Positions 1-64,000 of a stretch of 64,000 nt of DNA are shown piece by piece. The translations under genes were made by a program, and so were the position numbers. The notes beneath the pieces are model-generated. The model did not search any database. It had not been told where the DNA came from and saw only the letters and a list, made by a program, of their open reading frames with translations. Within the stretch, counting starts at the first letter, position 1; every line of letters begins with the position of its first letter. The stretch is from Lutibacter agarilyticus (GTDB lineage: Bacteria; Bacteroidota; Bacteroidia; Flavobacteriales; Flavobacteriaceae), in the NCBI RefSeq assembly GCF_900188235.1, contig NZ_FZNT01000011.1:62001-126000 (forward strand). Reading direction: 5' to 3'.

Positions 1-1
1 T

Positions 2-454
2 GAACAAGTTTTTGAAATTGAAAATAAACTATCAATAAAAGCTGCTTGGACTTTAGAGTTGGTTTGTGAGCAACAATTAAATTTACTAGTTCCTTATTTA
101 GCTACTTTTGTAACTAAAATTAACACACTAAAACATGACAGCGCTGTGAGGCCTGCTTCAAAAATTTGTAACTTCTTAGCCATTGCTTACAAAGCAAAAA
201 AAAATCCGCTTATTACTAAAAATTTAACTTCAGAACATATAAACCGTATTATTGAAACAGGTTTTGATTGGATGCTTAGCAACCACAAAGTAGCTACCAA
301 AGCTTATACTATGAATGCCTTATTTTTACTAGGAAAAAACACAGATTGGGCACATCAAGAATTGAAACTTATCCTTGAACAAAATATTCCAAAGGAAAGT
401 GCGGCATATAAAGCACGGGGAAAGATAACTTTAGCACTTATAAACAAAAAATAA
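2..454 (+). CDS. C-terminal part of a helical protein of unknown function
   Basis: The reading frame is open from base 2, so the gene begins outside the window; about 150 residues are visible, ending at a TAA at 452-454. The visible part is rich in Leu, Ala, Lys and Asn and looks wholly alpha-helical, with helix-turn-helix periodicity reminiscent of HEAT-type repeats. No catalytic motif is seen. It lies 58 bases upstream of purB on the same strand, so it may be expressed just ahead of it. Function unknown. Confidence 0.7.
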   Translation, partial: EQVFEIENKLSIKAAWTLELVCEQQLNLLVPYLATFVTKINTLKHDSAVRPASKICNFLAIAYKAKKNPLITKNLTSEHINRIIETGFDWMLSNHKVATKAYTMNALFLLGKNTDWAHQELKLILEQNIPKESAAYKARGKITLALINKK

Positions 455-480
455 ATGTAACAATTATCGGTTAATTTCAT

Positions 481-488
481 TAATTTTG
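481..488 (+). promoter_or_regulatory. putative -7 promoter element of purB
   Basis: TAATTTTG matches the Bacteroidota -7 consensus TAnnTTTG exactly and lies 24 bases before the purB ATG. No clear -33 TTG is found 17-23 bases upstream, so this rests on the -7 box and its position only. Confidence 0.4.
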
Positions 489-512
489 CATTTTTCAACA
501 CAAAACTAACAA

Positions 513-1856
513 ATGGCATTAACAAGTTTAAACGCAATATCTCCAATTGATGGAAGATACAGAAGTAAAGTAGAAAGTTTAAGTCCTTTTTTTTCAGAAG
601 AAGCACTTATTAAATATAGAGTAAAAGTAGAAATTGAATATTTTATTGCATTGTGCGAAATTCCTTTACCACAATTGGAAAATTTTGACAGTTCACTTTT
701 TCCGCAGTTAAGAGCAATTTATATTGATTTTACTTCAGAAGATGCTCAAAAAATAAAAGATATTGAAAGCATCACCAACCACGATGTAAAAGCCGTTGAA
801 TATTTTATTAAAGAAAAATTTGATGCTTTAAACCTACAAGCTTTTAAAGAGTTTATTCACTTTGGATTAACTTCACAAGATATTAATAATACTGCAATTC
901 CATTATCTATTAAAGATTCTTTGGAAGAAGTATATTACCCTTCTTTAGATGAGTTGACTTTGAAGTTAGCTGATTTAGCAGAAGAATGGGATGATGTTCC
1001 TATGTTAGCTCGTACACACGGACAACCAGCTTCTCCAACACGTTTAGGAAAAGAATTGTTTGTTTTTGTTGAAAGAGTAAATCAACAAGTATTGCATTTA
1101 CAGCACACTCCGCATGCTGCAAAATTCGGTGGAGCTACAGGAAATTACAATGCACACAAAGTTGCGTACCCAAACATTGATTGGAAAGCATTTGGAACTC
1201 AATTTGTTGAGGATATTTTAGGTTTACACCACTCTTTCCCAACAACTCAAATTGAACACTACGACCATATGGCTGGTATTTTTGATGCAATGAAACGTAT
1301 CAATACCATTATCATGGATTTAGATAGAGATATATGGACTTATATTTCTAGCAACTATTTCAAACAAAAAATTAAAGCTGGTGAAGTTGGTTCTTCTGCA
1401 ATGCCACATAAAGTAAACCCTATTGATTTTGAAAATTCAGAAGGAAATATTGGAATTGCAAATGCATTGTTTGAGCACTTAGCTGCTAAACTTCCTTTAT
1501 CTCGTTTACAACGTGATTTAACAGATTCTACGGTATTAAGAAATGTAGGTGTTCCTTTTGGACATACATTAATTGCCATTGCTTCTACATTAAAAGGATT
1601 GAATAAGTTACTTATTAACAAAGAAGCCTTTGAACAAGATTTAGAAAATAACTGGGCTGTTGTTGCTGAAGCTATTCAAACAATTTTGCGAAGAGAAGCA
1701 TATCCTAATCCTTATGAAGCTTTAAAAGGGTTGACACGTACTAATGCAAAAATTACGCAAAAATCTATGGCTGATTTTATTGATAGTTTAGAAGTTTCAA
1801 CTGAAATTAAAACTGAATTAAAAGCAATTACACCAAGTAATTACACAGGAATATAA
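513..1856 (+). CDS. purB: adenylosuccinate lyase
   Basis: Cytosolic enzyme of purine synthesis: it splits SAICAR to AICAR plus fumarate and adenylosuccinate to AMP plus fumarate. The 447 residues match the usual length (E. coli PurB has 456). The fumarase/aspartase superfamily motifs are in order: TSQDINNTA near residue 120, ARTHGQPA with the catalytic-region His at 169, and the signature GSSAMPHKVNP from 293, whose Ser295 corresponds to the mobile-loop catalytic Ser. The ATG at 513 follows a good -7 box and opens with the family-typical ISPIDGRY. A small lipoprotein gene follows after 11 bases and may be cotranscribed. Confidence 0.97.
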   Translation: MALTSLNAISPIDGRYRSKVESLSPFFSEEALIKYRVKVEIEYFIALCEIPLPQLENFDSSLFPQLRAIYIDFTSEDAQKIKDIESITNHDVKAVEYFIKEKFDALNLQAFKEFIHFGLTSQDINNTAIPLSIKDSLEEVYYPSLDELTLKLADLAEEWDDVPMLARTHGQPASPTRLGKELFVFVERVNQQVLHLQHTPHAAKFGGATGNYNAHKVAYPNIDWKAFGTQFVEDILGLHHSFPTTQIEHYDHMAGIFDAMKRINTIIMDLDRDIWTYISSNYFKQKIKAGEVGSSAMPHKVNPIDFENSEGNIGIANALFEHLAAKLPLSRLQRDLTDSTVLRNVGVPFGHTLIAIASTLKGLNKLLINKEAFEQDLENNWAVVAEAIQTILRREAYPNPYEALKGLTRTNAKITQKSMADFIDSLEVSTEIKTELKAITPSNYTGI

Positions 1857-1867
1857 ATTAAATAGCT

Positions 1868-2239
1868 ATGAAAAAGATTGTTTTAATATTTTCAATAATT
1901 GTACTAGTTATAAGCTGTAAAGACGAACCTTTAAGCGCTGACCGATTTAAGACGGGAACGTTTGAAATTCCGGCAGGGAAAGGATACGAAAAAACAATTA
2001 TTGTAAGGAAAGACTCTCTTCAAATTGAAACTTATGAAGATAGAATAGATACGCTTTCAATTTCTTGGAAAAACAATTTTAACTATACGTTAAAGATGAT
2101 ACATCCAAAAACAGCTATTGACGAAGATCCTATTCATATTAAAATTACGAATATTGAAAAAAACTCATACGAGTTTGAAGCTGTAATTGGACATTCAAAT
2201 TTTATTCAAAAAGGAGAAATTATTAAAATATTAGATTAA
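1868..2239 (+). CDS. small lipoprotein of unknown function
   Basis: 123 residues. A charged start, a hydrophobic stretch and the lipobox VISC at residues 14-17 indicate signal peptidase II processing and lipidation at Cys17, so it should sit in the cytoplasmic or outer membrane facing the periplasm. The mature part has alternating hydrophobic and charged residues suggesting a small beta-rich domain. No enzyme motif is visible. It is placed tightly between purB (11 bases) and the TerC-family gene (3 bases), an arrangement suggesting cotranscription. I do not recognise a function. Confidence 0.8.
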   Translation: MKKIVLIFSIIVLVISCKDEPLSADRFKTGTFEIPAGKGYEKTIIVRKDSLQIETYEDRIDTLSISWKNNFNYTLKMIHPKTAIDEDPIHIKITNIEKNSYEFEAVIGHSNFIQKGEIIKILD

Positions 2240-2242
2240 GCT

Positions 2243-3097
2243 ATGGAGATTTTTTTACAAGCCTCTACGTGGATTGCGTTATTGACGCTAATTTTTTTAG
2301 AAATTGTATTAGGTATAGACAATATTGTATTTATATCTATAGTTTCTAACAAACTTGAAGAAAAAGACAGACCAAAAGCACGTAACATTGGCTTGTTATT
2401 GGCTATGGTTTTTAGAATAGCACTACTGTTTGGTATTTCATGGGTGCTAAAATTACAAAGTGTTTTATTTGAAATTAATACATCTTGGCTACAAGCAGGA
2501 ATTACAGGTCAAAGTTTAATAATTATAGCTGGTGGTGTATTTCTACTTTACAAAAGTGTTGCTGAAATTCACCACAAATTAGAAGGTGAGGAAGAAGGTA
2601 CAAAAGCAAAAGCGAGCAAAACTATTTCAAGTGCTATTGTTCAAATTGTGATGCTAGATTTAGTATTTTCATTTGACAGTATTTTAACAGCTATTGGGTT
2701 GGTAAGTTTTGATGCTACTCCTGTAGGTTTTGGTTATTTTGGCGGAATGTCAATCATAATTATTGCCATTATTGTATCCATTATCGTTATGCTCATATTC
2801 GCAGGCCCTGTAAGTCAGTTTGTAAATGAGCATCCAACTATTCAGATTTTAGGCTTGTCGTTTTTATTACTAATTGGTGTTATGTTATTGGCCGAAGGTT
2901 CGCATTTAGCCCATTTTGAATTTTTCGGAAATCCTGTTCATAGCATTCCAAAAGGATATTTGTACTTTGCAATTTTCTTCTCTTTGTTCGTTGAATTTAT
3001 CAATTTAAAAATGAAGAAAAGAAAAAACCCTGTAAAGCTTCATAATGCAACAATTGTTGACGAAAAGCTAAAGGACCGTAATTTATTAGATAAATAA
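2243..3097 (+). CDS. TerC/Alx-family integral membrane protein
   Basis: 284 residues with about seven to nine hydrophobic helices. The family hallmarks are the acidic motif in the first helix (FLEIVLGIDNIVF, residues about 18-30) and a repeated one in the middle (LDLVFSFDSILTAIG, near residues 137-151). The family includes TerC of tellurite-resistance loci and Alx, linked in other bacteria to manganese export and metalation of exported proteins; the substrate here is not shown by sequence. It begins 3 bases after the lipoprotein stop. No tellurite-resistance neighbours are present, so a housekeeping metal role is more likely (inference). Confidence 0.9.
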   Translation: MEIFLQASTWIALLTLIFLEIVLGIDNIVFISIVSNKLEEKDRPKARNIGLLLAMVFRIALLFGISWVLKLQSVLFEINTSWLQAGITGQSLIIIAGGVFLLYKSVAEIHHKLEGEEEGTKAKASKTISSAIVQIVMLDLVFSFDSILTAIGLVSFDATPVGFGYFGGMSIIIIAIIVSIIVMLIFAGPVSQFVNEHPTIQILGLSFLLLIGVMLLAEGSHLAHFEFFGNPVHSIPKGYLYFAIFFSLFVEFINLKMKKRKNPVKLHNATIVDEKLKDRNLLDK

Positions 3098-3132
3098 TCA
3101 CGTTTTTATTCTTAAAATAGAACTTAATTAAA

Positions 3133-4176
3133 ATGAATTTAAAAGACACTAAAACAACAAACACCTTGCTATTGATAATAGTAATACCGCTTGTTTTTTA
3201 TATTTTGAAAATATTATCTTTTATTTTTATTCCGCTGATTGCTTCTATGTTTATTGCGCTCATTTTTTTACCATTGATGAGATGGTTTAATAAACGACAT
3301 GTACCGAAATTCATAAGCATCTTTGTAATCTTAATTATTTTCGGACTTATTTTTAAAATTAGTGGAGAATTAATTAAACTATCTAGCAAGGAGCTAATGG
3401 CTGTTGATACTGCTTTCTTAGATAGTGCTAAATTAAAGCTAACCAATCTAATCGTAGCTGTACATCAATTTTTTGGTATAGAATATATGGCAGACGGTAA
3501 ATCTGTTTTTTCGAATTTTATTCAAGGTGAAGACATTTCAAAAAACTTTGGAACAACGTTAGATTTTATTAGAAAAACGCTAACAATGACTTTAATGACC
3601 GCTTTTTTTGTGGTTTTATGGCTCGCTGAATCTATCAATTTTGAAAAACTACTAAACAATACCATATTAAAGCAAAAATATGCTTCTGTAAAAACGTTTA
3701 TGAAAATTGAAAAGGATTTAATTAAATTTATTAAAGTTAAAATTCTTGTTAGTTTATTTACGGGTATAGGAATAGGCTTGGCGTGCGTATTTTTTGATGT
3801 AAAATTCCCTATTTTTTGGGGCTTATTTGCATTTTTAATTAATTTTGTACAAATGATTGGTTCTTTTATATCAGTCATTTTATTAGCCATTTTTGCATTT
3901 ATACAATTAGATCCCACAAGCACTTTGTTCTTTTTTGTATTAAGTATTACGGGGGTTCAAGTGCTATTTGGAGGTGTTTTAGAACCAGTTTTTATGGGAA
4001 AATCCTTTTCTATAAATATTATTACAATTTTAGTAATGCTAATGCTTTGGGGCTATATTTGGGGAATCCCAGGACTTATTATGGCAATACCTTTAACTGT
4101 GTTTATTAAAATTATCTTAGAGCAAAACCCTAAAACAAAACTGTTTGCGGGTTTCTTAAGTGGCAAACAACAGTAA
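3133..4176 (+). CDS. AI-2E family transporter (UPF0118/PerM-like)
   Basis: 347-residue multi-pass membrane protein with paired N-terminal helices, a soluble middle segment (about residues 75-140) and a C-terminal block of helices, the layout of the AI-2E exporter family. The conserved late region near PVFMGKSFSIN and the glycine-rich GYIWGIPGLIMAIPL before the last helix are typical. Family members export autoinducer-2 or act as Na+/H+ antiporters; the substrate cannot be told here. It follows the TerC-family gene by 35 bases on the same strand. Confidence 0.88.
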   Translation: MNLKDTKTTNTLLLIIVIPLVFYILKILSFIFIPLIASMFIALIFLPLMRWFNKRHVPKFISIFVILIIFGLIFKISGELIKLSSKELMAVDTAFLDSAKLKLTNLIVAVHQFFGIEYMADGKSVFSNFIQGEDISKNFGTTLDFIRKTLTMTLMTAFFVVLWLAESINFEKLLNNTILKQKYASVKTFMKIEKDLIKFIKVKILVSLFTGIGIGLACVFFDVKFPIFWGLFAFLINFVQMIGSFISVILLAIFAFIQLDPTSTLFFFVLSITGVQVLFGGVLEPVFMGKSFSINIITILVMLMLWGYIWGIPGLIMAIPLTVFIKIILEQNPKTKLFAGFLSGKQQ

Positions 4177-4272
4177 AAATTTCACTCTTTTAAAAGCTAT
4201 AAAACAAAATTAAAGTTATAAATGTTACATAACACTGTAATGTTTATGACGATTCGGGCAACTTCCCTCAGC

Positions 4273-4280
4273 TACTTTTG
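4273..4280 (+). promoter_or_regulatory. putative -7 promoter element of the RND efflux operon
   Basis: TACTTTTG fits TAnnTTTG and lies 24 bases before the ATG at 4305 in a 128-base gap that separates the efflux genes from the upstream permease. No convincing -33 TTG is present at the normal distance. Confidence 0.4.
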
Positions 4281-4304
4281 TATTGAACTAAAAAAATACA
4301 AAAA

Positions 4305-5618
4305 ATGATGCGAAGTAAACTCACTATCTTATTTACATATTTATTGGTTAGCTTTTCAACAATAAATGCACAACAAGAAATTTCTACTTCTTTAGATGCT
4401 ATTTTAACAAAAGCGGCTAAAAATAACTTTACCAATAAAATTTCTGATGAAGATTTAAATGCCGCAAAAGCAGCGTACAATCAAACAAAATCGGTTTTTT
4501 TGCCAAACATTAATGTTTCATATTCAGGAATTGCAACTACCAATCCGTTAATGGCATTTGGTTCAAAATTAAATCAAGGAATTTTAACTGCTGCAGACTT
4601 CAACCCAGATTTGCTAAACGATCCTGATAACACTACAAATTTCGCAACAAAATTTGAAATTGAACAACCTATATTTAATATGGATGGTTTTCATATGCGT
4701 AAAGCGGCGCGTTCAAAAATGAATGCGGTTGAACTACAATCGTTAAGAACAAAAGATTATATGGCTTTAGAAGTTACAAAAGCCTATATGCAATTGCAAT
4801 TAGCTTATAAAGCTGTTGAAGTATTAGAAACTGCAAAAGCTGCTGCACTAGCCAACAAAAAAATAGCTGATAATAACTTCAAACAAGGTTATGTACAAAA
4901 AGCCGATGTGTTATTGGTTGACATTCATGTGACTGAAGTTGAAAATCAGTTACAAAACGCAAAAAGTAATATTAAAAATGCTTCAGATTATGTACATCAT
5001 TTAATTGGTGAAACTAGTGAAGGTATTTTAAAACCATCTGACATTTTAAATGCTGAACTAGATTTAAACTTGTATAACGCAACATTTTCTAATGAAAGAA
5101 GTGACATAATTGCGATGGAAGAAAGCTCAAACGCTTATAACCATATGTACAAAGCTTCAAAAATGGGGTATGTCCCAAGGTTAAATGCCTTCGGAAGTTA
5201 TGAAATGTATGACAAAGATATTTTTCAGGTAAACTCTGGTGGTTATTTAGTAGGCGCCCAATTGTCTTGGAATGTTTTTGAAGGTTATAAAAGAGTTGGA
5301 GAAACTCAAAAAACGAAAGCTGAATTTAACAAAGCTTCTATTAATTATGATGCCTACAAAAGTAAAAGTGAATTAGAATTTAACAAAGCTAAGCGTCAGT
5401 TAAAAGATGCTGAAAATACCTTACACTTAACAAATTCAGCCGTTGAACAAGCAAATGAAGCTTTAAGAATTAGAACCAACAGATTTGAACAAGGGTTGGA
5501 AAAATCTTCAGATTTATTAAATTCTGAAACACAATATTTACAAAAACAACTAGCATATTTACAAACCGTTTTTAACTACAATTTCACCAAAGCTTACGTG
5601 GAATTTTTAACTAAATAA
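4305..5618 (+). CDS. TolC-family outer membrane efflux protein
   Basis: 437 residues. A signal peptide with a likely cut after INA (about residue 23) leads into two repeated long-helix regions rich in Ala, Gln, Asn and Lys, as in the alpha-barrel channels of the outer membrane. The second half contains the usual GAQLSWNVFEGYKR strand before the last coiled coil, and GLEKSSDLLNSE is close to the family C-terminal pattern. Two ATG codons stand in tandem at 4305 and 4308; the first is taken. It is the first gene of a three-gene efflux operon: the adaptor follows after 24 bases. Confidence 0.93.
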   Translation: MMRSKLTILFTYLLVSFSTINAQQEISTSLDAILTKAAKNNFTNKISDEDLNAAKAAYNQTKSVFLPNINVSYSGIATTNPLMAFGSKLNQGILTAADFNPDLLNDPDNTTNFATKFEIEQPIFNMDGFHMRKAARSKMNAVELQSLRTKDYMALEVTKAYMQLQLAYKAVEVLETAKAAALANKKIADNNFKQGYVQKADVLLVDIHVTEVENQLQNAKSNIKNASDYVHHLIGETSEGILKPSDILNAELDLNLYNATFSNERSDIIAMEESSNAYNHMYKASKMGYVPRLNAFGSYEMYDKDIFQVNSGGYLVGAQLSWNVFEGYKRVGETQKTKAEFNKASINYDAYKSKSELEFNKAKRQLKDAENTLHLTNSAVEQANEALRIRTNRFEQGLEKSSDLLNSETQYLQKQLAYLQTVFNYNFTKAYVEFLTK

Positions 5619-5642
5619 ATTACTACACTAAATTTATACAAC

Positions 5643-6713
5643 ATGAAAAATATTACAAAAATAATAGCTATTGCGACTTTAATTTTTATGACAAGTTGTG
5701 GAGAAGATAAAAAAGAAACAGTTGACAACAGACCTACTGTAAATGTAAAAGTAAGTACTCCTTCTTCTGAAAACGGAAATTTTATTACCGCGAGTGGTAA
5801 AATTGAAGCCGTACAAAATGCAAATATCAGTACTAGATTGATGGGGTATGTAAACAACATTCCTGTAAACGTTGGCGACAAAGTTTCAAAAGGGCAACTT
5901 TTAATTAGTATTAATAGTGCTGATATTACAGCACAAAAAGGACAAGTTGATGCCGCTATTATTGAAGCAACTGCTGCCTTAAAAAATGCTGAGAAAGATT
6001 ACAATCGCTATAAAATATTATTTGCTGATAGCAGTGCTTCACAAAAAGAACTAGATGATATGACTGCCAATTACGATATGGCAAAAGCGCGCTTAGAAGC
6101 AGCAAATCAACAAAAAAAACAAGTAAATGCGCAATTATCTTATTCAAACATCACTGCCCCTTTTAGCGGAATTGTAACTGGAAAATACATTAACAAAGGA
6201 GATATGGCAAATCCAGGAATGCCTTTGTTGAGCATTGAAACTCCTGGTAATTTTCAAGTAATTGCAATGGTTCCTGAATCACAAATTACTCAAATAAGTG
6301 AAGGAATTAAAGTAAATATTCAAGTAAAGTCTATCAACCAAATTGTAACTGGTAAAGTTACCGAAGTTAGTTCTTCAACCAAAAATACAGGCGGACAATA
6401 TTTAGTGAAAATTGAATTAGACAAAACCAATGTTAATTTACTTTCAGGAATGTTTACATCAGTACATTTTCCTGTAGAAAAAACAAATGAAACAGCTCCG
6501 GTATTAATTGCAACTTCAGCTATAGTTACAAGAGGAGAGTTAAACGGAGTTTATGTAGTTAGCCAAAGCAATACTGCATTATTACGTTGGTTGCGTTTAG
6601 GCCGTGTGTATGGAGATCAAATTGAAGTGTTGTCTGGCTTGTCTTCAAACGAACAATACATATTAACCGCTGAAAGCAAATTAGTGAACGGTGCAAAACT
6701 TAACATTCAATAA
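5643..6713 (+). CDS. RND efflux periplasmic adaptor (membrane fusion) lipoprotein
   Basis: 356 residues. The lipobox near residues 16-19 (MTSC) predicts lipidation and inner-membrane anchoring. The HlyD/AcrA order is visible: a first lipoyl half with GDKVSKGQLL (about residues 79-88), a coiled hairpin rich in Ala, Lys and Gln (about 100-160), the second lipoyl half (ITAPFSGIVTGKYI, about 170-183) and a beta-barrel with a membrane-proximal domain. It should link the pump encoded 2 bases downstream to the TolC-like channel encoded upstream. Substrate unknown. Confidence 0.94.
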   Translation: MKNITKIIAIATLIFMTSCGEDKKETVDNRPTVNVKVSTPSSENGNFITASGKIEAVQNANISTRLMGYVNNIPVNVGDKVSKGQLLISINSADITAQKGQVDAAIIEATAALKNAEKDYNRYKILFADSSASQKELDDMTANYDMAKARLEAANQQKKQVNAQLSYSNITAPFSGIVTGKYINKGDMANPGMPLLSIETPGNFQVIAMVPESQITQISEGIKVNIQVKSINQIVTGKVTEVSSSTKNTGGQYLVKIELDKTNVNLLSGMFTSVHFPVEKTNETAPVLIATSAIVTRGELNGVYVVSQSNTALLRWLRLGRVYGDQIEVLSGLSSNEQYILTAESKLVNGAKLNIQ

Positions 6714-6715
6714 TT

Positions 6716-9700
6716 ATGAAGGAAGGATTAGCTGGTAGTATTGCCAAAGTATTTATAAATTCAAAATTAACTATTTTACTAATGGTCATGTTTATGGTGA
6801 TTGGAGTGTATAGTTCATTTTTGATACCAAGAGAAGAAGAACCTCAAATTGATGTACCAATTGCTGACATTTTTGTGAGCTATCCAGGTGCAAGTCCGCA
6901 AGAGGTAGAATCTAGAGTTATAAAACCTTTAGAAAAAATAGTTTCGAACATTAAAGGAATTGAGTACGTATACTCTACTTCAATGAACGAACAAGCTATG
7001 TTAATTGTGCAATTTTATGTGGGTGAAGATATTGAGCGCTCGTTTGTAAAATTATACAATGAAATTATGAAGCATATGGATCAAATGCCGCAAGGTGTTT
7101 CCATTCCTTTAGTAAAAACAAGAGCTATTGACGATGTTCCTATGTTAGCCTTAACGTTATGGAGCGAAACCTATGATGACTATCAATTAAAACAAGTTGC
7201 CAACGAGTTAACAAGTGAAATTGAAAAAATAAACGACGTTGCTATTACCAAAAAAATTGGAGGAAGAAACCGTCAGGTTCGTGTGGTGTTAGACAAAGAT
7301 AAAATGGCTGAAAGTGGCTTGGATATGTTGAGTATTACTCAAAAGATTCAGGCAAACAATCAACAATTAAATTCAGGAAGCTTTGATAACAATAATACTG
7401 AATATTTAGTAAATACTGGAAATTTTTTAAGCACTATTGAAGATGTTGAAAATTTAGTAGTTGGCGTACAAGAAAATCAGCCAATTTATTTAAAACAAAT
7501 TGCTAGTATTACTGATGGACCTGAAATCCCAAAAGAATATGTATCTTTTGGTTACGGAAAAGCAAACAAATTATCAGAAACCTATACTTCTGAATATCCT
7601 GCAGTAACTATTTCAATAGGAAAACGAAAAGGTGCTGATGCAATGAAAATTTCAGAAAAAATCTTAGGAAAAGTAGCGTACTTAAAACAAGATTTATTAC
7701 CTGATGATGTGCATATGACCGTGACTCGTAACTACGGAGAAACAGCATCACACAAAGTTTCAGAGTTATTAATGCACTTAATTGGCTCAATTTTAGCGGT
7801 AACAATTGTGGTAATGTTGGCAATGGGCTGGCGTGGAGGATTGGTTGTTTTCTTATCAGTTCCTATTACATTTGCTATGACGTTGTTTAGCTATTATATG
7901 CTAGATTACACCTTAAACCGTATTACATTATTTGCCTTGGTTTTTGTAACGGGTATTGTGGTTGATGATAGTATTATTATTGCCGAAAATATGCATAGGC
8001 ATTTTAAAATGAAACGATTGCCTTTTAAACAGGCTGCTTTATACGCTATTAATGAAGTTGGAAATCCTACAATTTTAGCAACATTTACAGTAATTGCATC
8101 TGTATTACCAATGGCATTTGTATCTGGTTTAATGGGGCCTTATATGAGTCCGATGCCAATTGGAGCTTCAATCGCTATGATTATTTCATTATTTGTAGCT
8201 TTAACAATTACACCTTATTTAGGATACTATATTTTAAGAGAAAAAGAAACACAAGAAGATAAAGAAGAAAAAGGTTTAGAAACTACCTTAATTTTTAAGA
8301 TTTACAATAAGTTTGAAAAACCTTTAATTGAAAACAAGGCAAAACGTTGGGGATTCTTAGGTTTTACATTTGTACTATTATTAGGTTCAATGGCATTATT
8401 TTACACCAAAGGTGTGGCTGTAAAAATGTTACCGTTTGATAATAAAAACGAATTTCAAGTAGTGGTTGATATGCCTGAAGGAAGTACTTTAGAAAATACC
8501 TCTGCAGTTACGCGTGAAATTGCAAACTACCTTTCGCAAAGACCTGAAGTTGATAATTACCAAAGTTTTGTAGGAACCTCTGCTCCTATTACATTTAACG
8601 GTTTGGTTCGTCATTACGATTTACGTGGAGGCTCTAATATGGCTGATATTCAAGTGAATTTAATCGATAAATCACAACGATCAGAGCAAAGTCACGATGT
8701 CGCTAAAAAACTAAGAGCCGATATTCAAGCTATAGGAAAGCGTTTTAACGCCAATGTGAAATTGGTTGAAGTTCCGCCAGGGCCACCAGTATTATCAACA
8801 ATTGTTGCTGAGGTTTATGGTCCTGATTATAATGAGCAAATTAAAATAGCGAAACAATTACAAAACATTGTGGCTACTACTGATGATATTGTAGATGTTG
8901 ATGACATGGTTGAAGCAGATCAAACAGAGTATAATTTTGTGGTAGATAAAGAAAAAGCAATGTTAAATGGTGTAGCTCCTCAACAAATTGTTGCAACGTT
9001 AAAAATGGCATTGTCTGAACAACCTATTTCAACATTGTATAACGAAGCTTCAAACGATCAAATTGGATTGGTATTGGCTTTGGATGAAAAAGAAAAATCA
9101 TCTATCAACGATATAAAACAAGTAAAAGTTATTTCGCAAATGGGAATGGCAATTCCTATTGGAGATTTAATTAAAGTTGAGGAAAAAATTAGAGAAAAAT
9201 CTATTTTCCGTAAAAACCAAAAACGTGTGGTGTATGTAATTGCAGATATGGCAGGTACATTAGAAAGTCCGGTGTATGGTATTTTAAATATGAGCGATCG
9301 TTTAGATGAAATTTCAGTTCCGGCTGGTTATCAATTAAACGAAGAATTCAACCAACAACCAGAAAATGAAGATGACTACACGATAAAATGGGATGGTGAA
9401 TGGCAAATTACTTATGAAGTTTTTAGAGATTTAGGAGCTGCTTTTGCCATTGCAATATTTGTAATTTACTTACTAATTGTAGGTTGGTTCCAAAACTTTA
9501 AAGCGCCACTTGTTATGTTGGTTGCCATTCCACTATCAATGGTTGGAATTATGCTAGGGCACTGGATTTTAGGCGCATTCTTTACGGCGACTTCAATGAT
9601 TGGTGTTATTGCTTTAGCTGGTATTATGGTGCGAAACTCAGTATTACTTATCGACTTTATTGAATTGAGGTTAGAAGATGGCGTTCCGTTAAAACAAGCC

Positions 9701-9913
9701 GTTATTGAAGCAGGAGCCGTTAGAACTACACCTATTTTATTAACAGCTGGAACGGTTGTAATTGGAGCATTTGTAATCTTGTTTGACCCTATTTTTCAAG
9801 GATTGGCAATTTCATTAATGGGTGGTACAATTACAGCAACCATATTAACATTATTGGTAGTTCCATTGGTGTATTATATGACTGAAAAACATAAATACGA
9901 GGATAGAAAGTAA
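6716..9913 (+). CDS. RND-family efflux pump, inner membrane subunit
   Basis: 1065 residues, the usual size. The duplicated RND plan is clear: a first helix after the N-terminus, a large periplasmic loop (about residues 35-340), a block of helices, a second periplasmic loop from about 560 and a final helix block. The proton-relay helix 4 has GIVVDDSIIIAEN near residue 418 with the paired Asp residues expected of proton-driven pumps. EEEPQIDVP after helix 1 resembles hydrophobe/multidrug-type RND proteins; metal-exporter signatures were not recognised. It starts 2 bases after the adaptor stop, so translation is probably coupled. Confidence 0.95.
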   Translation: MKEGLAGSIAKVFINSKLTILLMVMFMVIGVYSSFLIPREEEPQIDVPIADIFVSYPGASPQEVESRVIKPLEKIVSNIKGIEYVYSTSMNEQAMLIVQFYVGEDIERSFVKLYNEIMKHMDQMPQGVSIPLVKTRAIDDVPMLALTLWSETYDDYQLKQVANELTSEIEKINDVAITKKIGGRNRQVRVVLDKDKMAESGLDMLSITQKIQANNQQLNSGSFDNNNTEYLVNTGNFLSTIEDVENLVVGVQENQPIYLKQIASITDGPEIPKEYVSFGYGKANKLSETYTSEYPAVTISIGKRKGADAMKISEKILGKVAYLKQDLLPDDVHMTVTRNYGETASHKVSELLMHLIGSILAVTIVVMLAMGWRGGLVVFLSVPITFAMTLFSYYMLDYTLNRITLFALVFVTGIVVDDSIIIAENMHRHFKMKRLPFKQAALYAINEVGNPTILATFTVIASVLPMAFVSGLMGPYMSPMPIGASIAMIISLFVALTITPYLGYYILREKETQEDKEEKGLETTLIFKIYNKFEKPLIENKAKRWGFLGFTFVLLLGSMALFYTKGVAVKMLPFDNKNEFQVVVDMPEGSTLENTSAVTREIANYLSQRPEVDNYQSFVGTSAPITFNGLVRHYDLRGGSNMADIQVNLIDKSQRSEQSHDVAKKLRADIQAIGKRFNANVKLVEVPPGPPVLSTIVAEVYGPDYNEQIKIAKQLQNIVATTDDIVDVDDMVEADQTEYNFVVDKEKAMLNGVAPQQIVATLKMALSEQPISTLYNEASNDQIGLVLALDEKEKSSINDIKQVKVISQMGMAIPIGDLIKVEEKIREKSIFRKNQKRVVYVIADMAGTLESPVYGILNMSDRLDEISVPAGYQLNEEFNQQPENEDDYTIKWDGEWQITYEVFRDLGAAFAIAIFVIYLLIVGWFQNFKAPLVMLVAIPLSMVGIMLGHWILGAFFTATSMIGVIALAGIMVRNSVLLIDFIELRLEDGVPLKQAVIEAGAVRTTPILLTAGTVVIGAFVILFDPIFQGLAISLMGGTITATILTLLVVPLVYYMTEKHKYEDRK

Positions 9914-9925
9914 AAGTTAATTGTT

Positions 9926-10061
9926 ATTCTGAACAGCAAAAGATGGTTCTCAATTGTTCAGAATGACAAATTATAAAAAGTTCGTCAACCTTAACTTGTT
10001 TCAGGTTCTCACAAAAATTAGATGCCAATATCATGAGATTCTGAAACAAGTTCAGAATGAC
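9926..10061 (+). repeat. two diverged palindromic repeats
   Basis: Two inverted repeats lie between the pump gene and the next small gene: ATTCTGAAC at 9926-9934 with GTTCAGAAT at 9956-9964, and AACTTGTTTCAG at 9993-10004 with CTGAAACAAGTT at 10041-10052. Both are outlying, looser members of the 28-base palindrome family abundant at 26.8-28.2 kb: right arms are followed by TGAC, and TTCTCA/GAGATTC motifs occur between the arms. No T-run follows, so they are poor intrinsic terminators. Confidence 0.6.
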
Positions 10062-10101
10062 GTTTAAAAAAGCATAGCATTATTCACCTAAACACCTAAA
10101 A

Positions 10102-10410
10102 ATGAAATTATTATTAATAACAAGCGTATCAGAATACGAAAAAGAGGTTTGCAAACTTTTTAAAAAAGCTGAAATAATAGTTTATAGCACATCTGATATT
10201 CAAGGGCATAAATTTTTTGCAGGAAATAACCTGCAAGACAATTGGTTCTCTACCCAAAGAGATTCTTTTGATTCTAAATTATATTTCTCTTTTACTTCAG
10301 AAGATAAAATTGAAACCATCTTTAAAAGTATTGAAGCATTTAACACCGAAAAAACGAGTTCAAATCCATTAAAAGCAATTGTATTGGATATTGAAAAATT
10401 TATTAACTAA
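10102..10410 (+). CDS. conserved small protein, possible PII-like fold, function unknown
   Basis: 102 residues, soluble, with alternating beta and alpha segments: MKLLLITSV, EIIVYSTSDI, KLYFSFTSED and KAIVLDIEKF look like strands of a small ferredoxin-like sheet as in PII-like proteins. No signal peptide, cysteine cluster or catalytic motif. It follows the efflux operon after a gap carrying repeats and precedes a DUF2892 protein by 17 bases, so those two probably form a unit. The fold is inference from residue pattern only. Confidence 0.65.
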   Translation: MKLLLITSVSEYEKEVCKLFKKAEIIVYSTSDIQGHKFFAGNNLQDNWFSTQRDSFDSKLYFSFTSEDKIETIFKSIEAFNTEKTSSNPLKAIVLDIEKFIN

Positions 10411-10427
10411 AAAAAAACTAAATAAAA

Positions 10428-10613
10428 ATGAAAAATAGAATTATACACATTGTAGCTGGCCTTTTTATCCTTATTAGTATAACCTTAGCTGTTAAAGTCA
10501 ATATAAACTGGTTATGGTTTACGGCTTTTGTAGGTGTAAATTTATTTCAATCTGGAATTACCAAATGGTGCCTCATGGGAACAATTTTAGGCAAATTAGG
10601 TGTAAAAGATTAA
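10428..10613 (+). CDS. DUF2892-family small membrane protein
   Basis: 61 residues with two hydrophobic helices (about 8-24 and 28-45) joined by a short polar turn, then the family motif around FQSGITKWCLMG near residues 43-54 and a short tail. This matches the DUF2892 module, found alone or fused to rhodanese in YgaP-type proteins. Role unknown. The single Cys lies at the end of the second helix. It begins 17 bases after the previous gene. Confidence 0.75.
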   Translation: MKNRIIHIVAGLFILISITLAVKVNINWLWFTAFVGVNLFQSGITKWCLMGTILGKLGVKD

Positions 10614-10646
10614 ATTCTTTTGTAATTTGCCAAAAAATTGTAAGGC

Positions 10647-10964
10647 ATTAAAAACAAATTAAAACATATTATATCGAGTGTACTATTAATAGCTGTACTG
10701 CTTCCTTTTGCAGTACAGTTTGTACATTCTTTTGAACGTCATGAACACATTTGCAGTGAAAATAACATTCATCTTGATACACATAAATTAGATTGTTCCG
10801 TTTTTCACTTTAAAATAAATCAAAATTCTATTGATTTTTCTTCCGAAGAAATTACTTTTGAAAACAACATTTCAAATGCTCATATTTTCACCAGTGAAGC
10901 GTGTAAATCACTCGTAAATCTTTACTACAAATCATCTAGAGCCCCCCCTATTTTATTGTTATAA
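10647..10964 (+). CDS. small secreted or membrane protein with His and Cys motifs, probable ATT start
   Basis: A continuous frame of 105 codons follows a TAA at 10641 and ends at a TAA at 10962. It reads as a normal secreted protein: KNKLKHIISS, a hydrophobic segment (VLLIAVLLPFAVQFV), then a His-rich stretch (HSFERHEH), an HLDTH motif and a C-SVFHF motif. No ATG, GTG or TTG occurs in frame near the N-terminus; the ATT at 10647, in the position expected for MKNKLKH, is the best start. Short proteins of this kind often precede metal-type TonB receptors in Flavobacteriaceae, and one follows here after 43 bases. A metal-binding accessory role is inference. Confidence 0.6.
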   Translation: MKNKLKHIISSVLLIAVLLPFAVQFVHSFERHEHICSENNIHLDTHKLDCSVFHFKINQNSIDFSSEEITFENNISNAHIFTSEACKSLVNLYYKSSRAPPILLL

Positions 10965-11007
10965 TTAAGCTTACATACAATTACTTAACAATAAAAACAT
11001 ATATATT

Positions 11008-13287
11008 ATGAAAATATACTTAACGCTATTTTTAGTAGCGGCTTCCTATATTTCAATTGCACAACAAAAAATTTCTGGTACCGTTACAAATAATCATAAT
11101 AAACCTTTATTTGGGGTTGAAGTGTTTGTTGAAGAACTACAAAAAGGAACTTCAACTGATGAAAACGGCTATTATGAATTAACCAATTTACCCAACAATA
11201 CAATTCATCTTATCTATAATTATTTAGGATATGAAACACAAATTAAAACAATAGCACTAAAAAATGAAGAGACTGTATTTGAAATAATTTTAGAAGATGC
11301 AGTATTTCATATGGAAGAAATAATTATTTCAACTCCTTTCAATAAATTGCAGTCTGAAAACGTAATGAAAGTTGATAAAATAACCGTTCAACAATTAAAA
11401 ACCAAAGGAGCAGCTACTTTAATTGAAGGTGTTAGCTTAATACCAGGAGTTTCACAAGTTTCAACAGGAACAGGTATTGGAAAACCTGTAATTAGAGGAC
11501 TTAGAGGAAACCGGGTATTGGTTTACTCACAAGGAATTCGTCTTGAAAATCAACAATTTGGAGATGAACACGGTTTAGGAGTTGACGATGCTAGTATTGA
11601 AAGTATTGAAGTAATTAAAGGTCCTGCATCGTTATTATATGGTTCTGACGCCTTAGGTGGTGTACTTTATTTTACACCTTTAAAATTTGCCGATGAAAAT
11701 ACATTTAATGTGTATGCTAACCAAACTTACTTTACAAATACAGACGGAAGCAATACCTCTTTTGGAGTAAAGCAATCCTATAATTCTTGGAAGTTTTTAG
11801 CTAGTGGAGCCTACAATTCTCACGGAGATTATAAAATCCCTGATAATAAAAGCGTTCTAAATACTCGTTTTAATGAAGCTATTTTTAATGCGGCTATTGG
11901 CTTTAACAGTAACCTAATTTCTAGTGTTGCGCGTTTTAATTTCAATCATTCTAATGTTGGTATTCCTGAAGAAATTGGCGCTGAGAACACCTTTAAGACA
12001 CCGATGTTACCTTACCAAGATTTAACTAATAAATCAGTAAGCTTAAACACCATTTTCTATTTAAATAATTCAAAAATATCAACTGTATTTGGATATACAA
12101 AAAATGACAGAAAAGAGTTTGAAGAACATCATGATGAACATGCTGATGACGACGACGATCACGATGACCACGATGACCACCAAGATGATGAAGAGCTACA
12201 TCCGTCACTTCACCTAAAATTAAATACGTTTAGCTACGATGCAAAATGGCATTTACCTAAAACTAAAAATTTTGAAGGAATTTTTGGTGTACAAGGAATG
12301 CTACAAAACAACTCAAATTACGGGGAAGAAATCCTAATTCCGGATGCTACTATAAATGATATTGGGCTTTTATTTACAGGTACTTATGATTTTAAAAATA
12401 ATAGTAACTTACAAGGTGGAATTCGTTTTGATTACAGAGCAATTGACACTGAAGAACACATTATACAACACGAAGATGAACTTCATGTTTTTGATGCGCT
12501 TGATAAAAATTATGAAAACTTTTCAGCATCTTTAGGATATAAAACAACACTGTTTAAAGTTATTACCAGCCGATTTAATGCAGCTACAGGATTTAAAGCA
12601 CCCAATTTAGCTGAATTGACTTCAAACGGTGTGCACCACGGATCCAATCGTTTTGAGATTGGAAATCCTGATTTAAAAAGTGAACGCAATGTACAATTAG
12701 ATGTTGCTTTGGAATACGATACGAAACATTTTGAACTATTTGCTAACGGATTTTACAATTATATAGACAATTATATTTTTATAAATCCGACAGGTGATTT
12801 TGAAGATGGTTATGACGTTTATAAATACACGCAAGAGAATGCAGAGTTATATGGTGGAGAGTTTGGATTTCACTTACATCCCCACCCATTAGATTGGCTG
12901 CACTTGCAAAGTAGTTATGAAACTGTAATTGGAAAACAAAGCAATGGAGACTATTTACCGTTAATTCCTGCAAATAAATTCATCAATACTATTAGAACTG
13001 AATTCAACATAAAAGACTGGTTAAATAAAGGCTTTGCAGCCATTACTGTTGAAAGCAATTTGGAACAAAATAATGTAAGCGACTTTGAAACGGCTACGGA
13101 AGGCTACAGTTTATTAAATATTGGTGCTGGTGCAACATTTGTAGTTTCTAGAATTAATTTTGATGTAAGTTTAAACCTTAACAATGCGTTAGATAAAACG
13201 TATATTTCTCACTTATCTCGCTTGAAGGCAAACAACATTCCTAATATTGGAAGAAACTTTATTGCTAGTGTTAAGTTTAAACTTTAA
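11008..13287 (+). CDS. TonB-dependent outer membrane receptor with His/Asp-rich loop, probable metal uptake
   Basis: 759 residues. Signal peptide ends near residue 18 (SIAQQK). A carboxypeptidase-like regulatory domain follows (about 20-105), then the plug (about 115-215, with PVIRGLRGNRVLVY and the plug end GPASLLYGSDALGGV) and a beta-barrel ending in Leu. Residues about 372-399, in an extracellular-loop position, are almost only His, Asp and Glu (HHDEHADDDDDHDD). Such loops occur in zinc receptors like ZnuD and in other divalent-metal receptors, so zinc, nickel or cobalt uptake is likely but not proven. The small His/Cys protein lies just upstream. Confidence 0.92.
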   Translation: MKIYLTLFLVAASYISIAQQKISGTVTNNHNKPLFGVEVFVEELQKGTSTDENGYYELTNLPNNTIHLIYNYLGYETQIKTIALKNEETVFEIILEDAVFHMEEIIISTPFNKLQSENVMKVDKITVQQLKTKGAATLIEGVSLIPGVSQVSTGTGIGKPVIRGLRGNRVLVYSQGIRLENQQFGDEHGLGVDDASIESIEVIKGPASLLYGSDALGGVLYFTPLKFADENTFNVYANQTYFTNTDGSNTSFGVKQSYNSWKFLASGAYNSHGDYKIPDNKSVLNTRFNEAIFNAAIGFNSNLISSVARFNFNHSNVGIPEEIGAENTFKTPMLPYQDLTNKSVSLNTIFYLNNSKISTVFGYTKNDRKEFEEHHDEHADDDDDHDDHDDHQDDEELHPSLHLKLNTFSYDAKWHLPKTKNFEGIFGVQGMLQNNSNYGEEILIPDATINDIGLLFTGTYDFKNNSNLQGGIRFDYRAIDTEEHIIQHEDELHVFDALDKNYENFSASLGYKTTLFKVITSRFNAATGFKAPNLAELTSNGVHHGSNRFEIGNPDLKSERNVQLDVALEYDTKHFELFANGFYNYIDNYIFINPTGDFEDGYDVYKYTQENAELYGGEFGFHLHPHPLDWLHLQSSYETVIGKQSNGDYLPLIPANKFINTIRTEFNIKDWLNKGFAAITVESNLEQNNVSDFETATEGYSLLNIGAGATFVVSRINFDVSLNLNNALDKTYISHLSRLKANNIPNIGRNFIASVKFKL

Positions 13288-13305
13288 CTCTTAATAATCG
13301 TATAA

Positions 13306-13344
13306 AAAAAAAGGTAGCCTGAAGAGATCAGGCTACCTTTTTTT
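13306..13344. terminator. bidirectional intrinsic terminator
   Basis: A 17-bp stem, AAAAAAAGGTAGCCTGA at 13306-13322 with its complement at 13328-13344 and a 5-base loop. The A-run and T-run flank a GC core (GGTAGCCTGA), so it can stop transcription from both sides. It lies between the convergent TonB receptor and carboxyltransferase genes. Confidence 0.93.
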
Positions 13345-13362
13345 ATGTATTTAATTTATTTG

Positions 13363-15255
13363 TTATTCAATCACAAATAATAAATCTCCTTTTGATACAG
13401 AGTCTCCAGATTCGTATTTAATTCCTGAAATAACCCCGTCTTTATGTGCTTCAAGGTTATTCATCATTTTCATAGCTTCAAGCACAACAACCATTTCACC
13501 TTTTTTTACAGTGTCACCATTTTGTTTCTTGAATTCAACAATCATTCCTGGAATTGGAGCTAATAAAGCATTTTCATTGCTTTCTTCTGTAGAAACTTTC
13601 TTCTTACGTTTTTTTCTAGCTACAGCTTTCCCGTTAGGAATTGCAACATTAAATTTCTCTCCATCAACAATAACTTCCATTTCTGTCATTTGAGAATCTC
13701 CTTTGCTAGCAGTAGTAAGTTCTCCAGATAAAGCTTTTGCAATTAATTCTTGCTCTTTCTCTACTTCAGCCATAGTTTTAGCTTTCACATCAGCAGGAAC
13801 TTCTTCTTTACCATATTTCCACTTCAAAAATCTTTTACCTGTTATAGGGTACAATGCAACTAAAACTTCATCATCAAGATCTTGAGCAACATCTTTAAAT
13901 TTATCTTTTACTGCTTCCATTTCAGGCTCTAAGATTGAACCAGGACGTACAGAAATAGGCTCTTCTCCACGCTCATAATCTTTTAAAGCTTTCGCTTGAA
14001 CTTCAGGATTGATAGGCTCTGTTGTTTTTCCATATAAACCATAACAAAGATCTTTTACCTCTTTTGTAATTTGAGCATACTCACCTTCGTAAGAATCAAA
14101 CAATACATTGTTTACTGTTTGTACCCCAACAATTTGTGAAGTAGGTGTTACTAATGGAATATTACCTAAATCTTTACGTACTTTTGGTAACATTTTAAAT
14201 ACATCTTCCAATTTATCCAAAGCATCCATTGCTTTTAACTGGTTTACCAAGTTAGAAAGCATTCCTCCTGGAGTTTGGTGAAGCAATACATTAATATCTG
14301 TAGTAGAGTATTTAGGATTGTTATCTAAATGTTTGTACTTAGGAATATATTTCTCCATTTCATCAGCAATAGCAGTGATTTTTTTGATATCCATACCAGA
14401 GTCACGGTTAGTACCTAACAATGACATAATGATTGGCTCAACAGCTGCGTGAGACGTACGGTAAGCGTAAGGCCCAATACAAGTATCAACAATATCAACA
14501 CCTGCTTCAATTGCTTTAAAAATAGCTAAATCACCCATACCTGAAGTAAAGTGCGTATGTAAATTCAATGGAATATCAGTGATTTTTTTGATTTCACGAA
14601 CCATATTGTAAATATCATATGGCGCAATTAAACCTGCCATATCTTTAATACAAATAGAATCTACACCAAAAGCTACAAGTTCTTTTACTTTGTTCAAATA
14701 GTACTCCATATTATACACATCACCACCTAAACGAGGTTGGTTTAAAGTATAACATACAACTCCTTGAAAATGCTTGTCGTTATCTTTAATAACTTGAGCT
14801 GCAGTTTCAAAGTTACGGTAATCGTTCAATGCATCAAAACAACGGAAAATATCCATTCCATTATCAATAGAACGTTGCACAAATGCTTTTACAACATCAT
14901 CAGCATAGTTACGGTAACCTACAACGTTTTGACCACGAAGTAACATTGAAAAAGGTGTTTTTGGCATTACTTTTTTCAAAGTTCTTAATCTTTCCCAAGG
15001 ATCTTCACCTAAGAAACGGTGCATGGTATCAAACGTAGCTCCACCCCAAGTTTCAACAGCGTTATAACCTGCATTATCAATCATTTCTGCAACTGGCAAC
15101 ATATCTTCTGTACGTCCACGTGTTGCGAACAAAGATTGGTGACCATCACGTAAACTTACGTCGTTAATTTTTATTGGATTAGCCGCTTTAGGACGATCTG
15201 CTCCAAATTCTAGTTTGGACATTTCTAATATCCCGTGTTTATCGAAATTCATCAT
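13363..15255 (-). CDS. biotin-dependent carboxyltransferase with biotin carrier domain (oxaloacetate decarboxylase alpha / transcarboxylase 5S type)
   Basis: 630 residues. The HMGL-like carboxyltransferase barrel (about 27-300) opens with DVSLRDGHQS, whose Asp37 is the family metal ligand, and carries the CIKDMAG lysine motif and LHTH metal histidines. A PYC/OADA conserved domain follows (about 310-500), then a basic linker (KKRKKK) and a biotinyl domain with EAMKM; Lys596 is the biotinylation site, 34 residues from the end as usual. It exchanges a carboxyl group between biotin and pyruvate/oxaloacetate. No biotin carboxylase domain is present. Last gene of a three-gene minus-strand operon. 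The second ATG is adjacent (MM); the first was kept. Confidence 0.93.
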   Translation of the reverse strand: MMNFDKHGILEMSKLEFGADRPKAANPIKINDVSLRDGHQSLFATRGRTEDMLPVAEMIDNAGYNAVETWGGATFDTMHRFLGEDPWERLRTLKKVMPKTPFSMLLRGQNVVGYRNYADDVVKAFVQRSIDNGMDIFRCFDALNDYRNFETAAQVIKDNDKHFQGVVCYTLNQPRLGGDVYNMEYYLNKVKELVAFGVDSICIKDMAGLIAPYDIYNMVREIKKITDIPLNLHTHFTSGMGDLAIFKAIEAGVDIVDTCIGPYAYRTSHAAVEPIIMSLLGTNRDSGMDIKKITAIADEMEKYIPKYKHLDNNPKYSTTDINVLLHQTPGGMLSNLVNQLKAMDALDKLEDVFKMLPKVRKDLGNIPLVTPTSQIVGVQTVNNVLFDSYEGEYAQITKEVKDLCYGLYGKTTEPINPEVQAKALKDYERGEEPISVRPGSILEPEMEAVKDKFKDVAQDLDDEVLVALYPITGKRFLKWKYGKEEVPADVKAKTMAEVEKEQELIAKALSGELTTASKGDSQMTEMEVIVDGEKFNVAIPNGKAVARKKRKKKVSTEESNENALLAPIPGMIVEFKKQNGDTVKKGEMVVVLEAMKMMNNLEAHKDGVISGIKYESGDSVSKGDLLFVIE

Positions 15256-15274
15256 TTTAATGTTTTAATAATTA

Positions 15275-15460
15275 TTATAGAAAAGGTTTAGCTCCTGGTG
15301 TTTTTAATTTACCTTGCACCATTTGTCTGTCGCTCATAATTCTACGTATTCCCATTTTTCCCCAAACATCTTCTGATACTTTGTCTGGTTTCGTTTCCAT
15401 TTGAGTGTAAGCACTAACTGCTATCACCGCTGCTCTTCTCTTTTTTTCTGTTTGTGTCAT
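15275..15460 (-). CDS. small conserved protein of the carboxyltransferase operon, possible delta/epsilon-type subunit
   Basis: 61 residues, no clear membrane helix. It lies between the 12S-like and 5S-like genes with gaps of 10 and 19 bases, so it is almost certainly cotranscribed. The pattern AAVIAVSAYTQM followed by W-x3-G-IRRIMSDR resembles the C-terminal tail of OadG/MmdD/MmdE small subunits, which help hold decarboxylase or carboxylase complexes together. The similarity is short and judged by eye; treat the subunit role as inference. Confidence 0.7.
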   Translation of the reverse strand: MTQTEKKRRAAVIAVSAYTQMETKPDKVSEDVWGKMGIRRIMSDRQMVQGKLKTPGAKPFL

Positions 15461-15470
15461 AATAAAAAAA

Positions 15471-17027
15471 TTATAGTGGAATATTTCCGTGTTTTTTAGG
15501 AGGCAATATTTCCGACTTAGAAGACATTGTTTCTAATGCCATAATTAATCTTTCTCTTGTTTCACTTGGTAAAATCACCTCATCAATATATCCTCTTTCA
15601 GCTGCCAAATAAGGTACACTAAAAGCTTTTTCATACTCTTCTATTTTTTCTTGAGTTTTAGCTGCTTTATCTTCAGCTTGGCTAATGTCTTTTCTATAGG
15701 TTGAAATTACTTCAACTGCTCCTTTAGCCCCCATTACTGCAATTTCAGAAGTTGGCCAAGCAAAAACCATATCAGCTCCTAAATGGCTTGAACTCATTGC
15801 TACATAAGCACCTCCATAATCCTTTCTACATACTACGGTAAATTTAGGAACGGTAGCTTCTGAATAAGAATATAATAGTTTTGCTCCGTGTCTAATAATA
15901 CCATTCAACTCTTGTTCTACACCAGGTAAATATCCTGGTACATCTACAAATGTTATTAATGGAATATTAAAAGCATCACAAGTTCTAATAAACCTACTTA
16001 TTTTATCTGATGCATCAATATTTAAACAACCTGCTAAAAACATTGGTTGGTTAGCTATAATACCTACTGATCTGTTATTTAATCTACCAAAACCAACAAT
16101 TGCATTTTCAGCAAAATGTTCGTGAACTTCATAAAAATCTCCTCCATCTAAAACCTCTTCAATGACTTCTTTCATATCATAAGACATTTTAGAGTCATCT
16201 GGTATAAATGTATCTAACATATCACAAGATCTTTTTGGATCGTCTCCCATTTCTAATGTTGGAGCAGTCTCCATATTATTGTTAGGTAAATAATCAATTA
16301 AATCTCTAATTTGTTCAATACAATCTTCGTCACTTTCACAAGCAAAATGTGAGTTACCACTTTTTGAATTATGAACCATTGCTCCTCCAAGTTCTTCAAA
16401 TGTAGTTTCTTCACCAGTTACAGTTTTAATTACATAAGGACTTGTAATAAACATATGACTCGTTTTTTTAACCATAAAAACAAAATCAGTAATTGCAGGT
16501 GAATAAACAGCTCCACCAGCACAAGGTCCCATAATTGCTGAAATTTGAGGTATTACACCTGATGCTCTAGAATTTTTAAAGAAAATATCTCCATACCCTT
16601 TTAAAGCATCAACACCTTCTTCAACTCTTGCCCCACCTGAATCATTCAATCCTACAATAGGAGCACCAGCTTTCATAGCCAAATCCATTACTTTACAAAT
16701 TTTAGCGGCATGTATTTGTCCTAAAGAACCACCTCTTGAAGTAAAATCTTGAGAAAATGCAAATACAGATCTTCCATTTACCAATCCATAACCAACAATA
16801 ACACCGTCAGATTCAATCTCAACGTGTTCCATTCCAAAATTAGTAGACCTATGCTTTGCAAATGCATCTATCTCATGAAAACTATCCTCATCAAATAAAA
16901 GGTTTATACGCTCACGTGCCGATAGTTTATTTTTGGCATGTTGCTTTTCAACTCTTGCATCACCTCCCATTTTAAGAACTTGCTCTCGTTTGGCTTTTAA
17001 CAAATCTATTTTTTCAACAACTTTCAT
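15471..17027 (-). CDS. acyl-CoA carboxyltransferase (methylmalonyl-CoA decarboxylase alpha / propionyl-CoA carboxylase beta / transcarboxylase 12S type)
   Basis: 518 residues, typical of this decameric or hexameric carboxyltransferase. The crotonase-like duplicated domain is complete: the N-terminal half has the acyl-CoA pocket (GGSLGQIHAAK, DSGGARVEEG, MGPCAGGAVYSPA) and the C-terminal half the biotin pocket (ITFVDVPGYLPG, YGGAYVAMSS). It moves carboxyl groups between an acyl-CoA, probably (methyl)malonyl/propionyl-CoA, and carboxybiotin. It is the first gene of the operon; a -7 box lies upstream at 17103-17110. With the 5S-like partner it could act as a transcarboxylase, or as a carboxylase with a biotin carboxylase encoded elsewhere. 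Confidence 0.94.
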   Translation of the reverse strand: MKVVEKIDLLKAKREQVLKMGGDARVEKQHAKNKLSARERINLLFDEDSFHEIDAFAKHRSTNFGMEHVEIESDGVIVGYGLVNGRSVFAFSQDFTSRGGSLGQIHAAKICKVMDLAMKAGAPIVGLNDSGGARVEEGVDALKGYGDIFFKNSRASGVIPQISAIMGPCAGGAVYSPAITDFVFMVKKTSHMFITSPYVIKTVTGEETTFEELGGAMVHNSKSGNSHFACESDEDCIEQIRDLIDYLPNNNMETAPTLEMGDDPKRSCDMLDTFIPDDSKMSYDMKEVIEEVLDGGDFYEVHEHFAENAIVGFGRLNNRSVGIIANQPMFLAGCLNIDASDKISRFIRTCDAFNIPLITFVDVPGYLPGVEQELNGIIRHGAKLLYSYSEATVPKFTVVCRKDYGGAYVAMSSSHLGADMVFAWPTSEIAVMGAKGAVEVISTYRKDISQAEDKAAKTQEKIEEYEKAFSVPYLAAERGYIDEVILPSETRERLIMALETMSSKSEILPPKKHGNIPL

Positions 17028-17699
17028 ATTTATTTCTATTGTTTAAATTTTATTTTTTAAGCTAAATTTTTCAATAACTATTTTTATGCTATTTAACTGT
17101 AACAAAGATAACAATCGCTTTTAATTAGAAAACTGATAAGTATCATACTTTTAACGAAAACAATAAAATACCAATAGATCCTACATAAGCATTTTATACA
17201 CATATATAAAAAAAAACCGTTATTTAAGTCTTTTTATTGAACAATTAACATTTAAATAGGTTTAAATTTGAATATATGTCAAATTTTATTTTATTCATTG
17301 TTTTTTATTCAAATGGCCTAAAACACCCTAAAAAAGCCTGATTTTTTGAATATTAGAAGCTAAAAAAAAGATAAAAAAACGCACTAAAAATATATTTATT
17401 TCACTTCAATAAAATTATAAACTGCCATTTAAAACGTTTTCGAAGCAATAAAAAAAACCGTCTGCTTTTTGTTTTATTTTACTCTAAAATTCGATTCATT
17501 TACTGTTTAAATTAAAATCAAAGAAAAAAAACTTTTTTTTAAAAAAAAGTCATATTTAACAAAAAAATATCGATTTTACTTTAAAATAACTTGTTTTTTA
17601 TCAAAAAAAAATCTAAACAAACGTTTTTAACGTCATTTTAAAGAGCTGTTATTATTTATTTTTTATGATTACTTTTAGCAAAAATTTAAAACCCTCATA
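17028..17699. other. gene-free AT-rich divergent intergenic region
   Basis: 672 bases between divergent genes, extremely AT-rich with many A and T runs. Apart from the -7 box at 17103-17110 and a near-match TACTTTTA at 17670-17677 ahead of the uracil permease, I see no open frame of note, no stable hairpin and no RNA gene. The length leaves room for regulation on both sides. Confidence 0.6.
17103..17110 (-). promoter_or_regulatory. putative -7 promoter element of the carboxyltransferase operon
   Basis: The minus strand reads TATCTTTG, an exact TAnnTTTG match, 75 bases before the start codon of the 518-residue gene. A -33 TTG at standard spacing was not found. Confidence 0.4.
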
Positions 17700-18932
17700 A
17701 TGCAAAAATCTCAAAAACTAGAAACCATTAATTTAAATAATCCTATAAAACGAACGCTTGTTGGAATTCAATTTTTATTTGTAGCCTTTGGAGCAACTGT
17801 GTTAGTTCCTCTTTTAATAGATATTGACCCTTCAGTTGCTTTATTTACTGCTGGAGTTGGAACTCTTATTTTCCATTTAATTACAAAAGGAAAAGTCCCT
17901 GTATTTTTAGGTAGTAGTTTTGCTTTTATTGCTCCAATTATAGCGGCAACAAAGTTATATGGTTACGCAGGAACCTTAGGAGGCTTAATTGCTGTTGGGT
18001 TGGTATACGGGATTGTTTCGGCAGTTATTAAACTTTGGGGATTGCGAATTATTGAAAAAATATTCCCTTCTATAGTTGTAGGACCTGTAATTATGATTAT
18101 TGGTTTATCATTAGCTCCTGTTGGAGTTGATATGGCTAAAACAAACTGGCTTATTGCACTTTCAGTATTAATAACAGCTATTATTATTGTAGTTTATGCA
18201 AAAGGATTGATGAAGCTAATTCCTATTTTTATTGGCATTGTAGTTGGATATCTAATTTCAATTATTGCAGGTTTGGTAGATTTTACATCTGTTAATGAAG
18301 CTGCTTGGTTTGTATTACCAAAATTTACAAGGCCTGAATTTAATTGGGCTGCTATTGTGTATATGATACCTGTTGCTGTAGCTCCTATTATTGAGCACAT
18401 TGGTGATATGTATGCAATTGGTGGAGTTGCAAACAAAAAATTTGTAAAAGATCCTGGTTTACACAGAACCTTATTAGGAGATGGAGTTGCTACGGCTTTT
18501 GCTGGTTTTTTAGGAGGCCCACCAAACACCACTTATTCAGAAGTTACGGGTGCAGTTGCTTTAACTAAGATTGTAGATCCTCGTGTATTGAGAATAGCTG
18601 CTGTTACGGCGATTGTTTTTTCTTTAGTAGGAAAAGTAAGCGCCATATTAAAAACGATACCACAAGCTGTTTTAGGCGGAATTATGCTATTATTATTTGG
18701 TATGATTGCAAGTATTGGTATTAAAACATTGGTGGATGCAAAAACTGATTTTTCAAAAACAAGAAACCAGGTGATTGTTTCAATTATTTTAACCATTGGA
18801 ATTGGAGGTGCAGAAATTTCATACGGAAATTTCTCATTGGCAGGAATTGGTTTAGCCTCTATTGTGGGTGTACTATTGAACTTGATATTACCAAACAAGT
18901 CAACACCTATAAAAGGAAGTCACGAAGAGTAA
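17700..18932 (+). CDS. uraA: uracil permease, NCS2 family
   Basis: 410 residues, about 14 hydrophobic helices, the size of UraA. Family motifs are present: GATVLVPLL near the first helix, FLGSSFAFI, EHIGDMYAIGG (Glu near residue 232, a substrate ligand in UraA) and GGPPNTTYSEVTGAVALTK (near 277), the UraA-type version of the NCS2 signature. It imports uracil by proton symport across the inner membrane for pyrimidine salvage. It stands alone on the plus strand and ends at a strong bidirectional terminator shared with the convergent purine permease. Confidence 0.93.
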   Translation: MQKSQKLETINLNNPIKRTLVGIQFLFVAFGATVLVPLLIDIDPSVALFTAGVGTLIFHLITKGKVPVFLGSSFAFIAPIIAATKLYGYAGTLGGLIAVGLVYGIVSAVIKLWGLRIIEKIFPSIVVGPVIMIIGLSLAPVGVDMAKTNWLIALSVLITAIIIVVYAKGLMKLIPIFIGIVVGYLISIIAGLVDFTSVNEAAWFVLPKFTRPEFNWAAIVYMIPVAVAPIIEHIGDMYAIGGVANKKFVKDPGLHRTLLGDGVATAFAGFLGGPPNTTYSEVTGAVALTKIVDPRVLRIAAVTAIVFSLVGKVSAILKTIPQAVLGGIMLLLFGMIASIGIKTLVDAKTDFSKTRNQVIVSIILTIGIGGAEISYGNFSLAGIGLASIVGVLLNLILPNKSTPIKGSHEE

Positions 18933-18948
18933 CCTATTATCACGCATA

Positions 18949-18986
18949 AAAAAGCCTTTTTGAATATATTCAAAAAGGCTTTTTTT
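18949..18986. terminator. bidirectional intrinsic terminator
   Basis: A 17-bp stem (AAAAAAGCCTTTTTGAA at 18949-18965, complement at 18970-18986) with a 4-base loop, flanked by A and T runs. It sits between the convergent uracil and purine permease genes. Confidence 0.92.
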
Positions 18987-19006
18987 TATAATATGATTAT
19001 TTAAAA

Positions 19007-20302
19007 CTACATCATAAACTTAATGATGAACAACACTGCAATTACATACATTATTGGTTTTATTTCTTTAAATTTCCCTGTCAATAATTTTAATAATACA
19101 TAGGACAACATTCCAAACACAATACCTTCAGCAATACTATACGTTAAAGGCATCATAATAATGGTGAAAAATGCTGGAATCGATTCTGTAAAATCGTTCA
19201 AATCAACTTTTGTTATAGGTGTTATCATCATTAAACCTACAATTATTAAAGCTGGTGCAGTTGCTGCTGCCGGAATAATCATAAACAAGGGTGCAAAAAA
19301 TAACGAAAGTGCAAACATCACAGCAACCGTTAAAGCAGTCATACCTGTTTTTCCTCCTTCAGCAACACCTGCAGCACTCTCTACATAAGTTGTTACGGTT
19401 GAAGTTCCTAAAATTGCACCTACAAATGTTCCTATAGAATCTGCAAATAACGCTTGTTTTACTCTTGGCACTCTACCATCTTTATCTAACATTCCAGATT
19501 TTGAAGAAACACCTACTAAGGTGCCAACGGTATCAAACATATCAACAAATAAAAACGTAAATAATACAATTAACATATCAATTGTAAAGATTTGAGAAAA
19601 ATCAAATTTAAAAAAGATTGGTTCAATTGAAGGTGGTAAACTCACAAATGTAAATCCTTCAGGAATAACAGTTACTCCAACAATTAAACCTATAACTGTT
19701 GAAGATAAAATCCCTATCAAAATAGCGCCCTTTACTTGTTTTACTAATAAAACACCAATAATGATAACTCCGGCTAATCCAACCCAAACTGCAGGGTTTT
19801 TCATATCGCCTAAACTCACCAAAGTTGCAGGATTATCCACTATCAATCCAGTTCCTTTTAAGCCTATGAAAGCAATAAAAAGTCCAATACCAACTGAAAC
19901 TGCGTGCTTTAAATTTAAAGGTATTGAATTCACTATTAACTCACGAATATTGAACGCCGTTAATAATAAAAATACAATCCCTTCTAAGAATACTGCTGTT
20001 AAAGCAAATTCCCACGAATAACCCATTCCTAAAACTACTGTAAATGCAAAAAAGGCATTCAATCCCATTCCTGGTGCCAATGCAAATGGTAATTTAGCAA
20101 CCAATGCCATTACTAACGTTGCAATTACTGCAGATAAAGCTGTTGCTGTAAAAACAGCATCCTTATCCATTCCTGCAGCACTTAAAATACTTGGGTTTAC
20201 AGCTAAAATATACACCATTGTCATAAACGTAGTGATACCTGCAATAATCTCAGTTCTAAGTGTTGATTTTTGTTCGGTGATTTTAAAATATTTATCTAAC
20301 AT
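19007..20302 (-). CDS. NCS2/AzgA-type purine (guanine/hypoxanthine/adenine) permease
   Basis: 431 residues with 12-14 helices. The AzgA/PbuG subfamily is shown by TEIIAGITTFMTMVYILAVNP (split across residues 17-37), LAPGMGLNAFFAF (near 74) and FVDMFDTVGTLVGV (near 252), which differ from the UraA-type motifs of its convergent neighbour. It probably imports hypoxanthine, guanine or adenine with protons. It starts 13 bases after the DUF5020 gene, so the two should be one operon: outer membrane channel then inner membrane carrier. Confidence 0.93.
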   Translation of the reverse strand: MLDKYFKITEQKSTLRTEIIAGITTFMTMVYILAVNPSILSAAGMDKDAVFTATALSAVIATLVMALVAKLPFALAPGMGLNAFFAFTVVLGMGYSWEFALTAVFLEGIVFLLLTAFNIRELIVNSIPLNLKHAVSVGIGLFIAFIGLKGTGLIVDNPATLVSLGDMKNPAVWVGLAGVIIIGVLLVKQVKGAILIGILSSTVIGLIVGVTVIPEGFTFVSLPPSIEPIFFKFDFSQIFTIDMLIVLFTFLFVDMFDTVGTLVGVSSKSGMLDKDGRVPRVKQALFADSIGTFVGAILGTSTVTTYVESAAGVAEGGKTGMTALTVAVMFALSLFFAPLFMIIPAAATAPALIIVGLMMITPITKVDLNDFTESIPAFFTIIMMPLTYSIAEGIVFGMLSYVLLKLLTGKFKEIKPIMYVIAVLFIIKFMM

Positions 20303-20315
20303 AATCTATCCTTAT

Positions 20316-20978
20316 TTATATATTCCATTTAACACCTAAAGTTGGTCGTGCTTTAAAACCATTGTAACCTGCAAAGTTATTTGAAACCTCAACCTCACCT
20401 CCTAATGAAAAGGATTTATTTAAATGATACCAAATTTGTGGCTCAGTTAAAAGTATTGTTTTTTCGCTCAAGCCATTTTCAGACCATAAATCAGCAAAAC
20501 CAATAAATGTAAGTTTTTCTTGAATGATGTTCCAGTACCAAGTTCCTGTTACTTGATAATTTCCTTTACTAGTTCCTTTGAAAACTTTATAACCTGCATA
20601 CGTTGAAAATCCCCAAACGGCATTTGACATACCATAATTAGCTCCAAAAATCCAAGCATTGTTAATTGTATAGCCATCTAAACCACCGTCACCATCAAAA
20701 TCACCATTACCCAAACCACCATTAAATTCAACGTGTAAACCTACTGGCATTTTTTCTGTTTTTAAAACACGTGCCAATTCAAAATACACTTGACTAATAC
20801 CATTTTCTCCATTAAAATCAAAATCAGTAAAAGTATAAGTATTTCCGTACTTATCTGGTTTAAACATTTCAAAAGTTAGAGTTATATGTTCTCGGTCAAA
20901 ATCATAATGACCTTGAAAATTTTGAGCGCTTAAAGTAACAACTGTAAAAAAAGCAAAAAGAGTACTAATTTTTTTCAT
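20316..20978 (-). CDS. DUF5020 / Tsx-like outer membrane channel
   Basis: 220 residues with a signal peptide (cut after about residue 18, LSAQN) and then alternating aromatic and polar beta strands ending in a C-terminal aromatic-rich strand, as in 12-stranded outer membrane channels. The pattern (YDFDREHITLTFEMFKP, TDFDFNG, FGANYG) resembles DUF5020 and the nucleoside-specific channel Tsx. It precedes the purine permease by 13 bases, which supports passage of nucleosides or bases across the outer membrane. A -7 box lies at 21004-21011. Confidence 0.82.
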   Translation of the reverse strand: MKKISTLFAFFTVVTLSAQNFQGHYDFDREHITLTFEMFKPDKYGNTYTFTDFDFNGENGISQVYFELARVLKTEKMPVGLHVEFNGGLGNGDFDGDGGLDGYTINNAWIFGANYGMSNAVWGFSTYAGYKVFKGTSKGNYQVTGTWYWNIIQEKLTFIGFADLWSENGLSEKTILLTEPQIWYHLNKSFSLGGEVEVSNNFAGYNGFKARPTLGVKWNI

Positions 20979-21003
20979 TATAAATAAGTTAAATTTTAAG
21001 CAT

Positions 21004-21011
21004 CAAATTTA
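21004..21011 (-). promoter_or_regulatory. putative -7 promoter element of the DUF5020-purine permease operon
   Basis: The minus strand reads TAAATTTG, an exact TAnnTTTG match 25 bases before the ATG at 20978. No clear -33 TTG at the standard distance. Confidence 0.4.
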
Positions 21012-21270
21012 CCTTAAATCACACCAATCAGTCTTTTATTTAAATCTTAACTTGTCAACATTTAATTACGTACTAAAGCTACTTTAATTACTTATAAAAT
21101 AAGACTCATAACCACAATATTGCTATCTTTCATATTAAAATTTACAGATTGTTAATAAGTTTTTACTTACAACCCGTTAAAAATGAATTCAATCAGCACT
21201 AATTAAAATTAAAAATAGTTGAATTTCAATATTTTATAACGTAAATTTATACTACAAATACTATTATCTT

Positions 21271-22995
21271 ATGAAACGGTCTAGGCTATTAACCCGCCTT
21301 TGGGAGTTTCAAAATAAGTATGGTTATATCCCTGACGTTGCCATTTCAGAAATTGCCCAAAAGCTAAGGGTTTCAAAAATTGAAATTGAAGGAGTTGTTT
21401 CTTTTTATCACTTCTTCCACAGACAACCAACTGGAAAATACATTATTTACCTCAGCAGCAGTATTATTTCAGAATTTAAAGGTTTAAACGAAATTAAAAC
21501 TGCTTTTGAAAAAGAAACAGGATGTACTTTTGGTGTGTATAATCAACATCCGCTATTCTCACTTTTCGAAACTTCCTGCATTGGTTTAAGTGATCAAGAG
21601 CCCGCTGCTCTTATCAACTTTTATCCATTTACCAATTTAACACCTAAAAAAGTCGCTTCAATTATTCAGGATTTAAAAAACGGCATACAAGTCGATTCTA
21701 TAGCTAACAAACCTGCTAGTAAAATTCAGTTCATTCCTTCGGAAGAGAAAACAGTTTTTTTTAGAGATTATCACTTAGGGAATTCATTAGAAAATTTAAA
21801 ATACTTAGATGCCAATGAAGTTTTAGACATTATTTCAGATGCTGAACTTACCGGTCGTGGTGGTGCTTTTTTTCCTACTGCACAAAAGTGGATGTATGGT
21901 AAAAACGCTACAAGTGAATTAAAATATATTATTTGTAATGCCGATGAAGGTGAACCTGGAACGTTTAAAGACAAAGCTCTTATCCAGAATTTACCCGGAC
22001 TTATTATTGAAGGAATGATTATTTCGGCCTATATAAGTGGTGCACAAAAGGGGTTTATTTATTTACGTGCAGAATACAGCTATTTACTCGCTAAATTAAA
22101 AGCTACCTTAGTTAAATTTCAGAAGCATAATTTACTTGGAAAAAACATCTTAAAAATACCTAATTTCAATTTTGATATTGAAATTCAATTGGGTGCTGGC
22201 GCCTATGTTTGTGGTGCTGAAACCGCTTTAATAGAATCTTTAGAAGGGAAACGAGGAGAGCCAAGAATTAGAAATAGTTTTCCTACAGAAAGAGGTTTTA
22301 ATAACCATGCTACCATTGTAAATAATGTGGAAACTTTTGCAATGGCTGCAAGAATTATTGAATTGGGAAGTGAGTACATTTCAAAAATTGGCACAAAAAA
22401 TAGTAAAGGCACCAAATTGTTAAGTGTAGCTGGAGATATTGCCAAGCCAGGTATTTATGAAATTGAATGGGGAACCACCGTTGAAGAGCTATTAAACCGC
22501 TGTGAAGCTAATGCTCCCTATTTTGTTCAAATTAGTGGACCTTCAGGTGAATGTATTAATGCTACTGAATTTAACCGTAAATTTTGCCAAGAAGATTTAG
22601 CCTGTGGTGGTTCGGTTATGATTTTTAATAGATCCCGAAGTATCCTTCAAATATTAGAAAACTTTATTCAATTCTTTAAAAATGAATCCTGCGGTAATTG
22701 TACGCCTTGTAGAGCTGGAAATCAGATCCTCTTTGAAAAAATACAGAAAATAAAACGGGGTATTTGCACCACCGATGATTTAAAAGATGTTCAGAAGTGG
22801 GCACAAATTATGAAACTGACAAGTCGCTGTGGGTTGGGGCAATTTTCTGGAAAAACCTTTAGTATGGCAATAGATAAATTTGACGATTATTTCAATTTAA
22901 AAGTAACCACTTGTAGTGATAATTGTAACGTTGAATTTGATATAGAACAGGCTATCTCTGATTATGAGCAGGTAGTCAAAAACACACAATTATAG
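21271..22995 (+). CDS. hoxF: NAD-linked [NiFe] hydrogenase diaphorase subunit HoxF (NuoE-like + NuoF-like)
   Basis: 574 residues. Residues about 1-150 form a NuoE/HoxE-like thioredoxin-fold domain and 165-560 a NuoF-like domain with the NADH/FMN motifs GRGGAFFPTAQKW (near 195), NADEGEPGTF (near 231), the flavin-site GAGAYVCGAETALIE (near 309), and the [4Fe-4S] motif CGNCTPC (near 472) completed by RCGLGQ (near 517). Three of four [2Fe-2S] ligands expected in the N-terminal domain are Ser (YLSSSIIS; CIGLS), so that cluster is probably lost. It oxidises or reduces NAD with electrons from the hydrogenase module. First gene of the hox operon; the next starts 16 bases downstream. Confidence 0.94.
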   Translation: MKRSRLLTRLWEFQNKYGYIPDVAISEIAQKLRVSKIEIEGVVSFYHFFHRQPTGKYIIYLSSSIISEFKGLNEIKTAFEKETGCTFGVYNQHPLFSLFETSCIGLSDQEPAALINFYPFTNLTPKKVASIIQDLKNGIQVDSIANKPASKIQFIPSEEKTVFFRDYHLGNSLENLKYLDANEVLDIISDAELTGRGGAFFPTAQKWMYGKNATSELKYIICNADEGEPGTFKDKALIQNLPGLIIEGMIISAYISGAQKGFIYLRAEYSYLLAKLKATLVKFQKHNLLGKNILKIPNFNFDIEIQLGAGAYVCGAETALIESLEGKRGEPRIRNSFPTERGFNNHATIVNNVETFAMAARIIELGSEYISKIGTKNSKGTKLLSVAGDIAKPGIYEIEWGTTVEELLNRCEANAPYFVQISGPSGECINATEFNRKFCQEDLACGGSVMIFNRSRSILQILENFIQFFKNESCGNCTPCRAGNQILFEKIQKIKRGICTTDDLKDVQKWAQIMKLTSRCGLGQFSGKTFSMAIDKFDDYFNLKVTTCSDNCNVEFDIEQAISDYEQVVKNTQL

Positions 22996-23011
22996 TTTAA
23001 TCTTATGAACT

Positions 23012-24277
23012 ATGGAAACAATAACATTCAAAATAGACGGAAGAAATTGTACTGCGGAAAAAGGCCAAAACCTCATTGAAGCAGCCAAACAAAACGGAAT
23101 ATTTATTCCAACCTTATGCCATTTTAAACACTTAAATCCTTTGGGGAGCTGTAGGGTTTGCACGGTAAAAAATAACGGACATACCATTGCTGGCTGTATT
23201 GTTAAGGTTGCTGAAGGAATGAATATTGAAGTAAACACGCCTGAATTATTAGACGCCAGAAAAGCAATTTTGGAAATGATGTTTGTTGAAGGAAACCACT
23301 TCTGCCCTTCTTGTGAAAAAAGTGGCGATTGCGATATGCAAAATTTAGCTTATGAAACAGGTATTCGCTACACTCGTTTTCCACATTTATTTGTAGATCG
23401 AATTGTTGATGCTCATCCAAAACGCATAGCTGTTAATCAAAACAGATGCATTAAATGCCAGCGCTGTATTGAAGAAGTTAATACAAATGATGGCTATAAA
23501 GTATTTCAATTAACAGAAAAAGGAAACAAAACACAAGTTTCGATTGATTATGAGCAAGAAGCCAAACTTTCAGCAGCAGAAGCTGAACACGCCATGCATA
23601 TTTGCCCTACAGGCTCCATTTTAGTAAAAGGCAAAACTTTTAGCAAGCCTTTTGGAGACAGAGCTTTTGATTATAAATTAGGAAGAAAAGATATTTCCTT
23701 AAACGATATTAAAAAACATACTACTACAAAAGGCTCTAAAAAACGCATTGCAACCACATCATTAGCCGGTTGTTTTGGCTGCCATATGTCGTTATTAGAT
23801 ATTGATTTAGGTCTTTTAGATGTTATTGAACTGGTTGACATCCACAAATCTCCTTTAACCGATATTAAAAAATTTACGGAACGTTGTGACATTGGTTTAA
23901 TTGAAGGTGGTTGCTGTAATACCGATAATGTTGAAGTGCTACGTGAATTCAGAAAAAATTGTGACATTCTTATCTCAGTTGGTGAATGTGCTATTTGGGG
24001 TGGTTTACCTGCAATGAGAAATACCGTTCCACTTGAAGCCTGTTTAAGTGAAGCCTATTTAAATTCTATGACCAGTGAAGAAGGTGAAACGATTATTCCC
24101 AATCACGAGGACATTCCGAAAATATTAAATAACGTATATGCAAATCACGATGTAGTAAAAATTGATTACCACATCCCTGGTTGCCCTCCAAATGCGAATC
24201 ATATTTGGAATGTGGTAAAACATATATTGTTTGAAGAAGAATATACGATTGCCTACTCTGAATTTAAATATGATTAA
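23012..24277 (+). CDS. hoxUY: fused HoxU-HoxY: diaphorase iron-sulfur subunit joined to hydrogenase small subunit
   Basis: 421 residues in one frame. Residues 1 to about 225 are HoxU/NuoG-N-like: a [2Fe-2S] domain (CHFKHLNPLGSCRVC), the His-Cys3 [4Fe-4S] motif (HFCPSCEKSGDC, near 97) and CIKCQRC with a distal CPTG. A linker (about 226-245) leads to HoxY: GCFGCHMSLLDID (near 252), EGGCC, GECAIWGG and PGCPPNANHIW, ligands of the proximal [4Fe-4S] cluster. HoxU and HoxY are usually separate proteins (about 234 and 209 residues in Cupriavidus), so this is a fusion of the electron-transfer link between the two modules. No stop or frameshift divides them. hoxH follows by 18 bases. Confidence 0.93.
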   Translation: METITFKIDGRNCTAEKGQNLIEAAKQNGIFIPTLCHFKHLNPLGSCRVCTVKNNGHTIAGCIVKVAEGMNIEVNTPELLDARKAILEMMFVEGNHFCPSCEKSGDCDMQNLAYETGIRYTRFPHLFVDRIVDAHPKRIAVNQNRCIKCQRCIEEVNTNDGYKVFQLTEKGNKTQVSIDYEQEAKLSAAEAEHAMHICPTGSILVKGKTFSKPFGDRAFDYKLGRKDISLNDIKKHTTTKGSKKRIATTSLAGCFGCHMSLLDIDLGLLDVIELVDIHKSPLTDIKKFTERCDIGLIEGGCCNTDNVEVLREFRKNCDILISVGECAIWGGLPAMRNTVPLEACLSEAYLNSMTSEEGETIIPNHEDIPKILNNVYANHDVVKIDYHIPGCPPNANHIWNVVKHILFEEEYTIAYSEFKYD

Positions 24278-24295
24278 CTGAAAAAAAATGAAACC

Positions 24296-25747
24296 ATGAA
24301 TAAAAGAAAAATAACTATAGAACCTATTACACGTGTTGAAGGACACGGTAAAGTAACCATTAAATTAGATGAAAACGGTAAAGTTGAAGATGCTTTTTTA
24401 CATATTGTAGAATTTAGAGGTTTCGAAAAATTTATTCAAGGACATCCGTATTGGGAAGCGCCTGTTTTAGTGCAACGTTTGTGTGGTATTTGCCCTGTAA
24501 GTCATCATTTAGCAGCAGCAAAAGCTATTGATCAATTGGTAGGTGTTGATCCTGAAAACTTATCGCCAACAGCTACAAAATTGCGAAGGTTATTACATTA
24601 CGGACAAGTTTTTCAATCGCATTCGCTACACTTTTTCTACTTGGCTTCACCTGATATTTTATTCGGAATAAATGCGCCTGCGGAAAAAAGAAATATTGTA
24701 GCGGTGGCTGCTCACAATAAAGAACTCGCTAAAAAAGGCATCTTAATGCGAAAATTTGGTCAAGAAATTATCAAGGCATTGGCAGGGAAAAAGATTCACG
24801 GAATTGTAGCAGTTCCCGGTGGTGTGTATAAAACTTTTACTAAAGAAGAACGTGCATATTTTTTAGATGGAAAACAAATTCCGAATGTTGATACTATGAT
24901 TGAATGGTCTAAAGAAATCATCGATTTTATTAAAAATTATCATACAGAAAATGCGGAATGGATTGATAATTTTGCTTCCTACCCTTCCAATCATTTAGGT
25001 TTAGTTGATCGCGAAACTGGAGCCTTAGAATTGTATGATGGAAGATTGCGATCTGTAAATTCCGAAGGAAAAGAATTGCTAAATATTGAAGATATTGACT
25101 ACCGAGACCATTTTAAAGAAGCTGTAGCACCTTGGTCTTATTTAAAATTTCCATATATGACAAAATATGGAAGAGAAGAAGGTTGGAATCGAGTTGGTCC
25201 TTTAGCTAGAATGAATACATGTTCACATATTACAACTCCCTTGGCTGAAATTGAACGTTTAATTTTTAAAGGTTATACCAATAACCAACCTAACAATATG
25301 ACCATGCACACGCATTGGGCACGCTTGATTGAAATGCTACATTGTGCTGAATTGATGAAAGAATTATTATTAGATGAAGAAATAATGGGAAGCGACTTAG
25401 TGAGAGAAGGAACGCCAAGAAATAAAGGAATTGGAATTATTGAAGCGCCAAGAGGCACCCTAATTCACGAATACCATACCGATGATAAAGGTTTAATTAC
25501 AAAATGTAATTTAATTGTTTCAACCACACATAACAATGAAGCTATGAACCGTGGTGTACGTGCAGTTGCTAGTCAAATTTTAAGCGAGAAACCCGAAATA
25601 ACAGAGCCTATGTTAAATCAGGTTGAGATAGCCATTAGAGCTTATGACCCTTGTTTAAGTTGCGCAACGCATGCTTTAGGGCAAATGCCTTTAATTGTTC
25701 AGTTAGAAGACAACCAAGGAAACTTAATTGATGAAAAAATTAGATAA
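24296..25747 (+). CDS. hoxH: NAD-linked [NiFe] hydrogenase large subunit HoxH (group 3d type)
   Basis: 483-residue catalytic subunit that binds the Ni-Fe(CN)2CO centre. The L1 motif RLCGICPVSHH (Cys at about 62 and 65) and the L2 motif DPCLSCATH (Cys453, Cys456, His459) supply all four cysteine ligands. After His459 a 24-residue tail (ALGQMPL onward) is expected to be cut off by the maturation protease, whose gene overlaps the end of this one. With HoxF and HoxUY it forms a cytosolic H2:NAD oxidoreductase. Start ATG at 24296 gives the family-typical ITIEPITRVEGHGK. Confidence 0.96.
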   Translation: MNKRKITIEPITRVEGHGKVTIKLDENGKVEDAFLHIVEFRGFEKFIQGHPYWEAPVLVQRLCGICPVSHHLAAAKAIDQLVGVDPENLSPTATKLRRLLHYGQVFQSHSLHFFYLASPDILFGINAPAEKRNIVAVAAHNKELAKKGILMRKFGQEIIKALAGKKIHGIVAVPGGVYKTFTKEERAYFLDGKQIPNVDTMIEWSKEIIDFIKNYHTENAEWIDNFASYPSNHLGLVDRETGALELYDGRLRSVNSEGKELLNIEDIDYRDHFKEAVAPWSYLKFPYMTKYGREEGWNRVGPLARMNTCSHITTPLAEIERLIFKGYTNNQPNNMTMHTHWARLIEMLHCAELMKELLLDEEIMGSDLVREGTPRNKGIGIIEAPRGTLIHEYHTDDKGLITKCNLIVSTTHNNEAMNRGVRAVASQILSEKPEITEPMLNQVEIAIRAYDPCLSCATHALGQMPLIVQLEDNQGNLIDEKIR

Positions 25748-26195
25748 CACCCTAATTATTGGGATTGGAAATAACACACGCCAAGACGATGGACTAGGTT
25801 GGTATTTTTTAGATAGTTTGGAAAAGGATGACTTTAATCCTGAAAATTTACTCTACAAATACCAATTAATGGTTGAAGATGCCGAAATTATTTCAGCATA
25901 TGAAACTGTTATTTTTGTTGATGCTTCTAAGGAACATTCAGCAAACGGATTTAAAATTGAACGGATTTTCCCTTCAGAACAAGTCGCTTTTTCAACACAT
26001 GCAGTACCTCCAAATCAAATTTTAAATTTATGTGCAACCATTTATCATAAAAAGCCAAAAGCATACGTAATTAAAATTGATGGCTATGAGTGGGATTATA
26101 AAATTGAACTCTCTAAAGAAGCGGAAACAAATTTAAATAACGCCATAAAAAGTTTCACCCAAGTACTTTTACCTAGAATTATAGCCAAAAAATAG
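25731..26195 (+). CDS. hoxW: hydrogenase maturation endopeptidase (HoxW/HyaD family)
   Basis: 154 residues from the ATG at 25731, which overlaps hoxH by 17 bases; a TTG at 25728 is a less likely start. The family motif GIGNNTRQDDGLG with the nickel-sensing acidic residue, the second motif VFVDAS and a later THAVPP His are in the usual places for proteases that trim the large-subunit C-terminus once nickel is inserted. The overlap with its substrate gene implies coupled translation. No hypA-F genes are in the window, so Ni-Fe cofactor assembly must come from elsewhere. Confidence 0.9.
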   Translation: MKKLDNTLIIGIGNNTRQDDGLGWYFLDSLEKDDFNPENLLYKYQLMVEDAEIISAYETVIFVDASKEHSANGFKIERIFPSEQVAFSTHAVPPNQILNLCATIYHKKPKAYVIKIDGYEWDYKIELSKEAETNLNNAIKSFTQVLLPRIIAKK

Positions 26196-26211
26196 TTTTA
26201 AAAAAATTTTA

Positions 26212-26634
26212 TTACTCTCCAAAAGCTGTTAAAACCAGCTTGCGTGAACCTCCATAATCTCTGTGTTCACAAACATAAATACCCTGCCAGGTTCCTAAAT
26301 TTAAGCACCCCTTGGTAATTGGAATAGTTACTGAATTTCCTAATAAGGATGTTTTAATGTGTGCTGGCATATCATCAGGACCTTCATAAGTATGCAAATA
26401 ATAAGGTGCATTTTCAGGAACCATTTTATTGAAATGACTTTCAAAATCGGTTCTAACCGTTGGATCTGCATTTTCATTGATGGTTAAACTTGCTGAAGAA
26501 TGTTTAATAAAAACCTGTAGTTGTCCAATTTGAATATTTTTCAACTCAGAAAACTGACTCATTAATTCTTCTGTAATTAAATGAAAACCTCTTTTTAATG
26601 GTCGTAATTGAATTTCTTTTTGATAAAATTTCAT
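26212..26634 (-). CDS. YjbQ/UPF0047 family protein
   Basis: 140 residues from the ATG at 26634 (MKFYQKEIQLRP), the family size; an upstream ATG at 26697 would add 21 unconserved residues. Signature residues are present: KHSSASLTINEN (near 50), LHTYEGPDDMPAH (near 80) and GTWQGIYVCEHRDYGGSR near the end with conserved metal-site His. Members are small trimeric proteins; some show weak thiamine-phosphate synthase activity, but the biological role is uncertain. It converges with hoxW with only 16 bases between them and no terminator. Confidence 0.9.
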   Translation of the reverse strand: MKFYQKEIQLRPLKRGFHLITEELMSQFSELKNIQIGQLQVFIKHSSASLTINENADPTVRTDFESHFNKMVPENAPYYLHTYEGPDDMPAHIKTSLLGNSVTIPITKGCLNLGTWQGIYVCEHRDYGGSRKLVLTAFGE

Positions 26635-26842
26635 AAGCAATATTTTAAAATGGTTTAGATGTTCAACTTTAAGGATATAATCAAACTTATTTAACATCTT
26701 TTGTTTTTTTACACAGTCTAAATGACATATGACAGATAACAGTCTTGTTCTTTACCCTTTTTACTTCTCTTGGTTTAGATCAAATTTAATACTTCTATAA
26801 ACATAAACCCCCATATACAAACATAAGATGACAGTAGTAAAT

Positions 26843-28230
26843 GTCACCCTGAGCCTGTCGAAGGGTCTCATGATTTGGAATACAATCATAAGATGCTGAA
26901 ATCGAAGATTCACGAACACAGTATTAAAAAATAAAAAAGAATGGTGAGTAAATAAATTCAGCATGACGAAATATAACTCCCCTCTTGAGAGGGGTTAGGG
27001 GTGTGTATACTTTCTTAAAAATATACTTTTTTTAACGAACAACTACACTAACCAACCAAACCGTCATTCCCGACCTGATCGGGAATCTCATGATACGGAG
27101 AAGAAAGTAAATAGTCTTCGACAAGCTCAAACTGATAACACGCAACGTCACCCTGAACTTGTTTCATGGTCTCACATAATCTTGAATACAATGATGAGAT
27201 TGCCACGTCGCGTACTCCTCACAATGACAGTAGTAAATGTCACCCTGAGCCTGTCTAAGGGTCTCATGATTTGGAATACAATCATAAGATGCTGAAATCG
27301 AAGATTCACGAACACAGTATTAAAAAATAAAAAAGAATGGTGAGTAAATAAATTCAGCATGACGAAATATAACTCCCCTCTTGAGAGGGGTTAGGGGTGT
27401 GTACATTTTTTTTTAACGAATAATTACACTAACCAACCAAACCGTCATTCCTCACCTGATGCGGAATCTCATGATATGAAAAGTAATGATGAGATTGCCA
27501 CGTCGCTATCGCTTCTCGCAATGACAGCAATAAATGTCACCCTGAACTTGTTTCAGGGTCTCATAATTTGGAATACAATCATAAGATGCTGAAATCGAAG
27601 ATTCACGAACACAGTATTAAAAAATAAAAAAGAATGGTGAGTAAATAAATTCAGCATGACGAAATTTATCTCCCCTCTTGAGAGGGGTTAGGGGTGTGTA
27701 TACTTTCTTAAAAATATACTTTTTTTAACGAACAACTACACTAACCAACCAAACCGTCATTCCCGACCTGATCGGGAATCTCATGATACGGAGAAGAAAG
27801 TAAATAGTCTTCGACAAGCTCAAACTGATAACACGCAACGTCACCCTGAACTTGTTTCATGGTCTCACATAATCTGGAATACAATGATGAGATTGCCACG
27901 TCGCGCACTCCTCACAATGACAGGAATGGAGATGCTGAAATAAATTCAGCATGACGAAATATAACTCCCCTCTTGAGAGGGGTTAGGGGTGTGTACATTT
28001 TTTTTTAACGAATAATTACACTAACCAACCAAACCGTCATTCCGCACCTGATGCGGAATCTCATGATACGAAGAAGAAAGTAAATAGTCTTCGACAAGCT
28101 CAAACTGATAACACGCAACGTCACCCTGAGCCTGTCGAAGGGTCTCATAATTTGTAAAGAAAAGCAAAAAGTCTTCGACAGGCTCAGACTGACATCGATA
28201 GCAATGGAAAGCTGTTAGGTTTAATTGCAA
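26843..28230. repeat. 1.4-kb gene-free mosaic of palindromic repeats with nested tandem duplications
   Basis: No credible gene. At least ten copies of a 28-base palindrome occur (starting at 26843, 27063, 27147, 27239, 27444, 27536, 27756, 27840, 28036, 28120), each GTC + 8-base arm + C[CT]TG[AT] loop + complementary arm + CTCA. Four copies of a second palindrome, CCCCTCTTGAGAGGGG followed by TTAGGGGTGTGTA, are at 26979, 27375, 27672 and 27967. Larger blocks recur: one block starts at 26843, 27239 and 27536, and the block beginning GTGTGTATACTTTC recurs at 27001 and 27694. Shorter units (TCTTCGACAAGCTCAAACTG, GAGATTGCCACGTCGC) are interspersed. The array separates the polysaccharide locus from the hydrogenase and yjbQ genes. 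Confidence 0.9.
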
Positions 28231-28232
28231 TT

Positions 28233-29618
28233 TTAAGTTCCTCTAAAAAATAAAACTGTACTAATCGTTTTCATCACAATTTTAAAATCTAACAATAAGT
28301 TACGTTCTTTAATATAATACAAATCGAACCATAACTTTTCTTGTTGATCTTCAACAGAACTTGCATACGGATGCATGACCTGTGCCCAACCAGTTAAACC
28401 TGGCTGAATTACATGCCGTAAGGCATAATACGGGATTTCCTGTTCTAATTGTGAAACAAATTCTGGGCGTTCAGGTCTTGGACCTATCAAACTCATTTCA
28501 CCTTTTAAAACATTAACAAACTGAGGCATTTCATCGATCCTCGTTTTTCTTAAAATTCTTCCAAAAGGTGTAATTCGCACATCTCCTTTTTTAGACCATA
28601 CTACTCCGTCTTTTTCAGCATTAGAAACCATGGTTCTAAACTTTACAATTTTAAATTCCTTCCCTCGTTTTCCAACCCTATTCTGTACATAAAATAACCT
28701 TCCCCTATTCCCAATTAAATTCAATACAAAAACAAATGGAACTATGGCTACAAAAACCAAAATACCAATAATACCAAAAAGAATATCTAAAATTCTTCTG
28801 AAAGCTAAATACAAATTATTTTGATGGCTTTTACTAAATGAAAAGTAATTGTAAAAGTTAGCAATTAACTGATTCTCAGAAATCTTAAAGGTCTCATCCT
28901 CTAAAAATGCATCTACACTACGTATGCTCATTCCTTTTTCAAACAACATTATTAATTGTGTATTGATATTTTTAGCATTGTGGTCGTTAATTGTTGAACA
29001 AATTAAAATTTCTTTGATTCCTAAATCTATAACCAACTCCTCAATATTTGTGGTTTCAATAGGTGCAAATTGCAATTCACTACACTTTTCAGATGCTTTA
29101 TTTGAAATATACCCTACAAACCGATTGCTTTGTTGCAAATCAACTTTAGCTAAAAACGATTCAACCGATGCTACATCACCAATTAACAATATATTTTTTA
29201 AAAACCGTGGCGAAAATATAAATTGAATATAGATCAATCTATTTAAAAGTACAGCTAAAAAAACAGTTAATAAAAAGTAAACTAATTGCAATCTGTTCTG
29301 TGGTAAAATTGGCGTAATTTTAGGTGTAAGCACAAAAAATAAGGCGGTAAAAACAACAGTAACTACCAAACTTCGCAATGTTAAATAACGATCGCTAGCC
29401 GTTCTTAGTTGAAATAATTCAAACACTTCCCCAAAAAAGTAATAGTATATAAAAAGTACAGTAAACCAAGTATATAACGCAGGACTTTTAAAATTGAAAT
29501 ATGAAAAATCAAATACCGTATTCAATAAAAATAAACCAAAAAATATAAATACCACATCTAAAGTTCGTAAATATATTTTACGTTCTGAAATACTAAAATG
29601 TATAGATTTTGGGGGCAT
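28233..29618 (-). CDS. initiating sugar transferase (polyprenyl-phosphate glycosylphosphotransferase, WcaJ/WbaP type)
   Basis: 461 residues. Four N-terminal helices (about 15-130), a CoA-binding-like middle region with GDVASVESFL (about 145-230) and a final phosphoglycosyltransferase domain (about 265-461) with a re-entrant hydrophobic helix, QNRVGKRGKEF, KFRTM, RITPFGRILRKTRIDEMPQ, GEMSLIGPRPERPE and PGLTGWAQV. It transfers a sugar-phosphate from a nucleotide sugar to undecaprenyl phosphate, the first committed step of O-antigen or capsule assembly. It is the last gene of the polysaccharide unit and ends beside the repeat mosaic. Confidence 0.95.
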   Translation of the reverse strand: MPPKSIHFSISERKIYLRTLDVVFIFFGLFLLNTVFDFSYFNFKSPALYTWFTVLFIYYYFFGEVFELFQLRTASDRYLTLRSLVVTVVFTALFFVLTPKITPILPQNRLQLVYFLLTVFLAVLLNRLIYIQFIFSPRFLKNILLIGDVASVESFLAKVDLQQSNRFVGYISNKASEKCSELQFAPIETTNIEELVIDLGIKEILICSTINDHNAKNINTQLIMLFEKGMSIRSVDAFLEDETFKISENQLIANFYNYFSFSKSHQNNLYLAFRRILDILFGIIGILVFVAIVPFVFVLNLIGNRGRLFYVQNRVGKRGKEFKIVKFRTMVSNAEKDGVVWSKKGDVRITPFGRILRKTRIDEMPQFVNVLKGEMSLIGPRPERPEFVSQLEQEIPYYALRHVIQPGLTGWAQVMHPYASSVEDQQEKLWFDLYYIKERNLLLDFKIVMKTISTVLFFRGT

Positions 29619-29716
29619 TTAAGAATGTAAATTAAATATTCAAAGTTATGTATTTAATATAAATTAATAAGTATTTTCATAAAACTTATTAAATATATCT
29701 TATTTATGTTTTTTTA

Positions 29717-30469
29717 CTAATTAGCATACTTCAATAAACCATTCTTCATCCACAAAATAAAATAGTAAGCCGATTTAACAACTGATAAATGCTCGACATT
29801 TCTATAAAATGCCCATTGATGCTTTAACAAATTCATTTTATTTCTAGAATGAGAGTTCTCTCTAATTCTATAAATTGCTAATGGCTTTGGATAACCTATC
29901 GCATAATCTATGTTTTTTAAATAATTCAACCACAATCCCATGTCCTGACGGTATAAAACATTTGGCATATATAACTTACCTAATTTTTCTATATTTATAA
30001 ATGCTGTTAAACAACTTATAGAGTTTGTTTTTAAGATGTCTGAATAAGTAACTCTAGTTGGTACGATAAAATCTTTAAATTTAGGTTTTAAAGATTCATC
30101 ATATCTATGATACGAGGCAAAAACAAAACCTTCTGATTTTTTTACAAAATTTAAAGAAATTTCTAAAAACTCGGGTAACCATAAATCATCTGAATCTATA
30201 AATGTTAAAAATGCTCCTTTAGCTTTATGAATGCCTAAATTTCTACATTTAGCAGGTCCTTGATTTATATTAGCTTTAATTAAATTAATTCTAACATCTG
30301 ACTTACAATATTTCTCTATAATTTGAATTGATCTATCTTTTGAACAATCATCTACAATAAGCAACTCCCAATGTACATAGGTTTGATTTAATACGCTTTC
30401 AATAGTTTCTGAAATATATTTTTCACAGTTATAATTAGGTGTTACAATAGATACTAACGGCTGCTTCAT
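29717..30469 (-). CDS. family 2 glycosyltransferase
   Basis: 250 residues, a single GT-A domain: VSIVTPNYNCEKY at the start, LLIVDDCSKD (about 37-46) in the nucleotide pocket and IDSDDLW (92-95 DSDD) as the DxD metal site. It adds one sugar from a nucleotide donor to a lipid-linked oligosaccharide in the cytoplasm; sugar and acceptor cannot be told. Its start codon touches the stop of the CapK-like gene, so the two are coupled. Confidence 0.92.
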   Translation of the reverse strand: MKQPLVSIVTPNYNCEKYISETIESVLNQTYVHWELLIVDDCSKDRSIQIIEKYCKSDVRINLIKANINQGPAKCRNLGIHKAKGAFLTFIDSDDLWLPEFLEISLNFVKKSEGFVFASYHRYDESLKPKFKDFIVPTRVTYSDILKTNSISCLTAFINIEKLGKLYMPNVLYRQDMGLWLNYLKNIDYAIGYPKPLAIYRIRENSHSRNKMNLLKHQWAFYRNVEHLSVVKSAYYFILWMKNGLLKYAN

Positions 30470-31747
30470 TTAGTTGATTGTTGAAATAAAACTTTTTAAC
30501 TTTTTGTTGTTTGAAACTATGCGTTGTCCATCTTTAATAACATAATTTAGATCTTGGTAAAAATAACGCTTAATTTCTTCTTCCAATAATTTTAATATGG
30601 TTGAAGATAGGCTTTGTTCAATTATAAACACCAATTCACCTTTCTTTTCCTGTTGAACTTGATAGGTTAACTTCACTCCTTTTTCAGCTAAATTTTTAAA
30701 TATATAATAAAAATACAAACTCGGATAGGTTTCTGAAAGTCCGTACACCAAACCACCTATTCTACCAGTAACCTCTTCTAAAATTGAATGCTGCATTCCG
30801 CATTTGCATGTGGTTTCTTTGGGTGCTAGCTTTATATAATCACCCAATTTATAACGAATAATTGGAAAGGCATGCATTTGTAAATTGGTTACAATAATCT
30901 CATCCTCAATTTCTTCTACTAGAACACCTTCCATATTCAGGTGCATATTTCCTGCAGGACATTCAAAAGCAATAATGCCTGTTTCTGCAGCACCATATTC
31001 ACTAATCACTTTTTGACCAAAAGCTTTTTGAATCGCTAATTGGTAGGCTTCCTGAATTTTTTCTGAAGTGCCTTTCACCATTTTTAACTGAACAGACAAT
31101 TGATGCTTATTCATATAGTTGGCTACTTCATAAACCATAGAAGCATAACCATGTACATAGCTAGAATTCTGCAATTTAGCTATAAACGATTTTAGTTCGT
31201 TACTTTCATAACTAAACAATCGAAATCTATTCTGTAGGTGATCTAGAAACTGTGTTTTCAACTTTGAAAATCCCCTAAAATTAAAGCCCCAAAAATAACC
31301 ATTACGCTCCCAAGGTTGTACATTGTACCAAGAATAGCCTCTAAAAATTGAAGCTCTGTTGAACGAATCTGCAGGTTCTTCTCTGTTGAATTTTAAGGAT
31401 TGCCCCGAAGTACCAGAAGTACTGCATTGAAATGTTTTACCAAAATTTAAATTTGTATGTATGGCTGTAGTATTAGCAATCAACTCCTCTTTTGAAATAA
31501 CAGGTAATTTATGCAAATCGTTCAACGATGTAATATCCTGAGGTTTGAAGCCAACAGCATCAAAACGCTTTTTGTAATACACTGAATGTTGATAAGCAAG
31601 CTTCACCAATTTTTGAAGTTGTTGTAACTGATACGCTTCTAATTCTTCAATAGAGAAGTGTTCAGATTTCTTTAAAAAGTTGAACCATTCCTTCAATGAT
31701 GGGTTTCTTAATCGCTGCCCTATTTTGAATCGTATTTTCGCCCACAT
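30470..31747 (-). CDS. CapK/PaaK-like adenylate-forming protein of polysaccharide synthesis
   Basis: 425 residues from the ATG at 31747, which overlaps the previous gene's stop as TAATG; an upstream ATG at 31768 would add 7 residues. The adenylation motif STSGTSGQSLKF (about 116-127), EYGAAETG (about 251-258) and the YKLGDY region are typical of the phenylacetate-CoA ligase/CapK family. CapK members occur in capsule clusters and may activate an acyl or amino-acid group for sugar decoration; the substrate is unknown. A Cys pair (CKCGMQ) in the C-terminal third matches structural cysteines of the family. Confidence 0.88.
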   Translation of the reverse strand: MWAKIRFKIGQRLRNPSLKEWFNFLKKSEHFSIEELEAYQLQQLQKLVKLAYQHSVYYKKRFDAVGFKPQDITSLNDLHKLPVISKEELIANTTAIHTNLNFGKTFQCSTSGTSGQSLKFNREEPADSFNRASIFRGYSWYNVQPWERNGYFWGFNFRGFSKLKTQFLDHLQNRFRLFSYESNELKSFIAKLQNSSYVHGYASMVYEVANYMNKHQLSVQLKMVKGTSEKIQEAYQLAIQKAFGQKVISEYGAAETGIIAFECPAGNMHLNMEGVLVEEIEDEIIVTNLQMHAFPIIRYKLGDYIKLAPKETTCKCGMQHSILEEVTGRIGGLVYGLSETYPSLYFYYIFKNLAEKGVKLTYQVQQEKKGELVFIIEQSLSSTILKLLEEEIKRYFYQDLNYVIKDGQRIVSNNKKLKSFISTIN

Positions 31748-32751
31748 TATGTTAACAATTGAATCCATTGTTCTTTCACTTTAGTTACATCAAAGTCCTC
31801 CACCATAGTACGTGCATTTTGAGAAATTTCAATAGCTTTCTTAGGCTGTTGAAGTAATATTCCTATTTTAAATGCCATAGCTGCTGCATCACCAGCAGCT
31901 ACCAAACATCCTGTTATATCTTCTTGAATTAAATAAGGCAATCCACCAACATTTGTAGAAACCACCGGCAACCCTAAAGCCATTGCTTCTAAAACACTCA
32001 CAGGTGTATTATCAATCGTAGTTGTATTCATAAAAATAGCATAATTTTTGGATTTTTCAATCCATTCTTCTTTTGAAAGATAGCCTGTAAATTCAATTGA
32101 ATTCAGCAATCCTTTTTCTTCAGCAAATTGTATCACTTTTTCCAACGAACCATCTTTGTCTGCTCCCACCATACACAATGTTGCATTGGGATAAGTTGTC
32201 TTTAAAATCTCCAATACTTCTATCGCCATTGTAGGATTGTAAATCGCATCAAAAGCACGCACCCATAATAAGTTTGGTGCTAAAACAGTACGCTGCTTGA
32301 ATGGATAATTTTTCAATTCAATAGCATTTGGAATAAACTGCGTTTTAAAACCTTTTTGTTGAAATTCAACTTGTAAATAATTAGATGGTGCTATTGTTAC
32401 CAGCGAATGTTTAAAAATAAAACTACATAGTTTCGGGTTTGTTTTCAAGCGTTCAGGTAAATTTCCACCGTGTAAAATTGGAATATAAGAGATTGAGAAT
32501 AGACGTGCTAATTGAGAAATGACCAATGCATAATAAAAATTAACCGTACTATAGGTATCTATCAATACATAGTTTGCATTTGTATTTGTGATTACTCCCC
32601 AACACATATGCAATAACCTCAACAGTTTATACTGTTGATTTGAATAAATTTTAACTTGAAAACCACTACTCATTAATAACTTACTCAACAAATCTAGGGT
32701 TGTTGGGTTTGCTGATGTTAAGTGGTTTCCTATGTACACTATTTTTTTCAA
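31747..32751 (-). CDS. family 4 glycosyltransferase
   Basis: 334 residues with the GT-B two-domain fold. The C-terminal GT4 signatures are clear: LLWVRAFDAIYNP opening the second Rossmann domain, LSKEEWIEKSKNYAIFMNTTTIDNTP and VLEAMALGLPVVSTNVGGLPYLI with the EX7E-type residues that bind the nucleotide sugar. A retaining transferase acting on the cytoplasmic side. Overlaps the CapK-like gene by one base (TAATG) and lies 6 bases after the polymerase/ligase gene. Confidence 0.93.
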   Translation of the reverse strand: MKKIVYIGNHLTSANPTTLDLLSKLLMSSGFQVKIYSNQQYKLLRLLHMCWGVITNTNANYVLIDTYSTVNFYYALVISQLARLFSISYIPILHGGNLPERLKTNPKLCSFIFKHSLVTIAPSNYLQVEFQQKGFKTQFIPNAIELKNYPFKQRTVLAPNLLWVRAFDAIYNPTMAIEVLEILKTTYPNATLCMVGADKDGSLEKVIQFAEEKGLLNSIEFTGYLSKEEWIEKSKNYAIFMNTTTIDNTPVSVLEAMALGLPVVSTNVGGLPYLIQEDITGCLVAAGDAAAMAFKIGILLQQPKKAIEISQNARTMVEDFDVTKVKEQWIQLLT

Positions 32752-32757
32752 TATATG

Positions 32758-34104
32758 TTATCCTACGTTATCGGTTTCCTCAGAACTATTAAAATTAATA
32801 TGTATCAAACTCAATCCATAAATAAATGCCGGAAAAGCAATCCGCATCGCTGAATGGTTGATGGTTAAAAACCAAAAGAGCAAAAATGCACTTAAAAATG
32901 CCCTTGCTAAATAAGGCTGACTTAAGATATGACTCGCAGGAATTGCTATTAATATGATTAAAATAATCAAACCTATCATTCCGTGTTCACTTAACAATCT
33001 ACTGACTTCATTATGAGATGCTGCTACTACTCCTTCCTCTTCCATTCTATCATATTTAGAACCTCCAACTCCTATCCCAAAAAATGGGTTTTCATAAAAA
33101 TTATCCAATTCACTCTTAAAAAGATCTATTCTCCCTGTACTTATATCTTTCTTTGTAGTCCCAGCTGCATTTTTATTGGTATATCTATTTACCAACATTC
33201 CACCAGTAGCATCGGCAGTATATACCACCAAAGCCATACTAAATAAAGTTACTAAACCTGCATATTTAACGAGTTGTTTTACTTTATCTTTTCGAGCCAT
33301 GATGAAATAAAATATAAAAGCTGTCAATGCAATAATTGCTGTTAACATCCCTCCTCTCGATAAGGTAATTAACCCCCTATAGGACAAATACATAAACAGT
33401 AGTACATCTATTGCTAAAATCGAAAAAACCCGTTTTTTAAAAAACAATAAAACTGCTAAAATAAACATGCCCAACCCTAAAATGGTTGATACCTGGTTGG
33501 GGCCATAGCCACCTGAAGCAGCAAAATTAGCACCTCCTCCAAAAGATATTTGTCGTACATCTGGTGTTTTAAAATACAACAAACTCAACATAGAAATTAT
33601 AGGTAACAACATCACAAACAACATGTCCAAGAGTGTATCAAATGAAATTTCCCGTTTGTAAAAATAAATCGCACACAACCCTAACAAAACAGGGCCACTT
33701 AAGTTAAATGCCACTGCTTTTCGAATGGATTCATCATACGGAATGTCTACAAATGCAATACCAATCAATAACAGTAAAATATATACTAAATAACTTACGG
33801 ATACATGATGCCGTTTTCGTTCAATATATAAACCGATGGCTAAAAATAACAAGATGGAATATTTGGGCAATTCGTAAAACAACATACCTCCCGACATGCG
33901 AAACAATACCTCTGCACTCACCATATAAGCACTCCATAAAATAGCTTGATTTTCACTATTTTCAGATTTCACAATATTTCTGATGGCAATCGCAACAATT
34001 ATGAGCGAATACACCTTACTAATGAAACCAGATAGCAATAGTATCCCTAAACCTAAATGAAATAAGGCAAGTACCAATTGTATGTTTGTATTTTTAGTTT
34101 GCAT
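32758..34104 (-). CDS. O-antigen ligase/polymerase family membrane protein (Wzy/WaaL)
   Basis: 448 residues from the ATG at 34104; a GTG at 34107 is possible. There are 10-12 hydrophobic helices with one large periplasmic loop between about residues 300 and 370, which contains GRIDLFKSELDNFYENPFFG and the conserved SHNEVSRLLSEHG, the Wzy_C-type signature with its His. It polymerises or ligates lipid-linked repeat units in the periplasm. Overlaps the next upstream glycosyltransferase gene by 11 bases. Confidence 0.9.
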   Translation of the reverse strand: MQTKNTNIQLVLALFHLGLGILLLSGFISKVYSLIIVAIAIRNIVKSENSENQAILWSAYMVSAEVLFRMSGGMLFYELPKYSILLFLAIGLYIERKRHHVSVSYLVYILLLLIGIAFVDIPYDESIRKAVAFNLSGPVLLGLCAIYFYKREISFDTLLDMLFVMLLPIISMLSLLYFKTPDVRQISFGGGANFAASGGYGPNQVSTILGLGMFILAVLLFFKKRVFSILAIDVLLFMYLSYRGLITLSRGGMLTAIIALTAFIFYFIMARKDKVKQLVKYAGLVTLFSMALVVYTADATGGMLVNRYTNKNAAGTTKKDISTGRIDLFKSELDNFYENPFFGIGVGGSKYDRMEEEGVVAASHNEVSRLLSEHGMIGLIILIILIAIPASHILSQPYLARAFLSAFLLFWFLTINHSAMRIAFPAFIYGLSLIHINFNSSEETDNVG

Positions 34105-35182
34105 CACAGTAAATACCTATCAATTGTTGTGTGTACGCTTCTTTTGAATAATGTACTTTGATATGTTCATACAACTCTGTACCAAATATGTTTCTTTTAG
34201 ATTCATCTTTAATAAGTACTTCTAAAGCTTCCGCAACTACAAATTCATTTTCTTTTATAACTACCAATCCATTTTGCTCATTAAAAATTACTTTTCCGCA
34301 TTCTCCCACATTAGTTGTTACTACTGGTAATTGCATCAATCCATATTCTAACAATGCCACTGGTAAGCCTTCCGACGAAGATGCTAACACTCCTATAGTA
34401 GCTTGTGCTAATACATTTGAGGTATCTGAGCAGCTTCCATACAAAAATACATGATTTACCAAACCATGCTCTTTTATATACGCTTTTATTTTTTCTGAAT
34501 AGGCATCTAAAAAATCCATCCCTACTAAATGCAAGGTCCAATCGCTACGCACCTTTTGTACTATACAAAAAGCTTTTAATAAATTCAAATGATCTTTCTG
34601 CGGACGTAAATTTGCCAAACAAACAATTCGCTTTCCTTCATCTCCTTTTAATTCTGTTTGCTTTATTTCTTGTGGGTTGAAGTTTGCAAAATTCTGAAGA
34701 TAAACGTTCTTTGCTACTTTTAAATAGTGCTGATTCCATTCGAGTAATAAGGTATTGACAGAAATGGTCGCATTGAAAAAACGAGAAATCCATACCAAAG
34801 GAAATTTTGGTCTTGGATCTAAAGCTTCACTCATTCCAAAATGATCGTGCCAAATCAACCGCAGTTTAGGATTCAATAACTTCATGATAAACCCCAAAAA
34901 ATAAGACGATGAGTGCGCATGAATAATCGTTATTTGATGTTGTTTGATATAGATTCGCAATTGACGTATCGCTTTAAAATCAATTGTCCTTTTTTTATTC
35001 AAAAACAAATAACCAACATTCGCAGCTATCTTTAACTTTAAATCACCCTCCAATCGTGTAGCACATATATGCGATTGCATACCTTCTTCTGCCAGTGCAT
35101 TGGCAATGTTTACTGCCATCATTTCAGCACCTCCTGGTGTTAATGAATCTATGAGTTGTATGATCTTAAGGTGTTGTTTCAT
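34094..35182 (-). CDS. family 4 glycosyltransferase
   Basis: 362 residues. The start LIDSLTPGGAEMMAVNIANAL is the classical GT4 opening (donor-site Gly-Gly), HAHSS marks the N-terminal domain, and the C-terminal domain holds RIVCLANLRPQKDH, the VHLVG-like strand and SSSEGLPVALLEYGLMQLPV with the paired Glu. The start at 35182 lies 8 bases from a CCCCTCTTGAGAGGGG palindrome, so its promoter or read-through transcription comes through repeat DNA. Confidence 0.94.
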   Translation of the reverse strand: MKQHLKIIQLIDSLTPGGAEMMAVNIANALAEEGMQSHICATRLEGDLKLKIAANVGYLFLNKKRTIDFKAIRQLRIYIKQHQITIIHAHSSSYFLGFIMKLLNPKLRLIWHDHFGMSEALDPRPKFPLVWISRFFNATISVNTLLLEWNQHYLKVAKNVYLQNFANFNPQEIKQTELKGDEGKRIVCLANLRPQKDHLNLLKAFCIVQKVRSDWTLHLVGMDFLDAYSEKIKAYIKEHGLVNHVFLYGSCSDTSNVLAQATIGVLASSSEGLPVALLEYGLMQLPVVTTNVGECGKVIFNEQNGLVVIKENEFVVAEALEVLIKDESKRNIFGTELYEHIKVHYSKEAYTQQLIGIYCDAN

Positions 35183-35190
35183 ATATTAAT

Positions 35191-35219
35191 CCCCTCTTGA
35201 GAGGGGCTAGGGGTGTGTT
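35191..35219. repeat. CCCCTCTTGAGAGGGG palindrome with GGGGTGTGT tail
   Basis: CCCCTCTTGAGAGGGG at 35191-35206 is a perfect 16-base palindrome followed by CTAGGGGTGTGTT. It is the same element as the four copies in the 26.8-28.2 kb mosaic and the copy at 35556. Confidence 0.85.
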
Positions 35220-35376
35220 TAGAATTATTATTAAATTATAAAAATTCCCCAACTATTTCTTACCAATTATTAAAAATGCTCCCAAAACATTTTCTTAACG
35301 CTCTGTCATGCATTTCTCCAGCGCGCCTCCTGGTATCAGCGCACCAACTCGCCCATAGCTACCGCTATGTCGTACT

Positions 35377-35549
35377 AAAAATGTTCACTGAACATTTTCT
35401 TTACGCTCTGTCATGCATTTCTCCATCGCGCCATCTGGCCCTATCACTAAAAATGTTCACTGAACATTTTCTTCACGCTCTGTCATGCATTTCTCCATCG
35501 CGCCATCTGGACCTATCGCTAAAAATGTTCACTGAACATTTTCTTTACG
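35377..35549. repeat. 72-bp tandem repeat containing a perfect inverted repeat
   Basis: AAAATGTTCACTGAACATTTT (10-base arms around one C) recurs with ATGTTCACTG at 35381, 35453 and 35525, an exact 72-base period. Between copies lies TTACGCTCTGTCATGCATTT and a variable CATCGCGCCATCTGG segment. A diverged further copy lies at about 35277. The unit is free of stops in one plus-strand frame (24 codons), which creates an apparent but non-credible reading frame at 35213-35575; the 35183-35528 gap holds no real gene. Confidence 0.85.
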
Positions 35550-35954
35550 CTCTGTCCCCTCTTGAGAGGGGTTAGGGGTGTGTTTTTCAAATTCAAAAAT
35601 ATAAAATTCTATTGCTTTAATTACATTTTCAATTGTTTTAAATACTTCCTCATCTTTAAACCTTAATATTGTTACACCTAACTCATTTAACCTTGCTTCC
35701 TTTCTGACATCTTTTTCAAATACCTCTACCAATTCATGAGAGTATCCATCAAGTTCAATCCCTAACAATAATTCTGGGCTATAAAAATCTAAAATATAAT
35801 GATCAATTGGCTTTTGTCTACAAAATTTATAACCGTAGAGCTGTTTGTTTTTCAACTTATTCCATAATACTATTTCAGATTTTGTTGCATTGTTTCTTAG
35901 TTCTTTGGCTAATCCTTTTAATTTAGGGTTGTACCAAATTATTTTTCTTTTCAT
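35529..35954 (-). CDS. DUF559 (Vsr-like) endonuclease domain protein A
   Basis: 141 residues from the ATG at 35954 (MKRKIIWYNP); an upstream ATG at 35996 would add 14. The DUF559 core is complete: ARN/LRNNATKSEIVLWNKLKNK, the FCRQKPIDHYILDFY motif and ELDGYSHE with the Asp, Glu-x-Asp-Gly and His residues of PD-(D/E)XK/Vsr-type nucleases. The last 17 residues (TPNPSQEG onward) and the stop codon are encoded by a GGGGTGTGT palindrome and the neighbouring 72-bp repeat, so the nuclease proper ends near residue 124. Palindromes flank the gene on both sides in inverted orientation. The biological role is unknown. Confidence 0.88.
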   Translation of the reverse strand: MKRKIIWYNPKLKGLAKELRNNATKSEIVLWNKLKNKQLYGYKFCRQKPIDHYILDFYSPELLLGIELDGYSHELVEVFEKDVRKEARLNELGVTILRFKDEEVFKTIENVIKAIEFYIFEFEKHTPNPSQEGTERKENVQ

Positions 35955-36045
35955 TTTAATTGCATTTTTACTAATGTTACCTATTCTTGGCAACATTTAA
36001 TCTATAAATCTAATGATTTTAATATTTATAAATATATAACAGATT

Positions 36046-36293
36046 AAATACACACCCCTAATCCTATCTAGAGGGGAATTACTCATTTGAAAACTGAAAT
36101 AGACTATGAACAGATCAAATACACACCCCTAACCCCTCTCTAGAGGGGAATTACTCATTTGAAAGCTAAAATAAACTAACAACAAATCAAATACACACCC
36201 CTAGCCCCTCTCAAGAGGGGAATTACTGATTTGAAAACTTAAATAGATTAACAACAAATCAAATACACACCCTAACCCCTCTCTAAAGGGGAA
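36046..36293. repeat. four tandem 71-72-bp repeats with C-rich palindromes
   Basis: Units begin AAATACACACCCCTA at 36046, 36117, 36189 and 36261 (71, 72 and 72 base steps). Each contains ACACACCCCTAACCCC, a CTCTAGAGGGG-type palindrome and a TTACTCATTTGAAAACTGAA-like spacer. This is the inverted orientation of the element at 35556, so the DUF559 gene A is bracketed. The last copy also encodes the end of the next gene (PLERG and the TAG stop at 36272-36274). Confidence 0.88.
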
Positions 36294-38479
36294 TGAAATA
36301 GTTTCCCTATCTCCTCTTCAAACTTTTCCAATGTATATTGCCTAGACCAATCCATTGCTTTTTGTGCCTGCTCTTTATAGATCGACGGATTTTGTAAATA
36401 GGTTTCGATTGCTGAAATAATTTCATTTGAATTTGCATTTACAATACTGCCTCGTTTTCCAAAATCCAACATAGACGGTATACACGATACGTTACTTGTA
36501 ATGGGTAAGCAGCCCCAAAACATAGCTTCAGCCACCACCTTTGGCCATCCTTCAGATTTCGAAATAAATACTAAAAAATGTGCTTGTTGATAGGCTTTCT
36601 TCACTATTTCTTTTGAAGTATTTCCAAGTAAAAAAACAACATCCTTTAAGTCATTAACTAATATATAATTTTCGACATTAATCCGCTCAACGCCGTCTCC
36701 ATACATATCCAATTGTACAGAGTACCCGTTTTTCTTTAGTTGATGCACTACTTGGACACTTAATAAGGGTTGCTTTCCTGGGGTGAATCCACCTACGTAG
36801 ATGAATTTTAGATTTGTTGATTGAGACCCTTCGACAGGCTCAGGGTGACATTCAGCACTGTCATTGCGAGGAGCCTTTCGACTACGCTCAAGACAGGTTG
36901 GCGACGTGGCAATCTCATCATTGCCTTCCACATCATAAGATTCCGCATCAGGTGCGGAATGACGTTCCGTGTTGTCATTGCGAGGAGTGTGCGACGTGGC
37001 AATCTCATTATTACCTTCCACATCATGAGATTCCCGATCAGGTCGGGAATGACGGTTGGCGGAGAAAGGCTGAGGGTGACGTTCCGATTCGTCATGCTGA
37101 ACTTGATTCAGCATCTCATCATTGCTTTTCATATCGTGAGACCCTTCGACAGGCTCAGGGTGACATTCAGTATTGTCAGTCTGAGCTTGTCGAAGACTTT
37201 TTACACTCTTCTCTATATCATAAGATTCCGCATCAGGTGCGGAATGACGCTCTGTGTTGTCATTGCGAGGAGTGTGCGACGTGGCAATCTCATCATTGGT
37301 TTCCAAATCATGAGATTCCGCATCAAGTGCGGAATGACGGTTGGCTGAGAAAGGCTCAGGGTGACATTTTGTATCGTCATTGCAAGAAGTAAGCGACGTG
37401 GTAATCTGATCCTTTGAAAAGATAGCTTCACTGCGTTCGCTATGACGTTCTAATAATTCCTTCTCAGAATAACTAGCCGTAAAAAACGGCATGATATTGC
37501 TACTTTGTTTAGACCATTCACCATATACCAGTACTTTGCAATTTCTGGTTAAAAAAGTATTGCTCACCATCCATTTTTGCAATTTATAACTATAGGGTTG
37601 CTTGCTTTTCGGATCCCAATTACCTGCATATTTTACCGTTTTGGGTTTGTGAGGAAATAATACCTGTACAAAACATCCCAACAAGCCTATATTACCAGGG
37701 CAACGCAGGTGAATATGATCTGCCCATTGCATGGCTTTGTATATTTGATATATTATGAAAGGGATTTTAAAAATAGCTTTTACTGCATTTTTTAATGAGG
37801 TAATATCTATTGACTGTATTTTAGTGAGGTGGATTGTTTTTGTTTCGTCATGCTGAACTTGGTTTAGTAGCTCATCATTACTTTTCATATCGTGAGATTC
37901 CGCATCAGGTGCGGAATGACGTTCCGTGTTGTCATTGCGAGGAGTGTGCGACGTGGCAATCTCATCATTGAATTCCATAGCGTGAGACCCTTCGACAGGC
38001 TCAGGGTGACATTCAGCGCTGTCAGTCTGAGCTTGTCGAAGACTTTTTACATTCCTTTTCAAATCATGAGATTCCGCATCAAGTGCGGAATGACGTTCCG
38101 TTACGTCATGCTGAACTTGATTCAGCATCTCATCATTGCTTTTCAAATCATGAGACCCTTCGACAGGCTCAGGGTGACATCCTGTTTCGTCATGCTGAAC
38201 TTGATTACTCACCAATCTTTTTTTAATGCTGTGTTCGTGAATCTTCGATTTCAGCATCTCATCATTGACTTCCAAATGATGAGATGCCCGATCAAGTCGG
38301 GAATGACGGTTGTATTTAGATTCAATAGAGGTCAATTCTTTCTTCGAAAAGGGAGCTACAATCTTCACCTCATCTACATATTTCAACCATAAATTCATTT
38401 CTTTTACATAAGGTTCGTAAGCAAAGAGTTCTTGCTCATGAATTTTATGTTCGGCATGCGTAATGATGGTGAATTTCAT
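36272..38479 (-). CDS. family 4 glycosyltransferase interrupted in frame by about 370 residues of repeat-encoded peptide
   Basis: 735 residues from the ATG at 38479 (MKFTIITHAEHK). Three parts look like a normal GT4 enzyme: residues about 1-57, a middle block from IHLTKIQSIDITSLK (AMQWADHIHLRCPGNIG, KYAGNWDPKSKQP) and a C-terminal domain from LKFIYVGGFTPGKQ with SEGWPKVVAEAMFWG. They add up to about 365 residues, the usual GT4 size. Two stretches, about 158 and 212 residues, are translated palindromic repeats (CHPEPVEGSH, RHSALDAESHD, MLNQVQHD, EIATSHTPRND, SLRQAQTD). They sit in a loop of the first domain and in the linker between the two Rossmann domains. No stop or frameshift is present, so a full-length product is possible; activity is uncertain. 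Confidence 0.85.
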   Translation of the reverse strand: MKFTIITHAEHKIHEQELFAYEPYVKEMNLWLKYVDEVKIVAPFSKKELTSIESKYNRHSRLDRASHHLEVNDEMLKSKIHEHSIKKRLVSNQVQHDETGCHPEPVEGSHDLKSNDEMLNQVQHDVTERHSALDAESHDLKRNVKSLRQAQTDSAECHPEPVEGSHAMEFNDEIATSHTPRNDNTERHSAPDAESHDMKSNDELLNQVQHDETKTIHLTKIQSIDITSLKNAVKAIFKIPFIIYQIYKAMQWADHIHLRCPGNIGLLGCFVQVLFPHKPKTVKYAGNWDPKSKQPYSYKLQKWMVSNTFLTRNCKVLVYGEWSKQSSNIMPFFTASYSEKELLERHSERSEAIFSKDQITTSLTSCNDDTKCHPEPFSANRHSALDAESHDLETNDEIATSHTPRNDNTERHSAPDAESYDIEKSVKSLRQAQTDNTECHPEPVEGSHDMKSNDEMLNQVQHDESERHPQPFSANRHSRPDRESHDVEGNNEIATSHTPRNDNTERHSAPDAESYDVEGNDEIATSPTCLERSRKAPRNDSAECHPEPVEGSQSTNLKFIYVGGFTPGKQPLLSVQVVHQLKKNGYSVQLDMYGDGVERINVENYILVNDLKDVVFLLGNTSKEIVKKAYQQAHFLVFISKSEGWPKVVAEAMFWGCLPITSNVSCIPSMLDFGKRGSIVNANSNEIISAIETYLQNPSIYKEQAQKAMDWSRQYTLEKFEEEIGKLFHSPLERG
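36812..37447. repeat. in-gene palindromic repeat block 2 (interdomain insertion)
   Basis: About 636 bases, a multiple of 3, composed of 28-base palindromes and relatives: one starting at 36822, GAGATTCCGCATCAGGTGCG-type units, TCTTCGACAAGCTCAGACTG-type units and TTGCGAGGAGTGTGCGACGT units. Neighbouring elements are joined head to head as TGAC, 10-13 bases, GTCA. The block is open in several frames on both strands, so it carries few stop codons whichever way it is read. Confidence 0.88.
37835..38308. repeat. in-gene palindromic repeat block 1
   Basis: About 474 bases, a multiple of 3, with the same palindrome classes as block 2, for example GTC-ATGCTGAA-CTTGA-TTCAGCAT-CTCA at 38105-38132. It also carries the spacer segment TGTTCGTGAATCTTCGATTT, which occurs in reverse orientation in the 26.8-28.2 kb mosaic (ATCGAAGATTCACGAACACA), so sequence has moved between mosaic and gene. 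Confidence 0.88.
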
Positions 38480-38625
38480 TGTTTCAGAATTACTTATTGA
38501 GTCAAAAATAAAACTAAATAGCAATATACAATCATGTTTTAAGCTTTTATCCCTAAACTAATTGAAGTTTTTTGCTTTTTGTAACTGCTATACGCTTTCA
38601 CGCTTTTGCCACTACTCATATACAA

Positions 38626-38935
38626 GTTTACCCGCTTTTGCCCCAACCCTAAAGGGTGAGCGGAAAAACTACAATATTAAATTCTTGCTTTGATTTTGTA
38701 AACTAATAAGTTAAATCAAGGATATTTTCACGCTTTTTGCTCCAACCCTAAAGGGTGAGCGGGTAAACTACATTATTCAACAGAATAAGGTAACTGTAAA
38801 AACTACCATATTTAATTCAAATCATTAGCTTGAAAAACAGACTCCCTTTAGGGCTGGGGAAAACTATTTTTCAATACAATTTTCGAGAATGTTTTCACGC
38901 TTTTTGCCCCACCCCTAAAGGGTGAGCGTGAAAAC
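38626..38935. repeat. cluster of ACCCTAAAGGGT-type Y-shaped palindromes, left of DUF559 gene B
   Basis: The 38480-38934 gap has no gene. Elements of about 45 bases, outer arms like GTTTTCACGCT / AGCGTGAAAAC around an inner CACCC-CTAAA-GGGTG hairpin, lie at 38626-38669, 38725-38768 and 38891-38935. A half element in inverse orientation (CTCCCTTTAGGGCTGGGG) is at 38842-38864. The last one overlaps the TAG stop codon of the DUF559 gene by one base. Confidence 0.85.
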
Positions 38936-39324
38936 TATTTTTCAATTTCATTCCTAATTTGATTTATGACTGATAGGATGTCATTTTCAACTTCTTTGTT
39001 TTTAAATCTTATCACTTTCAATCCGTTAAATTCTAGGAAATTGGTTCTTTCTTTATCTTTTATTATTTGCTCTTGTTTATCGTGGTATTCTCCATCAACT
39101 TCAATGACTAAATTATATTTGTGTATATAAAAATCGACAATATAAATTCCTATAGGATGTTGTCTTCTAATTTTACAACCTAATAATCTTTTGTCTTTCA
39201 ACTTATTCCATAATAATGTTTCAGAATTCGTCATATCTTCCCTCAAGATTTGGGCTTTTTTGAAAGTTCCACTGTTTGCTCCCTTCCACATGCTATCATC
39301 TAATTGAATTTTACTTATTTTCAT
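38935..39324 (-). CDS. DUF559 (Vsr-like) endonuclease domain protein B
   Basis: 129 residues. Motifs are as in protein A: REDMTNSETLLWNKLKDKRL, GCKIRRQHPIGIYIVDFYIH and IEVDGEYHDKQ, followed by LKVIRFKNKEV, with the presumed catalytic Asp, Glu and Asp in place. The A and B proteins are diverged paralogues and are each surrounded by a different palindrome family. The stop codon lies at the edge of the palindrome 38891-38935, and duplicated repeat blocks flank the gene. It interrupts the glycosyltransferase series on the same strand. Confidence 0.88.
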   Translation of the reverse strand: MKISKIQLDDSMWKGANSGTFKKAQILREDMTNSETLLWNKLKDKRLLGCKIRRQHPIGIYIVDFYIHKYNLVIEVDGEYHDKQEQIIKDKERTNFLEFNGLKVIRFKNKEVENDILSVINQIRNEIEK

Positions 39325-39373
39325 ATGTAATCTTTTTCTTATGATATAAAGTTACCGTGTTTTTTTTCTTTTT

Positions 39374-39629
39374 GCAACTGCTATACGCTTTCACGCTTTT
39401 GCCCCAACCCTAAAGGGTGAGTGGGAAAACTAACATATAAATTCAAATCATTAGCTTGAAAAATAGACTCCCTTTAGGGCTGGGGAAAACTGTTTTTCAA
39501 TAGACTCCCTTTAGGGCTGGGGAAAACTATTTTTCAATGCAATTTTCGAGAATGTTTTCACGCTTTGGTCCCAACCATCATACAAGTTTACCCGCTTTTG
39601 CCCCAACCCTAAAGGGTGAGCGTGAAAAC
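39374..39629. repeat. ACCCTAAAGGGT-type palindromes and duplicated block, right of DUF559 gene B
   Basis: Full elements lie at about 39388-39430 and 39586-39629, with inverse half elements at 39468-39490 and 39505-39527. The segment CATTAGCTTGAAAAA...TTTTCGAGAATGTTTTCACG found at about 38823-38901 recurs at about 39449-39562 (with one half element duplicated), and ACTGCTATACGCTTTCACGC recurs from about 38584 at about 39378. Direct duplications therefore flank the nuclease gene. No gene in the 39325-39637 gap. Confidence 0.82.
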
Positions 39630-39637
39630 TACCATAA

Positions 39638-40639
39638 TTATTTTTCTACTTTCGGTTTATTAAAAAATAATGAAAACCAACCAACCAATCTACCTGAAGC
39701 TTCTGTAAATGCTTCTTTAGGCTTAGTTGTAGTAAAAATATTAGTAAATCGTATCCCAATTAATAACAATACAATGGCGTTCCATTTAAAACGAGCATTC
39801 AAAGAAGGCTTGGGATATTTTACATGCCAAACATACCAGCCATTGCGTACCACCATTTTTCCATACCTATATTGATTGGGTCTTCCACTTGGTTCATGAT
39901 GATGCTCTAACTGTGCTGCTGTATTTATATACAATTTTCCTGTTTTAGCAACTCTTAAAGAAAAATCAGCATCTTCATACAAACCATAACCTTCAAAATA
40001 AGTTGAAAATTGTAGTTTTTGAAATACTTCTTTTCGATAAGAAGCAACACCTCCCATTAATTGTTCAACTTCATATATGTTGCCTGAAGGAGGCAAAAAA
40101 GAAACTGATCTCCCATTTGAAAATACAGGCATAAATCCAGGAAGAGTTTCATCTATCAAACCTAATTTTTTACGCAAAATAAACCGACTCCCTTCCTTAC
40201 GAATATAACCATCAAAACCATATTCACTTTTAGTCAACGCTCTATTCGACTGCTCCCAATTAACTTCATTATTAATAAAACCTCCAACAGCCAATGCTTC
40301 TGAATAATTACTATAAGTATTGATTAATTGTTCAAAATAATTGTTCGCTAAAATGGTATCATCATCTAAAAAACAACTAATTTCACATTCATCAGCTACT
40401 TTTGAGATACCGAAATTACGCTGTTTCGTCAAACCTCTACGCTCTTCTGAAACTAAATAATAACTTAGATTTTGGTAGGTTTTATTCTCCAATGCCATTT
40501 CGGTAGCAGTATCTAAAGAGCCATCCACAATAATTATTTCATTGGGATACAAGGTTTGTTTCTCAACTGAATCCAGTAAAGTTATCAATGCTTTTGGGCG
40601 TTGGTAAGTACAGATGATGAGACTAAATTTCATTACCAT
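39638..40639 (-). CDS. family 2 glycosyltransferase
   Basis: 333 residues. GT-A domain with FSLIICTYQRP at the start, IIIVDGSLDT (about 35-44), GLTKQRNFGI and the metal motif LDDDT (92-94). A second conserved block, GGVASYRKEV then YEDADFSLRVAKTGK (about 205-240), carries the ED motif of the acceptor side, and a C-terminal hydrophobic stretch (about 285-300) may lie on the membrane. Start at 40639 overlaps the upstream gene by 17 bases; the ATG at 40633 is equally possible. Confidence 0.92.
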   Translation of the reverse strand: MVMKFSLIICTYQRPKALITLLDSVEKQTLYPNEIIIVDGSLDTATEMALENKTYQNLSYYLVSEERRGLTKQRNFGISKVADECEISCFLDDDTILANNYFEQLINTYSNYSEALAVGGFINNEVNWEQSNRALTKSEYGFDGYIRKEGSRFILRKKLGLIDETLPGFMPVFSNGRSVSFLPPSGNIYEVEQLMGGVASYRKEVFQKLQFSTYFEGYGLYEDADFSLRVAKTGKLYINTAAQLEHHHEPSGRPNQYRYGKMVVRNGWYVWHVKYPKPSLNARFKWNAIVLLLIGIRFTNIFTTTKPKEAFTEASGRLVGWFSLFFNKPKVEK

Positions 40640-42167
40640 CCGTTTTCATTAATTTAGTTGCCCAAAATACACTTCTGTTCCATTGTTTTATAAAATTTTT
40701 AAAATACGTAATTGGATTTTTATTTTTTTTAACTCTATAGTATTTAAGAAATAAAATGGTTTTATATCCTTTTAACTGTTCCTTAGTTTTATGCTTTAAA
40801 GTAAAAAGCATCACTGTCGGTGAAGGTTTTGGTTGTATCATTTCATTACTCCATAAAAATGTAGGTTTTGTTCTAAAACCGCCTATAGGAGCTTTTAAAT
40901 GTGTAATTTTTAACTCTGGTAAATAAAAAACATCAAATCCTTTGTTTCTCAATTGCATACCAAAATCACCATCTTCACCATAGCCAAATTCTAAATCCAT
41001 ACTAAACCTAACATCCTTTAAACAAGAACTTTTAACAAAACTATTCCCCGATCCAAAAATCTTAGATTGATTGATTATTTTAGATTTAATTTTTTCATTT
41101 TGTTGTGGATATGCTGTCGAAAATACAAGAATCCCTAATTGATTTGCCATTAATAAACCTTCTTTCAGCAGATTACTATCAAACCTATTGTCATCATCAT
41201 TTAAAAACACCCACTCACTTTCAACCTGTTTCAATGCTATATTACGCGCATTACAGGCTCCTGATTGATGTGTAAAAGTATGCTTAATTGTAAAAGGCCA
41301 ACTTTCATTTGTAATATAATCCAATTCTGAAAAGCTATTTATTTTTGGATTCTGCTCTACAATAATGACATTTATTGGCAAATGTGTTTGATTTCTTAAA
41401 TCACACAAAACATCATATAAATATTTTTTTCTTCCAATTGTTGGAATAATAACATCAATAGTCTCTTTTGTGTTTATGATATATTTCTTATATTGTATGT
41501 TTATTGATTTAATTAAGTTGGTTCTATTTTTATAAAATAACGAAATGAATAAAGGAAATAGTTTTATTGTTTTTTCAAACCAACATAAATTTAAAAACAA
41601 CAGAAATACCCATCTTGTTTTGTAGTGTTGCTTTACAAATCTAAACAACTTGAAATCCGAGACCTTCTTATCTGAATTGACAACATCTTCTTTTAGAAGA
41701 TTAGGATTGGAATAACAAAATAATCCCAATGGCATCGCTAATTTCGCCACTGAATTTAAATAATAATCAAAATCTTTATCAAATGGAATGCTTTTCGAAA
41801 TTTGATTTATTATTGACGTATGAATTATGCCAACACAAGCACTCATTTGCCAAGTAGGAAACAAAATATTTTTATTACAGTTTATAAATAAAGATTCATC
41901 TACATAACCAATTGCAGCTCTAAAATAATAGTCTCCTTTCGTAAAAGAATGCATTTCATTGGTTCGCTGAAACATTTGACTGATAAAATCAAAATCTACA
42001 GAATTCCTATTGTTAATATCACACCAAACCAGTAGTTCATTGTCATAGATTTGACTAATCAATGAGATACTCTGTGCAATGGTTAAATCTGACAACTTCC
42101 CATTATCTAATCCCTCTGCATTGATTACTTCAACTATTAAATTGTTATTATGATAGACAATTATCAT
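40623..42167 (-). CDS. two-part glycosyltransferase: unusual N-terminal domain plus family 2 domain
   Basis: 514 residues. The C-terminal part from about residue 235 is a GT2 domain: IDVIIPTIGRKKYLYDVL, SGACNARNIAL, LNDDDNRFD as the DxD motif and YGEDGDFGMQLRNKG. Residues 1 to about 215 lack the usual GT2 opening but contain LLVWCDINNRNSVDFDF and YYFRAAIGYVDESLF, which may be a degenerate second GT-A domain. Overlap at both ends (TAATG with the upstream gene) indicates coupled translation. Donor and acceptor unknown. Confidence 0.85.
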   Translation of the reverse strand: MIIVYHNNNLIVEVINAEGLDNGKLSDLTIAQSISLISQIYDNELLVWCDINNRNSVDFDFISQMFQRTNEMHSFTKGDYYFRAAIGYVDESLFINCNKNILFPTWQMSACVGIIHTSIINQISKSIPFDKDFDYYLNSVAKLAMPLGLFCYSNPNLLKEDVVNSDKKVSDFKLFRFVKQHYKTRWVFLLFLNLCWFEKTIKLFPLFISLFYKNRTNLIKSINIQYKKYIINTKETIDVIIPTIGRKKYLYDVLCDLRNQTHLPINVIIVEQNPKINSFSELDYITNESWPFTIKHTFTHQSGACNARNIALKQVESEWVFLNDDDNRFDSNLLKEGLLMANQLGILVFSTAYPQQNEKIKSKIINQSKIFGSGNSFVKSSCLKDVRFSMDLEFGYGEDGDFGMQLRNKGFDVFYLPELKITHLKAPIGGFRTKPTFLWSNEMIQPKPSPTVMLFTLKHKTKEQLKGYKTILFLKYYRVKKNKNPITYFKNFIKQWNRSVFWATKLMKTDGNEI

Positions 42168-43309
42168 TATATCATTCCTTTATAAAATTCTAAGCTCTGT
42201 TTTGCAACCACTTCTTGCGAAAAGTATTGTTCTACTTTAAATCTAGCCGCTTCCCCAAATTTTGCTCTTAACTCTTCATCTTGTAATAACTCCCAAATTT
42301 TTTGAGCATATGCTTTATGATTTATTGGATGTTCAATGAAACCATTTATCTCATTGTCTATTACTTCTTTTGCCCATCCTATATTTGAAGCGACTATTGC
42401 TTTTTCCATAGCCATTGCTTCAATCCAAGAAACGGGTAAAGCTTCTGCAAATGAAGGAAAAACACATACCGATGCTTCCGTAATATGCTGTTTCATATCT
42501 GCATAAGGTACGACTCCTAAATAAGTTACGTTATTTAAAGCCTCAACATCAAATAACGGTTGCATCAATTCCCATGTTGAAGAGTTTCCTGTTTTTATAT
42601 CTCTTACATCAGCTCCAACAAGTACTAATTTCACATGTTGATGTTGTTTCACCACTTCATTAAAAATATAGGGAAGCTCTAACAATCCTTTTTTACGAAT
42701 CAAACTTCCAAAATACAAAATAGTCTGTTCAAGAGGTTCATTCTCTATTTCTTTTTTAAACAAATCTGTATCAATACCATTTGGTATTATTGCAAACTTT
42801 TTATCTAAATCAAAAATCTGATTGGTAACTTTAGCTGTATATGCACTCACTGAAATTAACCCATTGGCTTTTTTTAATGCCCGTTTTTCATGAAACTTAT
42901 TTATCCATTTTACTGGGCGTTGTTCTAAATGACAAAAATAAGTATCTGTACCGTGCAATCGAATCACAATCGGGCATTTTTTCGTTTGAATAAAGGACGT
43001 TATTCCGGTCCAATCTGGAGCTTCAACAATCTCTAATTGTTTTTTCTGATATAAACTATTGATCTTCGTTTCTATTTTTTTGCGAATCAACCACCAAGAC
43101 AATCCCTTTAATTTGATGTTTTTAATTTGATGGATTTCAATACCTTCATCATAAAAAACAGCATCCTTAGGTTGCCCATAAACTAATACAAGTACTTTTT
43201 GTTGCTGTGCCAACAAACCTTTAGATAGGTTTCTAATACTTGTGCCAATACCTCCAGATTTCCCTGTTGTCGCATGTGGGTACTCAGGTGTTAAAAAAGC
43301 TATCTTCAT
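42167..43309 (-). CDS. family 4 glycosyltransferase
   Basis: 380 residues, GT-B. The N-terminal part opens with FLTPEYPHATTGKSGGIGTS (glycogen-synthase-like Gly-Gly loop) and has VIRLHGTDTYF; the second domain opens with TILYFGSLIRKKGLLELP and ends with FPSFAEALPVSWIEAMAMEKAIVAS carrying the EX7E pair. It overlaps the gene before it by 4 bases and the one after by 1, so it is embedded in a translationally coupled chain. Confidence 0.94.
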   Translation of the reverse strand: MKIAFLTPEYPHATTGKSGGIGTSIRNLSKGLLAQQQKVLVLVYGQPKDAVFYDEGIEIHQIKNIKLKGLSWWLIRKKIETKINSLYQKKQLEIVEAPDWTGITSFIQTKKCPIVIRLHGTDTYFCHLEQRPVKWINKFHEKRALKKANGLISVSAYTAKVTNQIFDLDKKFAIIPNGIDTDLFKKEIENEPLEQTILYFGSLIRKKGLLELPYIFNEVVKQHQHVKLVLVGADVRDIKTGNSSTWELMQPLFDVEALNNVTYLGVVPYADMKQHITEASVCVFPSFAEALPVSWIEAMAMEKAIVASNIGWAKEVIDNEINGFIEHPINHKAYAQKIWELLQDEELRAKFGEAARFKVEQYFSQEVVAKQSLEFYKGMI

Positions 43310-44364
43310 TTAATATAGCTTAAGTGATTTTCAACCATGGTATCCAAATTATACTGCTCTTCAATCAACGTATTTGTTGCTGTTGCTATTTTCAAGGTTC
43401 CTAAAATAATCCTTTTTAAAATTGCACTTAGCGCTATTACATTTCCTGTTTCAAAAATAAAACCATTTTTAGCATGCGTTATCACTTCTAAATTACCTCC
43501 TACTGTCGTTGTAACAACAGGTACATTGGCTGCTAAACTCTCTAATATAGACAAGCTAAAACATTCCATGTAAGTTGGCTGTAGCATATAGCTATAATTG
43601 GTAAACAATTGGTTTAGATGCGAAGTGCTTCCTTTAAAATGAATCAATTTAGTTAAATTCAATTTAGCACATTGTTCTTTTAGTTCATTTTCATAAGGCC
43701 CTTCACCAAAAATATCAATTTCGATCCTATTTTTAAGATTGTCTGGCAATATTGAAACTGCTTGTAACAAATCTTGTATTCCTTTTGAAAAACGCAAATG
43801 CGACGTAACTATAAATTTATTTTTATTTGGTTGGGTTCTTTTTTCATAAACGGAGGAATCAATACCGTTATATATTACAATCGTTTTATCATTTAAATAA
43901 AAACCATAATCCTTTAAAATGTGTTTTTTCGTATACTTAGAAACTCCAACAAATTGGTCGATATATCGACTATACATAACACCTTTTATTTTATTTTTCA
44001 CTCTTTTACTGAGAGGAAAACCTTCCAAAGGTCGTGGATTGTGATCTACAGCTATAATTTTATCAACACCCATCTTTTTGGCATGTTTATAAAAGGAAGT
44101 ACACAACGCGGTAAAATGAGTCACTAGTATCTCATACTTGTTTTTTATGTTTTTTTCTAAAAAAAAACTTTCAACAGCATCCCCTTTAGCTGAAAAAATG
44201 GTTAAACCCTCAAAAAAATTAAATGGAGTGTAACTTGAAAAATACCAATGCACTTCATAACCCAATTCCTTAGCTCTTCTATCATACTCCACATAAAAAC
44301 GATCCATACCTCCAATTCTATCGGGACGTAGAACATAATCACATATGACAGCTATTGTTTTCAT
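43306..44364 (-). CDS. family 4 glycosyltransferase
   Basis: 352 residues, GT-B. VICDYVLRPDRIGGMDRFYVE at the start supplies the donor-site Gly-Gly; NKFIVTSHLRFSKGIQDLLQA begins the second Rossmann domain, and MLQPTYMECFSLSILESLAANVPVVTT is the GT4 signature. The ATG lies 1 base after the epimerase gene stop and its own stop overlaps the next gene as ATGA. Confidence 0.93.
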   Translation of the reverse strand: MKTIAVICDYVLRPDRIGGMDRFYVEYDRRAKELGYEVHWYFSSYTPFNFFEGLTIFSAKGDAVESFFLEKNIKNKYEILVTHFTALCTSFYKHAKKMGVDKIIAVDHNPRPLEGFPLSKRVKNKIKGVMYSRYIDQFVGVSKYTKKHILKDYGFYLNDKTIVIYNGIDSSVYEKRTQPNKNKFIVTSHLRFSKGIQDLLQAVSILPDNLKNRIEIDIFGEGPYENELKEQCAKLNLTKLIHFKGSTSHLNQLFTNYSYMLQPTYMECFSLSILESLAANVPVVTTTVGGNLEVITHAKNGFIFETGNVIALSAILKRIILGTLKIATATNTLIEEQYNLDTMVENHLSYIK

Positions 44365-44365
44365 A

Positions 44366-45475
44366 TTAAAAATGTTTTAAAAAAGTTACTATTTGTTTAG
44401 CTGCGGTACCATCTCCATATGGGTTTTTATTGCCAATCATATTTTCATAAGCTATTTCATTATCTAATAAAATAGTAGCTTCCTTTACAATCTTTTCCTT
44501 ATTAGTACCTACTAACTTAACGGTTCCTTGTTCTACTGCTTCTTGCCTTTCAGTTACTTCTCTTGTTACTAATACAGGTTTTTTTAAAGAAGGTGCTTCT
44601 TCTTGCACCCCTCCACTATCAGTAATAATTAAGTACGATTGATCTAACAACCATATAAAAGCTTCATAATCCAAGGGAGCAATTAATAATATATTTTTAA
44701 GATTCCCTAAAGTATCATAAACTACTTTTTGTACATTTGGATTTAAGTGTACTGGATAAATTAATTGTACATCCTCTCTAATTGCTAACTCTTTTAAAGC
44801 ACTACAAAACTCATAAAACTTATCTCCAAAATTTTCTCTTCTATGTCCTGTAACTACAATTAGTTTTTTATTTCTATCCAGAAAAGTATTGATTTCTTTT
44901 ATATCTGTTCGTTCCTTATTTATATTTTTAATTCCCCATAATAAAGCATCAATAACGGTGTTTCCTGTTATGTGAACTGCATTAGACAACACCCCTTCAT
45001 TTAACAAATTTTGAGCAGATTGTTGGGTAGGTGCAAAATGAATATCTGCCAACCTTCCTGTAATTTGTCTATTGATTTCTTCTGGATAAGGTGCCAATTT
45101 ATTATAAGTTCTTAAACCTGCTTCTACATGACCAATTTTAATACCTCTATGAAAAGCAGCCAAGGCTACCATACTGCTTGTAGACGTATCCCCATGCACC
45201 AAAACTAAATCTGGCTCAAAATCTATTAACGCTTTATCAATAGCTGTTAATATCCTAGCACTTAATTCATTTAAACTTTGATTAGGTTTCATCAAATTCA
45301 AATCATACTCTGGAGTAATCTTAAAAAACTCTAATACCTGATCTAACATTTCTCTATGTTGAGCTGTAACACAAACCTTTGTATCAAATTCTGTATGCTG
45401 ATATAATTCCTTTACCAAAGGCGCCATTTTTATTGCTTCAGGCCTTGTACCGAATACTACTAAAATCTTTTTCAT
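44366..45475 (-). CDS. wecB: UDP-N-acetylglucosamine 2-epimerase (non-hydrolysing)
   Basis: 369 residues from the ATG at 45475, 2 bases after the acyltransferase stop; upstream in-frame starts would overlap that gene. Motifs: GTRPEAIKMAPLV at the N-terminus, HGDTSTSSMVALAAFH, HVEAGLRTYN and TDSGGVQEEAPSLKKPVL. It interconverts UDP-GlcNAc and UDP-ManNAc for polysaccharide synthesis. It differs from the NeuC-type epimerase at 49915, so the locus has two routes from UDP-GlcNAc. No ManNAc dehydrogenase (WecC) is in the window. Confidence 0.95.
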   Translation of the reverse strand: MKKILVVFGTRPEAIKMAPLVKELYQHTEFDTKVCVTAQHREMLDQVLEFFKITPEYDLNLMKPNQSLNELSARILTAIDKALIDFEPDLVLVHGDTSTSSMVALAAFHRGIKIGHVEAGLRTYNKLAPYPEEINRQITGRLADIHFAPTQQSAQNLLNEGVLSNAVHITGNTVIDALLWGIKNINKERTDIKEINTFLDRNKKLIVVTGHRRENFGDKFYEFCSALKELAIREDVQLIYPVHLNPNVQKVVYDTLGNLKNILLIAPLDYEAFIWLLDQSYLIITDSGGVQEEAPSLKKPVLVTREVTERQEAVEQGTVKLVGTNKEKIVKEATILLDNEIAYENMIGNKNPYGDGTAAKQIVTFLKHF

Positions 45476-45477
45476 AT

Positions 45478-46071
45478 TTACCATTCTTTTCTCCAATCAA
45501 TATTATCCTTAACTATTATAGCAGGGTTTCCTGCTATAATAGTAGCTGACTCTGTATAACTTTTCGTTACAACACTCCCTAAACCAATTAAATTAATATT
45601 TCCTATTTTAACACTTGGTGCAATAGATGTATTAGACCCTATATAAACATTACTACCTATACAAACAGAAAGATCTTTTCCTGATTTTGTGTGAATAGAA
45701 CCGTGTGTCCAAATTTGACTACTTTTTCCAGCTAACCATGAATTTCTACCTATAGTAACATTGTTATATAAATCTATAAAATGATCATTAATTATTCTAC
45801 TATTCTTGCCAATAGTAAAATTAGCAGAACCTATTATTTTATTCCCACTATGAATGCTAAAGCCATCGTTGATTTTTAAAATATTACAAGAAATATTATT
45901 ATAATCTCTAATTAATACATTATCTCCTATATCTACTTTTTTTGCATTGATAACACATTTACCTATCCTAACATTTTTTCCTATTTTATATTTAAAAGCA
46001 AATCGATAAAAAAAGACTCTCAAACTATTTGTTGGTAATCTTTTTACAATAATAAAGAGTATTTTTTTCAT
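45478..46071 (-). CDS. left-handed beta-helix (hexapeptide) acyltransferase
   Basis: 197 residues. Repeated hexapeptide units (IGKNVRIGK, VDIGDNVLI, FTIGKNSRI, VTIGRNSWL, VCIGSNVYIGSNTSI) build the left-handed helix, followed by the GLGSVVTKS and IIAGNPA loop that ends such O- or N-acetyltransferases. It probably acetylates a sugar of the polysaccharide. Its ATG overlaps the deacetylase gene stop by 4 bases. Confidence 0.92.
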   Translation of the reverse strand: MKKILFIIVKRLPTNSLRVFFYRFAFKYKIGKNVRIGKCVINAKKVDIGDNVLIRDYNNISCNILKINDGFSIHSGNKIIGSANFTIGKNSRIINDHFIDLYNNVTIGRNSWLAGKSSQIWTHGSIHTKSGKDLSVCIGSNVYIGSNTSIAPSVKIGNINLIGLGSVVTKSYTESATIIAGNPAIIVKDNIDWRKEW

Positions 46072-47015
46072 ATCAATTCTTTTTTCAACTCCCTTACTTG
46101 ACCAAATTGAAATTGATTACAATCATATCTTGGTAAAGCTTGTTTTCTATTCAATAAATCATTCTTTTCAATATCTCTTTGCTCAACATTAAAAGAAAAG
46201 CTACACTTAAGACTATCTAAAATTATTTCACAATTATCATCAAAAGAATGAAACCCTCCATATGGGTAACAAAATGTTTTAATATCAAATTCATCTACAA
46301 TTTTTTCTAAATAATTGAATGAATCATTTATCTCATTAAATTGTTTATTTTTAGAAATTTTAGATAGAACAGGATGAGACACTGTATGACTTCCAATCAC
46401 CATTCCATTATCATGCATTTCTTTTATTTGATTATTTGTCAAATAATAATTTAATAATATCTTTTCAAAATTAGGTATTAACTTATTAATAACCTTATCA
46501 ATAATTATTTCTCTAAACTCATATTTTATAAAATAATTAAGTGTTTTTTTTGTTAATAAGGTATAATTATCATTTACTTGTAATTTATATACCATCGAAC
46601 GAAATTCATTTTCACTTTTCTTATCTAACATATCATCCGTCAAGTAAGACATTATTGTTTCATATACTTTTCTACTGTCATTAGATGCTAATAAAATATG
46701 AATTCTATGTACATCAATAATTTTTTGTTCTATAAAAGGTAAAGTAGGAATATAAAAAACCCCCCATAAATCTCTTTTTTTTAATTCCTTATATACATAT
46801 TTATAATGACATGATAAACCATCATCAAATGTTAATACAACTCCATTAGGCACAATTCCACTTTTAAAAGAATTAATAAAATCTGCTTTTGAAACAAAAC
46901 CATATTCTGACTCAAAAAAATCTAACTGTTTTCTAAAGTCATCTATATGTAAGCTTTTCAAATTTGGAAATAAAGGGTCAAAAGGTCTTACATAATGATA
47001 CATTATACCTTTCAT
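46068..47015 (-). CDS. polysaccharide deacetylase family protein (NodB homology domain)
   Basis: 315 residues. The NodB motif 1 VVLTFDDGLSCHYKY (Asp pair near residues 64-65) and motif 2 GSHTVSHPVLSK (near 213) with both metal His, plus FCYPYGG near 257, are in place. The insert of about 140 residues between motifs 1 and 2 is longer than in simple deacetylases. It removes N- or O-acetyl groups from sugars, probably on this locus's own glycan or its precursors. Overlaps its neighbours by 4 bases on both sides. Confidence 0.9.
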   Translation of the reverse strand: MKGIMYHYVRPFDPLFPNLKSLHIDDFRKQLDFFESEYGFVSKADFINSFKSGIVPNGVVLTFDDGLSCHYKYVYKELKKRDLWGVFYIPTLPFIEQKIIDVHRIHILLASNDSRKVYETIMSYLTDDMLDKKSENEFRSMVYKLQVNDNYTLLTKKTLNYFIKYEFREIIIDKVINKLIPNFEKILLNYYLTNNQIKEMHDNGMVIGSHTVSHPVLSKISKNKQFNEINDSFNYLEKIVDEFDIKTFCYPYGGFHSFDDNCEIILDSLKCSFSFNVEQRDIEKNDLLNRKQALPRYDCNQFQFGQVRELKKELI

Positions 47016-47833
47016 TTATTTAGTTTTAAATTAATTATTGGATATTTATCATCTATTAAGTATTTATTTTCTAAATATTTAGAAATTATATTCTCTTTTG
47101 TTATATTATTATAAAGCATTCTTAAACTTTCTTCTGTAAAATCTTTTTTCCTATATAACCTTTTAATTTCTGAGGGGGTAATTTTTTGTTTAACATTATT
47201 TATGCTATCAAATTTTAAAATTAACTCCGAACATACAATCGCCATATCTTTAATCAGTCTATTACCTATTGTATGAATTGAATCACAAGTGTTCATTTTT
47301 GCTCTAAACTGATGAATTATATTACCCGTATCAATCCCCTTATCAATAAACATATAAGTTACACCTACAAACTGTAGTTCATTATTTACAAAAGGAAAAT
47401 AATTTGTACCTGCTCCTCTATAATATGGTGAAATTCCTAAATGAATATTAATAAATCTACCTTTAAAACTACTTATTAAATTTGATTTTATGATTGAACA
47501 CCCGTAAGAAATTATTAAATCTGGATTTAAATCAATTATTTCAGAAACATATTTTTTATTATTTATCTCACCTTTTTCAATAAAAACATTATTCGAATTT
47601 TGAACAACATCATTAAAAACTTCAAAAAAATCACTTTCCACTTGATCTCTCAATAATAAATGTTTAGTTCTTAAATCGTTATTAATCGAATCTTTTTTAA
47701 CTAATGATTGAATGTTACCTTTTTGTGATTCAGAAAATGATTTAAGTAATTTTATACCTTTAGTGTTCTTTAAATACTTCCTAAAGAATGTGTGTCTTTT
47801 TTCACTTCCTGTTAAAATTACTATTGTTTTCAT
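47012..47833 (-). CDS. formyltransferase-family protein (possible sugar N-formyltransferase)
   Basis: 273 residues. The Fmt-like core has NIHLGISPYYRGAGTNYFPF (near residues 132-151; His and the PYYRG loop) and FIDKGIDTGNIIHQ with the catalytic Asp (near 169), the signature for transfer of a formyl group from N10-formyltetrahydrofolate to an amine. In polysaccharide loci such enzymes formylate amino sugars. It lies beside the deacetylase and downstream of neuBCA, so a deacetylated amino sugar could be the acceptor (inference). Confidence 0.87.
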   Translation of the reverse strand: MKTIVILTGSEKRHTFFRKYLKNTKGIKLLKSFSESQKGNIQSLVKKDSINNDLRTKHLLLRDQVESDFFEVFNDVVQNSNNVFIEKGEINNKKYVSEIIDLNPDLIISYGCSIIKSNLISSFKGRFINIHLGISPYYRGAGTNYFPFVNNELQFVGVTYMFIDKGIDTGNIIHQFRAKMNTCDSIHTIGNRLIKDMAIVCSELILKFDSINNVKQKITPSEIKRLYRKKDFTEESLRMLYNNITKENIISKYLENKYLIDDKYPIINLKLNK

Positions 47834-47838
47834 TTAAA

Positions 47839-49218
47839 CTATTTTAAACTATTAGCAATACGCTCACTTGTACCTTTAAGCTTTTTACTTATTTTTAAAT
47901 TTAATAACTGTTTTCTTTGAACACTTCTTAAATTTGGGTTATCTAAAGATTCTTGCATTTGCAAATGTAATTCTTCTTCATTTTTAGCAACTGTAACAGC
48001 TTCACTATTTACAACGTGTTTGTAATGTACATAGCTCAAAAACTTCTGATCATCATACAAACCGTTTTTTTTATTTCCAAAGACTGTATTTATTACAGGT
48101 TTATCAAAAATCATAAAATCTAAACTCATAGTAGAAACCATATTTATATTTAAATCACAATAATTTAAAATAGCTTTTAAATCCATTACATCTTCAATTG
48201 TTGGTAAGCGCTGAGACCATGCTTCTGTATGCCCCTCTCTAGATAAAAACCATTTTGGAAAATTCCATATAACTTCTGGAAATTCATTTTTCAAATCATC
48301 AAATCTTTTTCCATCTTCTGCTGGTGAAGTTCTAACTAATAGCTGTAAATTTTCATATTTTTTTATATAAGTTAAAACTGCTCTAATATGAATTTCATCA
48401 TTTTTACCAATTCCCGTATCTGCACAACTATAGCAAATAATCTTCTTATTAGAATCTAATTTAAATTTATTAAAAAACATTTCTTTACTTAGTGTATATC
48501 TGTCTAAAACATAAGGTTCAAATTGAGGTGTTCCTACAATTTTAATTTTTTCTTTATCTGTATTTGGATAAAATATAGACATTTCAGTTTTCATTAGTTT
48601 GCTCCAAACTAGATAAGAATCAAAAGTACCTAACATTCTTCCTTTAGATGCTAAATTATCCCAACTAAAAATAAAAGCACTAGTTTCTATCTTTAATTTA
48701 TTGGCAGCTGCTAATAAAGGTGCTAAATATGGTGGTCTTTGGTGTGTGAAAAATAATTTATCTGGTAATTCTTTTTCTAAAGTTTTTTTATAATCAATAT
48801 AAACTCTGTCTCTTTTAAATGCATTAAACTGTAATTTTTCAAAAAAAATTATGTTTTTTTCTGAATGAAAAATTGATGCAATTTTGTATACAAGTTTTAT
48901 AATCAAATTTCTTTTAGAATTAGATACAGGGTATCCTCTTTCTAAATTACTATTTATACCAAAGTAGCTTTTATGTAAGTACATATGAGCTACTTCCTTT
49001 AACTTTCTATAAAACCAAACTTTATTAGTTTCCTTATAAGGTTCTAAATCAAAAACTTTAATATTTTCAGATATTAAAGAATCATTATAACATTTAGTCG
49101 GGATTCCTGAATATATGTTTACCTCATCATATTTTTTAGCGATCTCCACCAAAAAATTGCTCATAACAAAATTTCTATATCCAACACCATCTGTAATTAC
49201 AATACCTATTTTTTTCAT
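47839..49218 (-). CDS. putative GT-B-fold transferase of the polysaccharide locus, function unassigned
   Basis: 459 residues, no membrane helix. The N-terminal half starts MKKIGIVITDGVGYRN and has FFTHQRPPYLAPLLAAANKL; FIFSWDNLASKGRM is a recurring motif of glycosyltransferase-like capsule proteins, and VGTPQFEPY followed by the DLNINMVSTMSLDFMIFDKPV stretch (near residue 370) resembles the nucleotide-binding half of CDP-glycerol glycerophosphotransferases and UDP-GlcNAc 2-epimerase-fold enzymes. It follows neuA by 1 base, so it may transfer the activated nonulosonic acid, but that is inference. Confidence 0.75.
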   Translation of the reverse strand: MKKIGIVITDGVGYRNFVMSNFLVEIAKKYDEVNIYSGIPTKCYNDSLISENIKVFDLEPYKETNKVWFYRKLKEVAHMYLHKSYFGINSNLERGYPVSNSKRNLIIKLVYKIASIFHSEKNIIFFEKLQFNAFKRDRVYIDYKKTLEKELPDKLFFTHQRPPYLAPLLAAANKLKIETSAFIFSWDNLASKGRMLGTFDSYLVWSKLMKTEMSIFYPNTDKEKIKIVGTPQFEPYVLDRYTLSKEMFFNKFKLDSNKKIICYSCADTGIGKNDEIHIRAVLTYIKKYENLQLLVRTSPAEDGKRFDDLKNEFPEVIWNFPKWFLSREGHTEAWSQRLPTIEDVMDLKAILNYCDLNINMVSTMSLDFMIFDKPVINTVFGNKKNGLYDDQKFLSYVHYKHVVNSEAVTVAKNEEELHLQMQESLDNPNLRSVQRKQLLNLKISKKLKGTSERIANSLK

Positions 49219-49219
49219 T

Positions 49220-49915
49220 CTAAAAAATATTTTTTACCAATATTTCTGCCTTTTTCCAATCCTCTAAAGTATCTATATTTACATACCAATCTTTGGGAGA
49301 TTCTATATAAGATAATGATTTACCAAATAATGAATCTTTTTCCAAAATAACAGATGTTTTTGTTAAATATATACTTCCGTCTCTATGATAGGCTTTAGGT
49401 AAATCTTGCCTCCTAGAGATAATTTGTTCCTCTCCTGTAGCTATTTTTAAATTTCCCAAATCATCTTGTTCAAAAACCCAATGAGGATTGAATTCATGAG
49501 GAACTTCCTGAACAGAAACCAAACTATCTGTACCAGCATTTATAAATTTCTCTATCGCTTTATTTAAAAATTCAATCGTTCTAAAAGGACTTGTTACTTG
49601 TAACAAACAAACAGCATCAAAATCAACACCTATACTTTTGTAATATTTTAAAGCATGCTGAATCACTGGTAATGTCGGAGCTGTATCTATAGCTAAATTA
49701 GAGGGTCTTCTAAAAGGCACTTGAATGCCTAAACTTTTTGCTACCTCCATAATCTCTTCATCATCACTACTCAAAACTAAAGTATCAATAAAACTACTCG
49801 CTAAACCAATTTCTGATGTATATTGAAGTAAAGGTTTTCCTTCTAGTAGTTTTATGTTTTTTCTAGGAACTCCTTTAGAACCTCCTCTGGCGGGTATAAT
49901 TCCTAAAATTTTCAT
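49220..49915 (-). CDS. neuA: acylneuraminate cytidylyltransferase (CMP-sialic acid synthetase type)
   Basis: 231 residues. The CTP-binding P-loop IPARGGSKGVPRKNIKLL opens the protein; VLSSDDEEI, RRPSNLAIDTAPT, LLQVTSPFR and YHRDGSIYLTK are the family motifs. It activates a nonulosonic acid as the CMP sugar. Start overlaps the NeuC stop by one base. Same family as LegF and PseF; the partner neuC gene favours Neu5Ac or a close relative over pseudaminic acid. Confidence 0.95.
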   Translation of the reverse strand: MKILGIIPARGGSKGVPRKNIKLLEGKPLLQYTSEIGLASSFIDTLVLSSDDEEIMEVAKSLGIQVPFRRPSNLAIDTAPTLPVIQHALKYYKSIGVDFDAVCLLQVTSPFRTIEFLNKAIEKFINAGTDSLVSVQEVPHEFNPHWVFEQDDLGNLKIATGEEQIISRRQDLPKAYHRDGSIYLTKTSVILEKDSLFGKSLSYIESPKDWYVNIDTLEDWKKAEILVKNIF

Positions 49916-51072
49916 TAATACACAATTGTTTTATGAAATGTCAACTCAGTTTCAGCAAGAATATTCGCTATTCTTTGTCCTGATGCTCCATCTCCATAAA
50001 TATTTTCAGAGACAATATCATTGGCAATAATTCTATTCTTAATGCTCTTTATAATTTCATTTTTATCATAAATAGTATCTAATACATTATTAGCTCTTTC
50101 TCTTCTATTTTGACGAGTTCCTATATTTACAACTGGTACTCCTAAATAAGAACATTCACGAATTCCTACACTAGAATTCCCTATTAAACACTTACTATTA
50201 ACTAATAATTTTAAGAAATCATTAGGTTCCATATTCTTAAAAAAATGAATATTTTGTGGTTTGTGATTTTCTCTAAAAGATCTTATTGCTCCCGATGTTC
50301 CGTCTGAACCAGCATCTACATTTGGCCAAAACCAAAAAGTAGGAATATTTAAATGATGAACAGCTTTTAATGTTTCTTCTACATCTTTCCTTGCAGATTC
50401 ATACTCTGTCGTTACAGGGTGTTGCATTACTACTATATATCCTTTTTCCCACTCTATATTAGATCCTACACCTCCATATTTTTGAATAGGATCAAAATCT
50501 AATGTTGGATTGTTTTTAATTTCATCTGCCAAATCTATAGATGGACAACCAGTATTAAAAACCATTTCTGGGTTTTCACCCATTTTTAAGACTCTTTGTT
50601 TAGCATCTTCTGAAGCAACCAAATGAAGGTCTGCTAATTTTGTATTAGCATGCCTTACTTTTTCATCTATATTTCCAGTGACCTCTCCTCCTTGAATATG
50701 AATTAAAGGAATATTTTGATAAGATGCTGCAATACTAGTTGCTATAGTTTCAAACCTATCCGCAATAGTAACTACTGCATCTGGTTGTAAACGATAAAAT
50801 ACATTTGCCAATTCCATAACCCCTAAACCTGTGGTTTTTGCCATTGAAGTTGGATTCTCTCCCTCCAACACCATAAAAACTTTTTCAGAAATGGTAAAAC
50901 CATCTTTTTCAATAAATTCTACTGCATTCCCATAACGCCCCAACAATGCAGAACCTGCAATTACCAACTGTAATTCTAATTTCGGGTGATTTTTTATAGC
51001 AATTAAAGCTGTTTTTATTCTACTATAAGAAGGACGTGCTGTAACCACAACACATATTTTTTTTATCGACAT
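49915..51072 (-). CDS. neuC: UDP-N-acetylglucosamine 2-epimerase, hydrolysing (NeuC type)
   Basis: 385 residues from the ATG at 51072, one base after the NeuB stop; a TTG at 51081 would add 3. VTARPSYSRIKTAL, IADRFETIATSIAAS, HIQGGEVTGNIDEKVRHA and GNSSVGIRECSYLGVPVVNIG are NeuC-type motifs. It makes ManNAc and UDP from UDP-GlcNAc, feeding NeuB encoded just upstream. It is clearly separate in sequence from the WecB-type enzyme at 44366. Confidence 0.95.
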   Translation of the reverse strand: MSIKKICVVVTARPSYSRIKTALIAIKNHPKLELQLVIAGSALLGRYGNAVEFIEKDGFTISEKVFMVLEGENPTSMAKTTGLGVMELANVFYRLQPDAVVTIADRFETIATSIAASYQNIPLIHIQGGEVTGNIDEKVRHANTKLADLHLVASEDAKQRVLKMGENPEMVFNTGCPSIDLADEIKNNPTLDFDPIQKYGGVGSNIEWEKGYIVVMQHPVTTEYESARKDVEETLKAVHHLNIPTFWFWPNVDAGSDGTSGAIRSFRENHKPQNIHFFKNMEPNDFLKLLVNSKCLIGNSSVGIRECSYLGVPVVNIGTRQNRRERANNVLDTIYDKNEIIKSIKNRIIANDIVSENIYGDGASGQRIANILAETELTFHKTIVY

Positions 51073-51073
51073 A

Positions 51074-52072
51074 TTATTCAATTAAATCCTCATCATTTAA
51101 AAAATTCCATTGAGACAAATCTCTTTTTATTTTTTTACCAATCACTTTTTCATATTCACTAGCCAAGATACCAAATCCTTTAGGCTTTTTGGTATCTAAA
51201 TCAGAAAAACTAATAATATCTCCTTTTTTTAAAATTTTATTGATTGTTAATGATTTTTCAAATATTGACTTCAAATCACTAAACCCCGTATTGTCTGACT
51301 TATTTACTGGGTTTTGTAACGCTCTAACAATGTTTTTCACTGCTTTTACCAATTGAGTAGTTTCGTTCATTGTTAAAGATGCCTTGGCATCTGGGCCGAA
51401 CATTTCCTTATCAAAAACTACATGAAACTCCAAAATTTCTGCTCCCAATACAGTAGCTGCTATACAAGCTTCTATAGAAGATGAATGATCTGAAAAACCA
51501 ACAGGAACATTATACTTCTGTTTTAATTCCTTAATTACATTTAATCCAAATTGTTCTGGTTGAGTTGGGTATGCTGTTGTACATTGTAAAATAGAGTAAT
51601 CTACTCCTCTATCTTTTAAAAAAGAAACTGTTTTGTCTAATTCATCAAAAGAACTCATCCCTGATGATATAATTACTGGCTTTCTTGTTTGTGATATTCT
51701 TTCTAATAACACAAAGTTATTTACCTCACCTGAACCTACTTTATATTTTTTTACACCAACTTCCTCTAATAAGTCTACGGCTGCATTACTAAAAGGAGAA
51801 CTCATAAACTCTAAACCTACCTCATCACAATGCTGTTTGATTTCTTTCCATTGTTCCAACGTAAACTCCATACGTTTCCAATAATCCATTCTTGTAGTAT
51901 CCTGCTTAGAAAACTTGACTCTAAAAGGTTCATGAATACTACTTTCTGCTTCAGCAATATGAGTTTGAAACTTGATGGCATCACAACCTGTTTTAGCAAC
52001 CGCATCTATATAAGCATGTGCCATCCCTAAACTTCCATCGTGTGCTTGCGCTATTTCTGCTATAATATCCAT
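51074..52072 (-). CDS. neuB: N-acetylneuraminate synthase family protein
   Basis: 332 residues. A TIM-barrel synthase domain (about 1-240) with EIAQAHDGSLGMAHA, DAIKFQTHIAE, GSGEVNNFVLL, SSGMSSFDEL and GFSDHSSS, then a C-terminal SAF/antifreeze-like domain (about 275-332, SLTINKILKKGDIISFSDLDTKKP). It condenses phosphoenolpyruvate with ManNAc or a derivative to form a nine-carbon sialic acid. First of the neuB-neuC-neuA trio. LegB/LegC or PseB/PseC partners are absent, so Neu5Ac is the simplest product. Confidence 0.95.
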   Translation of the reverse strand: MDIIAEIAQAHDGSLGMAHAYIDAVAKTGCDAIKFQTHIAEAESSIHEPFRVKFSKQDTTRMDYWKRMEFTLEQWKEIKQHCDEVGLEFMSSPFSNAAVDLLEEVGVKKYKVGSGEVNNFVLLERISQTRKPVIISSGMSSFDELDKTVSFLKDRGVDYSILQCTTAYPTQPEQFGLNVIKELKQKYNVPVGFSDHSSSIEACIAATVLGAEILEFHVVFDKEMFGPDAKASLTMNETTQLVKAVKNIVRALQNPVNKSDNTGFSDLKSIFEKSLTINKILKKGDIISFSDLDTKKPKGFGILASEYEKVIGKKIKRDLSQWNFLNDEDLIE

Positions 52073-52078
52073 TTATTT

Positions 52079-52720
52079 TTATTTTTTAACAGCTACTATT
52101 CCATAACTCATTCCTAGTGCTTTAGGATTTCGTTTTTCAATATAATTCTCAATTTGTCTTTTAACTCTTTCTTTAAATGATTTTGGTTGAATAGATTTAT
52201 ATTGAATATCTACTATTGCATATTCTTTAATTTCAAAACCAAGATTTTCTAAATAAAATCTAACAATATGTTCCCAAGGGGTAAAAACATGATGCTCTAG
52301 AAGGTGTTTTTCTTGAAAAGTGTAAAGCGTGCCTTTTAAAAATAGGTTTAATGTGTTTTTACTTGATTGTGGGTTAGGTGTTGTAAGGATTAACACACCG
52401 CCTTTTTCCATACTTTTATAAATATTAGTTAAACCTAATAATGGATTTGCTAAATGCTCTAATACTTCTAAAAATATTACACCACCTGCTTTTTTTGAAG
52501 AAGTTGGTGCTGACTCATTTAAGTCCCATATTTGAGCTTCTTCAATTTTACGAATATAATCAAAAGGCTGCCATTCAAAACCTCTTGAAACTATGCTGTT
52601 TTTCATATTACCCCACCCAGAACCTATATCACTAATTACTTTATTTGGCAGTTTTTTTAAATATTTATCCATCATTGCTTCTGCAAAGTCTACTCTACGT
52701 ATATAATAATTTAATTTCAT
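52079..52720 (-). CDS. class I SAM-dependent methyltransferase
   Basis: 213 residues. Motif I is VISDIGSGWGNM (about 29-40), followed by VIFLEVLEHLANPLLGL (about 82-98) and GGVLILTTPNPQ (about 110-121), the pattern of small-molecule O- or C-methyltransferases. It is 6 bases upstream of neuB, so it may methylate the sugar made by this locus; the substrate is unknown. A 92-base gap separates it from the next upstream gene. Confidence 0.88.
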   Translation of the reverse strand: MKLNYYIRRVDFAEAMMDKYLKKLPNKVISDIGSGWGNMKNSIVSRGFEWQPFDYIRKIEEAQIWDLNESAPTSSKKAGGVIFLEVLEHLANPLLGLTNIYKSMEKGGVLILTTPNPQSSKNTLNLFLKGTLYTFQEKHLLEHHVFTPWEHIVRFYLENLGFEIKEYAIVDIQYKSIQPKSFKERVKRQIENYIEKRNPKALGMSYGIVAVKK

Positions 52721-52812
52721 TTTTGATTTTTTATTAATTAGGCATAAGATTTATACAACTTATATCACTAACAATTTCTTTGTTCAGTCTGTAAAAGACT
52801 ATTATCCATGAA

Positions 52813-53772
52813 TTAATGAACTCTTATTTTATTTAAAACTTTATCCCATCTAAAAGATTGTATCCTAAAAAATTTAATTAATTTTAAACATGACATAATT
52901 ATTATTTTTCGCTTGATAAGATTTAATTGAAAAACTTTTTCAATATATATAATATTATAATTATGCTCATTTATTAAAGCCTTACGGTATAGGTTTAGTA
53001 ACATTCTGTATGAACTTTGAATTAATTCACTATCATTTAAATTAATAGCCCTGACCAAATTTCCTTTTACAATATAAGATGACGATTCTTGGAAATCTTT
53101 TCTATAAAATTTGGCTTTACTACTCGTTGATTGCAAATGACCTCTGTATAAAAAACCATATGATTGAATAATTTTATACTCATGTTTATCAATCTTAAAA
53201 AATAATCTAGAAAATAACTCAAACTCTTGCCCTTTTTTGATTACATCTAAAAACAAATCATGTTTGTCTAAAAATTCTTTTCTAAATAAAACTGATGGGG
53301 TTAAAATCTTTACACCTTCTAAAACATAGTTTTTGTATAATGAGTTTTCAGACTCTTTAATACTTATTTCTTTTTTACATTTTAAATATTCATTTGCACT
53401 ATACCCTGAAGCAATAATCATATTTTGTTTATCGTTAACAATCGAATCTAATTTATCTTTAATAAAATTAGGAAGCATTATATCGTCATCATCAAACCAG
53501 TTTATATATTCACCTAAAGATTTTTCATACCCATAATTCCTACAAGAATTTGCACCTTTATTTAAATATAATGGTCTCCTAAAAAATTTAAATCTAGTAT
53601 CTTTTATTGAAAAAACATTAACAATTTTTTCTGTATTGTCATTACTACCATCATCTACCACAATACACTCCCAATTGGTGTGTATTTGTTTTTCAACACT
53701 CTTTAAAGTGTCTCTTAAAAACTCACACCTGTTAAATGTTGGAATTATAATAGATACAAACGCAGTACACAT
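52813..53772 (-). CDS. family 2 glycosyltransferase
   Basis: 319 residues. FVSIIIPTFNRCEFLRDTLKS at the start, [12 protein letters not shown] (about 34-45), KGANSCRNYGYEKSLGEYI and the metal motif FDDDDIM (93-97). The C-terminal third is basic and hydrophobic, as in membrane-associated GT2 proteins. It is close in sequence to the gene at 61857-62822 (same ANSCRNYG motif), suggesting duplication within the locus. Confidence 0.93.
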   Translation of the reverse strand: MCTAFVSIIIPTFNRCEFLRDTLKSVEKQIHTNWECIVVDDGSNDNTEKIVNVFSIKDTRFKFFRRPLYLNKGANSCRNYGYEKSLGEYINWFDDDDIMLPNFIKDKLDSIVNDKQNMIIASGYSANEYLKCKKEISIKESENSLYKNYVLEGVKILTPSVLFRKEFLDKHDLFLDVIKKGQEFELFSRLFFKIDKHEYKIIQSYGFLYRGHLQSTSSKAKFYRKDFQESSSYIVKGNLVRAINLNDSELIQSSYRMLLNLYRKALINEHNYNIIYIEKVFQLNLIKRKIIIMSCLKLIKFFRIQSFRWDKVLNKIRVH

Positions 53773-53775
53773 AAC

Positions 53776-55017
53776 TTATGATAAGATTTTTTTTAATTGA
53801 GATTCTAAAAATTGAATACCAACGTATTCTTCTAAATCTTTTCTATTCAAACTTAATACACCTTTTTTTTTCCACAACCAATAAAGCTTTGAAAAAATTT
53901 CTTCAATTTTAACGGAATCATTTACGTTTGCAGTATAAGGATATTCATCACCTAACAATCTTTTAACTTCGCTAATTTCAGGTCCTAATTGAACAATAGG
54001 CTTATTAACAACAACACAATACGGAAATTTTCCAGGTAAAAAAGGACTTATACTAGCATCCGATTCTATAATTAAAGATACCTCTGTATTTTGTTGTATT
54101 GTATTTGTTATATGAAATGGTATATAGCCCTTGCTACTGTATATTGGCAAGCCTAATTTAATTGCTTCATCTATTTCTTTTTTAAAATAACTACTATCAC
54201 CTATTAAATTTAATTGAACCTCTTCTTTACATTCTGGGTTTTCTGCAACAAAATTTTTAAATCCTTCTATAAGACCTCCAATAGGTCTTGTATTCATTAA
54301 ATTACCTGCATGAAGTATATTAAATTTATTTTTATCAAAAAAAGGTGGCAACTCTATTTGTTCACATTTTATATTTATACTTTGATGCGGTATAATAACT
54401 CCAGTTTTTAAAAAATCCGGGAAATAACTTCCCATCCATTCTTTTAATAATTGACTAGGAAAACCACTATACTCTGCTTTCCCGGATACTTCTCTAAAAA
54501 AGTTTTCTTTGAATTTAGCACCCGCTTCTAACCAATCATAAGGTCTTGGATAATAATGAAAAGGATATGGGTCGTGTACATAAGCCAACCATATATTATG
54601 CAATTTTGATACACTTAAGATAGCATGATGAGATCTAAAACTTGCCCCCTTACTTAGAGTGATAACTAACTGCTCATCAACATAATATTTTTTTACAGCA
54701 TTAGATATACTCTTAGAATCATTAAAAAAAGTAAAAGAATGTCCAAATATATTTTCTAATCGTTTAGATATATTTGTTTTGGTTACCCTTTGAAAAATTC
54801 TTTGTGTTCTACTTAATAAATAATTTAGTGAAAGTTTTATTTCGGGTATAGCAACACATTCAATTCCATTTCCTAATTGAATGTTTTTTCTAGTATAATG
54901 TAAGACCGTTATTTGATACTCTAACTTCTTAAGGTTTTGAATTAATGCAATATTTACTTTAGAAGCACTACTATCTTCTACATCTATAGACTCTGATATG
55001 ATTAGAATTTTTTTCAT
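53776..55017 (-). CDS. glycosyltransferase-like protein (GT-B fold, GT4-type)
   Basis: 413 residues. It starts ILIISESIDVEDSSASKVNIAL, a GT4-like N-terminus with Ser/Ala in place of the Gly-Gly loop. LSKGASFRSHHAIL and WLAYVHDPYPFHYYPRPYDW lie in the first domain, FNILHAGNLMNTRPIGGLIEG opens the second, and IESDASISPFLPGKFPYCVVVNKP stands where the donor-binding EX7E motif usually is, but the pattern is divergent. Catalytic competence is therefore less certain than for its neighbours. Overlaps the upstream gene by one base. Confidence 0.82.
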   Translation of the reverse strand: MKKILIISESIDVEDSSASKVNIALIQNLKKLEYQITVLHYTRKNIQLGNGIECVAIPEIKLSLNYLLSRTQRIFQRVTKTNISKRLENIFGHSFTFFNDSKSISNAVKKYYVDEQLVITLSKGASFRSHHAILSVSKLHNIWLAYVHDPYPFHYYPRPYDWLEAGAKFKENFFREVSGKAEYSGFPSQLLKEWMGSYFPDFLKTGVIIPHQSINIKCEQIELPPFFDKNKFNILHAGNLMNTRPIGGLIEGFKNFVAENPECKEEVQLNLIGDSSYFKKEIDEAIKLGLPIYSSKGYIPFHITNTIQQNTEVSLIIESDASISPFLPGKFPYCVVVNKPIVQLGPEISEVKRLLGDEYPYTANVNDSVKIEEIFSKLYWLWKKKGVLSLNRKDLEEYVGIQFLESQLKKILS

Positions 55018-55994
55018 TAATTTTTATACATTTTATCCCCTATCAATTTAAACAAGATCCTTGTTCTAAAAAATTTAACCTTTCTGAATCTATTTTTTAT
55101 ATGCTTCTCAGAGAATACAATATTCGTTTTCTCTTCCTCATGTTTATATTCTTTAACCCAATTTTCTATAGAATTCCCCATGTGATAAGCATAAGTTTCT
55201 GTAGTTGAAAGCCTATAACCTCCGTTTTCTTCAATAAATCGCTCTAAATATATTTTTTCATCTCCATTTTTAAACACGTAGGTTGGCCCATTTAATTCTA
55301 CTGTTTTTAAATACGATTTTTTAATTGTAAAAACAAAATGAGAAGCACCTACACAGGCTTGAATATTTTTATTTTCTAACATATATTGTTTAGATTTCCA
55401 ACTCCATGTTTTCCCTTCAAAATATCCTTCTTTAGGGTTTACTCCATCTTCAAACAAATCAAAACTACTTAAGTTTACAATGTTGTCTATTTTTAAATTA
55501 AATATTTCATTAACGAGCAAAGGTCTATTTAAATATTTGTAATTCGCTGGACATGGTAAAGGAGTTACAAAAGCAGCATTTGGAAAATTATTAAAAATTT
55601 CTATACTTTTAGACAACCAATTATTCATAAAAAACACATCCGCATCTGTAATTGTAATATACTCTTCGTAAGAAGATTTTATTTCAGACACTATCGTATA
55701 CACCTTCCCTTTGTTTTCTGAATATTTAGTTATTTTTTGAATTTTATTTTCTTTTAATAAGCCTTCTATGTATTCTGAAATAATATTACAACAATTATTA
55801 TTTATAATTGTTATTCCTGTAGTTTTTAAATCTATTGTTTTTAATAATGACTCTATATGACATTTAAAAACCTTATAAGAATTCTTATAGTAATCTTCTT
55901 CCAAATTTGGAATATATACAGGAATAATAATTCTATGTTTTAAATAGAAGATCTTGTTTTCTTTAAACTTTTCTGGATTTACCCCGGTTCTCAT
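55017..55994 (-). CDS. GT-A-type glycosyltransferase
   Basis: 325 residues. HRIIIPVYIPNLEEDYYKN begins the nucleotide-binding domain, GITIINNNCCN replaces the usual VDDGS strand, ENKGKVYTI is the Gly-Lys loop and ITDADVFFMNNW (about 117-128) holds the DxD motif. SHFVFTIKKSYLK and KNGDEKIYLERFIEENGG follow as acceptor-side motifs. Overlaps both neighbours by one base, so it belongs to the coupled chain. Confidence 0.85.
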   Translation of the reverse strand: MRTGVNPEKFKENKIFYLKHRIIIPVYIPNLEEDYYKNSYKVFKCHIESLLKTIDLKTTGITIINNNCCNIISEYIEGLLKENKIQKITKYSENKGKVYTIVSEIKSSYEEYITITDADVFFMNNWLSKSIEIFNNFPNAAFVTPLPCPANYKYLNRPLLVNEIFNLKIDNIVNLSSFDLFEDGVNPKEGYFEGKTWSWKSKQYMLENKNIQACVGASHFVFTIKKSYLKTVELNGPTYVFKNGDEKIYLERFIEENGGYRLSTTETYAYHMGNSIENWVKEYKHEEEKTNIVFSEKHIKNRFRKVKFFRTRILFKLIGDKMYKN

Positions 55995-56974
55995 TATATC
56001 TTTATTAAAACTGCTCCTATTAACCTAGATATTATTTTTTTATTAAACGAAATATTCTTCAATAAAAAAACAACCCCTCTTTCTTTATACTTATTTTGTA
56101 AAGTTCCTAATTTCAAATCATTTCTTAGATCTTCCAACATACTACCATCATGATAAATAGCATGAGTCAATAGCTTATAGAATATTTCTGAATCATTTAA
56201 TCTTCCAACCTCTTTAATCAGTTTATAGACATTTCTAAAGCTTTTTTTTAGGGATTTTAATACAATATTATTTGCATCATTATATAGATTAGATGTAATT
56301 GATAAATTGTGTTTACGATGATAAAACAAAGGAGTGTTTTCAATAAAAGAAATATTCACCTTTTTTAAAAAAAACAACTTATTAAAAAACTCCCATTCTT
56401 CAGCATAAAAAAGTTCTTCATTAAACCTTTTATCTATTATTGTGTTATATCTAATTAATAAAACTTGTGCAGTGAAAAAATATTTTTTTATGAAAAAATA
56501 TTTTGCTATGTCATTTACTAAAGTAGAATCAACTGAAGAATAATACTCTATATTATAATTAAAATCATTATTATAGAAACTTTTACCTATAAAAAAAGAA
56601 GCATCTAGTTTCTTATATTTAGTAAATTCTTTTACTTGAATTTCAAATTTCTGAGGATGCATAATATCATCGTCATCAAAAAATTGTATATACTTAGTAT
56701 TTAATTTTAATGATTCAATTAAATCCATCCCCATATTACGGGAAGCTGACAACCCTTTTACGTATTTATTTCCTTTAAGATAGTACTGAAATCTATTATC
56801 TTTTTCTAAATAATTTAAAACAACTTCTTTAGTATTATCTTTAGAATTATCATCTATAATTATGCATTTCCAGTTTTCATATGTTTGCCCAATAATAGAG
56901 TCTAAAGTTTCTCCTATTAAATGAGATCTGTTATACGTTGTTAATACAACTGTTATTAAAGGAAAACTAACCAT
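55994..56974 (-). CDS. family 2 glycosyltransferase
   Basis: 326 residues. LITVVLTTYNRSHLIGETLDS at the start, WKCIIIDDNSKD (about 35-46), GLSASRNMGMD and FFDDDDIMHP (DDDD near 100-103). Basic, membrane-seeking C-terminus. Its start overlaps the 3' end of the frameshifted glycosyltransferase by 8 bases. Confidence 0.93.
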   Translation of the reverse strand: MVSFPLITVVLTTYNRSHLIGETLDSIIGQTYENWKCIIIDDNSKDNTKEVVLNYLEKDNRFQYYLKGNKYVKGLSASRNMGMDLIESLKLNTKYIQFFDDDDIMHPQKFEIQVKEFTKYKKLDASFFIGKSFYNNDFNYNIEYYSSVDSTLVNDIAKYFFIKKYFFTAQVLLIRYNTIIDKRFNEELFYAEEWEFFNKLFFLKKVNISFIENTPLFYHRKHNLSITSNLYNDANNIVLKSLKKSFRNVYKLIKEVGRLNDSEIFYKLLTHAIYHDGSMLEDLRNDLKLGTLQNKYKERGVVFLLKNISFNKKIISRLIGAVLIKI

Positions 56975-57808
56975 GAAGTAACTTTTTTAAAAACCTAAAT
57001 GGCGATAATATAAATAAACCAATTTTATATTCAATTCTGGTATACATCTTTAATTTTTCATTCTCTTCTCTTTCTATTCTAGAAAGTAAAAAGCTAGTAA
57101 AATCATTAAAATACCGCTGAAATACCTTTTCATTTTTATTATAGATATATTTTAATAGATCATATTTAACTTTATTTGCTCTTGTTGTGGTTGATTCAAT
57201 TCCTTTCCTGTAGTTAAATAGCAATTCTTGAATAACAACTACTTCTCCTCCATTTGACAACAATCGAATGTAAAACTCCCAATCTTCAAAGCCTCTTCTC
57301 ATACCCTCATCATACCCACCAACTTTTCTAAAATCTACTTTTTTAAACATGCAACTCCCCATTGCTGTATTATTTAATATCATTTTTGATATGTCTCCTC
57401 CTTTAGGGTTAAATGAATCTACAACATCTCCTTTTTTATTAATAATATTGGACTTACTTGTTATGATTTTCACGTTTTTATCTACTTGAAAAATTTCTAT
57501 AGCCTTTTGACAAAATGTAGGTTCAAAATAATCATCACTGTCCAAGACTAATATAAATGCTCCTGTAGCATTTTGTACCCCAATATTTCTAGCAGAACTC
57601 TGTCCTTTATTTTCTTGATGAATTAACACATCTATTTTAGAAGAAAACGCCTTTAGTTTTTTTTTGTTTCTAAATTTGAGCCATCATCTACAACAATTAA
57701 TTCTATGTTTTTATAAGATTGATTTTTTACAGAATCAATGCACTGTTCTATATAGTTATAAGTATTATAACAAGGTACAACAACAGATATTAAAATGTTT
57801 TGATTCAT
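56967..57808 (-). pseudogene. family 2 glycosyltransferase split by a frameshift in an A9 run
   Basis: Reading from the ATG at 57808 gives [20 protein letters not shown] and [10 protein letters not shown], a normal GT2 start, but the frame hits TAA just after a run of nine A residues (57657-57665 on the minus strand). The rest of the enzyme ([51 protein letters not shown]) continues in another frame to the stop at 56967. Ten or seven A residues would restore one protein of about 280 residues. It may be a phase-variable locus, a decayed gene or a sequencing error. The downstream part alone lacks the nucleotide-binding VDDGS motif. Confidence 0.85.
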
Positions 57809-57855
57809 TTATTAAAAATTAAATTTTATATGATTATTATCAATTTCTGATTAAT

Positions 57856-58686
57856 TTATTTTTTCTCCAATGTAAATACTTTTATTTGCCCAATTCTTGC
57901 AGCAATATCAGAAAATGAACTCCAATAAGAACCATAAATATATTTAGTTTTGGACAAACAATATAGGTCCACAACAGCGTCTTTTATTCCTTTCTGAGTA
58001 TTTCTACTTAGTTCTTTATTGTAAGTTATAATTTTGCCTTTAAATATTTTTTTAAGTTCAATTTCAGTGTTTACATCATCTGTTGCCAAAAAAAAATTTG
58101 ATTCAATATTCTTTTTCAATTCTACTTTTATCTTCTCAATAAATAGTTCTAAAGGACTTTTTTCAATTGATCGCATATTATCACTTCTTCTTATGTGAAT
58201 ACCAATTATATATTTATTAAAACTTTTTGTCTGTGAATTAATTATATCCTGGATTTCTAATGTTGGCTTAAATCTTAAAAATTCATCAAAATTTTCACCA
58301 AATTCTTGACAAGTTTGAAAATAAATATTTTTATGTTTTTTTGAAATACTAAGAATATCTATTTTATTGTTCCAAATTAAATTTTCAAAATCTTTTTCTT
58401 TAATGCAGTAATCTATATTAATTAATTTATTTACAAACCAAGCTTTAATTTTTTTATTTAATTTTTGTTGATTTGTTGCTTCTACATAATAATATTTTTT
58501 CTTTTTAGCTTCTACATAACTTAAAGAATCGATAGGTTTAAATAACTCATAAAAATCGCAATTTAATTCATCTTTCAAATTCCAAACTAATTTAACATCC
58601 TTATGAGTTTTATTACTCAACCATAACCCCGAAGCAATAACTCTCATTCGGTTTGCTAACCCTCCTTTTGGTTCTAATATTATCAT
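57856..58686 (-). CDS. fucosyltransferase-like protein (NodZ/alpha-1,2-FucT superfamily)
   Basis: 276 residues. EPKGGLANRMRVIASGLWLS at the start is the GDP-binding N-terminal loop, IGIHIRRSDN (about 166-175) is the conserved HxRRxD motif that contacts GDP-fucose, FFLATDD and DLYCLSKTKYIYGSYWSSFSDIAARIG complete the GT23/GT11-type pattern. It probably transfers fucose or a similar deoxysugar, but the donor cannot be proven. No GDP-fucose synthesis genes are in the window. Confidence 0.83.
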   Translation of the reverse strand: MIILEPKGGLANRMRVIASGLWLSNKTHKDVKLVWNLKDELNCDFYELFKPIDSLSYVEAKKKKYYYVEATNQQKLNKKIKAWFVNKLINIDYCIKEKDFENLIWNNKIDILSISKKHKNIYFQTCQEFGENFDEFLRFKPTLEIQDIINSQTKSFNKYIIGIHIRRSDNMRSIEKSPLELFIEKIKVELKKNIESNFFLATDDVNTEIELKKIFKGKIITYNKELSRNTQKGIKDAVVDLYCLSKTKYIYGSYWSSFSDIAARIGQIKVFTLEKK

Positions 58687-58701
58687 ATAAATTTAATGCC
58701 T

Positions 58702-59628
58702 TTATTTATTTTTTATAAATTTTATTACATCGACTGTAAGATAAACTGATTCTTTCCAATAACTATATTTAAAACTTTTTAACATAAAATGAAAATATAG
58801 TTTTATTGAATCAAAATAAGAGATACAACTAATTTTGTTTTTGATTAACCTCAACATAGTTTGCCTATATTTTGTATAAAAAACTAGTGAAACCTCTTTG
58901 TTTTTTTTTCTATAATAGTATCTTAATAATTGATAAAACACAACTTTTCTCTGATAGTCCTTATTTATTTCAGTAAGTGTACCACTATTATTGTTTTGAT
59001 GCAATCTATATCCTGCAGGAGAAATATTTTTCATAAATTTTGCCTTACCAAACTCTCCCAACAAACTAGTTAAAAACAAATCCCAATTTACTACTTTATA
59101 TATTTCATTTGGTATTTCTTTAATTACATTTCTAAAACACATAGTTACAGGCATTAAAAAAGCACCACATACTAATTCAATACTATTATAATCTCTTTTA
59201 ACTGCTTCTAAAATATAGTTTCGATTTATCTTTTTGCTATTTTTATCAAATAAATTAACATCATGAAAACTTACTACAAAATCCTTATTATTATTTAAAA
59301 ACTCAATTTCTTTCTGTAATTTAAATTTATCTCTCCAAAAATCATCACTATCACAAATTGCGATATACTCTCCTTTACAAAGTTTTAAAGTTTTTAACAT
59401 ATTTGAAGTCAAACCCAAGTTTTCTTCTCTTTCAATAAATGTTATTAAATTTCCTTTTGGATGATTTTTTATTATATAATTTATAATTCCTCTTGAATTA
59501 TCGGTTGAACAATCATCTGAAATTAATAGCTCAAGACTAAAATCGCATTCTTGCATTAAAACACTTTCAATAGCTTCTTGTATAAAATTTTCTTGATTAT
59601 AATTAATCATGCAAACCGTAACTGTCAT
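58702..59628 (-). CDS. family 2 glycosyltransferase
   Basis: 308 residues. TVTVCMINYNQENFIQEAIES at the start, LLISDDCSTDNS (about 35-46), ENLGLTSNM and AICDSDDFW (93-96 DSDD). The subtype with CMINYNQ and SDDCSTD is distinct from the VDDGS group of its neighbours. Basic C-terminus. It lies 15 bases upstream of the fucosyltransferase-like gene. Confidence 0.93.
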   Translation of the reverse strand: MTVTVCMINYNQENFIQEAIESVLMQECDFSLELLISDDCSTDNSRGIINYIIKNHPKGNLITFIEREENLGLTSNMLKTLKLCKGEYIAICDSDDFWRDKFKLQKEIEFLNNNKDFVVSFHDVNLFDKNSKKINRNYILEAVKRDYNSIELVCGAFLMPVTMCFRNVIKEIPNEIYKVVNWDLFLTSLLGEFGKAKFMKNISPAGYRLHQNNNSGTLTEINKDYQRKVVFYQLLRYYYRKKNKEVSLVFYTKYRQTMLRLIKNKISCISYFDSIKLYFHFMLKSFKYSYWKESVYLTVDVIKFIKNK

Positions 59629-59637
59629 TAAATTACC

Positions 59638-60849
59638 TTAATTTAAATTTGTATCTATTAAATTACTATATATATTCATAATTCTCTCCTTAAAAGGACT
59701 TTCGCCAAACTTTCTTAAAATCTCTTCAGAAATTTTACCTTTATCAATTTCAATTTCTTTATTAATTACTTTCACAGTATAATTCGCCATAGATTCATAA
59801 TCCATTATTTGAACAATTAATCCATTATTACTATTAATTATTTCATCAACCCCACCAAAATTAGTAGAACAAACAGGAACTCCACATGCTAATGCTTCAA
59901 GAACAGAAACAGGCATACCTTCACTTAAACTACTAAATAAAAAAAGGTCTGCTTGTTTCAGTTTATTCGAAACCTGTTTTCTATTTAAACTTGGTTCCAA
60001 TTCAATAATTATATTTTTTAAATTATAATTACTAATTAATTCTTCTACATTCTTTTTTTTATCAGTTCCCCATCCAGAAAAACCTATCCAAGTAAATATA
60101 ATTTTACACGTAATCTTTTTATCTACTATTTTTAAAGCATCAAGTATAAATTTTTGATTTTTTATCGGGTGATATGCCCCTATTGTAATTAATCTAAACA
60201 CTCTACTTTTTTTTATACTCACATTTGTATTAAATAGCGTTGAATTAACTAAATTACCTACATTTTTAAAACTATAAAAAAATCCATTTGCAATAAATTG
60301 TCTAGATTTATCATTACTAACAACCAAAATTTCCTTACTATTTTCTAAAACTTTATAGATTAAGTTTTGCTCTTCGAGACTTTTATGTCTTAAACTAAAT
60401 TGATTATGTTCTGTAATTACATAAGGTATTTTAAATTTATTATATATAAAAAAAGCTTCAATACCTGCATTAAAAACACATTGAGCATGAATTATGTCTA
60501 TATCACTATAAAACTCACTGAAGGAATTTGTTACAAAATTATTATAAAGTTCTAGGTTTCTAGATTTTGAAAATTTTTCGACAACTCTGTATTGGAAAGT
60601 AATTAATTCAATATTATTGGGTGTAAATTCTTTTGAAAAAGTTATTTTATTATTCCCAAAATGGTGTTTTTTATAGTATTCTTTCCTTCCTATTACATTC
60701 CTATTAAAAACACATAATCTTACGTTATATTTATCTTTTAAAAGCACTGCTTGTTCCCAAAAAAAAGTTCCAATACCTTTTTCTATATTTATTGACCAAC
60801 ATATGAATAAAATATTTTTTTTAACTTCCATAATTTTAGTAAAACCCAA
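59638..60849 (-). CDS. family 4 glycosyltransferase
   Basis: 403 residues (an ATG at 60831 would give 397 and starts MEVKKNILFICWSIN). GT-B: IEKGIGTFFWEQA donor loop, VITEHNQFSLRH in the first domain, LITIGAYHPIKNQKFILDAL at the start of the second and FLFSSLSEGMPVSVLEALACGVPVCSTNFGGVDEII as the GT4 signature with both Glu. It transfers a sugar to the lipid-linked chain with retention. Nine bases from the downstream gene. Confidence 0.94.
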   Translation of the reverse strand: MGFTKIMEVKKNILFICWSINIEKGIGTFFWEQAVLLKDKYNVRLCVFNRNVIGRKEYYKKHHFGNNKITFSKEFTPNNIELITFQYRVVEKFSKSRNLELYNNFVTNSFSEFYSDIDIIHAQCVFNAGIEAFFIYNKFKIPYVITEHNQFSLRHKSLEEQNLIYKVLENSKEILVVSNDKSRQFIANGFFYSFKNVGNLVNSTLFNTNVSIKKSRVFRLITIGAYHPIKNQKFILDALKIVDKKITCKIIFTWIGFSGWGTDKKKNVEELISNYNLKNIIIELEPSLNRKQVSNKLKQADLFLFSSLSEGMPVSVLEALACGVPVCSTNFGGVDEIINSNNGLIVQIMDYESMANYTVKVINKEIEIDKGKISEEILRKFGESPFKERIMNIYSNLIDTNLN

Positions 60850-60907
60850 TTTTAACGAATAATTCTATTGTTTTTAACAAATTATATATAAACAATATAA
60901 CCGTTTG

Positions 60908-61867
60908 TTATCCTTTAAAAAAAATATAACCTTTATTAATTATTGAATAACTAGTAAAACCCAAACTAGCTCTAAATATACCAATAAAATCATAAGACAT
61001 TAATTGAAACACTAAAAGCGTTATAAATATATAATACTTTTTATCATTTTTTGAAAGGAGTGCTCTTAACAAATAATTTTTACTTCTAGCACTTACAAAC
61101 TTATAGTAATTCTTTAAATTAATATTTCTTTTAAATAATAATAATTTTAAATGCTTGAGCCTAGCTTTACATTCCGATGACATTTCTTCAAAATTTTCTT
61201 TTATTAATTGCCTTGTTAAAGAATCATCATGAATTCTATATTTAATTAAACCTAAATTTAGTAGTTTCAAATTAGGATGAACATATAACATGCGTAAATT
61301 AAAATCCCAATCATCTAAATTTGAAATAGTTTCATCAAATAAATAATTTTGTTGCTCTAAAAAACTTCTTTTCCAAATTGGTCCTGACACAAAATATGTT
61401 ACATCCCCAATTAAATAATCTTCTATTGGTTTATATGAAATTATATTGGTTTCATCAATTATTTTATCTTCTAAAAAATTATAATACTGTAATTTACATA
61501 TAACTACATCGGTATCGGCTTCAAATAAATCAATTCTGTCTTTGATAGCATTTGGAGCCATCAAATCATCATCATCAAACCAATTTATATACTCCCCTTT
61601 AGTTTGCTCAAATCCATAATTTCTAGATGAACTTGGGCCTTTTACTTTTTCATTTGGTCTATTGTAATATTGAAAACGGCTATCTTTATTACAATACTCT
61701 TTTAAAAGTTCTTCCGTAATGTCTGTACTTCCATCATCTACCACAATACACTCCCAATTCGTATATGTTTGTTCTATTATACTATCGAGTGTTTCACCAA
61801 TTAAATGAGCTCTATTGTATGTTGGAATAATTATAGATACTAGTGGTTTTACTTTTTCAAAACTCAT
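60908..61867 (-). CDS. family 2 glycosyltransferase
   Basis: 319 residues from the ATG at 61867 (MSFEKVKPLVSIIIP); an upstream start at 61888 would add 7. RAHLIGETLDSIIEQTYTNW, CIVVDDGSTD, GPSSSRNYGFEQTKGEYI and FDDDDLMAP are nearly identical to the matching parts of the next gene upstream, so the two arose by recent duplication or share a converted N-terminal domain, while the C-terminal halves differ. Overlaps that gene by 11 bases. Confidence 0.93.
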   Translation of the reverse strand: MSFEKVKPLVSIIIPTYNRAHLIGETLDSIIEQTYTNWECIVVDDGSTDITEELLKEYCNKDSRFQYYNRPNEKVKGPSSSRNYGFEQTKGEYINWFDDDDLMAPNAIKDRIDLFEADTDVVICKLQYYNFLEDKIIDETNIISYKPIEDYLIGDVTYFVSGPIWKRSFLEQQNYLFDETISNLDDWDFNLRMLYVHPNLKLLNLGLIKYRIHDDSLTRQLIKENFEEMSSECKARLKHLKLLLFKRNINLKNYYKFVSARSKNYLLRALLSKNDKKYYIFITLLVFQLMSYDFIGIFRASLGFTSYSIINKGYIFFKG

Positions 61868-62822
61868 AATTTCTAAAACGTTTTTCAATTCTATAACTAT
61901 TCTTGTTAATCAATAACAAAAAATTTCCTAAACTTAATAATTCAATGCTCAACCTTTTGTTTGATTTAAATAATAGCAAAATAAGCTTATTCAAAATGAA
62001 TCTAGAATTGTTATAATGTCTATTTTCAATACCTCTAAAAAAATAAAAAATCAGTAACTTAAAACAACTATTAATTAATAATTTATCTTTCAATTGAATA
62101 CTTTTTTTTAAATTTTCAACAGCTATAAAAGCTTGAGATTCTTTATATGACTTTATATATTCTTGATTTTTTGCTGTTTTTGTATCTTGATGCTGTCTAT
62201 ACAAAAACAACGGTATATTAATGATTTTATAAGATTTTTCACTAAGTTTAAAAAACAACCTCGAAAAAAACTCTGTCTCTTGACCCCTTTTAATTTTATT
62301 TAAAAATAAATTCTTATTTATTAAAAATGATCTTCTAAATATTACTGAATCTGTAATAGCTTGAAACTTCCATAATACATAGTCTTTAAATAAATCTGGA
62401 TTTTCCTTTAATTCAAATACTTTTTTATTTTTCAAGAATTCATTAACTATAAATCCTGAACAAATTACTAAATTAATTTCATTAGAAAACGCTTCTAATT
62501 TTATCCTTATAAAATCTCTCATCATCAAATCATCACTATCAAACCAATTCACATACTCCCCTTTACTCAACTCAAAGCCATAATTTCGACATGAATTGGC
62601 TCCTTTTGGTCGGTTAATTGGTCTATGATGATATTTTATTCGTTCCTCCTTGTCACAATATTTTTTCAACACTTCCTCCGTATTATCAGTACTTCCATCA
62701 TCAACTACAATACACTCCCAGTTAGTATAGGTTTGCGCCAATACACTATCCAATGTTTCACCTATTAAATGTGCTCGGTTATAGGTGGGAATGATAATGG
62801 ATACTAAAGGGGTTGCTGTCAT
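61857..62822 (-). CDS. family 2 glycosyltransferase, first gene of the polysaccharide locus
   Basis: 321 residues from the ATG at 62822 (MTATPLVSIIIPTYN). The frame stays open upstream to 62903, but those 27 residues have no GT2 character. Motifs: GETLDSVLAQTYTNW, CIVVDDGSTDN, KGANSCRNYGFELSKGEYV and FDSDDLM. The C-terminal half resembles the gene at 52813 (KRGQETEFFSRLFFK against KKGQEFELFSRLFFK). It is the first gene behind the promoter at 62968-62996, with a leader of about 140 bases. Confidence 0.93.
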   Translation of the reverse strand: MTATPLVSIIIPTYNRAHLIGETLDSVLAQTYTNWECIVVDDGSTDNTEEVLKKYCDKEERIKYHHRPINRPKGANSCRNYGFELSKGEYVNWFDSDDLMMRDFIRIKLEAFSNEINLVICSGFIVNEFLKNKKVFELKENPDLFKDYVLWKFQAITDSVIFRRSFLINKNLFLNKIKRGQETEFFSRLFFKLSEKSYKIINIPLFLYRQHQDTKTAKNQEYIKSYKESQAFIAVENLKKSIQLKDKLLINSCFKLLIFYFFRGIENRHYNNSRFILNKLILLLFKSNKRLSIELLSLGNFLLLINKNSYRIEKRFRNYEF

Positions 62823-62967
62823 ACTGTAAAAACTCAGATTATGGGTAAAAATAGGGATTCTAATTGAATCTAAAAATGAAATGGTGTAGATTTTAAACAA
62901 CACTAATTGTCTTACTAAAAAAACTACTTGATTTCAACATAGCGCATAACCTTTTTTTTCAAAAAAA

Positions 62968-62996
62968 CAAAATTAAGCACGAATTTCCATCTCAAA
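62968..62996 (-). promoter_or_regulatory. probable promoter of the polysaccharide locus
   Basis: On the minus strand a TTTG/TTG -33 element (62993-62996) is followed after 17 bases by TAATTTTG (62968-62975), matching both parts of the Bacteroidota promoter TTG-N17-23-TAnnTTTG. Transcription would start near 62961, about 140 bases before the ATG at 62822. Confidence 0.55.
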
Positions 62997-63053
62997 AACC
63001 AAAAAATCAAGAATTTTAGTTCATTTTTTTAATGCCTATAAGGTTTAAAATAC

Positions 63054-63128
63054 ATGCGCATACAATTTATGTTAGATGCGCATGCATGTAGGTGTTGTAT
63101 GCGCATAGTTTTGAATTTGTATGCGCAT
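63054..63128. promoter_or_regulatory. array of four ATGCGCAT palindromes, candidate operator
   Basis: ATGCGCAT occurs at 63054, 63076, 63099 and 63121, i.e. at 22, 23 and 22 base steps, close to two helical turns. The outer bases also agree: TATGCGCATA or GATGCGCATG, and the last copy is extended to TTGTATGCGCATACAA. The array lies 58 bases upstream of the -33 element of the polysaccharide promoter and about 160 bases upstream of the HU gene's -7 box. Such GC-rich palindromes stand out sharply in this AT-rich gap; the 62823-63346 gap otherwise holds no gene. Confidence 0.65.
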
Positions 63129-63286
63129 ACAATTCATTTTATAAATTAATGATGCATCAAAAAATGATACTATTCGGCCGTAAAAATACACAAATTCGCT
63201 AAAAGTCAATTCATTAAATAACTTTTCAACATAAAAATGTTAATTACTAATTTAAGTAAAAGACTATTTAGGTTTAAAAACTAATT

Positions 63287-63294
63287 ATTTTTGA
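63287..63294 (+). promoter_or_regulatory. putative -7 promoter element of the HU-family gene
   Basis: TATTTTTG matches TAnnTTTG exactly, 52 bases before the ATG at 63347. The -33 region is T-rich but lacks a clear TTG. Confidence 0.4.
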
Positions 63295-63346
63295 TATGTC
63301 ATACAGAGTGTATGATTTTATTTAATAATTTTTAAAATTTAATACA

Positions 63347-63742
63347 ATGAGTATCAAATTTAAAACGGTGCAAATGGTGAATCCGCAAGACATCACTGCA
63401 CCAAGAAAGTTTTATGCAAAGGCTGCTAAGGCCAGCATAACAGATTTAGATGAGTTAGCAGAATTAGTTGCTTTTAATTCATCAATGAGTAAAACAGATT
63501 GCTTTGCAGTTTTAATGGGTCTTGAAACCTTTGTGGTTAGAGAGCTTGAACGTGGCAGAAATGTTCGTTTAGGGCAATTAGGTACCTACAAAATTGGACT
63601 GCAATCGGAAGGTAGAGATACCGAGGAAGAAGTTGATTTTACGGCGATTAAAAAAGCTAAAATCAATTTTACACCTGGTGTTGGTATTCGTAAAATGTTA
63701 AAACATTTAGAATACAAAAAAGCCCAAAATCAATCCGCATAG
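63347..63742 (+). CDS. HU/IHF-family DNA-binding protein (Bacteroidota HU-like type)
   Basis: 131 residues, longer than classical HU (about 90). After about 30 residues (MSIKFKTVQMVNPQD, FYAKAAKA) the HU fold follows: TDLDELAELVAFNSSMSKTDCFAVLMGLETFVVRELERG in separate helices, then GRNVRLGQLGTYKIGL at the start of the DNA-binding arm, and a C-terminal NFTPGVGIRKML. This is the form annotated in Bacteroidota as HU-related or histone-like. It bends or coats DNA and is encoded divergently from the polysaccharide locus, so it may influence it (inference). Confidence 0.92.
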   Translation: MSIKFKTVQMVNPQDITAPRKFYAKAAKASITDLDELAELVAFNSSMSKTDCFAVLMGLETFVVRELERGRNVRLGQLGTYKIGLQSEGRDTEEEVDFTAIKKAKINFTPGVGIRKMLKHLEYKKAQNQSA

Positions 63743-63761
63743 ATTTTGAGCTTAGCTTGCT

Positions 63762-63797
63762 AAAAAACTCTGAGTGTTTACGCACTCGGAGTTTTTT
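63762..63797 (+). terminator. intrinsic terminator after the HU-family gene
   Basis: Stem AAAAAACTCTGAGTG (63762-63776) with CACTCGGAGTTTTTT (63783-63797), one G-T pair and a 6-base loop, followed by a T-run. It begins 20 bases after the HU stop. Confidence 0.88.
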
Positions 63798-64000
63798 TAT
63801 TTAATAATTTTAGTCAAATTTACAGCAACAGTATGTTTATCACCAAATATTATTTAATATATTTTGTAAAAGTTTGTTAACAAAAGTTAATAAAAAATCC
63901 GCAAAACCCTAATTTTCAAGGGTTTTTAGGTTCAAATGGTAAACGTATTTTATACCTATATTTTAAAAAAATGTATGCGTTTGAAAGGTGTTGGAAATTT
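63798..64000. other. AT-rich tail of the window without a visible gene
   Basis: About 200 bases with no convincing frame. A small hairpin, AAAACCCT (63903-63910) with AGGGTTTT (63919-63926), is present and could be a weak terminator for transcription on either strand. Confidence 0.5.

What the first reader, a model, noticed from the sequence alone, without database searches (positions are those of the whole stretch)
36272..38479. Glycosyltransferase half made of in-frame palindromic repeats
Two blocks, 474 and 636 bases, both multiples of 3, interrupt a family 4 glycosyltransferase without a stop or frameshift. Removing them leaves about 365 residues, the normal size. One insertion falls in a loop of the first Rossmann domain and the other exactly between the two domains, places that tolerate additions. 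The inserted peptides are repeats of CHPEPVEGSH, RHSALDAESHD, MLNQVQHD, EIATSHTPRND and SLRQAQTD. This resembles Rickettsia palindromic elements inside proteins, but with many tandem elements in one gene.
Basis: partly seen in the sequence, partly recalled or inferred. Interest (0 to 1): 0.85.

Follow-up and report, generated by a model that had tools for sequence, protein, structure and literature searches.

The report
Glycosyltransferase padded with in-frame palindromic repeats
A sugar-transferring enzyme of a Lutibacter-like bacterium has about half of its gene made of small dispersed palindromic repeats that are read through as protein in one frame, in two loops; relatives carry different repeats in the same loops, which makes this a large and clear case of a phenomenon known from Rickettsia.

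Summary
A 735-residue GT4-type glycosyltransferase (36272-38479, minus strand) contains two stop-free blocks of CGTC-tagged REP palindromes (37841-38308, 36821-37447). The genus is Lutibacter by contig-length match. 17 of 38 genus genomes hold the orthologue; 12 of the 17 have strict REPs in it, of differing types and sizes (over 500 codons in one); 76 of 79 loci from titled records have ordinary length and no REP in the ORF. All 101 REPs in these ORFs (81 if possible double counts are dropped) use one phase per orientation; an intergenic array of the same REPs has mixed phases and stops. The core is under purifying selection (dN/dS 0.08) and models well; the blocks mostly do not. Three other genes of this genome hold REPs in the same frame, one of them (mevalonate diphosphate decarboxylase) in 9 of 30 orthologues. 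Best reading: selfish REPs tolerated in loops, filtered for frame, with turnover and tandem growth. In-frame REPs/RPEs at orthologous sites are known, so this is a new variant. Lead: in this genus REPs cluster at small GIY-YIG genes (12/20 loci, controls 2/20), not shown phylum-wide (7/30, 3/30).

The parts
36272..38479 (-). GT4-type glycosyltransferase gene with two REP-encoded blocks (735 aa from ATG)
   Evidence: ORF; Pfam Glycos_transf_1 77.1 bits, cut-off 26.4; fold
38309..38479 (-). N-terminal core segment of the enzyme
   Evidence: 56 of 57 residues identical to G020; pLDDT block means 85-96
37841..38308 (-). Block 1 (junction J1): REP array, 156 codons, in a loop of the first domain
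   Evidence: G028 has 12 residues between the conserved Tyr and the next core motif
37448..37840 (-). Middle core segment, rest of the first Rossmann-like domain
   Evidence: 108 of 113 residues identical to G020 over the compared part
36821..37447 (-). Block 2 (junction J2): REP array, 209 codons, in the interdomain linker
   Evidence: pLDDT below 50 at residues 365-542
36272..36820 (-). C-terminal Rossmann-like domain plus short repeat-derived tail
   Evidence: Pfam match at residues 566-723 of the 750-aa ORF
38280..38308 (-). First REP monomer of block 1 (coding direction)
   Evidence: CM R1, 42.6 bits
37893..37921 (-). REP monomer, block 1 (RHSAPDAES)
   Evidence: CM R1, 44.4 bits
37846..37874 (+). 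Last REP monomer of block 1, opposite orientation (ELLNQVQHD)
   Evidence: CM R1, 25.2 bits
37311..37339 (-). REP monomer, block 2 (RHSALDAES)
   Evidence: CM R1, 46.2 bits
37090..37118 (+). REP monomer, block 2, opposite orientation (EMLNQVQHD)
   Evidence: CM R1, 46.1 bits
36822..36850 (-). Last REP monomer of block 2 (CHPEPVEGS)
   Evidence: CM R1, 33.3 bits
26842..28194 (+). Intergenic array of the same REPs, used as non-coding control
   Evidence: stops in all six frames
9983..10062 (.). Isolated intergenic REP pair, tails facing

Best explanation
The blocks are arrays of CGTC-tagged REP palindromes, dispersed repeats of this genome, that sit in two loops of a working glycosyltransferase. 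Shown: the repeats, the two junctions, near-empty sites in outgroups, the single frame, purifying selection on the core, and other genes with in-frame REPs. Inferred: REPs enter many places; only copies that keep the frame, lack stops and encode the hydrophilic peptide in a loop survive. Once present, arrays grow by exchange of units whose length is a multiple of three (240-bp units in G020), and units are replaced over time by other REP types. The peptide is made as part of the enzyme and is probably nearly neutral padding, not a new catalytic part.
For: One phase per orientation for 101 of 101 REPs in GT orthologue ORFs (81 of 81 if the second G020 contig piece, which may repeat the first, is dropped); same-strand spacings below 400 bp are 67/0/0 mod 3 inside and 30/10/9 outside. 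A stretch shared with the intergenic array has two in-frame TAA in all 3 intergenic copies and none in the 1 copy in the G000 gene or the 13 in G020 (7 and 6 on two pieces that may overlap). Near-empty length in G028 and G042; 76 of 79 loci from titled records have ORFs of 370-401 aa without REP. Core dN/dS 0.08 between G000 and G020. 314 residues of the full model have pLDDT 90 or more; by the listed segments 85 of 156 residues of block 1 and 182 of 209 of block 2 are below 50. Six of seven 240-bp windows identical in one G020 contig and five of five in the other. Same frame in GMD, HsdS and MVD of G000, and 13 of 13 strict REPs in MVD orthologues. Forward phases 0 and 1 are open in 118 and 115 of 123 other REPs, but the genes counted use only hydrophilic phase 0 (mean hydropathy -1.02 against +1.20).
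Against: No transcript or peptide data. Neutrality is not tested: inserts are kept in many species, and low pLDDT is not proof of disorder. AlphaFold2 draws parts of block 1 (residues 64-91, 116-151) as helices at middling confidence. Homogenisation within a genome is clear for G021 only; G000 and G020 resemble each other, and G007 J1, G009 J1 and J2, G012 J1 and G032 J2 match another genome's block better than their own other junction. The tree is poorly resolved (15 of 35 inner forks open), so one ancestral insertion per junction cannot be told from repeated ones. The one-frame case rests on few independent sites (5 in G000; (1/2)^5 = 0.03 if both open forward frames were equally likely), and one hit dropped as upstream of a start (L099) reads the hydrophobic frame. 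Intergenic arrays in G021 are also open over 239 and 93 codons in this frame, so openness alone is weak evidence.
Confidence: 0.8

Rival explanations
1. Adaptive linkers: the REP-encoded loops are kept because they do something for the enzyme or its partners in the polysaccharide pathway, such as spacing, membrane or complex contacts, or tuning.
For: J2 is enlarged in 16 of the 17 genus orthologues (for the partial G029); sizes up to hundreds of residues are tolerated; parts of block 1 are modelled as helices.
Against: Length and sequence are not conserved (35 to 173 residues at J2 among the enlarged genus rows); G028 and 76 of 79 loci from titled records do without; REPs also sit in unrelated genes.
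Confidence: 0.1
2. REPs act on DNA or RNA (hairpins for transcription, gyrase or mRNA stability) and coding is a by-product of their keeping in this locus.
For: Stems vary by changes on both sides: 7 of 8 pairs, 37 of 144 cells, only 1 G-U cell (the 18 rows were chosen by me partly for pairing). REPs also fill intergenic space of the locus.
Against: REP-like peptides without a strict REP persist in frame in G008, G010, G022 and G034; no Rfam match at gathering threshold in the window; no expression data.
Confidence: 0.15
3. Assembly artefact or pseudogene.
For: In G020 the array runs off two contig ends and identical units could be miscounted.
Against: The one-contig genome G012 and many other assemblies have blocks; core dN/dS 0.08; E643 and E651 (E-x7-E, motif recalled) invariant in 68 rows.
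Confidence: 0.03
4. The blocks are removed after transcription or translation (intein-like splicing or ribosomal bypass).
For: Removing them would leave an enzyme of normal length.
Against: No splicing domain among the Pfam matches; a frame that is always open would be needless if the block were skipped. Removal signals were not searched for.
Confidence: 0.02

Closest known systems
CGTC-tagged REPs (Di Nocera et al. 2013, PMC3733652; abstract, the CGTC and genome-distribution sections, and further passages seen)
   Same: CGTC or TGTC tag, 8-bp stem, 5-nt loop, A-T first pair; intragenic copies; grouped copies encoding 43-82 aa in Thauera and R. conorii; no associated transposase; reported for Bacteroidetes.
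   Different: Tail here is CTCA, CTTT, CTGT and the like, not CCA; coding arrays are longer (156 and 209 codons here, over 500 in G020); two junctions of one gene filled in many species of a genus.
Rickettsia palindromic elements RPE-4/6/7 (PMC3767692 and PMC2229807, passages seen; Ogata 2002 not held)
   Same: In-frame insertion; orthologues carry insertions at the same sites with different element groups; solvent-exposed positions; ATGAC motif (the complement of GTCAT here).
   Different: Another phylum, longer tandem arrays, measured phase bias; I did not compare with RPE sequence models.
REPs with RAYT transposases (GTAG superfamily)
   Same: Short tagged palindromes in pairs and clusters.
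   Different: Tag differs; no Y1_Tnp (PF01797) match in this genome.

Membership tests
CGTC-tagged REP superfamily | Unpaired CGTC (or TGTC) at one end | tested here: met
   18 of 18 rows in A1 have CGTC or TGTC; rows were chosen with this tag, so this is partly by selection
CGTC-tagged REP superfamily | Stem of 8 or 9 bp, loop of 4 or 5 nt | tested here: met
   8 bp and 5 nt; 97.2% of cells paired; rows were picked with a pairing filter
CGTC-tagged REP superfamily | A-T residues in first and second stem position | tested here: met
   first pair A-T 18 of 18, second T-A 15 of 18
CGTC-tagged REP superfamily | Unpaired tail fitting CCA | tested here: not met
   tails CTCA, CTTT, CTGT, CTGA, CTGC; the paper says most, not all, fit CCA, so I file it as a variant and not as one of the four named families
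CGTC-tagged REP superfamily | Dispersed in many copies, mostly as HH dimers | tested here: inconclusive
   150 sites listed in G000, 150 of 1954 candidates scored; by reading the list many pairs have tags outward; the paper's orientation naming was not checked
Rickettsia palindromic elements | Match to RPE sequence family | not tested
   no RPE model on hand
Rickettsia palindromic elements | In-frame within conserved genes at orthologous sites | tested here: met
REPtron (REP plus RAYT) | Y1_Tnp transposase gene flanked by the REPs | tested here: not met
   0 of 1 genome with PF01797
GT4 glycosyltransferase | Glycos_transf_1 domain and GT-B fold | tested here: met
   fold of the G028 orthologue model, best PDB matches 6eji, BshA, MshA
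GT4 glycosyltransferase | E-x7-E motif (recalled) | tested here: met
   E643 and E651 invariant in A2
GT4 glycosyltransferase | Enzyme activity | not testable with these tools
   needs assay
Intein | Self-splicing domain | tested here: not met
   no such Pfam match at E 1 or better

The most novel reading that the evidence does not exclude
CGTC REPs, said to lack a dedicated transposase, may be mobilised in Lutibacter by a small stand-alone GIY-YIG nuclease: a REPtron-like pair in which the nuclease replaces the tyrosine transposase, with the glycosyltransferase loops as tolerant landing sites. 12 of 20 small GIY-YIG loci against 2 of 20 uvrC loci hold REPs, 25 of the 43 REPs within about 300 bp of the domain, and a GIY-YIG gene lies within 0.9 kb 3' of this glycosyltransferase in at least 7 genomes (lists truncated). 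Against: a phylum sample gave 7 of 30 against 3 of 30 (p = 0.30), the loci were not picked at random, and the window's own copy has DUF559 genes at both sides instead.
Probability: 0.12. Interest if true: 0.8.

Novelty: new variant of a known kind. Interest (0 to 1): 0.6.

Why it matters
It gives a series within one genus, from near-empty loop to arrays of hundreds of codons, in one enzyme and partly in cultured species, so that the old question of how selfish palindromes become protein sequence can be tested by comparing natural variants. The one-frame rule (the hydrophilic frame, though a hydrophobic one is about as often open) points to selection at the protein level. Annotation should expect such peptides: they raise protein length without new domains.

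Tried and rejected
RAYT/Y1 transposase as mobiliser in this genome: no match. Rfam: no match at gathering threshold in the window. A strict pattern of one REP type found only 4 sites, so a covariance model was built instead. DUF559 as REP partner: 3 copies in the genome, two of them flanking this gene, too few to test. GIY-YIG association phylum-wide: not significant. Dropped from the count of REPs in genes: hits in L108, L127 and L139, which I take as chance because the peptide there is not the REP peptide; hits near ORF starts (L090, L099, L105, L114), probably upstream of the true start, of which L099 reads the hydrophobic frame; a two-REP ORF of 140 aa in L118, the two ORFs of 185 and 189 aa in L058, and the antisense ORFs in the window blocks, taken as spurious.

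Paper searches. Lutibacter with palindromic gave three listed papers, not opened, with titles on other subjects (75); REP with Flavobacteri and in-frame insertion gave none; the peptide CHPEPVEGSH none (74); GIY-YIG with REP terms none (79). The library holds open-licence papers only.

Regex parsing of J1/J2 failed for 60 of 175 proteins and 66 of 175 (G000 and G020 among them in both); they were left out of those tables, and G000 and G020 were measured. In one search one of 80 loci gave no ORF with the motif and 32 of 79 gave no J2 length; 43 of the 47 others have 22 residues.

Full report
What is there. The minus-strand ORF at 36272-38524 (735 aa from the ATG at 38479) is a GT4-type glycosyltransferase: Pfam Glycos_transf_1 at 77.1 bits, GT-B fold by comparison of the G028 orthologue model with the PDB, and the two Glu of E-x7-E (motif recalled) invariant in 68 aligned rows. 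It lies in a cluster of glycosyltransferase and polysaccharide genes, by reading the translations. Two stretches, 37841-38308 and 36821-37447, consist of short palindromes in both orientations. Each unit is an unpaired CGTC or TGTC, an 8-bp stem, a 5-nt loop, and a tail such as CTCA; a longer GCGAG type is mixed in. On 18 rows chosen from several genomes, 7 of 8 stem pairs change on both sides, with one G-U cell in 144. The rows were picked partly by pairing, so the pairing percentage is inflated.

Where else. A covariance model lists 150 sites in this genome, with only 150 of 1954 first-look candidates scored, so this is a lower bound. The nearest described relatives are the CGTC-tagged REPs of Di Nocera et al. 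(PMC3733652: abstract, two sections and passages seen), which include the RPE-4 and RPE-6 of Rickettsia conorii and are reported for Bacteroidetes. That paper says that they apparently lack a dedicated transposase; PF01797 has no match in this genome.

Orthologues. In 38 genus genomes, 22 have a match to the G028 protein at E 1e-25 or better. Five of those are distant (30-32% identity); 17 are the orthologue. The genus is Lutibacter, inferred by equal contig lengths: G012 contig of 2,966,978 bases = L. profundi protein P0022, G009 contig of 697,289 = L. oricola P0029, and G020 contig of 14,254 = Lutibacter sp. HS1-25 P0159. Strict REPs lie in the ORF of 12 of the 17 (G000, G002, G003, G007, G009, G012, G015, G020, G021, G029, G032, G035); G008, G010, G022 and G034 have a lengthened J2 with REP-like peptide by my reading but no strict REP; G028 is near-empty. 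J1 is lengthened in only part of the genus; G002, G003, G010, G015, G022 and G034 have the J1 length of G028. The outgroup G042 has near-native lengths at both sites. Among loci from titled records, 3 of 79 parsed have REPs in the ORF, all of this genus by contig match or title (L147, L148, L160); the other 76 have ORFs of 370-401 aa, and at least one of these, L143, is titled Lutibacter too. The protein search limited by length to about 412-1312 aa found 77 homologues at E 1e-30 or better; that length window selects for inserts and is no frequency. No orthologue shows a frame break, but G020 is split over two contig ends inside the array and G029 runs off its contig.

Frame. Inside the GT ORFs, 54 of 54 forward REPs start at codon position 1 and 47 of 47 reverse REPs have one phase. 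Dropping the second G020 piece, which may repeat the first because the contig ends share at least 480 bases, leaves 41 and 40. Many of these are copies of one another, so they are not independent. Outside the GT ORF in the same loci, same-strand spacings are mixed (30/10/9 mod 3), though enriched for multiples of 3. A stretch shared by the gene and the intergenic array has two in-frame TAA in all 3 intergenic copies and none in the gene copy or 13 G020 copies. In a survey of the window plus 55 stretches of G000 (157 strict REPs), REPs lie in three further genes: GDP-mannose dehydratase (1), a type I specificity subunit (1) and mevalonate diphosphate decarboxylase (2), all in the same frame. 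In the decarboxylase, 9 of 30 inspected orthologues have strict REPs, 13 of 13 REPs in the same phase, and others have remnants by my reading. The dehydratase insert is seen in G000 only among 13 parsed orthologues of 15 (G022 has a longer loop without the REP peptide). Among 123 REPs outside the GT gene, forward phases 0 and 1 are open in 118 and 115, with mean hydropathy -1.02 and +1.20; forward phase 2 in 9; reverse phases in 97, 46 and 0 (the 123 include the four in the other genes and the three chance hits). So openness alone does not explain the forward choice; selection for a hydrophilic peptide, or the spacing of REP pairs, would. A leucyl-tRNA synthetase of Psychroserpens has two REP-like pairs in the same frame, but it was found by a peptide search in that frame and is not counted.

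Protein. The near-empty orthologue models at mean pLDDT 91.6. In the full protein (mean 68.6) the core keeps the order of strands and helices of the orthologue, J1 falls between strands 53-55 and 216-221, J2 between the two domains, and 85 of 156 residues of block 1 and 182 of 209 of block 2 are below 50; parts of block 1 are drawn as helices at middling confidence. Between G000 and G020, 342 core codons give dN 0.039, dS 0.477, ratio 0.08: an enzyme under purifying selection.

Turnover. In G020 the J1 array holds identical 240-bp units (six identical in one contig, five in the other), so growth by whole units of 80 codons is recent, if the assembly is right. G021 blocks match each other and their own flanks (269-327 bits) far better than other genomes (up to 97 bits), but G007 J1, G009 J1 and J2, G012 J1 and G032 J2 do not show this, and G035 only barely. 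The tree of cores is poorly resolved. Whether each junction was filled once or often is open, the same two choices that PMC3767692 (passages seen) gives for RPE-4/6/7.

Mechanism of spread. A small GIY-YIG gene lies within 0.9 kb 3' of the GT in G002, G003, G007, G009, G012, G020 and G021 (lists truncated). At 20 other GIY-YIG loci, one per genome, picked by me from the top of the list, 12 hold REPs (43 in 79,631 bases) against 2 of 20 uvrC loci (2 in 84,191 bases), Fisher p = 0.002. At 30 loci across the phylum against UPF0102 loci of the same genomes the numbers are 7 and 3, p = 0.30. This is a lead for the genus, not a proof of mobilisation: such genes may simply sit in variable, REP-rich regions.

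Verdict. The feature is real and well explained as known biology at unusual size and clarity. PMC2229807 (passages seen) reports that a guanylate kinase with an RPE insert is still active, though with changed substrate affinity, which supports tolerance. What I did not find in print, in the searches named in Tried and rejected: the genus, arrays of hundreds of codons, two junctions of one gene filled in many species, the measured one-frame rule, a second gene with the same history, and the GIY-YIG lead.

Noticed in passing
35529-35996 and 38935-39324 (-): Two DUF559 nuclease-like ORFs flank the glycosyltransferase; three matches in the genome in all.
   Followed up: partly
36063-36278: 72-bp repeats with CCCCTCTC..GAGGGG at the 3' end of the gene; they supply its last codons (SPLERG), and a like motif recurs in the intergenic array.
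   Followed up: no
35213-35575 (+): Another intergenic repeat array that reads as a 120-aa ORF with MFTEHFLHALSCISPSRHL repeats; probably not a gene.
   Followed up: no
L135 (mevalonate diphosphate decarboxylase) and L348-L377: One loop of this gene carries strict REPs in 9 of 30 inspected Lutibacter orthologues, same frame, and remnants in others.
   Followed up: yes
L121 1801: REP in frame in a type I restriction specificity subunit, upstream of its second specificity domain.
   Followed up: partly
L223-L242: REPs cluster near small GIY-YIG genes in the genus.
   Followed up: partly
L041 2912-4424: Intergenic REP arrays downstream of the G021 gene stay open over 239 and 93 codons in the same frame, so openness alone is weak evidence of coding.
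   Followed up: partly
21271-26195 (+): Genes that look like an NAD-linked hydrogenase and its maturation protease (by reading the translations).
   Followed up: no
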